Source of the DNA: a virus | Strand: one strand, 5' to 3' | IMG/VR virus record: IMGVR_UViG_3300047287_000129 | Span: 1 to 25,633 of that record | DNA: 25,633 bases | Shown: in pieces, positions 1 to 25,633 of the stretch | How positions within the stretch are numbered: the first letter of the stretch is position 1 | How the letters are laid out: each line of letters opens with the position of its first letter | The notes under the pieces: generated by a model | What the model saw: the letters and a program-made list of their open reading frames with translations, nothing else | What the model was told of the DNA's origin: nothing | The model's database searches: none | Translations under genes and position numbers: made by a program

Positions 1-129
1 ATAATATATATAATATACTGTTTTTGAGTAAGTAAAGATCATCAATGCAAATATCAAAATAGTGAATAAGATATATAATGCCCCGTCCTTGTTTGCTTTA
101 TTGTATGCTTTCCCCCAACTACTCTTCAT
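1..129 (-). CDS. Small membrane protein, partial at window edge
   Basis: Reading leftward from ATG at 129, the frame stays open to base 1, so the 3' end lies outside the window. The visible 43 codons begin MKSSWGKAYNKANKDG and continue into a hydrophobic segment (about residues 17-34, LYILFTILIFALMIF), suggesting a single inner-membrane span with a short basic cytoplasmic N terminus. The start is set by the strong ribosome site GGAGGTCAAG directly before it, which also encodes the C terminus of the upstream gene (119-580); the two genes overlap by 11 bases, so translation is probably coupled. Function is unknown; small membrane proteins are common in phage accessory blocks. Confidence 0.6.
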   Translation of the reverse strand, partial: MKSSWGKAYNKANKDGALYILFTILIFALMIFTYSKTVYYIYY

Positions 130-580
130 CTTGACCTCCTATCGTTAGTTCTTCACCAGTCAGGGCAAAGTAAAGATTTTGCAAACCATGAACGTATTTA
201 ATACTATTCCAATTAGGTACAGCTCCTATTGAGTTTTTAGATGCGTATTCAGAACCGTATATTGCGCAAGAGAAATCATCAGAATATGATATGTAGCAAA
301 TATCAGCAACTTCTAAATTGTAATCAATCCCATAAGCATCTTCTGTATCTGTAATTACCTTTTCAAACCCAAACTTCAACAACCATTCTTCGGTTAGTGG
401 GATTGGTTCTAAATCTCGTATTTTGCCAAACTGAGATAAAGAAACATATTCTTTGTAATTATTATCTACCAATTTGCAATCATAAGTATCTAAATTTAAC
501 GCAGTTATTTCTCCAAAATGATATTCACATCCAACAGGTGGAGATACTAAATTCCCAATTCTAAGTTCATTTGCTTTCAT
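119..580 (-). CDS. Conserved phage/Bacteroidota hypothetical protein (KANELRIGN family)
   Basis: This 153-aa soluble protein begins MKANELRIGNLV and has the segment EPIPLTEEWLLKFGFEK near residues 57-73. From memory, this N-terminal pattern recurs in hypothetical proteins of Bacteroidota phages and prophages; no biochemical role is known to me. There is no signal peptide or membrane span. The start at 580 follows GGAGGTCAAG, which overlaps the end of the preceding gene. The C terminus reads GGQDEE because the ribosome site of the next gene is embedded in its last codons. It belongs to a four-gene leftward cluster with 784-1038, 567-794 and 1-129. Confidence 0.8.
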   Translation of the reverse strand: MKANELRIGNLVSPPVGCEYHFGEITALNLDTYDCKLVDNNYKEYVSLSQFGKIRDLEPIPLTEEWLLKFGFEKVITDTEDAYGIDYNLEVADICYISYSDDFSCAIYGSEYASKNSIGAVPNWNSIKYVHGLQNLYFALTGEELTIGGQDEE

Positions 581-794
581 CTTGACCTCCTATGTTATCA
601 TTAAATAATTCATAAATATCTTCTGCTGCTTCATCTGTTGAGTAGCCGTGATGGATTATGAGTCGGTTCAAGATTTCAGTAATTGAATTTATTTTTTCAT
701 TACGGATTACTAACTTATCAGCCAATTCACTTACTTGTTTCTTGACATCCTCAGAAGTTTCATTTAGTAATCTTTCTACAGTTTTACTTTTCAT
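567..794 (-). CDS. Small hypothetical protein, helical
   Basis: The likely product has 75 aa and starts MKSKTVERLLNETSEDV. I prefer the ATG at 794 to the in-frame ATG at 830 because 794 follows the GGAGGTCAAG ribosome site used at the other junctions of this cluster, and the longer version would overlap the upstream gene deeply. The sequence is rich in Leu, Glu and Lys and looks fully helical, possibly coiled-coil (residues 10-45), with an acidic C-terminal part ending GGQDESK. It overlaps both neighbours (11 bases with 784-1038, 14 bases with 119-580), consistent with translational coupling. No function is recognised. Confidence 0.75.
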   Translation of the reverse strand: MKSKTVERLLNETSEDVKKQVSELADKLVIRNEKINSITEILNRLIIHHGYSTDEAAEDIYELFNDNIGGQDESK

Positions 795-1038
795 CTTGAC
801 CTCCGTATGTTTCATTGTAGTATTGTTCAAAACTACCTTTAAAGTTAAGTGAGTCAGAGTCTAAGAAGACGTTACCTTGTCTATATGATTCAAAATGTTG
901 CTCCTTCTCCATTTGCATTTTGTTGTACGCTAAATTAATGCAGTCGTTCAGTGCATTTTTAGGGTTCACGTATGGTTGTTCAAGCAATGATTTCATTTCG
1001 TGAATTAGTTGTTCAACCGCAGTTTGTTTCTTTTCCAT
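784..1038 (-). CDS. Small hypothetical protein
   Basis: An 84-aa soluble protein, MEKKQTAVEQLIHEMKSLLEQ at the start, with the middle segment AYNKMQMEKEQHFESYRQG. This pattern (helix, then a QHF/SYxxG-like stretch) resembles small uncharacterised proteins that I recall from Bacteroidota phages, but I cannot name a family. It is the first gene of the run 784-1038, 567-794, 119-580, 1-129. Its start has only A-rich sequence upstream (ctaaaaactaaaaact), typical of Bacteroidota translation starts, while the downstream genes use a GGAGG site. Its C terminus YGGQDEK is encoded by the next gene's ribosome site and start codon. Confidence 0.75.
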   Translation of the reverse strand: MEKKQTAVEQLIHEMKSLLEQPYVNPKNALNDCINLAYNKMQMEKEQHFESYRQGNVFLDSDSLNFKGSFEQYYNETYGGQDEK

Positions 1039-1050
1039 AGTTTTTAGTTT

Positions 1051-1437
1051 TTAGAGTTTAGTAATTTTAATTGTTCCCATTGTACCACTAGGTAGAGCTG
1101 GAGAGGAATAGACATTATCCCAATTGTACTCCATTGCAAGTTGATGCAATATAGTTCTTGAAATCTGATAGCAGTTGCCAATAAACTCGGTGCTGTTATA
1201 GCCATAACTCTCGTTATCTGCAAAGTTAGGAAGAAGAACTCTCTTAACCTCTCTCAATAGAGCATCAGCATGTTCTCTACGTTTTAGCTGCTCCTCAAAC
1301 GACAGTCCTTCAATCATCTCATCAATGGTACAACGTAGTTGACATTGTCCAGAAGCAAATCGACCCACATCATCAAGGCAGTCAGCTATCAGTCTCATCT
1401 GCTCTTCTGATAATTCAATTGTGTACTTTTTACTCAT
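1051..1437 (-). CDS. Conserved phage hypothetical protein (128 aa)
   Basis: The protein starts MSKKYTIELSEEQMRLIADCLDDVGRFASGQ and is predicted to be soluble and mostly helical. The opening (IELSEEQMRLI, then a central SFEEQLKRREHADALLREVKR helix and a C-terminal region with GYNSTEFIGNCYQISRTILHQL) resembles proteins I recall from Bacteroidota phages and prophages, with no known function. It is the gene directly downstream of the long folded non-coding region 1441-1800 on the same strand, so that RNA would be its 5' leader if not separately processed. The gap of 12 bases to the next gene (784-1038) suggests a shared transcript. Confidence 0.8.
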   Translation of the reverse strand: MSKKYTIELSEEQMRLIADCLDDVGRFASGQCQLRCTIDEMIEGLSFEEQLKRREHADALLREVKRVLLPNFADNESYGYNSTEFIGNCYQISRTILHQLAMEYNWDNVYSSPALPSGTMGTIKITKL

Positions 1438-1477
1438 TGCTGTTTAAATTTTATTTTGTTTACTTAGTTAGTGGTTG

Positions 1478-1773
1478 TTCGGAAATTCCGAATTACTGTA
1501 ACACCCGAAGGCGGCTGTCTTTCCATGCTGTCAACCTTTTTAAACGACGTCGAGAAGGTTAACTCTATCTCCTATACGATGAGAACAGTTACTTGAGCTT
1601 GTGTCAGAGGCTTACTGTGTTTTACGATCTCCTGGCCAACGGAGCTAATAAGTTAAATCACGGTAACAGTTTACTGGAGTTTAGTGATTAGTTAGAAGTA
1701 TATGTACATCTCAATCTAACATCGTTCATCCAAGGTACTAATAGCTAATTAGTTACGAGCTGTCACCGTGATT
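1478..1773 (-). ncRNA. Candidate structured RNA A / long 5' leader
   Basis: No credible ORF fills 1438-1866. Read on the minus strand, the sequence forms a 14-bp helix (1656-1669 with 1760-1773) closing a domain with nested helices (1681-1690/1739-1748 with an internal loop; 1691-1696/1715-1720), a 9-bp hairpin (1530-1538/1555-1563), a hairpin with a cUUCGg tetraloop (1502-1505/1510-1513), a CTCC/GGAG hairpin (1629-1632/1641-1644) and a 5-bp palindrome (1478-1482/1488-1492). Non-Watson-Crick positions in the 14-bp, 9-bp and UUCG helices are G-U on the minus strand and A-C on the plus strand, which points to the minus strand as the transcript. It could be a leader or a free ncRNA. Confidence 0.55.
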
Positions 1774-1793
1774 AGTTTCTATCTTCGAGTAAT

Positions 1794-1801
1794 CAAATAT
1801 A
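1794..1801 (-). promoter_or_regulatory. Candidate promoter -7 box for RNA A and 1051-1437
   Basis: The minus strand reads TATATTTG, an exact match to the Bacteroidota -7 box TAnnTTTG. Transcription would begin near 1788, just before the folded region. No clear TTTG element lies 19-21 bases upstream; that position falls in the loop of the hairpin 1802-1854. Confidence 0.4.
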
Positions 1802-1854
1802 ACAAGACAAATGCAAAAGAGATAATACCACTAATCTCTAATGCATTTTCTTGT
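1802..1854 (-). terminator. Long hairpin after 1867-2040, possible terminator or processing site
   Basis: Thirteen bases after the stop of the upstream gene the sequence folds into a long imperfect hairpin: ACAAGA with TCTTGT (1802-1807/1849-1854), TGCAT with ATGCA, and AGAGAT with ATCTCT around a 10-nt loop. There is no strong U run after it, so it may protect or process the RNA rather than terminate it. It sits directly upstream of the candidate promoter at 1794-1801. Confidence 0.4.
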
Positions 1855-1866
1855 CCTTATCTAACC

Positions 1867-2040
1867 CTAATCTTGTGCTATATTATTAGCATTCTGTGAT
1901 AACTTAAACTTAAGTCTGAATGGACCGAATATAAATGCAGCCCAATAAGTGTTGTTAACTTGACATTCCCCAAAGGCAATTGTGGGGAAGAATACAAAAA
2001 CTTTTTCGTACTCTAAAGCAATTACTAAATGTTTATTCAT
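1867..2040 (-). CDS. Small hypothetical protein
   Basis: The product starting at ATG 2040 has 57 aa (MNKHLVIALEYEKVFVFFPTIAFGECQ). An in-frame ATG at 2064 would give 65 aa, but that start lies within the upstream gene, while 2040 falls 4 bases after its stop (2045-2047). The sequence is aromatic-rich, with a hydrophobic stretch around VFVFFPTIAF and another at YWAAFIFGPF, so it may be membrane-associated or a compact beta-rich protein. It ends just before the hairpin 1802-1854. Function is not recognised. Confidence 0.6.
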   Translation of the reverse strand: MNKHLVIALEYEKVFVFFPTIAFGECQVNNTYWAAFIFGPFRLKFKLSQNANNIAQD

Positions 2041-2044
2041 AGCA

Positions 2045-2176
2045 TTATAGTATTGGTTGTGCAAATACGATATCAGTTCCTTCTTGCTGTGATCTTAATA
2101 CAGCAAAGGTCTCGTTAGTTGTGGCACACTCAGTGCCATCAGCTAACTTGTAAAAATAGATGAATGATTCTTCCAT
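2045..2176 (-). CDS. Very small hypothetical protein (43 aa)
   Basis: A complete ORF of 43 codons starts MEESFIYFYKLADGTECATT and ends FAQPIL. It fills the space between the lipoprotein gene (2189-2350) and 1867-2040 with 12- and 4-base gaps, the tight spacing expected of real operon members. The peptide looks like a single small alpha/beta unit with no membrane span. No family is recognised. It was assigned on spacing and on the lack of any competing reading frame. Confidence 0.5.
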   Translation of the reverse strand: MEESFIYFYKLADGTECATTNETFAVLRSQQEGTDIVFAQPIL

Positions 2177-2188
2177 TTGTTTAAAGTT

Positions 2189-2350
2189 TTATCGACCAGG
2201 AATTGGTCTTGGATTATAATTTTTAACGTTGATGTCTTTATCATAGCATTTAGTATACACATTCATAGTTTTTGAACTACAAGATACTAATGATGCTACA
2301 ACAATCATTACTGCAAAGTACAGTAATACATAGAAGGTATGCTTTTTCAT
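2189..2350 (-). CDS. Small lipoprotein (53 aa)
   Basis: The ORF begins MKKHTFYVLLYFAVMIVVAS and continues LVSCSSKTMN. This is a typical type II signal peptide: two lysines, a hydrophobic core (residues 5-20) and a lipobox LVSC with the acylated cysteine at residue 24. The mature part is only 30 residues and ends in a Pro-rich tail (NPRPIPGR). The product would be anchored in the inner or outer membrane. A phage lipoprotein in an early block can act in superinfection exclusion or receptor blocking, but nothing in the sequence proves this. It lies downstream of the terminator 2395-2426, so it needs its own promoter or read-through. Confidence 0.65.
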   Translation of the reverse strand: MKKHTFYVLLYFAVMIVVASLVSCSSKTMNVYTKCYDKDINVKNYNPRPIPGR

Positions 2351-2394
2351 TTGAGTTAGAGATTAATTTTATTCAAACACATTTACACATACTT

Positions 2395-2426
2395 GAATAA
2401 AATGTTAAGGGGTTTCCCCCTTAACA
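2395..2426 (-). terminator. Intrinsic terminator after 2448-3029
   Basis: On the minus strand TGTTAAGGGG pairs perfectly with CCCCTTAACA (2403-2412/2417-2426) around a GAAA tetraloop, followed by TTTTATTC. It lies 21 bases past the stop of the 193-aa gene. Confidence 0.85.
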
Positions 2427-2447
2427 CTCTATCAAGTTTTGACAGAA

Positions 2448-3029
2448 TTAGTTATAAATTCCGTCAGAAGTAACAGAAGCTGTTGTAGTAACTGCATCCA
2501 TCTCTAAGAACACATGATTTGCTTTGTTGAAAGCAATACGAGTGTTAGCAAAGATGTACTTACCTTTATGAGTACAAAAGGCTCCATCTTTTCCACGACG
2601 TTTAGCACTCGTGTCAAGATTAGCAGATTGATACTCAGAAGGTTCAGTTGTTTCTACAACTTCAACCTTTAGATTAATTAGTTCATCACCAATTAATACT
2701 TGAGGATTTAACACGTTTAACATCAAGATTTCTCTTCCAAGAACGTCTTGAGTCCAACCTGGATTAGAATCAGTAAGATCTAACCCTAACAAAGCAGATG
2801 CATCAGATGGCTCAACAGTCATCCATGCACGTCTTGCTCCTCCTTGAGAGAAACGAGAGTCTGATTTGTTAAATAACGCCAATGGATTTACTGGACCAGA
2901 TTCTTTTTGAAGAATCTCAGCAAATTCCAATTGGATCTTTTGGCCTGCAACTTTCCTAGCAGACACGAGCAAGGTCTCATTCATTGACAACCCAGTCAAT
3001 GAACCAGAATTTTGAGTGTTATGACTCAT
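2448..3029 (-). CDS. Hypothetical phage protein (193 aa)
   Basis: The protein starts MSHNTQNSGSLTGLSMNETL and looks soluble and beta-rich, with segments REILMLNVLNPQVL and LINLKVEVVETTEPSEY, then a basic patch TSAKRRGKDGAFCTHKGKYIFANTRIAF. It has its own promoter-like box (3058-3065) and a strong terminator (2395-2426), so it forms a one-gene transcription unit, an arrangement that suggests strong expression. Codon choice is fuller than in its neighbours. The compact beta-rich layout with a basic patch would fit an OB-fold nucleic-acid-binding protein such as a single-strand binding protein, but this is only a guess. Confidence 0.8.
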   Translation of the reverse strand: MSHNTQNSGSLTGLSMNETLLVSARKVAGQKIQLEFAEILQKESGPVNPLALFNKSDSRFSQGGARRAWMTVEPSDASALLGLDLTDSNPGWTQDVLGREILMLNVLNPQVLIGDELINLKVEVVETTEPSEYQSANLDTSAKRRGKDGAFCTHKGKYIFANTRIAFNKANHVFLEMDAVTTTASVTSDGIYN

Positions 3030-3057
3030 GATTTTTATATGTTGATTTATGTAAATC

Positions 3058-3065
3058 CAAAATTA
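3058..3065 (-). promoter_or_regulatory. Candidate promoter -7 box for 2448-3029
   Basis: The minus strand reads TAATTTTG, an exact TAnnTTTG match, 28 bases before the start codon at 3029. A weak hairpin (AGGCA/TGCCT, about 3068-3092) followed by a T-rich stretch lies just upstream and may end the transcript of 3107-3523. Confidence 0.45.
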
Positions 3066-3106
3066 AATAAGGCAGTTTGTCTTCATGCCTAGGAATACGA
3101 CGAATA

Positions 3107-3523
3107 TCACGTCCTTTCTATTGGCCCTAGTTTAATGAAATCTACTTGTCTAGCCTGTCTTATTCTTTCTTCTGAAAGACCGGCACGTAGTTCATTAACA
3201 GATACATTTATCCAAGTATTCTCAATCCATTCCATACCATCATACTCACCAATGGAATACTTAGCAAAGTCAGGAATGGTTACAATCTTCAATCCTTTGC
3301 TGATATATCCTACTGTTTCTAGAAGGTCTATCAATACAGGATCATGTCTTGCAATAGAATCATAAGTAAATGGGTTACCATCTACTACAATACAATCTTG
3401 CTCATAATAGTTTCCAGATTGATAGCTTGTTTCATAAGGTGTATCAGTTAATTTTAAGTACATCTTTAGTACTGCATCAGATAAATGATATCCACCATAC
3501 TCATTGTTGATTACTACTTTCAT
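3107..3523 (-). CDS. Conserved phage hypothetical protein (138 aa)
   Basis: The product starts MKVVINNEYGGYHLSDAVLKMYLK and carries IARHDPVLIDLLETVG and LKIVTIPD...YSIGEYDGMEWI. This order (KVVIN.xxGGxxLS, RxDPxLIxxVE, LKIVxIPD, xxIxEYDGxExI) matches a small protein family that I recall as widespread in phages and prophages of many hosts and always annotated as hypothetical. It is cytoplasmic with no signal peptide. Its start codon follows directly on the folded RNA 3524-3744, so that RNA could control its translation. The close fit to a known family makes the call of a real gene safe; the role is unknown. Confidence 0.85.
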   Translation of the reverse strand: MKVVINNEYGGYHLSDAVLKMYLKLTDTPYETSYQSGNYYEQDCIVVDGNPFTYDSIARHDPVLIDLLETVGYISKGLKIVTIPDFAKYSIGEYDGMEWIENTWINVSVNELRAGLSEERIRQARQVDFIKLGPIERT

Positions 3524-3547
3524 GTTTTTAAATTTTAGTTAATGATT

Positions 3548-3738
3548 AGTTTGTACCCCTCTGCACTCAATACTCTTATCCTATTAGAACTTGTTTGTCT
3601 AACATCACGGATAAGTTAAGACTTTACGTAGTCAAGTATTGCTCAGCCTTGGGAACTGAGTTATGGTGCATTAGTACAAACCAACAACATATCAGTCGAA
3701 AGACTTGTATCGACAAATCAGACCTCAATGCTGTTGGT
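3548..3738 (-). ncRNA. Candidate structured RNA B
   Basis: The whole gap between two minus-strand genes (3524-3744) folds into nested helices with little left over: 3550-3556/3674-3680 and 3562-3566/3666-3670 (outer stem with internal loop), 3568-3574/3635-3641, 3575-3581/3609-3615, 3584-3588/3598-3602, 3620-3623/3630-3633, 3642-3646/3656-3660, and a second domain 3681-3690/3728-3737 with an inner hairpin 3694-3697/3702-3705. The only non-Watson-Crick pair in the 10-bp helix is G-U on the minus strand. The result is two domains, one with a multi-branch junction. It may be an independent ncRNA or the regulatory leader of 3107-3523. Confidence 0.6.
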
Positions 3739-3744
3739 TTAATG

Positions 3745-3924
3745 TTATTGATGCAGTTTATATTCTTTGATTCTGAAGATAATCAAGTAAAATAAAAAGC
3801 ATGATACGAAAACTAGAAAGGTGTTTACATACCATTCTACGTTTAGTGTTGTGTTTGCTAAGTAGATCAATCCTAAGCTGTCTAAGAAAGCAGCAATGAT
3901 GATGATTAACAGTAAGTGTTTCAT
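3745..3924 (-). CDS. Small two-span membrane protein (59 aa)
   Basis: The ORF starts MKHLLLIIIIAAFLDSLGLI and continues through YLANTTLNVEWYVNT to a second hydrophobic segment (FLVFVSCFLFYLIIF, residues 36-50) and a basic tail RIKEYKLHQ. Two membrane spans (about 3-22 and 34-50) joined by a short polar loop are predicted. Its stop at 3745 is 7 bases from the first helix of structured RNA B. Small membrane proteins of this sort in phage accessory blocks may be inhibitors or holin-like, but no motif supports a specific role. Confidence 0.65.
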   Translation of the reverse strand: MKHLLLIIIIAAFLDSLGLIYLANTTLNVEWYVNTFLVFVSCFLFYLIIFRIKEYKLHQ

Positions 3925-3960
3925 ACGGTCTAGAGATTAATTAACACATTTGTGATTCAG

Positions 3961-3989
3961 ACAAATAAGAAGAGCCCTATTTGGGCTCT
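3961..3989 (-). terminator. Intrinsic terminator overlapping the end of 3977-4126
   Basis: On the minus strand AGAGCCC pairs perfectly with GGGCTCT (3971-3977/3983-3989) around a 5-nt loop, followed by TCTTATTTG. The stop codon of the upstream gene (3977-3979) lies inside the hairpin. Confidence 0.7.
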
Positions 3990-4126
3990 CCAAATGGATT
4001 TGTGCAAATAGAAATTTCTGGGTCTATTAGATTTTCTCCTAATTGAATTATTTTATCAGCAAGAAACTTAGAACCCATATTTTCTAAATGAACTCTGTTG
4101 CCTGTCATATGGCAGGTCCAAATCAT
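3977..4126 (-). CDS. Small hypothetical protein (49 aa)
   Basis: The ORF starts MIWTCHMTGNRVHLENMGSK and ends with CTNPFGEPK. A second in-frame ATG (codon 7) is an alternative start. The peptide is soluble and probably helical in the middle (SKFLADKIIQLGENL). It is bounded by folded RNA C immediately upstream and an intrinsic terminator that includes its stop codon, so the unit is complete. The two Cys (residues 5 and 41) and His6 could bind metal, which is only a possibility. No family recognised. Confidence 0.55.
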   Translation of the reverse strand: MIWTCHMTGNRVHLENMGSKFLADKIIQLGENLIDPEISICTNPFGEPK

Positions 4127-4262
4127 GTTGAATGACTGTTGCATAACAATGTGTTATAGAATTTGATAGACTAATTTGTAGGCATTAGTCAATTTGCCTT
4201 GAAAGGGTTGAAGAGATCCTGGTAATCAGTCACTTAGCATCGTTTAGTTAACGATTTACTTT
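4127..4262 (-). ncRNA. Candidate structured leader C
   Basis: Between the terminator at 4294-4317 and the start codon at 4126 the minus strand forms a hairpin ATCGTT/AACGAT (4239-4244/4250-4255), then an 8-bp stem (4227-4234 with 4131-4138) that ends 4 bases before the start codon and encloses two hairpins, GACTAAT/ATTAGTC (4169-4175/4184-4190) and ATAAC/GTTAT (4143-4147/4153-4157). The one non-Watson-Crick pair of the closing stem is G-U on the minus strand and A-C on the plus. Position suggests control of ribosome access to the 49-aa gene. Confidence 0.45.
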
Positions 4263-4293
4263 ACGTGATGATTATTCTCAAGCTCCCCCCAAT

Positions 4294-4317
4294 AAAAAAG
4301 AGAGGGCCGAAGCCCTC
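4294..4317 (-). terminator. Intrinsic terminator after 4321-4527
   Basis: On the minus strand GAGGGC pairs with GCCCTC (4302-4307/4312-4317) around a cUUCGg tetraloop and is followed by TCTTTTTT. It begins 4 bases after the stop codon. Confidence 0.92.
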
Positions 4318-4320
4318 ATC

Positions 4321-4527
4321 TTATTTTAGCCAACCCTCGGCTTTGCAATGAGCCAGGAAGTCTGTGTACTGTGGGTCTTCCTTTCGGCAATAAGTGATAA
4401 TCTCCTTAATAGGAAGTTGACCTGGTACAAAAGTGAATTCAGCATCTTCTACGATGATTGTACCAGTAGAAGAAATGTAAGCTCGATAAGCAGGAGCTTC
4501 CGGAGCAGGAGCAGATGTTTTTGCCAT
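4321..4527 (-). CDS. Small hypothetical protein (68 aa), first leftward gene
   Basis: The protein starts MAKTSAPAPEAPAYRAYISS and has a Pro/Ala-rich flexible N terminus of about 13 residues followed by a compact domain: TGTIIVEDAEFTFVPGQLPIKEIITYCRKEDPQYTDFLAHCKAEGWLK. It is the first leftward gene next to the divergent control region and has its own strong terminator, so it forms a single-gene early unit. That position is typical of proteins made in quantity early in infection. No family is recognised, and there are no membrane segments. Confidence 0.75.
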   Translation of the reverse strand: MAKTSAPAPEAPAYRAYISSTGTIIVEDAEFTFVPGQLPIKEIITYCRKEDPQYTDFLAHCKAEGWLK

Positions 4528-4606
4528 AAGATTGTGGTATTAGTGTGACCGGGACATTCCGATGCACAATACTTAGCCGGGGTCTTTGAATACGTAGGAC
4601 ATCACT

Positions 4607-4670
4607 CTCAAAAATTTCCCATCTAAAAATTTTTAACCCTCAAAAAATTTCCCCCTAAAATTTTTTTTAG
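4607..4670. repeat. Four tandem 16-bp A/T-tract repeats
   Basis: Four head-to-tail units of exactly 16 bases: CTCAAAAATTTCCCAT, CTAAAAATTTTTAACC, CTCAAAAAATTTCCCC and CTAAAATTTTTTTTAG. Units 1 and 3 match most closely, as do 2 and 4. Such iterated A-tract units are typical of protein-binding arrays (repressor, HU/IHF-like or replication initiator). Confidence 0.75.
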
Positions 4671-4758
4671 TTGGTGAGTTCTACTACCCATCTTGTCGAT
4701 GTCAACTAAATGGTGTAAAAAACTTGACACTTCATCCTTGATTCTCATTCTTTAACAT

Positions 4759-4766
4759 CAAAGCTA
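4759..4766 (-). promoter_or_regulatory. Possible leftward -7 box
   Basis: The minus strand reads TAGCTTTG, matching TAnnTTTG. No -33 element is seen at the usual distance. If used, it would give a leader of about 230 nt for 4321-4527 that includes the 16-bp repeats. Confidence 0.25.
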
Positions 4767-4790
4767 TTTGTCTATCACATTTTACTTAAT

Positions 4791-4841
4791 TTGATAATCT
4801 AAAGTTGCCGATACCCCTTGGGGATTATTATCAACGGTAAC
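4791..4841 (+). other. Crossing inverted repeats (possible pseudoknot or switch)
   Basis: TTGATAAT (4791-4798) pairs with ATTATCAA (4827-4834), and GTTGCCG (4804-4810) pairs with CGGTAAC (4835-4841) with one G-U on the plus strand. The two helices cross, so they are either pseudoknotted or alternatives. A CCCC/GGGG pair lies between. Confidence 0.4.
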
Positions 4842-4858
4842 CCTTATTCTGGTGACAA

Positions 4859-4867
4859 TTATCCACA
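4859..4867 (+). other. DnaA-box-like 9-mer
   Basis: TTATCCACA is an exact match to the strong DnaA box. It overlaps the left arm of an inverted repeat (CCACA 4863-4867 with TGTGG 4905-4909, TTGTC 4873-4877 with GACAA 4899-4903). A single site could be chance. Confidence 0.3.
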
Positions 4868-5016
4868 TTAGTTTGTCTCAAAAGTTTACTATAGTTTCGA
4901 CAAGTGTGGGAATTCATACCCTATCGGGAGTTTTTTAGAGTAATGACTGAATAATCACACTATAATGTACCTTATCAGGTATAAAAATCACAACATTTTT
5001 TCCTTTATAAAACACA

Positions 5017-5057
5017 TTGTAACCTTGTAACAATTTTATATGTATATTTGTTACCAA
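5017..5057 (+). promoter_or_regulatory. Rightward promoter with TTGTAAC operator-like repeats
   Basis: TATATTTG (5043-5050) matches the Bacteroidota -7 box. Two direct copies of TTGTAAC lie upstream (5017-5023, 5025-5031), and an inverted near-copy GTTACCAA (5050-5057) overlaps the box end and the start codon of the first rightward gene. This bracketed arrangement resembles an operator. Confidence 0.5.
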
Positions 5058-5206
5058 TGAAACAAGAGCAATATATGTTTTTAAGAGCACAGGTTAAGGC
5101 ATTCCACCCTGACTGGAACGACGAACAGGTTAATGAAGAATGCAAAAAGATCTTAGCAGGTGAATACAATGAAAATGACAGCTCTTGTCTCTATTGTGGG
5201 AGTTAA
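5057..5206 (+). CDS. Small hypothetical protein with C-terminal CxxC (49 aa), first rightward gene
   Basis: The ORF starts MKQEQYMFLRAQVKAFHPDW and ends SSCLYCGS. It is helical and soluble, with a single CxxC pair at the very C terminus that could bind metal or act in a homodimer. The start codon lies only 6 bases after the -7 box TATATTTG, so the mRNA would be leaderless or nearly so. Its 3' end overlaps the next ORF by 38 bases. Being the first gene off the divergent region, it may be an early regulator; the sequence does not show a DNA-binding motif. Confidence 0.6.
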   Translation: MKQEQYMFLRAQVKAFHPDWNDEQVNEECKKILAGEYNENDSSCLYCGS

Positions 5207-5363
5207 ACCAAAAATTACAGTTATGAACATTTTTACTTACAAAACTTACGGAACTAAAAAATTAGGATTTACTTTTTACAAAGGCTTAAAGCATTGGGGG
5301 TTAAAGTTCTATTTCTTTAGGACTGTGCTAAACATAATTGTTGATAGAAATGGCAAAGGTTAA
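5169..5363 (+). CDS. Small basic hypothetical protein (64 aa)
   Basis: From ATG 5169 the ORF encodes MKMTALVSIVGVKPKITVMN and continues to a Lys-, Phe- and Tyr-rich C terminus (KLGFTFYKGLKHWGLKFYFF). An in-frame GTG at 5160 would add three residues. The product is basic with two mildly hydrophobic stretches. It overlaps 5057-5206 by 38 bases and the next gene by 14 bases; the second overlap places its stop after the start of 5350-5487, as in coupled phage genes. Function unknown; moderately confident that it is real because it fills the only space between two better-supported genes. Confidence 0.5.
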   Translation: MKMTALVSIVGVKPKITVMNIFTYKTYGTKKLGFTFYKGLKHWGLKFYFFRTVLNIIVDRNGKG

Positions 5364-5487
5364 ACAAACACAGACTACATTTAAAGCTAAACCTAAAGTT
5401 AAGAGACCAGGCATTCATGCTAAAACTAAACACTCTAAGTTGAAAACTTCTAAACATTATCACAAACTTTCAGTTGGACAAGGGTAA
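5350..5487 (+). CDS. Tiny basic protein (45 aa)
   Basis: The ORF starts MAKVKQTQTTFKAKPKVKRP and contains GIHAKTKHSKLKTSKHYHKL, ending SVGQG. About one third of residues are Lys, Arg or His. The pattern KRPGIHAKTK..SK..KNY/HY..L..GQG matches, as I recall, a tiny protein repeated across many Bacteroidota phages. Its charge suggests nucleic-acid or ribosome binding, or a virion-associated internal protein; none is proven. It lies just before the promoter and leader 5474-5794, whose -33 element overlaps its last codons. Confidence 0.7.
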   Translation: MAKVKQTQTTFKAKPKVKRPGIHAKTKHSKLKTSKHYHKLSVGQG

Positions 5488-5505
5488 TCAAATTACGTAT
5501 ATTTG
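5474..5505 (+). promoter_or_regulatory. Candidate promoter of the structural/lysis operon
   Basis: GTTG ends at 5476, then 21 bases, then TATATTTG (5498-5505), fitting the Bacteroidota -33/-7 layout. Transcription would begin near 5511 and produce the folded leader that follows. Confidence 0.55.
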
Positions 5506-5794
5506 CAAACAGCAACCGTTAACCAATAACGATCACCCCTGAGGTAACCAAGTAAGGGGTCAGAAGTCGGGTTCTATTTCTATCGACATAGTTAGAAAAA
5601 GTTGTCCCCGATAGTTGCAAAAAAAGAATTGATATAGAGTACTGGGGAGGGTTAAAACTAAGGGCTGATAGAAATGTTCCTCCAAAGGCTAAAGACGGCA
5701 GTAACTCAAAGTTCAATTTTAAACAGTAAAAATTCGTAGGGGAGAGGTGTGCCCAATTAAGAAATTTCATACTTTAGCAGTAAAATAGAATTCA
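5506..5794 (+). promoter_or_regulatory. Structured 5' leader D (about 290 nt)
   Basis: No credible sense ORF lies here. Helices on the plus strand: GCAA/TTGC (5512-5515/5615-5618) closing a domain with ACCCCT/AGGGGT (5535-5540/5555-5560) and CTATCG/CGATAG (5580-5585/5609-5614), then GGAGG/CCTCC (5646-5650/5679-5683). The region is richer in G and C than the flanking genes. It starts just after the promoter, so it is probably the leader of the operon beginning at 5795; a processed ncRNA is possible. Confidence 0.45.
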
Positions 5795-6025
5795 ATGCCT
5801 ACGTATATTAAGACTGGAGTGTATCAACCCCCATTTACAAAAGATGAGGAAGACTCTGAACAGGCTGTAGTATATATAGATGACAAGGTCATACAAGTAC
5901 TTAACGACTCAGATGAGCTTGTTGTTCAATTTACATACGAAGAACTTAGAGGCATAATGGCTATAATGGCGGCAGAGCAAGAAAAAAGCCATTTGTGGAT
6001 TCAAGCTAGAACTAAACTCAATTGA
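5795..6025 (+). CDS. Small hypothetical protein (76 aa)
   Basis: The product starts MPTYIKTGVYQPPFTKDEED and is an acidic soluble protein with a beta-rich N-terminal part (VVYIDDKVIQVL) and a helical C-terminal part (YEELRGIMAIMAAEQEKSHLW). It is the first gene after the structured leader D. Its TGA stop overlaps the TTG start of the fibre-like gene (TTGA), so the two are co-translated; it may be a chaperone or a minor tail component that works with the fibre, but this is inferred from position alone. Confidence 0.75.
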   Translation: MPTYIKTGVYQPPFTKDEEDSEQAVVYIDDKVIQVLNDSDELVVQFTYEELRGIMAIMAAEQEKSHLWIQARTKLN

Positions 6026-7719
6026 AAATTACAAAGACAGATATCTCATTAAAAGAGTTAGTAGACATAGATACTACTAACGGTTCTCGTATTAGAGAAG
6101 ATAACATTAGGCATAATCAGATATTGATGGCTCACATTATAAATGATGGGAGATATCAACCTAAAATATTCAGATTCAAGAACTTATCAGACATAGTAAC
6201 AGCTGGGACAGGGATTACAATAACTGAATCTAATGGAGTACTCACCATTAACGGGGTATCAGAATTACAAGATTTAATTGATGTAACTTTTACTTCACTA
6301 ACTTCTGGGGATATATTATCTTACAATGGAGTTCAATGGATAAACGTACCATTAGGGGGAGGTGGTGGTGGAGGAGATATGTACAAAGCTACATATGATA
6401 TTGATAATGATGGAGTTGTGGATCAAGCAGAATGTGTGCAAATAATTGTACGTAATTCTACTGGAGTAACATTAACAAAAGGGCAGGTAGTTTACTTAAG
6501 TGGGGCTACAGGCTATAGACCAAATGCAGTATTAGCAGATGCATCAACTGAAGCAACTAGCTCTAAAACAATTGGGTTAGTATCTGCAGATATTGCAAAC
6601 AATGATGATGGGTATGTAACTGTATCTGGGACAATGCACGATTTAGACTTAAGTATGTTTGCAGATGGGAACAGACTTTGGCTTAATAATGTTCCAGGAG
6701 GAATGGTTGCAACAACTCCACCTGCTGAACCTAATCATGCTGTATTTATTGGGACAGTAGCACGAGCCCATCCTACTCAAGGGAGAATAATTCTAGCAAT
6801 TCAAAATGGTTACGAACTTGATGAATTGCACGGAGTATTAGTACCAACACCATCTAACAATGATGTTTTAACTTACGAATCATCTACAAGTCTGTGGAAA
6901 AATAAAAGTGTAATTACAGCATTAGGGTATACCCCATATAATGCAACTAATCCATCAGGTTACACAAATAATACCGGTACAGTAACTTCTGTACAACTTT
7001 CTGCAGGCACAGGTATAAGTTTATCTGGTACAAATCCTATTACAACTAGTGGGACTGTAACAGTTACTAACTCTGCTCCTGATCAAACAGTTACATTAAG
7101 TGCTGGTACAGGTATAGGTGTTAGTGGAACATACCCTAGTTTTACAGTAACTAATAATGCACCTGACCAAACTGTAGCTTTAACAGCAGGTGCGGGTATA
7201 GTTACATCTGGAACATATCCTAACTTTACTATAGCTACTAATGGAGTTGCTTTAAATAAGCAATCAGTAATTGACGGAACTGCAATAACTGGTACAACTG
7301 CAAGTACATTAACTGCATCAATTTTAATACCTGCAAATACCGTTTCAGTTGGTGATGTCATTTATGTTAAAACGAGAGTGCGTAAAACGGGAACGGCAGG
7401 TACATTAACTACACGTATGTATATAAATACAAGTAGTGCAATTGGTGGTTCTTTGATTGCAACGAGTGCAGCAGCAGCAGCAACTACTTTGATGTTCCAA
7501 TACAGCAGAAGTCTTGCTGTAAAATCTACAACAAACACAGAGAGCATGGCAGGTAACTTAAATGTGAATGCTGATGATAACACAGCAGTGACAACAGCAG
7601 TCAGTGCAAATAACATAGACTGGACAGTTGCTCAGTACTTAGTAGTAGCGGTTCAAAATGGATCAACTGCTGACAGCTCACGAAGTTCATTCATACAAGT
7701 TCAAATAAATAAAGGTTAA
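6022..7719 (+). CDS. Tail fibre-like protein (565 aa)
   Basis: This long protein has features of host-recognition fibres. Residues 1-110 include an N-terminal domain and NLSDIVTAGTGITI/NGVLTINGV repeats, followed by seven glycines (112-118), a central domain (about 119-275) with VRNSTGVTLTKGQVVYLSGATG, then Gly/Thr/Ser-rich beta repeats. Two units of 28 residues beginning APDQTV (352-379 and 380-407) are tandem copies, and a related copy precedes them (LSAGTGISLSGTNPITTSG). GYTPYNATNPSGYT is typical of fibre stalks. A C-terminal domain (about 408-565) may be the receptor-binding tip. The start is TTG, set by the TTGA overlap with the upstream stop. Fibre or appendage spike is likely; the receptor is unknown. 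Confidence 0.8.
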   Translation: MKITKTDISLKELVDIDTTNGSRIREDNIRHNQILMAHIINDGRYQPKIFRFKNLSDIVTAGTGITITESNGVLTINGVSELQDLIDVTFTSLTSGDILSYNGVQWINVPLGGGGGGGDMYKATYDIDNDGVVDQAECVQIIVRNSTGVTLTKGQVVYLSGATGYRPNAVLADASTEATSSKTIGLVSADIANNDDGYVTVSGTMHDLDLSMFADGNRLWLNNVPGGMVATTPPAEPNHAVFIGTVARAHPTQGRIILAIQNGYELDELHGVLVPTPSNNDVLTYESSTSLWKNKSVITALGYTPYNATNPSGYTNNTGTVTSVQLSAGTGISLSGTNPITTSGTVTVTNSAPDQTVTLSAGTGIGVSGTYPSFTVTNNAPDQTVALTAGAGIVTSGTYPNFTIATNGVALNKQSVIDGTAITGTTASTLTASILIPANTVSVGDVIYVKTRVRKTGTAGTLTTRMYINTSSAIGGSLIATSAAAAATTLMFQYSRSLAVKSTTNTESMAGNLNVNADDNTAVTTAVSANNIDWTVAQYLVVAVQNGSTADSSRSSFIQVQINKG

Positions 7720-7931
7720 TGATGGAGGAAGTAACACTAAGCAATGGCATTATGCATTATAGAGGAATAGACTTCTCACTAAACGGCTATGAAAAAATAG
7801 ACGATCTTTGTGTTCATGTATTTTTAGACGAAGGAATTTATGCTCTAATAGCAGAATGTAAAATAAATAACGATATTTGCAAAACAGCAAATGAAATTAT
7901 AAGCAAACTAAGTAACAATGAAAATATATAG
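7719..7931 (+). CDS. Small hypothetical protein (70 aa)
   Basis: Starts MMEEVTLSNGIMHYRGIDFS; the start overlaps the stop of the fibre gene (TAATG). A second ATG follows at once and could be the real start. The protein is acidic and soluble with an N-terminal beta part and a C-terminal helix (ICKTANEIISKLSN). Its end overlaps the next gene by 14 bases. It sits between the fibre and the lysis cassette; a role in either is possible and nothing in the sequence decides it. Confidence 0.7.
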   Translation: MMEEVTLSNGIMHYRGIDFSLNGYEKIDDLCVHVFLDEGIYALIAECKINNDICKTANEIISKLSNNENI

Positions 7932-8466
7932 TTATACAGAACTGGAAACAGAGTTCAAAAGACTTGGATATCAATGGCCAAGCTTTCACCTTATTGGGGT
8001 AAGATCTAAAGCTAATGTCAATAACAAATTTGATGATCACTTTTATATAGTACAAGGGCCAATGTTTTATGGTCCATTTACCTGTACAACAAACCCAGGT
8101 AGACATTGGCTATTAACCCTTATGAACCCTAAAGGTACTGCAGTACTTAAACCAAATCAGTATGTAGACACATGGAAACTAGGTTTACATAAGGGTCAAT
8201 ATGAAGCTTTAGTACAACGTAAACCTATTACAGTTTATCGTGACACTGATAAAGACGAGACTGCTGAAGAGCAAGGTATAGAAGATACTGGTTTGTTTGG
8301 GGTGAACATCCATAGAGCTAACCCTAATGCTATAAGTTCACTCATCGAAAAGTGGTCGGCAGGTTGTCAAGTATTAAATAACCCACAAGACTTTGCTAAG
8401 TTAATCAAGCTTTGCAAAGAGTCAGGTAAAGAATCCTTTACTTATACCCTATTAAGAGAGTTCTAA
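7918..8466 (+). CDS. Putative endolysin with L,D-transpeptidase-like catalytic motif (182 aa)
   Basis: By position this is the cell-wall enzyme of the lysis cassette, directly followed by a holin-like gene and two spanin-like genes. The sequence shows GLFGVNIHRAN (His132) and, 15 residues on, EKWSAGCQVLNN (Ser147, Gly149, Cys150). This His-x(n)-Ser-x-Gly-Cys arrangement is the catalytic signature of YkuD-type L,D-transpeptidases, whose fold can also cleave cross-links. An N-terminal segment (about 40-105) with FYIVQGPMFYGPFTCTTNPG would form the beta sandwich. There is no signal peptide, so release would depend on the holin. Alternative: a peptidase of unrelated fold that shares the His/Cys pair. 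Confidence 0.6.
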   Translation: MKIYSYTELETEFKRLGYQWPSFHLIGVRSKANVNNKFDDHFYIVQGPMFYGPFTCTTNPGRHWLLTLMNPKGTAVLKPNQYVDTWKLGLHKGQYEALVQRKPITVYRDTDKDETAEEQGIEDTGLFGVNIHRANPNAISSLIEKWSAGCQVLNNPQDFAKLIKLCKESGKESFTYTLLREF

Positions 8467-8741
8467 TGAAGAAGTGGGTATTATCTATACTAAGCAAGGA
8501 CGGAGATCAAAGTTCTAAAAGACTTGTTGGGCTGTATTGCATACTGACAGGATCAGCCTTAGCATGGATAGCTACATTCTCAGAATACAAAACCCCGGAG
8601 TATATGTACAACACCATCATGTTTATTGGTGGTGGAGTATTTGTAGGGACTATGTTAGAGGGGGTATTTACTCAGAAAATGGAAGTCAAAAAAGAAATAT
8701 CTAAAGAATCTCTAAAGCAAGATGAGCAAATTGAAGGTTAA
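8466..8741 (+). CDS. Holin-like two-span membrane protein (91 aa)
   Basis: Starts MKKWVLSILSKDGDQSSKRL and has two hydrophobic segments (about residues 20-37 and 49-66) with a short polar loop and a charged C-terminal tail (KMEVKKEISKESLKQDE). The SSKRL motif before the first span and the glycine-rich second span (FIGGGVFVG) resemble small membrane proteins called holins in Bacteroidota phages. The gene overlaps the stop of the endolysin candidate by one base (TAATG). It would form lesions in the inner membrane at lysis time; the evidence is topology and position. Confidence 0.65.
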   Translation: MKKWVLSILSKDGDQSSKRLVGLYCILTGSALAWIATFSEYKTPEYMYNTIMFIGGGVFVGTMLEGVFTQKMEVKKEISKESLKQDEQIEG

Positions 8742-9078
8742 TACAACTGCAGTTATAATCATTGTTATAACAGGACTTATAGGGGGAATTATATATTTAT
8801 CTAACTCTATAAATAACTATAAGAAAGATATAGACTCTTACAAAGCAAAACTAAAAACTTATGATGACTTGACACAGTTGAAAATAGACTCAATCAAGAC
8901 TCAATACTTTTTAGATAGCTTATCCTACACAGATAGTATCAACAAGTACAAAATACTTGCAAATGCAAACTTAATAATTAACATAAAAAAAGATAGAGAT
9001 GAAGTCATTGGCCGTATTTCTAGTGCTGATAACAATGAACGTGATCAGCTATGGACAACTTACTCCCCAAAGAATTAA
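8722..9078 (+). CDS. Spanin-like inner-membrane protein (118 aa)
   Basis: Starts MSKLKVNTTAVIIIVITGLI, with one N-terminal membrane anchor (about 9-29) and a long periplasmic helical part with heptad-like Leu/Ile spacing and many Asp/Lys (residues 30-100). This is the layout of Rz-type i-spanins. The next gene starts inside it in another reading frame (80-base overlap), as in Rz/Rz1 pairs. It would link the inner to the outer membrane during final lysis. Weak point: spanins are recognised here by architecture only. Confidence 0.55.
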   Translation: MSKLKVNTTAVIIIVITGLIGGIIYLSNSINNYKKDIDSYKAKLKTYDDLTQLKIDSIKTQYFLDSLSYTDSINKYKILANANLIINIKKDRDEVIGRISSADNNERDQLWTTYSPKN

Positions 9079-9445
9079 CTACAACAATCAAGCTGGTATA
9101 TTCTTTACAACTAAGCAAGAAGAACTTTTACTAAAAACATTAGTAGAGTTTGATGCATGCAAAAAAAGTGAATTCATACTTAAGCAGAATGTTAATACTT
9201 ACGAGATAAGATTAAGAGATAAAGACCTGGCAATCAGTAAGTTAAATGACTCTTATGTTAAATGTCAAGAATCGAGTAAAGCAAATCTTGAAAAGATTGG
9301 GAGCTTAGAACTTGCTGTAGAGAACTTAAATGCAGAGTTAGCTACAACTAAAGAGGACCTAACTACCTATAAAATATCTACAGGAGTGTTTGTAGTCACT
9401 ACCACACTATTCATCACTACGACAGTGTTAGCTATTATCAAATAA
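8999..9445 (+). CDS. Secreted coiled-coil protein with C-terminal membrane span, possible spanin partner (148 aa)
   Basis: Starts MKSLAVFLVLITMNVISYGQ, a signal-peptide-like segment without a lipobox cysteine, so it is not a classical Rz1 lipoprotein. Residues 36-123 are helical and coiled-coil-like, and residues 127-147 form a C-terminal membrane span (GVFVVTTTLFITTTVLAI) with a lysine end. A secreted N terminus plus a C-terminal inner-membrane anchor recalls u-spanins (T1 gp11 type), though those carry an N-terminal lipid. It begins within 8722-9078 in the +1 frame. The pair could be a two-component spanin variant, or this protein could act alone. Confidence 0.5.
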   Translation: MKSLAVFLVLITMNVISYGQLTPQRINYNNQAGIFFTTKQEELLLKTLVEFDACKKSEFILKQNVNTYEIRLRDKDLAISKLNDSYVKCQESSKANLEKIGSLELAVENLNAELATTKEDLTTYKISTGVFVVTTTLFITTTVLAIIK

Positions 9446-9449
9446 AAAA

Positions 9450-9482
9450 TTTGGTTATATAATAGTCTTTGTTATACATTTG
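9450..9482 (+). promoter_or_regulatory. Promoter of the groES-like gene
   Basis: TTTG (9450-9453), 21 bases, TACATTTG (9475-9482): both elements match the Bacteroidota promoter consensus. The start codon follows 22 bases after the -7 box. The best-formed promoter in the window. Confidence 0.8.
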
Positions 9483-9504
9483 CATTAAGCAAACTAAATA
9501 ACAA

Positions 9505-9783
9505 ATGGAAAATCTAAATTTTGAGCCAACAAGAGATTGGCTAGTTGTCCCAAAACCTGATAAAAAGGTGACAGATGCAGGAATTATCTTATCAGATAAA
9601 TCAGCGTCAGCATTACGTTCTAACGTACTTCCAGTACTAGCTGCAGGACCAGATTGCAAATGCAAGACTGGGGATGTTGTATACATTCACCCTGCAAGTG
9701 AAGGAGTTATCATTAACATTGATGATAACGAATATGTTATGATTAACGAATCAATGGCAGTTCTTGGGGTAGTAACTAAGTAA
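9505..9783 (+). CDS. groES: GroES-like co-chaperonin (92 aa)
   Basis: The length and layout match the 10-kDa chaperonin family. Near the N terminus DWLVVPKPDKK is the first strand; residues 22-34 (VTDAGIILSDKSA) form the mobile loop, with Ile27-Ile28-Leu29 in the position of the GroEL-binding tripeptide; then NVLPVLAAGPDCKCKTGDVVYIHP matches the barrel strands, and YVMINESMAVLGVV the C-terminal strand. Such phage co-chaperonins work with host GroEL to fold the capsid protein (T4 gp31 is the precedent). It has its own promoter (9450-9482), so its dosage may be set separately from the lysis genes upstream. CxC at 51-53 is unusual. Confidence 0.9.
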   Translation: MENLNFEPTRDWLVVPKPDKKVTDAGIILSDKSASALRSNVLPVLAAGPDCKCKTGDVVYIHPASEGVIINIDDNEYVMINESMAVLGVVTK

Positions 9784-9794
9784 GTAACTAAAAT

Positions 9795-10061
9795 ATGACT
9801 GGTACAGTAACAATGACCATAGATGATTATGAGACATTGAAGCTAGGTGCCTCTGCTGTAAAGATAGAAAGACAAGGATTACTGAAAGCTGCAAAAGAGC
9901 TTGAAGTATTCCTTACTTTCTTAATCACAAGAGAGAATATAGAAGAGCATCTAAACGAATTCAACTCATATTCTAAAACTTGTAAAGTACGACTAATAGA
10001 TGGACGTGCTAAAATTGAACTTATAGATAACGGAAAAATTATCGAAGATGAGGAAGATTAA
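9795..10061 (+). CDS. Small hypothetical protein (88 aa)
   Basis: Starts MTGTVTMTIDDYETLKLGAS. The DDYETLK motif followed by a long helix (VKIERQGLLKAAKELEVFLTFLITRENIEEHLNEFN) and an acidic tail (KIIEDEED) resembles small coiled-coil phage proteins. It overlaps the next gene by 14 bases. It follows groES closely and is probably on its transcript. No family recognised. Confidence 0.7.
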   Translation: MTGTVTMTIDDYETLKLGASAVKIERQGLLKAAKELEVFLTFLITRENIEEHLNEFNSYSKTCKVRLIDGRAKIELIDNGKIIEDEED

Positions 10062-10359
10062 TATAAAAGCTGATACAACTCTAAAATTCCTACAAGTATT
10101 CAATGGGATACTAGAATTAACAGACACAGAGTTACAGGTTCTAGCTAACCTAATAGATTTAAGGGATACAGTAAACCTGTGCTCCCCAGCCAATAAAAAG
10201 AAAGTGGCTGATAAGATGGAGATTAAAGACCACAATACTCTTAACAACTACGTTAAAAGATTGAAGGATAAAAATGCTATCGTACAAACTAAGAATGGGT
10301 ATGATATTGCCCCAATTCTCAGAAAAGAGTCAGTACAGATTAACATAATACCAGCATGA
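10048..10359 (+). CDS. Winged-helix-like DNA-binding protein (103 aa)
   Basis: The segment LTDTELQVLANLIDLRD (about residues 24-40) and NKKKVADKMEIKDHNTLNNYVKRLKDKNAIVQTKNGYDIAPIL (49-91) fits a helix-turn-helix with a following wing: helix 2 KKVADKM, recognition helix HNTLNNYVKRLKDK, then a beta hairpin AIVQTKNGYDI. Proteins of this type occur in Bacteroidota phage operons near packaging genes. It could be a transcription regulator or could recognise packaging DNA; a link to the nearby HU/IHF-like and zinc-cluster genes is likely by position. It has no membrane segment. Confidence 0.6.
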   Translation: MRKINIKADTTLKFLQVFNGILELTDTELQVLANLIDLRDTVNLCSPANKKKVADKMEIKDHNTLNNYVKRLKDKNAIVQTKNGYDIAPILRKESVQINIIPA

Positions 10360-10673
10360 AGCCAAATCTATTACAAAAAGCTTGGAATTTTGCAAGAGCA
10401 TCTGCAGAGTTTATAAAAGAAGGTATGCCAGTTGTTCCAGAAGAGGTATACAACAAAAGAATGGCTACTTGCACATCTTGTCCATTACTTGATGAAACTA
10501 ATACTTGCAATAGTTGTGGGTGTTTTATGCCAAAAAAGAGTGGTTGGGCTACAGCATTCTGCCCTGAAGGAAAATGGGATAAGTACAAAGTTGGGGGAAA
10601 CGGAAGAAAAATAAATCTAAGAAAGAATGAAGACGGAGAAAGCAATAATACAGAAGTTAGCAACGAAGTATAA
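10356..10673 (+). CDS. Zinc-cluster protein (105 aa)
   Basis: The middle contains six cysteines: Cys39, Cys42, Cys51, Cys54, Cys56 and Cys69 (ATCTSCPLLDETNTCNSCGC and FCPEGKW). Two CxxC pairs fit a zinc ribbon or zinc knuckle; the full pattern CxxCP...CxxCGC...CPxGKW is one I recall in Bacteroidota phage proteins without a known role. The N-terminal 30 residues are helical, and the C terminus is a basic, flexible tail (GGNGRKINLRKNEDG). The start overlaps the preceding stop (ATGA) and its end overlaps 10627-10866. It probably binds nucleic acid or protein. Confidence 0.75.
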   Translation: MKPNLLQKAWNFARASAEFIKEGMPVVPEEVYNKRMATCTSCPLLDETNTCNSCGCFMPKKSGWATAFCPEGKWDKYKVGGNGRKINLRKNEDGESNNTEVSNEV

Positions 10674-10866
10674 CTTGCCTCTAAATAAGATAGAAGATAT
10701 TGTCTACTATCAATTTAAGTATGTTACAAAAATTATGAAACTAGGTGATTTTGAGACAGTTAGACTACCATATTTTGGAAAATTTCATGCAAAAAAATCT
10801 AGAATAGCTCATCTAAACGAACTAAAAAGAAAGAAAAATGAAAGACTTGCTAACAGTCAACAATAA
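10627..10866 (+). CDS. HU/IHF-like DNA-binding protein, shortened (79 aa)
   Basis: Residues 3-45 (EKAIIQKLATKYNLPLNKIEDIVYYQFKYV...) match the two-helix N-terminal half of HU/IHF proteins, and VRLPYFGKFHAKKSR (about 43-57) corresponds to the conserved GFGTFxxxxR strand. The usual beta-arm and C-terminal helix are missing: the protein ends in a basic helix (LNELKRKKNERLANSQQ). Shortened IHF-like proteins like this are known in crAss-like and related phages. It may bend DNA at packaging, in the virion or at the 16-bp repeat array, or act in transcription. It overlaps both neighbours. Confidence 0.75.
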   Translation: MKTEKAIIQKLATKYNLPLNKIEDIVYYQFKYVTKIMKLGDFETVRLPYFGKFHAKKSRIAHLNELKRKKNERLANSQQ

Positions 10867-11335
10867 TGTAGTCATACCATCACCGTATGCACTGACTATC
10901 CCTGAGTTTGAAAAACTCAAAGTAAAAGAACTTGCATTTGTCTACTTCTTTGTAGATCACAGATCTAGCTATTCAGCATACGGGGAAGAAGAAAGAAAAG
11001 AAGTTCTTATGAAAGATTTAGGGGTTAAGATTACCCCGTATCTAAAGGCAGCAGTCGATAAATACATGGAACTATCTGAAACTCATGCTATTAAACTTCT
11101 TAAATCTGCACGATCTTCAGTAAACAAACTTGAGAAATACTTTGAAAACATAGACTTAACTGCTATGGATGAAAACGGTAAGCTACTCTATCAAGCCAAA
11201 GACCTGGTTGCCAATCTATCTAAGATAGGAGAAGTAGTTGAAGGATTAGACAGACTCGAAGAACTCGTACAAAAGCAACAGGCCAAGGACAACCCAAACA
11301 GGGCTGGAGTAAAAACAAACAAATATAGTGAATAA
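10838..11335 (+). CDS. Conserved phage protein preceding TerL (165 aa), possible small terminase
   Basis: Starts MKDLLTVNNNVVIPSPYALT; the centre (LKVKELAFVYFFVDHRSSYSAYGEEERKEVLMKDLG) matches a motif that I recall from Bacteroidota phages (ExxFVYFFVDxRSxYS), and the C-terminal half is helical, with coiled-coil potential (MELSETHAIKLLKSARSSVNKLEKYFENIDL, VEGLDRLEELVQKQQ). The gene is two positions upstream of the large terminase, where small terminase subunits usually lie, and the helical oligomerisation region would fit. However, no helix-turn-helix is evident, so the terminase call is only positional. Confidence 0.75.
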   Translation: MKDLLTVNNNVVIPSPYALTIPEFEKLKVKELAFVYFFVDHRSSYSAYGEEERKEVLMKDLGVKITPYLKAAVDKYMELSETHAIKLLKSARSSVNKLEKYFENIDLTAMDENGKLLYQAKDLVANLSKIGEVVEGLDRLEELVQKQQAKDNPNRAGVKTNKYSE

Positions 11336-11336
11336 A

Positions 11337-11582
11337 ATGAAAGCAATAATACTTCCAATACTAGTGATGACTAAAGAAGAATCTGAACTCAGACTTTTAG
11401 GGGTAGAATCAGAGGTTAACACTAAATCATCTGAAGAAATGGTTTTTTACAACATTAATGCAATATCTCTATCAGGGATAGACCCAGATTTAACAGAGAT
11501 ATGGGTAAATGGGAAGATACTATATTGCCCAATGAAATTAACTGAAGTTAGAAAAAGAATAGAGCAAGTTAATGAAAAATGA
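11337..11582 (+). CDS. Small hypothetical protein (81 aa)
   Basis: Start at ATG 11337, one base after the stop of the preceding gene (a GTG at 11328 is possible and would add three residues). MKAIILPILVMTKEESELRL leads into a beta-rich segment (SEEMVFYNINAISL...DLTEIWVNGKILYCPMKLTEV). It reads like a small alpha/beta protein. Its stop overlaps the start of TerL by 4 bases (ATGA), so it is translated just before the terminase; it could be a small accessory subunit. No family known to me. Confidence 0.7.
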   Translation: MKAIILPILVMTKEESELRLLGVESEVNTKSSEEMVFYNINAISLSGIDPDLTEIWVNGKILYCPMKLTEVRKRIEQVNEK

Positions 11583-13549
11583 AACTAAATGACACTCACT
11601 TATTTAGTCCTGCTGCCAACCACTATAAAGAGTTTGGGCATTATATAGATGCACTCCCAGGAACAAAACAATACTACGAGTATTGGGATGAGGAGCAAAA
11701 TAGATGTCTACATGGGTATGAAGTAAATGGGGTTAAGATATCTGGATTTCATTACTTTTACTTAAACTATTGTCCAATTGATAGGATTATAGATGAAGAA
11801 CAACCAGACGGGGAGATCATATCACGACGTGATAGAAGTTTCCCTGCATTTTATGACGGAGACTATGAATATTTTACAGCAATTGACAAAGCACGTAAAG
11901 AAAACAAGCATATGGTGGTGCTTAAAGCACGACGTAAAGGATTCTCCTACAAAGCTGCAGCTATGCTTTGCCGTAACTATTTCCATCTTAGGAATTCTAA
12001 GAATTTTGTATTTGCTTCTGATAAGCAATACTTGATTGGGGATGGGATGTTATCTAAAGCATGGGATATTGTATCATTTGTAGATGACAATACTGCTTGG
12101 ACTCAACCACGTCTTATCGATCGAGAAATGCATAAACAATCTGGGTACAAAAAGAATGTAAACGGGGCCGACGTAACTCTTGGGTTCAAGTCACAGATTA
12201 TCGGAGTATCATTAAAAGATGACCCAGATAAAATCCGTGGTAAAGCAGGTGAGTTAATATTCTTCGAAGAGGCAGGGTCATTCTCAGGGTTGCTAAAAGC
12301 TTGGGAGGTAGCAATGCCTACAATGAGACAGGGTTCAAAGACTCTTGGGACAATGATTGCATTTGGAACTGGTGGAGAAGAAGGTCCTGGATTTGATGGG
12401 ATGGAGGAGCTATTCTATCACCCAGAAGCCTACGATTGTTTAGGATTTGAAAATGATTGGGATGCTGGAGCAATGGGAACTTACTGTGGATTCTTTGTCC
12501 CAATTTACAAAAATCTCGATGGCTTTATTGATAATGATGGGAACAGTCTCGTTGAAGAAGCTATGTCCTATGAAGAAGCTCAAAGAGAAAAAAAGAAAAA
12601 AGGTAATGATCCAAAGGCATTCGATCAGTATATTGCCGAACACCCATTTACTCCACAAGAGGCTACTTTGCAGGTAACTGCCAATGTATTTGATGTAGCT
12701 TCTTTGAAAGAGCAGTACAACAAAGTAATTGCCAACAACCTCCAAGCTATAGGAGTTAGTGGTGAGATGTATTATGACACCCACGGCAAAACTAATTTCC
12801 GGCCTAATGGTTCCCTTAAACCTATTACAAAATTCCCACATAGAAAAGACGACGATTTAACTGGTTGTGTAGTAGTCTATGAACCACCATTCAAAACTGA
12901 GAGAGAAGGAATTACCCCTAAAAACTTATACATCATTTGTCATGACCCGTATGCTCAAGGTAAGTCTGCCTCTGCCACATCTCTTGGTTCAGCCTATGTT
13001 ATAAAAGTCCCTAACAATATCTCTAAACCAGATGATATTATAGTTGCTTCTTACGTAGGCCGTCCACAATCTCAGGATGAATATAACCGAAATCTATTCA
13101 TGCTTGCAGAATACTACAATGCAAAGATAGGGTTTGAGAACGATAGAGGAGAAGTAATTCCGTATGCAAAACGTTTCCGAAAGATGCATTTATTGCAAGA
13201 AGAATTCGAAATGCTTGATAAACGTGAACTTAGAAGTAAGACTGTTAAACGACAGTACGGTATGCACATGACTGAACAACGTAAGGCTCAAGGGGAATTA
13301 TACATCAGAGACTGGTTAGTTAGTGGTAGAGGTGTAGACGAAGATGAAAATGTTACACTAAATATGCACAAGATATACGATCCTGCATTACTTTTGGAGT
13401 TGATTAAGTTTAATAGAACTGGCAACTTTGACCGAGCTATGTCCTTAATGATTGGGATGTATCATACAAGAGAGTTGTACAATAAAGAACTTAAGCTAGA
13501 TGACTCAGATAATTCCACTAATGATTGGTTTGACAAGATCTACCACTAG
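11579..13549 (+). CDS. terL: Terminase large subunit (656 aa)
   Basis: The DNA-packaging motor, with an N-terminal ATPase and a C-terminal nuclease. The P-loop region reads VVLKARRKGFSYKAA (about residues 113-127): ARRKGFSYK in place of the canonical GRRxGKS/T. Walker B is GELIFFEEAG (224-233), with catalytic Glu230/231. GTMIAFGTGGEEG (257-269) is the coupling motif region. In the nuclease domain, ICHDPYA supplies Asp456, GFENDRG Glu520 and FDRAMSLMI Asp618, the acidic triad expected in RNase H-like nucleases. The unusual long N terminus (residues 1-90) with HYFYLNYCPIDRI is seen, as I recall, in relatives. It overlaps 11337-11582 by 4 bases. Confidence 0.95.
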   Translation: MKLNDTHLFSPAANHYKEFGHYIDALPGTKQYYEYWDEEQNRCLHGYEVNGVKISGFHYFYLNYCPIDRIIDEEQPDGEIISRRDRSFPAFYDGDYEYFTAIDKARKENKHMVVLKARRKGFSYKAAAMLCRNYFHLRNSKNFVFASDKQYLIGDGMLSKAWDIVSFVDDNTAWTQPRLIDREMHKQSGYKKNVNGADVTLGFKSQIIGVSLKDDPDKIRGKAGELIFFEEAGSFSGLLKAWEVAMPTMRQGSKTLGTMIAFGTGGEEGPGFDGMEELFYHPEAYDCLGFENDWDAGAMGTYCGFFVPIYKNLDGFIDNDGNSLVEEAMSYEEAQREKKKKGNDPKAFDQYIAEHPFTPQEATLQVTANVFDVASLKEQYNKVIANNLQAIGVSGEMYYDTHGKTNFRPNGSLKPITKFPHRKDDDLTGCVVVYEPPFKTEREGITPKNLYIICHDPYAQGKSASATSLGSAYVIKVPNNISKPDDIIVASYVGRPQSQDEYNRNLFMLAEYYNAKIGFENDRGEVIPYAKRFRKMHLLQEEFEMLDKRELRSKTVKRQYGMHMTEQRKAQGELYIRDWLVSGRGVDEDENVTLNMHKIYDPALLLELIKFNRTGNFDRAMSLMIGMYHTRELYNKELKLDDSDNSTNDWFDKIYH

Positions 13550-13610
13550 TGTGATATTATAAAGAAGTTAATAAAAACAAGATTTTTCCAGATCACTGGT
13601 AAATCGAAAC

Positions 13611-13618
13611 TAATTTTG
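13611..13618 (+). promoter_or_regulatory. -7 box directly before the portal gene
   Basis: TAATTTTG (13611-13618) matches TAnnTTTG and is 5 bases before the start codon at 13624, inside a 74-base gap after terL. No -33 element is clear. If used, transcription would start at or near the ATG, giving a leaderless message. Confidence 0.4.
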
Positions 13619-13623
13619 TATTA

Positions 13624-15825
13624 ATGTACGGACAAGCCCATATACCAAAACAAAGAATCCCTGCAACTCAAAAAACTGAAGAGTGGAGAAAAACATGTGT
13701 AGATGCATTTATTAATCTATCAAAGTTTGGGATCAGTGAAAGAAGAAGTTACTTAAAATCATTGTATGATTATTACAATGGAGTAATCGATGAAGAAGAT
13801 TATAACTATGTGCTTAAGCCTTATGGGAAGACACGTAAAAACTTTCCATCTAAGTTACGTAACTACCCAATTATCAAACCTATCATAGATCTTTTGTTAG
13901 GGGAGAAATCAAAACGTCCATTAGAGTATACTGTAACTGTACAGAATGCAGACTCCGTTAGCCTAAAAGAAGAGGCTCTTAAAAACTTAATGCTTCAAAA
14001 CATTAAAGGTCAGTTTTTAAATGAACTTGCAAAGCAAGGACAAATAGACATTGAGCAGCAAGAAATCCCTCTCCCTAAACAAGTAAAAGAAGAATTTAAT
14101 AGAACATATGTAGACTCAAGAGCTATAAAAGGACAAGCAGCCTTAACATATGTAATGTACTTTAATGAGATTTACGATAAATTACAAAAACAATTCTTTC
14201 ACTTTCTTATTGCTGGGGAATGTTACTCACACAAAGGAGTACGTCGTAACGAACCATTCTACGAAGTAGTTAATCCGTTAGACATAGACTATGACAAAGA
14301 TCCAGACATTGACTTTGTAGAAGATGCAGACTGGGCTATCATTCGTAAGTATTCACATGCATCTACAATAATCGATGCTTATGGGGAGTACTTATCAGAT
14401 GAACAAATATTAAACTTAGAAAACCCAACACATACATCTGCAGAAGCATATCTTCTCTACCGTGCAGAGGCATCTGGTGCTGATGATAATATCTATCGTA
14501 ACAGGCTAATTGAAGTTGTAACAGTATATTGGAAATCTAGAAAACGTATTGGATTTGTAAAGTATACAGACCCTAACACAGGTGTGGAGGAAATGTTCGA
14601 CATAGATGAGTCTTACAAACTTCCTGCAGAATTAAAAGAGCTTGGGGCTAAAATGGAATGGGAATGGGTTAACGAAGTTTGGGAAGGAACAAGAATTGAT
14701 GGTCTATACTACATCAAAATGCAACCCCTCCCAAATCAAAGAAATAGTTTAGATAACCCATCAATCTGCAAACTCCCAATTAACGGAAGAAAGTATTCAG
14801 ATATCAACTCTCAGAATGTTTCATTGGTATCTTTAGGGATACCTTACCAACTTAACTATAACATCTACAAATACCGTCTTGAACTAGCAATAGCTAGATC
14901 AAAAGATATTGTAGCTCAGTTCGATATTAACATGATCCCAAAGAACTGGGACATGGACAAGTTTATGTACTTTGTAGAAGGTACAGGTATTGCTTGGGTT
15001 GATTACAATAAAGAGGGAATTCAATTATCCCCTCAACACCAATCAGTATTAGATATGTCTATTAAGACAATCTCACAATATTTAACTCTCCTTGAATCAA
15101 TCATGTTAGAATGGGAAAAGCTTAGTGGAGTAACTAGACAGAGACAAGGGCAAATGGGGACATATGAAGGAAAAGCCACATCACAGCAATCCATTGTTCA
15201 ATCTTCTCATATTACTGAAGATATATTCCGTAAATTCTCACACTTTGAACAAAGGGAGTTACAAGGTCTTTTGGATTATTCGAAAGAGGCTTGGTTAAAC
15301 GGGAAAAAAGCAATGTATGTAATGCCTGACGGATCGTTAGATCAAGTAGACATTGACCCAATTACTCATATGGAAAGTGAGTATGGTATATTCGTATCAG
15401 ACTCTGGTAAGGACATTGAAAAGAAAATGAAGATTGAAAGTCTTGCTCAAGCAGCTATTCAGAATGGAATGCCATTATCTTCAGCTATTGCAATGTTTGA
15501 AACAGATAGCTTGTCTCAAATTAAAGATAAAATTGTTCAAGCTGAAAAATCTGCAGAAGAACTTAAGAAAGCTCAAGAACAAGCAATGCAACAACAAGAG
15601 CAACAAAAGATTGAATTACAACAACAGCAAATGCAACAACTTGCTATTGAAAAAGAAAAAGATCGTCAATTAGAAATTGAAAAAGCTCTTATTGCAGCAG
15701 AAGCTTCAGATAAAAATTCTTCAGCTACACTAGAAAAGATGATGCAAGATTTTCAATTAAAACAACAACAAATAGCTTTGAAGGAAAGAGAGATTGAAAT
15801 CAAAGCATCACAAAATAAGCAATAA
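13624..15825 (+). CDS. Portal protein (733 aa)
   Basis: It forms the dodecameric DNA gate at one capsid vertex and docks the terminase. The N-terminal part has KSLYDYYNG and FPSKLRNYPIIKPIIDLLLGEKSKRP (about residues 76-101), a motif recurrent in portals of large Bacteroidota phages. The clip/stem region follows, with LSGVTRQRQGQMGTYEGKAT (about residues 500-519) typical of the stem. The C-terminal 90 residues are Gln/Glu/Lys-rich coiled coil (from about residue 641), which fits a barrel or crown. It lies directly after TerL, as expected. The following gene starts within its stop codon (TAATG). Confidence 0.93.
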   Translation: MYGQAHIPKQRIPATQKTEEWRKTCVDAFINLSKFGISERRSYLKSLYDYYNGVIDEEDYNYVLKPYGKTRKNFPSKLRNYPIIKPIIDLLLGEKSKRPLEYTVTVQNADSVSLKEEALKNLMLQNIKGQFLNELAKQGQIDIEQQEIPLPKQVKEEFNRTYVDSRAIKGQAALTYVMYFNEIYDKLQKQFFHFLIAGECYSHKGVRRNEPFYEVVNPLDIDYDKDPDIDFVEDADWAIIRKYSHASTIIDAYGEYLSDEQILNLENPTHTSAEAYLLYRAEASGADDNIYRNRLIEVVTVYWKSRKRIGFVKYTDPNTGVEEMFDIDESYKLPAELKELGAKMEWEWVNEVWEGTRIDGLYYIKMQPLPNQRNSLDNPSICKLPINGRKYSDINSQNVSLVSLGIPYQLNYNIYKYRLELAIARSKDIVAQFDINMIPKNWDMDKFMYFVEGTGIAWVDYNKEGIQLSPQHQSVLDMSIKTISQYLTLLESIMLEWEKLSGVTRQRQGQMGTYEGKATSQQSIVQSSHITEDIFRKFSHFEQRELQGLLDYSKEAWLNGKKAMYVMPDGSLDQVDIDPITHMESEYGIFVSDSGKDIEKKMKIESLAQAAIQNGMPLSSAIAMFETDSLSQIKDKIVQAEKSAEELKKAQEQAMQQQEQQKIELQQQQMQQLAIEKEKDRQLEIEKALIAAEASDKNSSATLEKMMQDFQLKQQQIALKEREIEIKASQNKQ

Positions 15826-16238
15826 TGAAATATTTAGATAAAGTAGCTCAGACTATAAAAAGTAAAGTATCAGTCCCAAGTTTAGTAGTAGAAATGCTAG
15901 ATGCTTCTAATAAGTTTCACATTCTTCACTTAACTATAACAGGACCAGGATCTTACTCAGCTCACAAAGCTCTTAATGAGCTGTATGAGGCATTACCAGG
16001 TTTGGCAGATACAATTGCCGAAGGATATCAAGGAGTAACTGGAGAGATATTAGATTACCCAGATACATCTGCCCCTAAGTTAAAATCTGTAAAAGAAGCA
16101 ATTAGTTACATTGAAGAACTGCATGATAAAATCACTAAGCTTCAAGAAACAATATCTTACACAGAAATTGTAAATGATCTAGATGCTATTAAATCAACTC
16201 TAAACTCAGCTAAGTATAAGCTTAAATTCTTGAGTTAA
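15825..16238 (+). CDS. Head-region hypothetical protein, Dps/ferritin-like helix pattern (137 aa)
   Basis: Starts MKYLDKVAQTIKSKVSVPSL. The sequence is helical throughout, with HILHLTITGPGSYSAHKALNELYEALPGLADTIAEGYQGVTG (residues 33-74), a pattern (xHxLHLxxxGxSYxxHxALxxLYExLxxLxDxxAEGxQG) that resembles Dps/ferritin-like four-helix bundle proteins, which I recall in the same place (after the portal) in other Bacteroidota phages. Known Dps proteins bind iron and protect DNA; whether the metal ligands are present cannot be judged from sequence. It overlaps both neighbours by one base and is likely a minor virion or head-interior protein. Confidence 0.7.
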   Translation: MKYLDKVAQTIKSKVSVPSLVVEMLDASNKFHILHLTITGPGSYSAHKALNELYEALPGLADTIAEGYQGVTGEILDYPDTSAPKLKSVKEAISYIEELHDKITKLQETISYTEIVNDLDAIKSTLNSAKYKLKFLS

Positions 16239-17218
16239 TGTTAGACAATATTAAAAGAAAAGAACTATTATCTAAAGCTAGGCAAGCTGGTTTCCCAGGA
16301 AGTATCTTAGATGTCTTCTCTGCATATGAGCAAGGTAGAGACTTAATTGCTGAATATCAGCAAGAGCAAAAAATGAAACAAGCTCAGCAAATGTCTGACT
16401 TTGTAGCTTCTCAAACTTTACAGCAGCCACAGATACAGCAGCCTCAACAAGCTCAACAACAATTACCATCATCCCCTCCAGTAGTTCAAGCTAATGTTCC
16501 AGTACAAATGCCAGAACAACAGCAGCCACTAGTAGACTCTTCTAGATCAACTAACGTAGGCATAGTACCAAATCAAACTGGTTCATATAAAGGAGAAGCA
16601 ATATTTGCTAAAGGGGGGTTTAAATCTAACCCACCAGAGAAGTTACCATTTGGTATGCTTCCACCGATGAATACTTTAAATCCAGTAGAGGTAAAAGCTA
16701 CTAGATTTGATACAAGTAAGTATCCTGACTTAGGGATTAATCAACCATTACCTACTTATAGACCCGTAAGAAAATCTACATTAGAAGAAGAAGTCTATTG
16801 GAATCAAGTACCAGACTTCTATAAAAAATGGGGTAAAGATGGTATAGGTGAAGATGTTTTAGAGCTTTTTGATTTTACAGGTATCATGTCTCATGACGAT
16901 GCTAAACGAGCTTATGAAAGTTGGAAAGAGTCTGGAAGAAAAGACCCAACTCCAGAGGAAGGTTTAGAAATGTTTGGAGCTGTACCTGCTTTAGGTAAGC
17001 TTGGAAAAATTAAATATATAGAAAAAGGTGTAAAACCTGTAACTAAATATATTCCTTGGCAACAAATATTAAATACTGTAGGGTTTGGGAAAGATATGTC
17101 AGAACAAGTTACCGAAGATAATAAAGCTAAAGGTGGGTTTAAAGGAGTTGCAAAATGCTACACTTGTAAAGCCAATAAATTGCAAGTGCAATATAATAAT
17201 GCAAAATATAAAAAATAA
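16238..17218 (+). CDS. Head-region hypothetical protein with Gln/Pro-rich linker (326 aa)
   Basis: Starts MLDNIKRKELLSKARQAGFP. Residues 1-50 are helical, 45-105 form a Gln/Pro-rich flexible linker (QPQIQQPQQAQQQLPSSPPV), followed by GSYKGEAIFAKGGFKS (about residues 112-127), a short motif repeated at the C terminus (KAKGGFKGVAKCYTC, then CKANK). The KGGF-type repeat and a CxxC pair near the end are shared, as I recall, with proteins of other Bacteroidota phages. Located between portal and scaffold candidate, it may be an internal virion or ejection protein. No enzyme motif. Confidence 0.7.
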   Translation: MLDNIKRKELLSKARQAGFPGSILDVFSAYEQGRDLIAEYQQEQKMKQAQQMSDFVASQTLQQPQIQQPQQAQQQLPSSPPVVQANVPVQMPEQQQPLVDSSRSTNVGIVPNQTGSYKGEAIFAKGGFKSNPPEKLPFGMLPPMNTLNPVEVKATRFDTSKYPDLGINQPLPTYRPVRKSTLEEEVYWNQVPDFYKKWGKDGIGEDVLELFDFTGIMSHDDAKRAYESWKESGRKDPTPEEGLEMFGAVPALGKLGKIKYIEKGVKPVTKYIPWQQILNTVGFGKDMSEQVTEDNKAKGGFKGVAKCYTCKANKLQVQYNNAKYKK

Positions 17219-17248
17219 ATTTATACTTTTTTGATATAAGTAAACCAA

Positions 17249-17256
17249 TACCTTTG
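17249..17256 (+). promoter_or_regulatory. -7 box directly before the acidic pre-capsid gene
   Basis: TACCTTTG (17249-17256) matches TAnnTTTG and is 5 bases before the ATG at 17262. A TTG occurs 15 bases upstream (17231-17233), shorter than the usual 19-21. It would give a leaderless message feeding the scaffold-like and capsid genes. Confidence 0.45.
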
Positions 17257-17261
17257 TATAT

Positions 17262-18404
17262 ATGGCAAAACAAGACACAAAACTAAGTTTCTCAGACATC
17301 TCTTTCGACGACTTTATTGGAGATGGACTTGAGACAGCTAACCCTAAAGAGGGAGCAGCTGAAAATATTGAAAACGAAGATGAACTTACCGATGATGAAT
17401 TGGAAGATGATTCTGATGTAGAAAATGAAATTGAAGAGGATGAAGATGATGATACTCCTCCTGCAAAAACTCCTAAGAAGAAATTCGAATCTAACGATGA
17501 TGACGATGACGATGACGATGACTTAGGGGATGAGCAAGAAGGTGAAGACTCAGAAGCGTCTATAGCTGAAACAATTGCAAAACAACTTGGGTATGAGCTA
17601 GAAAATGAATATGCTGATACCGAAGAAGGTTTAATTGAATTCACTAAAGACATAGCTAAAGAGATTGCTGAAGATCAACTTCAATCATTATTTGATCAGT
17701 TTCCTACTGTACAGAAACATCTTGACTTTGTTCTAGCTGGTGGAGACCCAGACAAATTCTTTGAAGCATATAACCCATCTTTGGATTATGGAAACATTGA
17801 AATTGATAAATCTGACTCTCGTACTCAGAAAGGATTCGTAGTAGAATACTTAAGAACTAAAGGTCATGATGATGAATTCATCAAAGATATGGTAGAGGAT
17901 TATGAAGATTCTGGTAAATTATACGACAGAGCTGTAAATGCTCAAAAACAACTTGCTAATATCCAAGCTAAAGAACGTGAACAAATTGTTGAAAGACAAA
18001 AACGAGAGCAGCTTGAAGCAAAGCAAAAGCAAGAAGAGTTTTGGGAAGGGGTAGCTAACACTATTCAAGAAGGTCGTGAATTTGCAGGAATTCGTATCCC
18101 AGAAAAAGAGAAAGCAAAATTCTTCGACTACATTTCTGAGCCTGTAGATAAATCAGGAAAGACTCGTAGAGATATGGATTATGCTAACTCTGAATTAGAT
18201 GTAAAACTTGCAATCGATTACTTGATGTACAAGAAAATGAATTTGCAAGATATCATCACAACTAAAGTTAGAACTGAAAGTGCTAAAAGCTTAAGAGATA
18301 AGATTCAGTCTAACCAAGAAAAATTAAAGAATTACGGTAAATCCGATAAAAGAATAAGAAAATTTGATCCAGAACAACTGGACATGAAGAAGCTGTTTGA
18401 ATAA
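17262..18404 (+). CDS. Acidic pre-capsid protein, candidate scaffolding protein (380 aa)
   Basis: The gene directly precedes the major capsid gene, the usual place of the scaffold. Residues 1-20 (KLSFSDISFDDFIGDGL) are a short conserved-looking segment; 30-100 are highly acidic and disordered, with a run of nine aspartates (79-87). Residues 105-160 form a helical domain (AIAETIAKQLGYELENEYADTEEG) and 220-265 a Glu/Lys/Gln-rich coiled coil (KQLANIQAKEREQIVERQKREQLEAKQKQEEFW). The C-terminal 60 residues are basic, matching the capsid-binding tail of scaffolds. An acidic body and basic tail are typical of the class, but no homologue is certain. Confidence 0.65.
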   Translation: MAKQDTKLSFSDISFDDFIGDGLETANPKEGAAENIENEDELTDDELEDDSDVENEIEEDEDDDTPPAKTPKKKFESNDDDDDDDDDLGDEQEGEDSEASIAETIAKQLGYELENEYADTEEGLIEFTKDIAKEIAEDQLQSLFDQFPTVQKHLDFVLAGGDPDKFFEAYNPSLDYGNIEIDKSDSRTQKGFVVEYLRTKGHDDEFIKDMVEDYEDSGKLYDRAVNAQKQLANIQAKEREQIVERQKREQLEAKQKQEEFWEGVANTIQEGREFAGIRIPEKEKAKFFDYISEPVDKSGKTRRDMDYANSELDVKLAIDYLMYKKMNLQDIITTKVRTESAKSLRDKIQSNQEKLKNYGKSDKRIRKFDPEQLDMKKLFE

Positions 18405-18436
18405 AACGCAATTTAACTTTTAAAAAATAAAGAATC

Positions 18437-19861
18437 ATGGCACTAATGCAAGTATTAAAAACGTACTATAATGATGCTCAGATGACTGACACTAACTCGT
18501 TGGTTAATGCACTTATGGAACGTCCTGAGGAGTTATCTCCTATCATCACTCATTTGGCTGGTCGTGAAGAGAAGAAGTTCCCATTGTCTTTCTTAACTGA
18601 AGGTGTTGGTAACACTAAATCTATCGATCGTTATGAGTACGAATATCGTGTTAAAACACACGAAATTAATGTTCGTCCTGTTATCGCAAGCTCTGGAACT
18701 GGAGCAGGTGGATCTGCATTCACTGTAACTTTCCCAGACAAATGGTTTATTTTCCCTTACACTCTTGTATCTCAATCTGGTATTTTAGCTCGTATTATGA
18801 CTGAGCCAGTTGCTGATGGAGCTGGATGGAAGTACACCTTAAAACTAGTTTCTCCTGATGCTGCTGCTCTATCTGCTTCTGCAGGTGGTGACTTAGCTGA
18901 TGGTGCTTTGTGGGGTATGTTGTATGCTAACGTGGGAATTGACTTCTCTCGTGGTAATGCATCTAACTGGACTGCACCTGGACTAGTTCGTTCTAAAATC
19001 GGAACTATCCGTAAATCTTACCACTTCTCTGGTAATGCTAAAGACTATGTTGCTCAATTTGAGCTTCCATTGAAAGAAGGTAGCAAAACTAAATTGTGGA
19101 TGGATTACGAAGAGTACCGTCACATGTTGAAGTTCAAAGAAGAATGTGAAATGTACTACTGGTATGGACAAAAAACTCACGATGCAAATGGTACTTCTAC
19201 CATGCTTGATGAGAACGGTCAACCAGTAATTTCAGGTCCTGGACTTCTTGAGCAAATCATCAATAAAGATACTTACTCAACTCTTACTCAAAGTAAGATT
19301 GAAGAAACTATCGGTGACTTGTTCTATGGTATGACTGACGCTACTGATAAGCAAGTTACTTTGTACACTGGTGTAGGTGGAGCTCGTGAATTCGATCGTG
19401 CTCTTAAGTCTTACTATGGTGCAAACACTTACTTACAAACTACACAACCAACCTTCATCACTGGTTCTGGTCGTAACTTAGGAATCACTGGTTACTTCAC
19501 TACTTATGAGCACGTTGATGGCCACAAGGTTAATGTAGTTAAATCTCACTTGTTTGATCACGGTCCAGTTGCTCAAGCTTCTAAGAAGCACCCAGTATCT
19601 GGTCTTCCACTTGAATCATACCGTATGGTATTTGTTGACCAATCTACTTATGATGGGGAAAACAACCTTCAAATGATCAACAAGAAAGGTCGTGAAATGC
19701 TTCGTTGGTGTGTTGCTGGTTCAGTAGTTCCAAAAGGATTTACTGGAAATGACACACGTGCAAGTGATATCGACGGTGCATCTGTTCACATGTTGAAGAC
19801 AGCTGGTATCTTACTTCGTCGTTTCGATACAAGCTTGGATTTACAATGTGTTGCATCGTAA
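18437..19861 (+). CDS. Major capsid protein (474 aa)
   Basis: Position (after TerL, portal and scaffold candidate), length, a following strong terminator and an exceptional codon choice identify the main shell protein, probably HK97-fold. The N-terminal part (MQVLKTYYNDAQMTDTNSLVNALMERPEELSPIITHLAGREEKKFPLSFL) is the helical arm; SIDRYEYEYRVKTHEINVRPV follows, then a beta-rich domain (about 100-190), with the spine-helix-like region at EETIGDLFYGM. Arginine is coded almost only by CGT and no AGA is seen, unlike the neighbours. The family matches, as I recall, capsids of uncultured Bacteroidota phages. It needs GroEL/GroES for folding by analogy. Confidence 0.88.
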   Translation: MALMQVLKTYYNDAQMTDTNSLVNALMERPEELSPIITHLAGREEKKFPLSFLTEGVGNTKSIDRYEYEYRVKTHEINVRPVIASSGTGAGGSAFTVTFPDKWFIFPYTLVSQSGILARIMTEPVADGAGWKYTLKLVSPDAAALSASAGGDLADGALWGMLYANVGIDFSRGNASNWTAPGLVRSKIGTIRKSYHFSGNAKDYVAQFELPLKEGSKTKLWMDYEEYRHMLKFKEECEMYYWYGQKTHDANGTSTMLDENGQPVISGPGLLEQIINKDTYSTLTQSKIEETIGDLFYGMTDATDKQVTLYTGVGGAREFDRALKSYYGANTYLQTTQPTFITGSGRNLGITGYFTTYEHVDGHKVNVVKSHLFDHGPVAQASKKHPVSGLPLESYRMVFVDQSTYDGENNLQMINKKGREMLRWCVAGSVVPKGFTGNDTRASDIDGASVHMLKTAGILLRRFDTSLDLQCVAS

Positions 19862-19886
19862 TTGTGTTTTTGGTTTGCATATAAAA

Positions 19887-19917
19887 AGGGGCAGGTTTAA
19901 TGCCTGCTCCCTTTTTT
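19887..19917 (+). terminator. Intrinsic terminator after the major capsid gene
   Basis: GGGGCAGG pairs with CCTGCTCC (19888-19895/19903-19910, one G-U) around a 7-nt loop, preceded by an A run and followed by CTTTTTT. It lies 27 bases past the capsid stop. Confidence 0.9.
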
Positions 19918-19929
19918 AAATATAAAAAA

Positions 19930-19949
19930 CTCAGGTTATTCTTCCTGAG
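19930..19949 (+). promoter_or_regulatory. Leader hairpin before 19971-20774
   Basis: CTCAGG pairs with CCTGAG (19930-19935/19944-19949) around an 8-nt loop and is followed by an A-rich stretch leading to the start codon. It could shield the 5' end of an RNA that begins after the terminator or modulate translation. No matching -7 box is seen upstream. Confidence 0.5.
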
Positions 19950-19970
19950 GATAAGAAAAAGAACGAAAAA

Positions 19971-20774
19971 ATGAAAGTAATTATTAGAAGAAAAGAGGTG
20001 ATGAATCACCTGCCTAAGGAAATCCGTGCAGGAGCCAAGGTAAAAATCGGTTCAGTTTATGTGAATCGTCAGCCACTCAAAGGATTGGATGGGGAAGAGG
20101 AAAGTAAAGTACTCTCCAAAATTATTGACGTACCACCTGGACATGAAAAGTGGCCAGAAAAGACCAAAGACTTCTGGGCTAGTTTAAGTTTAAAAGTTCC
20201 TTTCGAAGGAGTAGAACTTGACATTAGCAAAGATGGAAATGGGATGCCGAATAATGTAATGGATTATATCTATTACCAATGGTGTAAAAAGCATAGACAA
20301 GTAGCAATGTCTGAAGAAGAGATGAAAACAGATGCTAACAAAAAATTCTATGTTTATGATCCTCAAAAAGACTTAATCAAAAAGAACACTAGAGTTCAGA
20401 TTAAGAAAGAAGCTGATAAAGAGTTTATTAAGCTTGGGGATAATAAAGATAAAATGAAAATGTTAGTTCGAGTTTTGATGAATTCTGATCCAGACAGACT
20501 ATCTGATCTAGAACTTGAAAACACATTATACGACTATAAAGAAAATAATGCAGAACGTTTTTTGAAATACTGTAAGGACGACACTTTAGAAATCCGTGCA
20601 GAAATTGAAGAAATGGTTGAGAAAGGAGTTCTTCGTAAGATTGGAAATCAACATATCCATGAAGATGAAACAATCGGAGAAGATGTCAAAGACACAATCG
20701 TTTACTTCAAGAACAAGAAAAATTCTGGTGCTGTTAATGTTATGAGAGCTAAGCTCAAAGAATTACAATACTAA
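19971..20774 (+). CDS. Hypothetical virion-region protein (267 aa)
   Basis: Starts MKVIIRRKEVMNHLPKEIRA. The first 100 residues include AKVKIGSVYVNRQPLKGLDGEEESKVLSKIIDVPPGHEKW, likely a beta-rich domain; residues 135-240 are helical, Lys/Glu/Asp-rich (LIKKNTRVQIKKEADKEFIKLGDNKDKMKML). A C-terminal FKNKKNSGAVNVMRAKLKELQY closes the protein. It sits between the capsid and connector candidates, so a head-completion or capsid-associated role is plausible. Nothing in the sequence identifies the family to me. Confidence 0.75.
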   Translation: MKVIIRRKEVMNHLPKEIRAGAKVKIGSVYVNRQPLKGLDGEEESKVLSKIIDVPPGHEKWPEKTKDFWASLSLKVPFEGVELDISKDGNGMPNNVMDYIYYQWCKKHRQVAMSEEEMKTDANKKFYVYDPQKDLIKKNTRVQIKKEADKEFIKLGDNKDKMKMLVRVLMNSDPDRLSDLELENTLYDYKENNAERFLKYCKDDTLEIRAEIEEMVEKGVLRKIGNQHIHEDETIGEDVKDTIVYFKNKKNSGAVNVMRAKLKELQY

Positions 20775-20785
20775 ACTAACTGTTA

Positions 20786-21910
20786 ATGACTGTTAACGAA
20801 ATGCATATAGCTGTCAACCTGGGGGTGCAAAAAATTGCATCCTTTCAGGTTGATAACTTATTACCTCAAGAGATTGATCATGAGTTAAATCTGTCTATGA
20901 TTAGGTTCATAAAACAGAGATACAATTCCACATCTAACCGTCTTGGGAAAGGATTTGAACAGTCTCAAAAACGTATTGACGATCTTAGAACATTAGTAGT
21001 AGAGCATACAGGATTTACTAATTATGAAGGATTAGCATTTAACTCTAACTATTCTGATATTTTTATAGATAGATATACCTTTCCATTAGATTACTTATTT
21101 TTAGTATCAGTTAGAGGTAATGTAGACTATGCATGTAATGACGTAGCTACATACGATTCAAATACTATTTCATATAATATGGTAAGAGTTGAGTTAACTC
21201 CTCCTGTAGATGGATATGTTTTAACAGGAATAGAAAGATGGAATTCAACATCTTCTTTATGGGAATTAGTAACTAATAATCCTTTAGGGGAAGAGATTGT
21301 ATACGAATCTTTAATTAATTCAGAAACGTATAACTTTGGTATAACTCCAGCATCATCGTTCCCTGATCAAGCTTCTTTAGGGACAACTGTGCATATTAGT
21401 CCAGTATTGAATAGCAACCACTTGTACTTAAACAGTCCATCTGGGTGGAGTCTAAGTTCAACTGCATCATATATAAGAGAGATATGGTGTCAACCTGGAA
21501 ATATGACTACAGCTATATACGTTGAAAGAGATTACATCAGATCAATAAATAAAACCTATAGATCTGGTACAAACACTGTACATAAGATAAGTTTGTGTAA
21601 ATTTGCACAGCATGATGATATTATAGTTATGTTAGATGACCCATTTAACAGAACTGATTATAGAACCCCATTGTATACAATAGAAGAAAATTATATTGAT
21701 TTACATACGGATGAAGAATTTGTGGTCCCCGAAGTTACTATTAAGTATATTCGTAGACCCGATAGTATCTCTATAACTAACGGAGTGGGATGTGAACTTC
21801 CAGAACACACTCACAATGAAATTGTAGAGATGACTATTAAAAGCATACTTGAGGGTATACAAGACCCTAGGTATCAAACTCAGACAATGGAAACATTCGA
21901 GAGTGAGTAA
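20786..21910 (+). CDS. Head-tail connector candidate (374 aa)
   Basis: Starts MTVNEMHIAVNLGVQKIASF, with QVDNLLPQEIDHELNLSMIRFIKQRYN (20-46) and a motif FEQSQKRIDDLRTLVVEHTG (about 58-77). This opening is, as I recall, a recurrent hypothetical structural protein in Bacteroidota phages, located between the capsid and tail genes. The middle (about 100-250) is beta-rich and the end helical (HNEIVEMTIKSILEGIQDPRYQTQTMET). The position fits a stopper or tail-tube adaptor. It is well placed but not proven. Confidence 0.75.
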   Translation: MTVNEMHIAVNLGVQKIASFQVDNLLPQEIDHELNLSMIRFIKQRYNSTSNRLGKGFEQSQKRIDDLRTLVVEHTGFTNYEGLAFNSNYSDIFIDRYTFPLDYLFLVSVRGNVDYACNDVATYDSNTISYNMVRVELTPPVDGYVLTGIERWNSTSSLWELVTNNPLGEEIVYESLINSETYNFGITPASSFPDQASLGTTVHISPVLNSNHLYLNSPSGWSLSSTASYIREIWCQPGNMTTAIYVERDYIRSINKTYRSGTNTVHKISLCKFAQHDDIIVMLDDPFNRTDYRTPLYTIEENYIDLHTDEEFVVPEVTIKYIRRPDSISITNGVGCELPEHTHNEIVEMTIKSILEGIQDPRYQTQTMETFESE

Positions 21911-21948
21911 AATAAATAAATGTTTAACTGCCTAAAACTTAAATTAAA

Positions 21949-22974
21949 ATGGCACCTCAAAATCTAAATCAGGTATTTGTTGCTAACGACATTACCGATA
22001 CTACTAACGGAACTATCTTAGACGGTTCTACCTTTCTTCAAAATGCTGCTGCAAATGCTAGCTTGATTGGAGTATGGAATGTAGCTACCAATGCATACTT
22101 GACAACATCTATGATGGCCGCTGCTGGTCCTATCCAGATTGTTCAAACTATGCCTTCTGGTACTAACCCAATTGCTTCTCCTATCATTGATGTTAAAGAC
22201 ATTAAGAGAATTAAGTACACTCAGTATGCTGCATCTGTTCGTCATAGCATTCGTATTGATGCTGGAGCTCCAACATCTACTAAAGCTGTAATGTTTAGAA
22301 TTGCACTTCGTACTGCTCCTACTGCTTATGCTAACTACTATCAAAATGGAACTTCTGTTGACCTTTCAGGAGGTGGATATGAATTTCCATTAGTAGGAAA
22401 CTTTGCAGCTGGTCGTATGATCTTTAACATTGAAGTATCTGCTGCTGAACATGCTGGAGCTGAAGCTACTTTGTACACTTCATTTATCTCTAAGCTACAA
22501 GCTAATAAAACTTTAAATGCAATATTCTCATTAACTAACAATGGTCCTGGTAACACTTTGGATATCATTGCTCGTCATGCAGGTGTTGTATTTGATGTAA
22601 CTGTTAACTACTCTGATGGTACAGGAGCTGTAGGATCTCAGAGTTTGAATGCTGGATTTGATGCAGGTTGCGGTAACTACTGGCAAGCTTTATCTGATGA
22701 GAAATCTCAACGTTCTCGTTATGGTAACTTCAACCGTATGTACTTCCCAACTGCATTCCCAGAGTTTGCTCAAAGTGGAAATACTTACGAAGTAGTTGAA
22801 ATTCAGTATGCTCACAATCACCCAGCTGATACTGGAATTGCTCGTGCAGGTGAATTGAACACTATCAAGATTTACAGTAAAGTTGCAGTAGCTGCTAATA
22901 CAGTTGCTGATACTGTATTCTTAGGTGGTTCTGCTGCTAACTGGGGAGTAACTAACACTGAATTAGTATTCTAA
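21949..22974 (+). CDS. Abundant virion protein, possible tail tube or capsid accessory protein (341 aa)
   Basis: Starts MAPQNLNQVFVANDITDTTN. It is Ala/Gly/Thr/Asn-rich and beta-rich, with no enzyme motif. It shares the capsid gene's codon habit (arginine mostly CGT) and has its own strong terminator at 22991-23018, which suggests very high expression. In tailed phages the second-most abundant virion protein is commonly the tail tube protein or a capsid decoration protein; either fits. A short intergenic gap (38 bases) upstream contains no recognisable -7 box. Confidence 0.75.
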   Translation: MAPQNLNQVFVANDITDTTNGTILDGSTFLQNAAANASLIGVWNVATNAYLTTSMMAAAGPIQIVQTMPSGTNPIASPIIDVKDIKRIKYTQYAASVRHSIRIDAGAPTSTKAVMFRIALRTAPTAYANYYQNGTSVDLSGGGYEFPLVGNFAAGRMIFNIEVSAAEHAGAEATLYTSFISKLQANKTLNAIFSLTNNGPGNTLDIIARHAGVVFDVTVNYSDGTGAVGSQSLNAGFDAGCGNYWQALSDEKSQRSRYGNFNRMYFPTAFPEFAQSGNTYEVVEIQYAHNHPADTGIARAGELNTIKIYSKVAVAANTVADTVFLGGSAANWGVTNTELVF

Positions 22975-22990
22975 GATTAATTAATTTAAA

Positions 22991-23018
22991 AGTGGGGGAG
23001 TCAAATCCCCTACTTTTT
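22991..23018 (+). terminator. Intrinsic terminator after 21949-22974
   Basis: AGTGGGGG pairs with CCCCTACT (22991-22998/23007-23014, one G-U) around an 8-nt loop, followed by TTTTAA. It lies 17 bases after the stop. Confidence 0.88.
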
Positions 23019-23045
23019 AATATCTTTACATTCAATAACTAAGAC

Positions 23046-23519
23046 ATGCCAGTAGCAATAGATTCAATAACTATCTCACAAGATTGTAAAACAATCACTA
23101 CAGTATTTTCAGGATTAACTGGAAGTATAAATGTAGAGTTTCTAAACAATATTACAGAAACAGAAGTATTAGCCACAGTTACTAATAGTGGTGGATCTGG
23201 AACATGGGTGTTAACTTCTGCAACTGCAGGAGAAACATTTAATGGTGTTATTACAATCTCATATCCAACAACAGGAATAGAAAAATATGCTGTTGGGATG
23301 TGTGAATTAGATTGCTGCATTGCAGGCTTAGTTACATCTGCTATTAACTGTACTTGTGAGTGTGATAAATGTGACGATGATTTACGTACAGCAGAGAAGG
23401 TGAGACTACTTTCTCAATCTGCTTTATACAGTGCTATTAATAATAATGTCACTGACGCTATCAATAAGTATAACAAAGCAAAAGAATTCTGCACAGCTTC
23501 TTGTGCATGTGGCTGCTAA
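23046..23519 (+). CDS. Cys-rich virion-region protein with Ig-like N-terminal part (157 aa)
   Basis: Starts MPVAIDSITISQDCKTITTV. Residues 1-80 look like a beta-sandwich with repeated Thr/Ser/Gly strands. The rest has a striking cysteine set: Cys86, 90, 91, 102, 104, 106, 109, 149, 153, 155 and 157 (CTCECDKC at 102-109; CTASCACGC at the end). The two clusters flank a helical hairpin (EKVRLLSQSALYSAINNNVTDAINKYNKAKEF), so the C-terminal module probably binds zinc or an iron-sulphur cluster, or forms disulphides outside the cell. A TATCTTTA box 17 bases upstream is one base off the -7 consensus. Confidence 0.8.
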   Translation: MPVAIDSITISQDCKTITTVFSGLTGSINVEFLNNITETEVLATVTNSGGSGTWVLTSATAGETFNGVITISYPTTGIEKYAVGMCELDCCIAGLVTSAINCTCECDKCDDDLRTAEKVRLLSQSALYSAINNNVTDAINKYNKAKEFCTASCACGC

Positions 23520-23954
23520 ATGGGATTACTACCAGAAACAATATATGGTCAAGACTTCGAGGAGTTTGTAAACTCTATCGAACTTTGCTATGCCACTAAA
23601 GGCACCTCATATTATAATAAAATATCTGGAGGTGTTCAATGTTCTAATTTAGAACTTCTTAAACTCGATCTTATCGTATATCTACTTAATAGATACAATA
23701 AAGACTCATCATTAGATTGCATATACTCTGGTCAAACTATGGCTGGGATTGTATACCCAAGAGTAGTAGACCCTACAGATACTACAACACATCTACAAGT
23801 TTATACTGACTTTGTCAATAGACTTTGTAGAGATTGTATTGTTTCAGATCCTCCTGCACCAGTTACTCCAGCTGCTGCAACATATTATCTATATAAGGAA
23901 GACGGAACAACAGAAATAACTTTAGAATCAGGAGGACACATAAACTTACAATAA
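23520..23954 (+). CDS. Hypothetical virion-region protein (144 aa)
   Basis: Starts MGLLPETIYGQDFEEFVNSI, with no gap from the preceding stop. It has a helical N-terminal half with several Cys (IELCYATKGTSYYNKI, VQCSNLELLKLDLIVYLLNRYN), a Cys pair later (LCRDCIV), and a Pro/Ala-rich linker (SDPPAPVTPAAATYY) before a short C-terminal beta segment (YLYKEDGTTEITLESGGHINL) similar to fibre-base segments. It probably works with the Cys-rich protein upstream and the fibre downstream. No family named. Confidence 0.75.
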   Translation: MGLLPETIYGQDFEEFVNSIELCYATKGTSYYNKISGGVQCSNLELLKLDLIVYLLNRYNKDSSLDCIYSGQTMAGIVYPRVVDPTDTTTHLQVYTDFVNRLCRDCIVSDPPAPVTPAAATYYLYKEDGTTEITLESGGHINLQ

Positions 23955-25133
23955 ATGGCAACTATTACCTCATTATCAACATTAGCAAAAACAAGTGTAT
24001 CAGCAAATGACTATTTGTTAATTGCAAATTCATCTGTACCTACAAACTATAAGTTTTTAGCATCAGATTTCTTTCCAACAATGACTACTTTAGGTACAAG
24101 TAGTGAGGCACTATTTGTAAGTGTGACAAATAAAAACACTTTGAATTTCAAAGGTATTAAGTCATTAAACTCATTATTAACAGTTGCCACTGCAAGTAAT
24201 AACATTACACTACAAGTTAATGAGTCTTTGATAAACCTAGCAAACTGTGATAATGCTACTGCAGGATTTTTATCATCTGTAAATTTAACCACAGATGTTA
24301 CAGGCATTCTCCCAGTTGCAAATGGAGGTACAGGAGCTGCAACTCTAACAGCTAATAGTTTAATATTAGGTAATGGTACATCAGCTTTATCAGCATTAGG
24401 GGTAGCTACAAATGGTCAGTTAGTAGTTGGAAGAACAGGTCTTAGTCCAGTGCTTGCTAATTTAACTGCAGGAACTAACGTAACTATTACTAATGGGGCA
24501 GGATCTATTACAGTTGCTGCTAACTTATCTACTTTAACTGCAAATCTAGATGCCGCAACATACAACATTTACAGATTCTCATGGTTAAGTGGGGATGGTG
24601 CTAATGAAGGTATTGCAGTAAATAGTGCTGGTAGAGTGTTTGTTGGTAGCTCAACTCCAACAGCTTTTTACACATACGATTTAAACGTAAACCAAAGCAT
24701 AGCTCTTAATGGGTCATTAGCTCAAAGAATTGAAATGACTACATCATCAACCCCTGCATCTTTAGGTATAGCAGCATCAACAGCTAACGTATCAAACGTA
24801 GCAGGTGGTGCAGCTTCTCTTGAAGGTGGAGGAGCATCAGGTACAGGTGCTGGTGGTATAGTTACAATTGCAGGAGGAGATGCAGCAGGTTCTGGAACTG
24901 GAGGTAACATAGTACTTGACCCAGGAACAAGTGGTTCTGGTACTGGTGGTAAAACAGTTATTAATGCTACTGGATCTGCTGGACCTTTAGCTAACTTTGT
25001 AGGAACCTCAGGTGCAGCATCTGCAAATTCTGTATCTAGTTCTACTGCCTCAGCAGCTGCTAAGACAGGAGCAATTAGAATTCAGATTAACGGAGTAGAT
25101 GCCTGGATTAGAGTATATGCTTCAGGAGAGTAA
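23955..25133 (+). CDS. Second tail fibre-like protein (392 aa)
   Basis: Starts MATITSLSTLAKTSVSANDY. The middle has LPVANGGTGAATLTANSLIL (about 117-136), a motif very common in phage tail fibres and other appendage proteins, followed by TNGQLVVGRTGLSPVLANLTAGTNVTITNGAG. Residues about 278-340 are glycine- and alanine-rich (GGAASLEGGGASGTGAGG, AGSGTGGNIVLDPGTSGSGTGGKTV), a compact low-complexity stalk. A short C-terminal domain (SSTASAAAKTGAIRIQINGVDAWIRVYA) may be the trimerisation or tip part. It could be a head fibre or a tail fibre; position after the abundant virion protein leaves both open. Confidence 0.75.
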   Translation: MATITSLSTLAKTSVSANDYLLIANSSVPTNYKFLASDFFPTMTTLGTSSEALFVSVTNKNTLNFKGIKSLNSLLTVATASNNITLQVNESLINLANCDNATAGFLSSVNLTTDVTGILPVANGGTGAATLTANSLILGNGTSALSALGVATNGQLVVGRTGLSPVLANLTAGTNVTITNGAGSITVAANLSTLTANLDAATYNIYRFSWLSGDGANEGIAVNSAGRVFVGSSTPTAFYTYDLNVNQSIALNGSLAQRIEMTTSSTPASLGIAASTANVSNVAGGAASLEGGGASGTGAGGIVTIAGGDAAGSGTGGNIVLDPGTSGSGTGGKTVINATGSAGPLANFVGTSGAASANSVSSSTASAAAKTGAIRIQINGVDAWIRVYASGE

Positions 25134-25150
25134 ACCAAAAATAAATATAT

Positions 25151-25582
25151 ATGCAAAACCAACCAGAAAAGTACGGAGTACATGTAACAGCGACGAACAG
25201 AGAGTTTTTAAACATGTACAAAGTTTTACATGAAACTCGTGGAGAGAAAGGAGTAAAGTATGCACTAATTGTTATTAAGAACTGTGAAGTAATTAAAAAT
25301 CATTTAGATGCATTAGAAGCAAAAGCAGCCCCTTCACAAGAATTCGTAGAACTTGCTATCAAAGCAAAAAAGTTTATTGAATCTGAAGATGAAGCAGGAT
25401 TAAAAGCTTTTGAAGAAGAGAATAAAGAACTTGTAGAAGCTAGAAAAAAGCAACTCGACGAAGTAAATGCAGAATTAGACCTAGAAGCTACACTAGAACT
25501 TAAGATGATTAATGAAAAAATTCTACCTGAAAGTTTAAGTGCAGAGCAACTAGAAATGATATTTAAACTAATAAATCCTTAA
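25151..25582 (+). CDS. Hypothetical coiled-coil protein (143 aa)
   Basis: Starts MQNQPEKYGVHVTATNREFL. An N-terminal part with NMYKVLHETRGEKGVKYALIVIKNCEVIKNHLDALE is followed by an acidic, heptad-rich helix (EFVELAIKAKKFIESEDEAGLKAFEEENKELVEARKKQLDEVNAEL), ending LPESLSAEQLEMIFKLINP. In siphophages, small helical proteins between the tube and tape-measure genes act as tail assembly chaperones; this acidic helical protein directly precedes another gene and would fit, but no frameshift site was found. Function is otherwise unknown. Confidence 0.7.
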   Translation: MQNQPEKYGVHVTATNREFLNMYKVLHETRGEKGVKYALIVIKNCEVIKNHLDALEAKAAPSQEFVELAIKAKKFIESEDEAGLKAFEEENKELVEARKKQLDEVNAELDLEATLELKMINEKILPESLSAEQLEMIFKLINP

Positions 25583-25586
25583 AATA

Positions 25587-25633
25587 ATGGCTTTTCAAAC
25601 TAACGAAGAAGTACTTCTAAATAATATAAATAC
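25587..25633 (+). CDS. Start of a further gene, partial
   Basis: An ATG at 25587, four bases after the stop of the preceding gene, opens a frame (MAFQTNEEVLLNNIN) that runs off the window end. Only 15 full codons are visible, so no function can be given. By context it is a tail or virion gene. Confidence 0.5.
   Translation, partial: MAFQTNEEVLLNNIN

Follow-up and report, generated by a model that had tools for sequence, protein, structure and literature searches.

A predicted pseudoknotted small RNA with a palindromic loop in crAss-like and T4-type environmental phages

Introduction

Bacteriophage T4 encodes two small stable RNAs in its tRNA cluster, rnaC (species 1, 139 nt) and rnaD (species 2, 119 nt); only a few nucleotides separate the two from each other and from a tRNA. 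The RNAs of type III toxin-antitoxin systems (ToxI and relatives) contain an H-type pseudoknot, and these antitoxin RNAs are short tandem repeats beside the toxin gene. At a much larger size, GOLLD (RF02032) is a phage RNA of more than 800 nt that occurs near tRNA islands, forms a 14-mer cage and has a palindromic, covarying, symmetric kissing loop (PMC12286853). OLE, a protein-bound, non-phage RNA of about 600 nt found mostly in Bacillota, has a symmetric kissing loop (L9.3) in which the palindrome GGCC exchanges with GAUC or AGCU (PMC12286853). The switching of palindromes in OLE L9.3 and GOLLD L21a supports the intermolecular bridges seen by cryo-EM (Kretsch et al., PMC12286853). Also, the theta (HDV-like) ribozymes of gut phages, which self-cleave and have the HDV double-pseudoknot fold, are located flush with phage tRNAs (PMC10879173).

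Here we describe module B, a predicted 114-nt phage RNA that apparently has not been described before. Its nearest relatives by kind are T4 rnaC and rnaD, which are likewise phage-encoded, of similar length and placed as module B is in many loci. This is a likeness of kind and not a homology family: the two T4 RNAs score 8.7 bits against the module B model, with no sequence or structure homology detected, and rnaC has a tRNA T arm that module B lacks. Module B shares with GOLLD the neighbourhood of tRNAs and a palindromic loop, but has another fold and a far smaller size, and the GOLLD model at its gathering score does not match it. The loop of its P1 hairpin is similar to OLE L9.3, whereas size, host range and the protein-bound state set OLE apart. 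Further, module B can be flush with tRNAs as theta ribozymes are; the nested double pseudoknot of theta/HDV-like RNAs is absent from it, the predicted fold being P1, P2, P3 and one simple H-type pseudoknot, and no ribozyme family matches. The H-type pseudoknot is held in common with ToxI, but module B is a single copy and not a tandem repeat.

The intergenic region and its modules

The window, that is, the whole stretch of DNA analysed, is a 25.6-kb IMG/VR virus record. Matches to PHROG 6681 (terminase), 6547 (portal) and 11589 (major head protein) were found in it, which we take to be a crAss-like set. The stretch flagged for study, 1441–1801, is a minus-strand intergenic region between the open reading frames at 1867–2064 and 1051–1437. 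The latter had no match in PHROG or Pfam searches. In the window, module B lies between modules A and C, ahead of gene 1051–1437. The predicted features are as follows.

1794–1801, minus strand: TATATTTG, a possible Bacteroidota-type −7 box, conserved in the closest relative (L001)
1651–1775 (about), minus strand: module A, a second, separate structured RNA closed by a 14-bp helix (1760–1773/1656–1669)
1533–1646, minus strand: module B, conserved structured RNA of 114 nt (match to covariance model R1 of 133.9 bits, E 5e-31)
1629–1644, minus strand: P1 hairpin of module B, stem 1641–1644/1629–1632, with double-sided changes in 4/4 pairs
1633–1638, minus strand: palindrome UGGCCA in the loop of the P1 hairpin
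1585–1618, minus strand: P2 helix (1614–1618/1585–1589) with a variable interior and double-sided changes in 5/5 pairs
1568–1584, minus strand: P3 hairpin UCUC-AUCGUAUAG-GAGA with a nearly invariant loop
1534–1565, minus strand: H-type pseudoknot, S1 1563–1565/1552–1554 and S2 1555–1559/1534–1538, both stems covarying
1498–1532 (about), minus strand: module C, a short conserved piece with a cUUCGg hairpin (1502–1513)
1051–1437, minus strand: open reading frame downstream of the flagged stretch, 128 aa, with 24 relatives in viral contigs

The original prediction read 1441–1801 as one structured RNA of about 350 nt on the minus strand, either a leader or a free ncRNA. The sequence features it named are all present, and a structured RNA on this strand is borne out by homologues. 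Its free ncRNA option stands, while the single leader does not: module B is found without module A in nearly all relatives, and on this comparison the stretch holds at least two separate RNA modules rather than one 350-nt leader. A single 350-nt fold was rejected, as its stability was not unusual (minus strand, z = −1.28, 13/100 shuffles as good), and the plus strand of the same stretch was similar (z = −0.82). Because the 350-nt fold is near its shuffles on both strands, thermodynamics alone is insufficient to justify the finding. The evidence beyond chance for the predicted RNAs comes from homologues and not from folding energy.

Module A folded alone is more stable than its shuffles (z = −3.94, 0/200), and homologues were found in three loci only, L001 and L106 (one contig) and L083. 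The 14-bp helix noted earlier at 1656–1669/1760–1773 is real and has one minus-strand G–U pair; double-sided change occurs in L001 and L083, with an A–U to C–G compensatory change and several G–U pairs among the homologues. Module C gave blastn matches in 14 loci, some of them partial only, and follows module B in 7 loci; the cUUCGg hairpin exists as described, and relatives carry ACACCUUCGGGUGU at that site. The box at 1794–1801 had been put forward as part of a leftward promoter. The motif is there, but with 34 occurrences of TANNTTTG on the two strands of the window, the box alone is weak promoter evidence.

Structure and covariation of module B

The covariation alignment (A2) comprised 82 copies aligned by covariance model, 73 of them distinct, and was fitted to the nested structure and not to pseudoknot stem S2. 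Across P1, P2, P3 and S1/S2, standard pairs make up 96.3% of cells, and double-sided changes are seen in 17/23 pairs. The covariation score was 0.251 compared with 0.107 in shuffles, none of 500 of which matched it, and sliding the partners by one to three columns as a control lowered pairing to 38–57%. The same structure emerged from an independent alignment of 51 copies made with MAFFT. P3 was invariant in the first sequence set, partly owing to search bias from the first pattern, and a compensatory C–G to A–U change in it was found in L213 and L214 of the second set. G–U cells outnumber A–C cells by 23 to 3, and therefore the RNA would be the minus strand of the window, in agreement with the direction originally proposed; the neighbouring tRNAs are always on the same strand. 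Taken together, the alignments show module B as a predicted minus-strand RNA with sharp ends, composed of helices P1, P2 and P3 and an H-type pseudoknot. The covariance search in relatives that had been suggested as a check on the region thus found conserved pairing in the module B homologues.

Two pairings that had been picked out in the window take on another meaning in this fold. The 9-bp pairing 1530–1538/1555–1563 exists, but only its inner five pairs are kept across homologues, and these (1534–1538/1555–1559) would form pseudoknot stem S2 and not a plain hairpin. The pairing of CTCC with GGAG at 1629–1632/1641–1644 is the conserved helix P1. An alternative fold of CTCC with the second GGAG at about 1569–1572 was also considered and is contradicted by P1 covariation: many copies have CCAC/GUGG in P1 and yet keep the second GGAG as it is.

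Module B alone has no folding-energy signal (z = +1.82), plausibly because the pseudoknot cannot form in such folding. Screening by folding energy would overlook this RNA, the best conserved one of the region.

Conservation and distribution

A blastn comparison with 30 loci, most of them found via neighbouring proteins, revealed module B as one piece that is about 94–99% conserved in many of these loci and has no fixed distance from any gene. In six loci with both, module B is 89–98% identical to the window and the adjacent gene 72–80% (nucleotide). Such strict conservation beside diverging genes makes strong selection on this noncoding RNA probable. With an exact 17-mer from module B, 90 stretches were recovered in viral contigs (IMG/VR), and a pseudoknot-based pattern recovered 66, adding L212, L213 and L214. 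The pattern ATCGTAAAACACAG alone gave mostly chance matches, with L161 as the sole new copy among further loci. The covariance model found exactly one copy in each of the 35 long virus records (35/35); at a relaxed threshold, a weak second match in G016 (19.2 bits) corresponds to a shorter module nearby that has the pseudoknot in common with module B. The 14 loci with relatives of the neighbouring genes and no core match yielded no distant copy, except for G016, which was already positive.

The crAss-type terminase (PHROG 6681) matched strongly in 18/35 records and by a tail match only in six. One of these six, G029 (160 kb), has a T4-type terminase (PHROG 2, Pfam Terminase_6N). Because both terminase types are found among the carriers, module B appears to cross phage lineages and, judged by these markers, its carriers among environmental phages belong to at least two unrelated groups, crAss-like and T4-type.

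Module B is known from environmental contigs only. It was not found in 50,697 GenBank phages by blastn, nor in GTDB genomes by pattern scan, where one exact 19-mer in a Coriobacteriia MAG was a chance match with no module B around it; diverged members could escape blastn and exact-pattern searches of this kind. Rfam (15) returned nothing on module B at gathering and relaxed thresholds, and neither ARAGORN nor Rfam recognized it as tRNA or tmRNA. The literature on ncRNAs of crAss/Bacteroides phages, tRNA-like arrays and T4 stable RNAs, in a survey that mostly did not cover subscription papers, made no mention of it. Module B is a well-supported, covarying RNA family of single-copy members that spans crAss-like and T4-type phages and is without a match in Rfam 15.

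A palindromic loop and a possible dimer

The P1 loops are GUUGGCCA, GUUGAUCA, GCUCGCGA, GCUCGCGC, AAGCGCG, UAGGCCA, AUGGCCG and one extended hairpin ending in GCGC. A palindrome (GGCC, GAUC, CGCG or GCGC) is present in 8/8 intact loop types, and an identical loop can be found on different stems. When the seven short loops were shuffled, all were palindromic in 0.18% of cases (p about 0.002), a statistic that depends on few independent loop changes. As the adjacent bases are unable to pair inside one hairpin, the symmetric change points to pairing between copies, and module B has covarying palindromes in a loop as homo-oligomeric kissing-loop RNAs do. A hexamer matching the loop was not enriched elsewhere in the same arrays, and therefore there is no apparent cis partner. 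These observations lend moderate support to a symmetric kissing-loop dimer, in which two copies of module B would pair via the palindromic P1 loop. On the loop evidence alone, the palindromes could possibly also be sites at the DNA level, for restriction or protein binding. The palindromic loop offers a route to asking whether small phage RNAs, and not giant ones alone, act as homo-oligomers, and the 114-nt length of module B suits structure determination.

Genomic context

In 20/73 loci (background 0.13%), the start of a same-strand tRNA or tRNA-like gene is no more than 10 nt downstream of module B, and in 38/73 (background 2.1%) it is no more than 150 nt downstream. Upstream, such a gene is found within 150 nt in 8/70 loci, and in 8/70 it ends within 14 nt of module B. 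No tRNA or tRNA-like gene on the opposite strand was found beside module B in the loci examined. The stop codon of a protein gene lies within 10 nt upstream in 26/74 loci and often overlaps the first bases of module B. With a looser classifier applied to 75 contexts, about 40 had a flush tRNA or tRNA-like gene, about 20 had other recurring ncRNA modules, 7 had module C and a gene (the arrangement of the window) and 3 had a protein gene. Relatives of gene 1051–1437 lie 50 to 703 nt away from module B. In L096, about 5 nt separate module B from a tRNA-like gene before it, and a GC-rich hairpin ending in a short run of U comes directly after it; in L118 a terminator-like hairpin lies about 50 nt after module B. 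Neither locus has anything downstream that module B could control, and this speaks for an RNA with a function of its own.

Possible roles of module B

We consider the chances about even that module B is an autonomous small RNA of the phage that is freed from polycistronic transcripts and acts as a homodimer. As a product of about 115–120 nt from a single copy per genome, it would be transcribed within a polycistronic RNA and, in loci with flanking tRNAs, freed by tRNA maturation, with RNase P cutting at the 5′ end of the following tRNA. The kissing-loop dimer would then form through the P1 palindrome and might, more speculatively, act in trans; a defence factor, or the translation or RNA machinery of the host, are examples of what it might act on. 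Two observations speak against an autonomous RNA: the 5′ side of tRNA arrays is favoured far above the 3′ side, which also fits a role in cis, and in the window a protein gene rather than a tRNA comes after module B.

A cis-acting leader at the start of untranslated RNA arrays would be in keeping with the position of module B, which mostly precedes tRNAs and comes right behind the final protein gene. Such a leader would modify the polymerase in the manner of put or EAR, letting it read through the tRNA/ncRNA array or the following gene without terminating early. Both put and EAR are short, structured and cis-acting, and a pseudoknot is part of EAR. We nevertheless regard such a leader as unlikely, given that module B comes last in L096 and L118, ahead of a terminator-like hairpin, that it lies between tRNAs in about 8 loci and that a cis element would not need a palindromic kissing loop. 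The same stop codons that abut or overlap the 5′ end of module B in 26/74 loci, the flush tRNA or tRNA-like gene that follows in many loci and a 3′ end made of a pseudoknot with an A-rich strand could be explained if module B formed and protected the 3′ end of the upstream mRNA, with a cut by RNase P at the following tRNA or tRNA-like gene leaving a 3′-terminal pseudoknot that blocks exonucleases. The MALAT1 triple helix stops exonucleases in this way after mascRNA is cut off. This protective role is likewise unlikely: in the window and in about 10 loci, module B is followed not by a tRNA but by a protein gene or module C, and in at least 8 loci it is preceded by a tRNA and not an mRNA.

A riboswitch-like regulatory leader of gene 1051–1437 composed of modules A, B and C would account for their location directly upstream of that gene in the window and for the 7 loci with module B and module C ahead of a gene; it is improbable, since module B precedes unrelated genes and tRNAs elsewhere and its spacing from relatives of 1051–1437 varies so widely. 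Least probable of all is a self-cleaving, theta-like ribozyme that separates array members: the flush position beside tRNAs and the many invariant unpaired bases would fit, but no Rfam ribozyme family matched, the HDV-like double pseudoknot is absent and neither end of module B consistently adjoins a tRNA. Returning to the autonomous homodimer, a bolder extension, which we hold to be doubtful, is that module B is the founding member of a class of small phage RNAs with self-assembly by kissing loops, as part of a multi-part RNA system that environmental phages encode together with tRNA-like cassettes and other ncRNA modules, and as a small, modular counterpart of the GOLLD/ROOL nanocages.

Neighbouring RNA modules

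Full-length GOLLD matches occur elsewhere in two arrays with module B, in records L214/G049 (L214:2912–3333, plus strand) and L110/G052 (G052:2583–2989, minus strand). The ROOL covariance model (RF03087) had no match in 41 records, and no control genome matched it either.

Downstream of module B in L035, L036, L042, L064, L076, L093, L114 and others are tRNA-like genes whose acceptor, D and T arms are constant (AGTCAGGTGGCGGAATTGGTAGACGC ... ACAGGTTCGAATCCTGTCCTGACTA) and whose anticodon region is replaced by about 20–120 nt of highly variable sequence, giving a total of 61 to 181 nt; some (L010, L064) have D-loop inserts. T4 rnaC (L219:1409–1547), with its perfect T arm CCGGGTTCGAATCCCGG, looks tRNA-like with an enlarged middle and resembles these phage cassettes. 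Right after module B, and before the tRNA-like genes, a module of about 95 nt recurs in L036, L046, L069, L083, L094, L098 and others, with the sequence ACTATTAGT ... ACTAATAGT or one closely similar. The shorter module ATGTACCACGC ... GTTAGCCTTCTTTAGGTC.AAAAAGGC follows module B in L048, L061, L104 and L112 and is also present at G016:7208–7286; it has the pseudoknot of module B and reaches 19 bits against the module B model. Another module, TGTGTTG.. CCTTGAGAAAGG ... CAACACAGAGG..TTCTC..CCTC, of about 90 nt or more, comes after module B in L026, L060, L089, L099 and L114.

Within the window, a further structured intergenic RNA is seen on the minus strand at 3525–3780 (z = −4.0, 0/200 shuffles), with homologues in 8 loci that are partly split into two separated pieces. 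The noncoding stretches 4140–4330 and 4527–5050 contain conserved blocks in 6 and 17 relatives, respectively.

Follow-up and report, generated by a model that had tools for sequence, protein, structure and literature searches.

The closest described systems are the small self-cleaving RNAs, above all twister, described by Roth (2014) and reviewed in PMC5408937. Its type-P1 form comprises the helices P1, P2 and P4, a pairing between the loops L4 and L1 (T1), cleavage at a U-A step that adjoins P1, and a G in the active site (PMC5408937, PMC6154101); the roles of A7 and G45 have been described (PMC5408937). Twister-sister, pistol and hatchet are likewise small self-cleaving RNAs; twister-sister, unlike the RNA reported here, is without such a pseudoknot and has its cleavage site on the opposite strand (PMC5408937), and pistol ribozymes occur near phage genes (PMC6154101). 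Eckert (2023; PMC10085705) searched for permuted twisters and found none. As far as we searched the literature, no link between twister or other self-cleaving ribozymes and crAss-like phages was found.

The DNA analyzed here (the window), a piece of 25.6 kb, comes from a crAss-like phage and has PHROGs matches for terL, the portal and the major head proteins. The INPHARED matches of its terL are mostly Crassvirales, Bacteroides, Flavobacterium and Cellulophaga phages. A preliminary description had listed a dense set of helices in the gap 3524-3744, and these were found in the fold of its minus strand, including the 10-bp helix 3737-3728/3690-3681, the single imperfect pair of which is G-U on the minus strand and A-C on the plus strand. 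The gap also folds better than shuffled controls, as anticipated: the minimum free energy of the minus strand was -63.7 kcal/mol against a shuffled mean of -42.2 (z -5.51, with none of 200 shuffles equal), compared with a z of -1.67 for the plus strand, where 14 of 200 shuffles were equally good. The genes flanking the gap on both sides lie on the minus strand. The small membrane-protein gene stands upstream as described, and the downstream gene does adjoin the gap, although the last helix stops about 26 nt before its start codon. Two RNA elements lie in the gap: the 57-nt hairpin 3737-3681 comes first and is followed on its 3' side by a pseudoknotted RNA of 131 nt (3680-3550). The pseudoknot of the latter, 3653-3651/3559-3557, is of a kind that minimum-free-energy folding cannot display. 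The features, with the evidence for each in brackets, are as follows.

3745..3924, minus strand: upstream small membrane-protein-like gene, 59 aa
3681..3737, minus strand: separate 57-nt hairpin directly 5' of the putative ribozyme (fold z -6.1)
3550..3680, minus strand: putative twister-like ribozyme, whole, from the P1 5' strand to the P1 3' strand (covariance model, blastn)
3674..3680, minus strand: P1 5' strand UUUGUAC, partner GUACAAA at 3556-3550 (covariation)
3671..3673, minus strand: L1 5' strand UAA, with predicted cleavage between U3673 and A3672 (register of twister U6-A7)
3666..3670, minus strand: P2 5' strand UGCA+C, partner G+UGCA at 3566-3562 (the fifth pair, Y-R, covaries)
3656..3660, minus strand: P4 5' strand CUCAG, partner at 3646-3642 (pairing, double changes)
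3647..3655, minus strand: loop L4, UUCCCAAGG, of which 3653-3651 pair with 3559-3557 as pseudoknot T1 (the T1 middle pair covaries)
3568..3641, minus strand: P5 arm, with the stem 3641-3635/3574-3568 and a variable interior with two more hairpins
3557..3561, minus strand: L1 3' strand GAGGG, with G3561 as presumed counterpart of the catalytic G45 of the O. sativa twister
3107..3523, minus strand: downstream gene, 138 aa, phrog_16527, function not assigned
2448..3029, minus strand: 193-aa gene, downstream in the same transcription unit as the putative ribozyme

Protein searches with the 138-aa gene gave no matches in IMG/VR and two weak ones only in INPHARED, the 193-aa gene had no match in PHROGs, Pfam or INPHARED, and a DNA search of INPHARED with the locus and the RNA core gave no real match. 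Just past the 193-aa gene on the minus strand, at about 2402-2426, there is an inverted repeat, GTTAAGGGG-GAAA-CCCCTTAAC, possibly the transcription terminator of the unit carrying this gene.

Relatives of the window's terL yielded five loci where blastn found the gap RNA, in intergenic positions beside different genes, and a search with a degenerate pattern of the core matched at least 120 contigs, with a complete 3' half at 123 of 130 sites among the matches listed. At least 109 distinct copies in IMG/VR share the order P1-UAA-P2-P4-P5 together with the L4/L1 pseudoknot. The fixed core reads P1, UAA, UGCAY, CAUAA or CAUU, a 5-bp hairpin with the loop UUCxCAAGG, C-AGUUG..CAACU-G, A, RUGCA, GAGyG and P1'. 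The P5 interior spans 38-309 nt with a median of 88 (122 copies among the matches listed) and is only a few nt long in L099 and L125. The window's close relative L003 (terL 99% identical) has a copy at 2394-2722 on the minus strand with a P5 interior of about 200 nt that looks unrelated to the window's, and its downstream gene is also different. Five pattern matches were found in GTDB genomes, of which only L225 looks real, its 3' half being cut off; this copy sits at the end of a 4.6-kb contig labelled as an alphaproteobacterial MAG (RFNS01000086.1), which is probably a misbinned phage fragment.

Covariation among these homologues, which the preliminary description had proposed as a check, is strong. 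In alignment A1 (48 diverse copies, aligned with MAFFT without structure information and with the P5 interior taken out) 91.1% of the cells of the structure, pseudoknot included, form pairs, against 76.0% when shuffled, and double changes number 203 against 77.7. Sliding the partners by one column lowers the pairing to 31-35%, and slides of 1-3 columns destroy the signal. All six P1 columns covary, and P4 cells are 100% paired with double changes at four pairs, the outer pair turning from C-G to U-A in the copies from L086, L199 and L115. Covariation was seen in P1, the last P2 pair, P4, P5 and the L4/L1 pseudoknot. Among the matches listed (109 copies), the highly variable P1 forms 445 paired cells against 318 +/- 12 when shuffled (maximum 352) and P4 pairs almost always; the middle pair of T1, i.e., x of the loop with y of GAGyG, is C-G in 87, A-U in 20 and another combination in 2, and the Y-R pair of P2 is C-G in 78, U-A in 27, C-A in 2 and U-G in 2. 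In L125 the T1 region reads UUCUC/GAGAG. The position of the presumed catalytic G holds G in 107 of these 109 copies and A in the other two. The search pattern itself prescribed UAA, YCA, the loop and GCA, and the 3' half was chosen by its P5 pairing; the pairing of P1, P4, T1 and Y-R played no part in the selection of copies. UAA occurs in every copy, as the pattern required, yet the window and the five pattern-independent relatives have it too. When 2.9 million viral contigs were searched for the core with any base but A following the scissile U, 37 sites matched, and neither a 4-bp P4 stem nor a convincing 3' half was seen at any of them. Across these sequences the A placed 3' of the predicted scissile bond is invariant among the copies that form the structure.

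The gap RNA had been described as belonging to no recognized family. At Rfam thresholds this holds: the window copy has no twister match, twister-sister, pistol and hatchet have none at the gap element, and SNORD72 and STnc50, obtained with the window and L059 (gathering threshold and E<=5), were discarded as chance matches, leaving no useful family. In kinship, however, the branched domain is twister-like. With the compact copy L099, twister-P1 (RF03160) ranks first of 4,227 Rfam families at 18.8 bits (E 0.068), in a full-length match that is in register at UAA and GAGGG and does not reach the cut-off of 67.2 bits. Conversely, R1, a covariance model built solely from variant copies, recovers canonical twisters in L202, L203 and L223 (E 7e-4 to 0.011); its match to the window (3551-3679, 71.5 bits) is to a copy from its own training set. 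Over 487 kb around canonical twisters R1 gave 57 matches at E<=1, nearly all at known twister positions, an agreement that is partly built in because these loci had been picked with a pattern that shares UAAUGCA and CAAG. Two contigs with the variant also contain near-canonical twisters, of 52.1 and 49.8 bits, and L223 has a canonical twister some 110 nt upstream of a variant copy.

Other catalytic RNAs were also observed. L175 carries, in the same contig stretch as a variant copy, a pistol ribozyme above the Rfam cut-off (2731-2790, minus strand), and L107, also with a variant, has a group I intron of 97.6 bits (12716-12973, plus strand). Two human-gut crAss-like phages hold unannotated twister-like RNAs below the Rfam cut-off: cr56_1 (L460; NC_055890.1:1760-1815, plus strand; 27.9 bits) and cr4_1 (L459; NC_055893.1:75131-75183, minus strand; 33.9 bits). 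In cr56_1 the T2 dinucleotides are apparently AC/GU instead of GC/GC, which amounts to a compensated change.

The variant shares with type-P1 twister (RF03160) the three essential helices P1, P2 and P4 in their order, an L1 made of UAA and GAGyG with the scissile U-A and the catalytic G in register, an L4 reading UCxCAAG, a T1 pseudoknot with the same variable middle pair, and the phage context. We take U3673-A3672 and G3561 to correspond to U6-A7 and G45 of the O. sativa twister. Canonical phage twisters read UGCA-GC-[P3]-[P4 G-UCxCAAGC-C]-RAA-UGCA, whereas the variant has no P3, has YC instead of GC (GCC) after P2, and its P5 directly follows P4. Its L4 ends in GG, not GC(C), its P2 is one pair longer through the covarying Y-R, and of T2 one or two pairs remain at most. 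P5 is always present, compared with 1% of annotated twisters (PMC6154101). The canonical T2, in which GC of L2 meets GC of L4, is absent, L2 having YC and L4 having GG, and a search for a compensating L2 change in copies with an altered L4 G found only L236 and L251 as real copies, neither of them compensated. We infer that the C following Y retains contact with the first G of L4, that Y pairs with R as the fifth P2 pair, and that the U of L4 closes P4 with a G, which in L251 is an A and would give U-A. The branched domain is very probably a twister-like ribozyme, and active cleavage is likely.

As to genomic setting, a terL of phrog_6681 was present in 18 of the 21 contigs tested, the other three being fragments of 28-60 kb, and in all 18 it lies on the strand opposite to the RNA. 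A strand switch to a divergent block is found upstream of the RNA at 56 of 59 loci (median distance 1.9 kb; about 2.1 kb in the window), with only a few same-strand genes in between, and a switch downstream within 4 kb at only 3 of 53. Given the upstream switch and the same strand downstream, the place of the RNA is close to where one of two divergent gene blocks begins. R1 gave matches in 19 of the 21 records, including that of the window, with one or two copies per genome of roughly 100 kb. The adjoining genes are variable small genes, and ones resembling the 59-aa gene also lie upstream of the RNA in L010, L095, L128 and L422. We rejected a tight link to the 193-aa gene, since its homologues follow the RNA only in closer relatives, and also one to tRNAs, since one copy only (L023) directly precedes a tRNA. 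In the latter, a tRNA-Gln (1156-1229, minus strand) begins a few nt past the ribozyme P1, and predicted cleavage could therefore contribute to the processing of its 5' end. The 193-aa gene, conserved in close relatives, sometimes has ribozymes on both sides, and its homologue is followed by a second copy in L128 and in two more genomes. Tandem or clustered copies, some apparently truncated, occur in L101, L107, L109, L112, L115, L137, L139 and L166; in L112 and L109 remnants like P2/P5 and without P4 immediately follow a full copy. R1 found no variant in 14 Crassvirales and related INPHARED phages, isolates included, an empty result that alone is weak evidence, although the model did match the 19 records named above; a role of the RNA would therefore not be universal in Crassvirales.

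The preliminary description had seen here a phage-encoded, structured minus-strand RNA with two domains and a branched junction, which stands; it had also suggested an ncRNA or a regulatory leader, and these now seem less apt. Neighboring genes change and the RNA stays, which points to a processing element within a transcript and not to a free ncRNA or a leader specific to one gene. A regulatory leader or riboswitch of the downstream gene, not cleaving and merely resembling twister, would fit the short distance to the next ORF, which starts 80 nt away or less in 47 of 116 copies among the matches listed and 26 nt after P1 in the window. We consider it unlikely, however, given that the genes downstream are unrelated from copy to copy, the variable P5 arm is without a conserved pocket, no helix competes with a terminator or start site, and conservation centers on the twister active site, with the residue that follows the scissile bond included. 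A stable free ncRNA (sRNA, decoy or scaffold), in which the ribozyme fold would serve only for excision or capping, appears improbable to us. The clusters of two or three copies in L137, L115, L094 and L199 would agree with it and the P5 interior does vary as cargo would, but length and sequence of this interior differ freely between phages, and most genomes have one copy, within a run of same-strand genes.

A further reading starts from the absence of the canonical P3: the variant might be a non-circular permutation of twister, with the P4 block moved ahead of P3 and the arm called P5 being P3 itself. The base of the arm, C-AGU..ACU-G-A, resembles the base of P3, GCC AGU..ACUGA, in the near-canonical twisters of the same phages. 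If true, this would be a natural non-circularly permuted twister in a large group of environmental crAss-like phages. However, the GC before the arm does not behave as a T2 strand: its C becomes U in L137, and its G pairs within P4, changing to A together with a C to U change of its partner (L086, L115, L199). With this G belonging to P4 the permuted reading loses its main support, and since the order P2-P4-P5 is already allowed for twister no permutation is needed, so that we regard this reading as very unlikely. As with the non-circularly permuted hammerheads of Eckert (2023; PMC10085705), metagenomic sequence has here revealed a known kind of self-cleaving ribozyme in an unusual rearrangement; the variant differs from them in that its order is explained by loss of P3 and gain of P5. 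A DNA-level element with palindromic content (a recombination, packaging or replication site) would suit a position close to the divergent junction of the genome halves, but we give it hardly any weight, as the fold is strand-specific, the pseudoknot and the tolerance of G-U are features of RNA, and the orientation of the RNA nearly always agrees with the direction in which its block is transcribed.

The reading that we favor, and hold to be fairly likely, is that of a self-cleaving relative of twister with the order P1-P2-P4-P5, without P3 and with a reduced T2, which would process the transcript of the block. The 57-nt hairpin may have a part in it. It is confined to this phage group, in which several viral contigs have conserved it, its inner stem covaries (UUUG/CAAG to UUUA/UAAG), and in L128 it lies about 70 nt further from the ribozyme. 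As it stops 8 nt before the predicted cleavage site, it would lie at the 3' terminus of the upstream fragment, which it could plausibly guard against 3' exonucleases. The RNA would thus fold during transcription and cut itself between U3673 and A3672, leaving an upstream fragment with the small leader genes and a 3' end protected by the hairpin, and a downstream fragment whose 5'-OH and compact ribozyme fold would define where the long mRNA begins and protect its 5' end. Such a processing role in the 5' region of the transcription unit is proposed tentatively, its chances being a little short of even.

For the role of twisters in bacteria and phages the variant suggests one concrete possibility, cutting the leader off a long phage mRNA. 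A natural twister without P3 and most of T2 would bear on what the fold needs for catalysis, and a twister-like RNA that Rfam misses is maintained in many environmental crAss-like phages.
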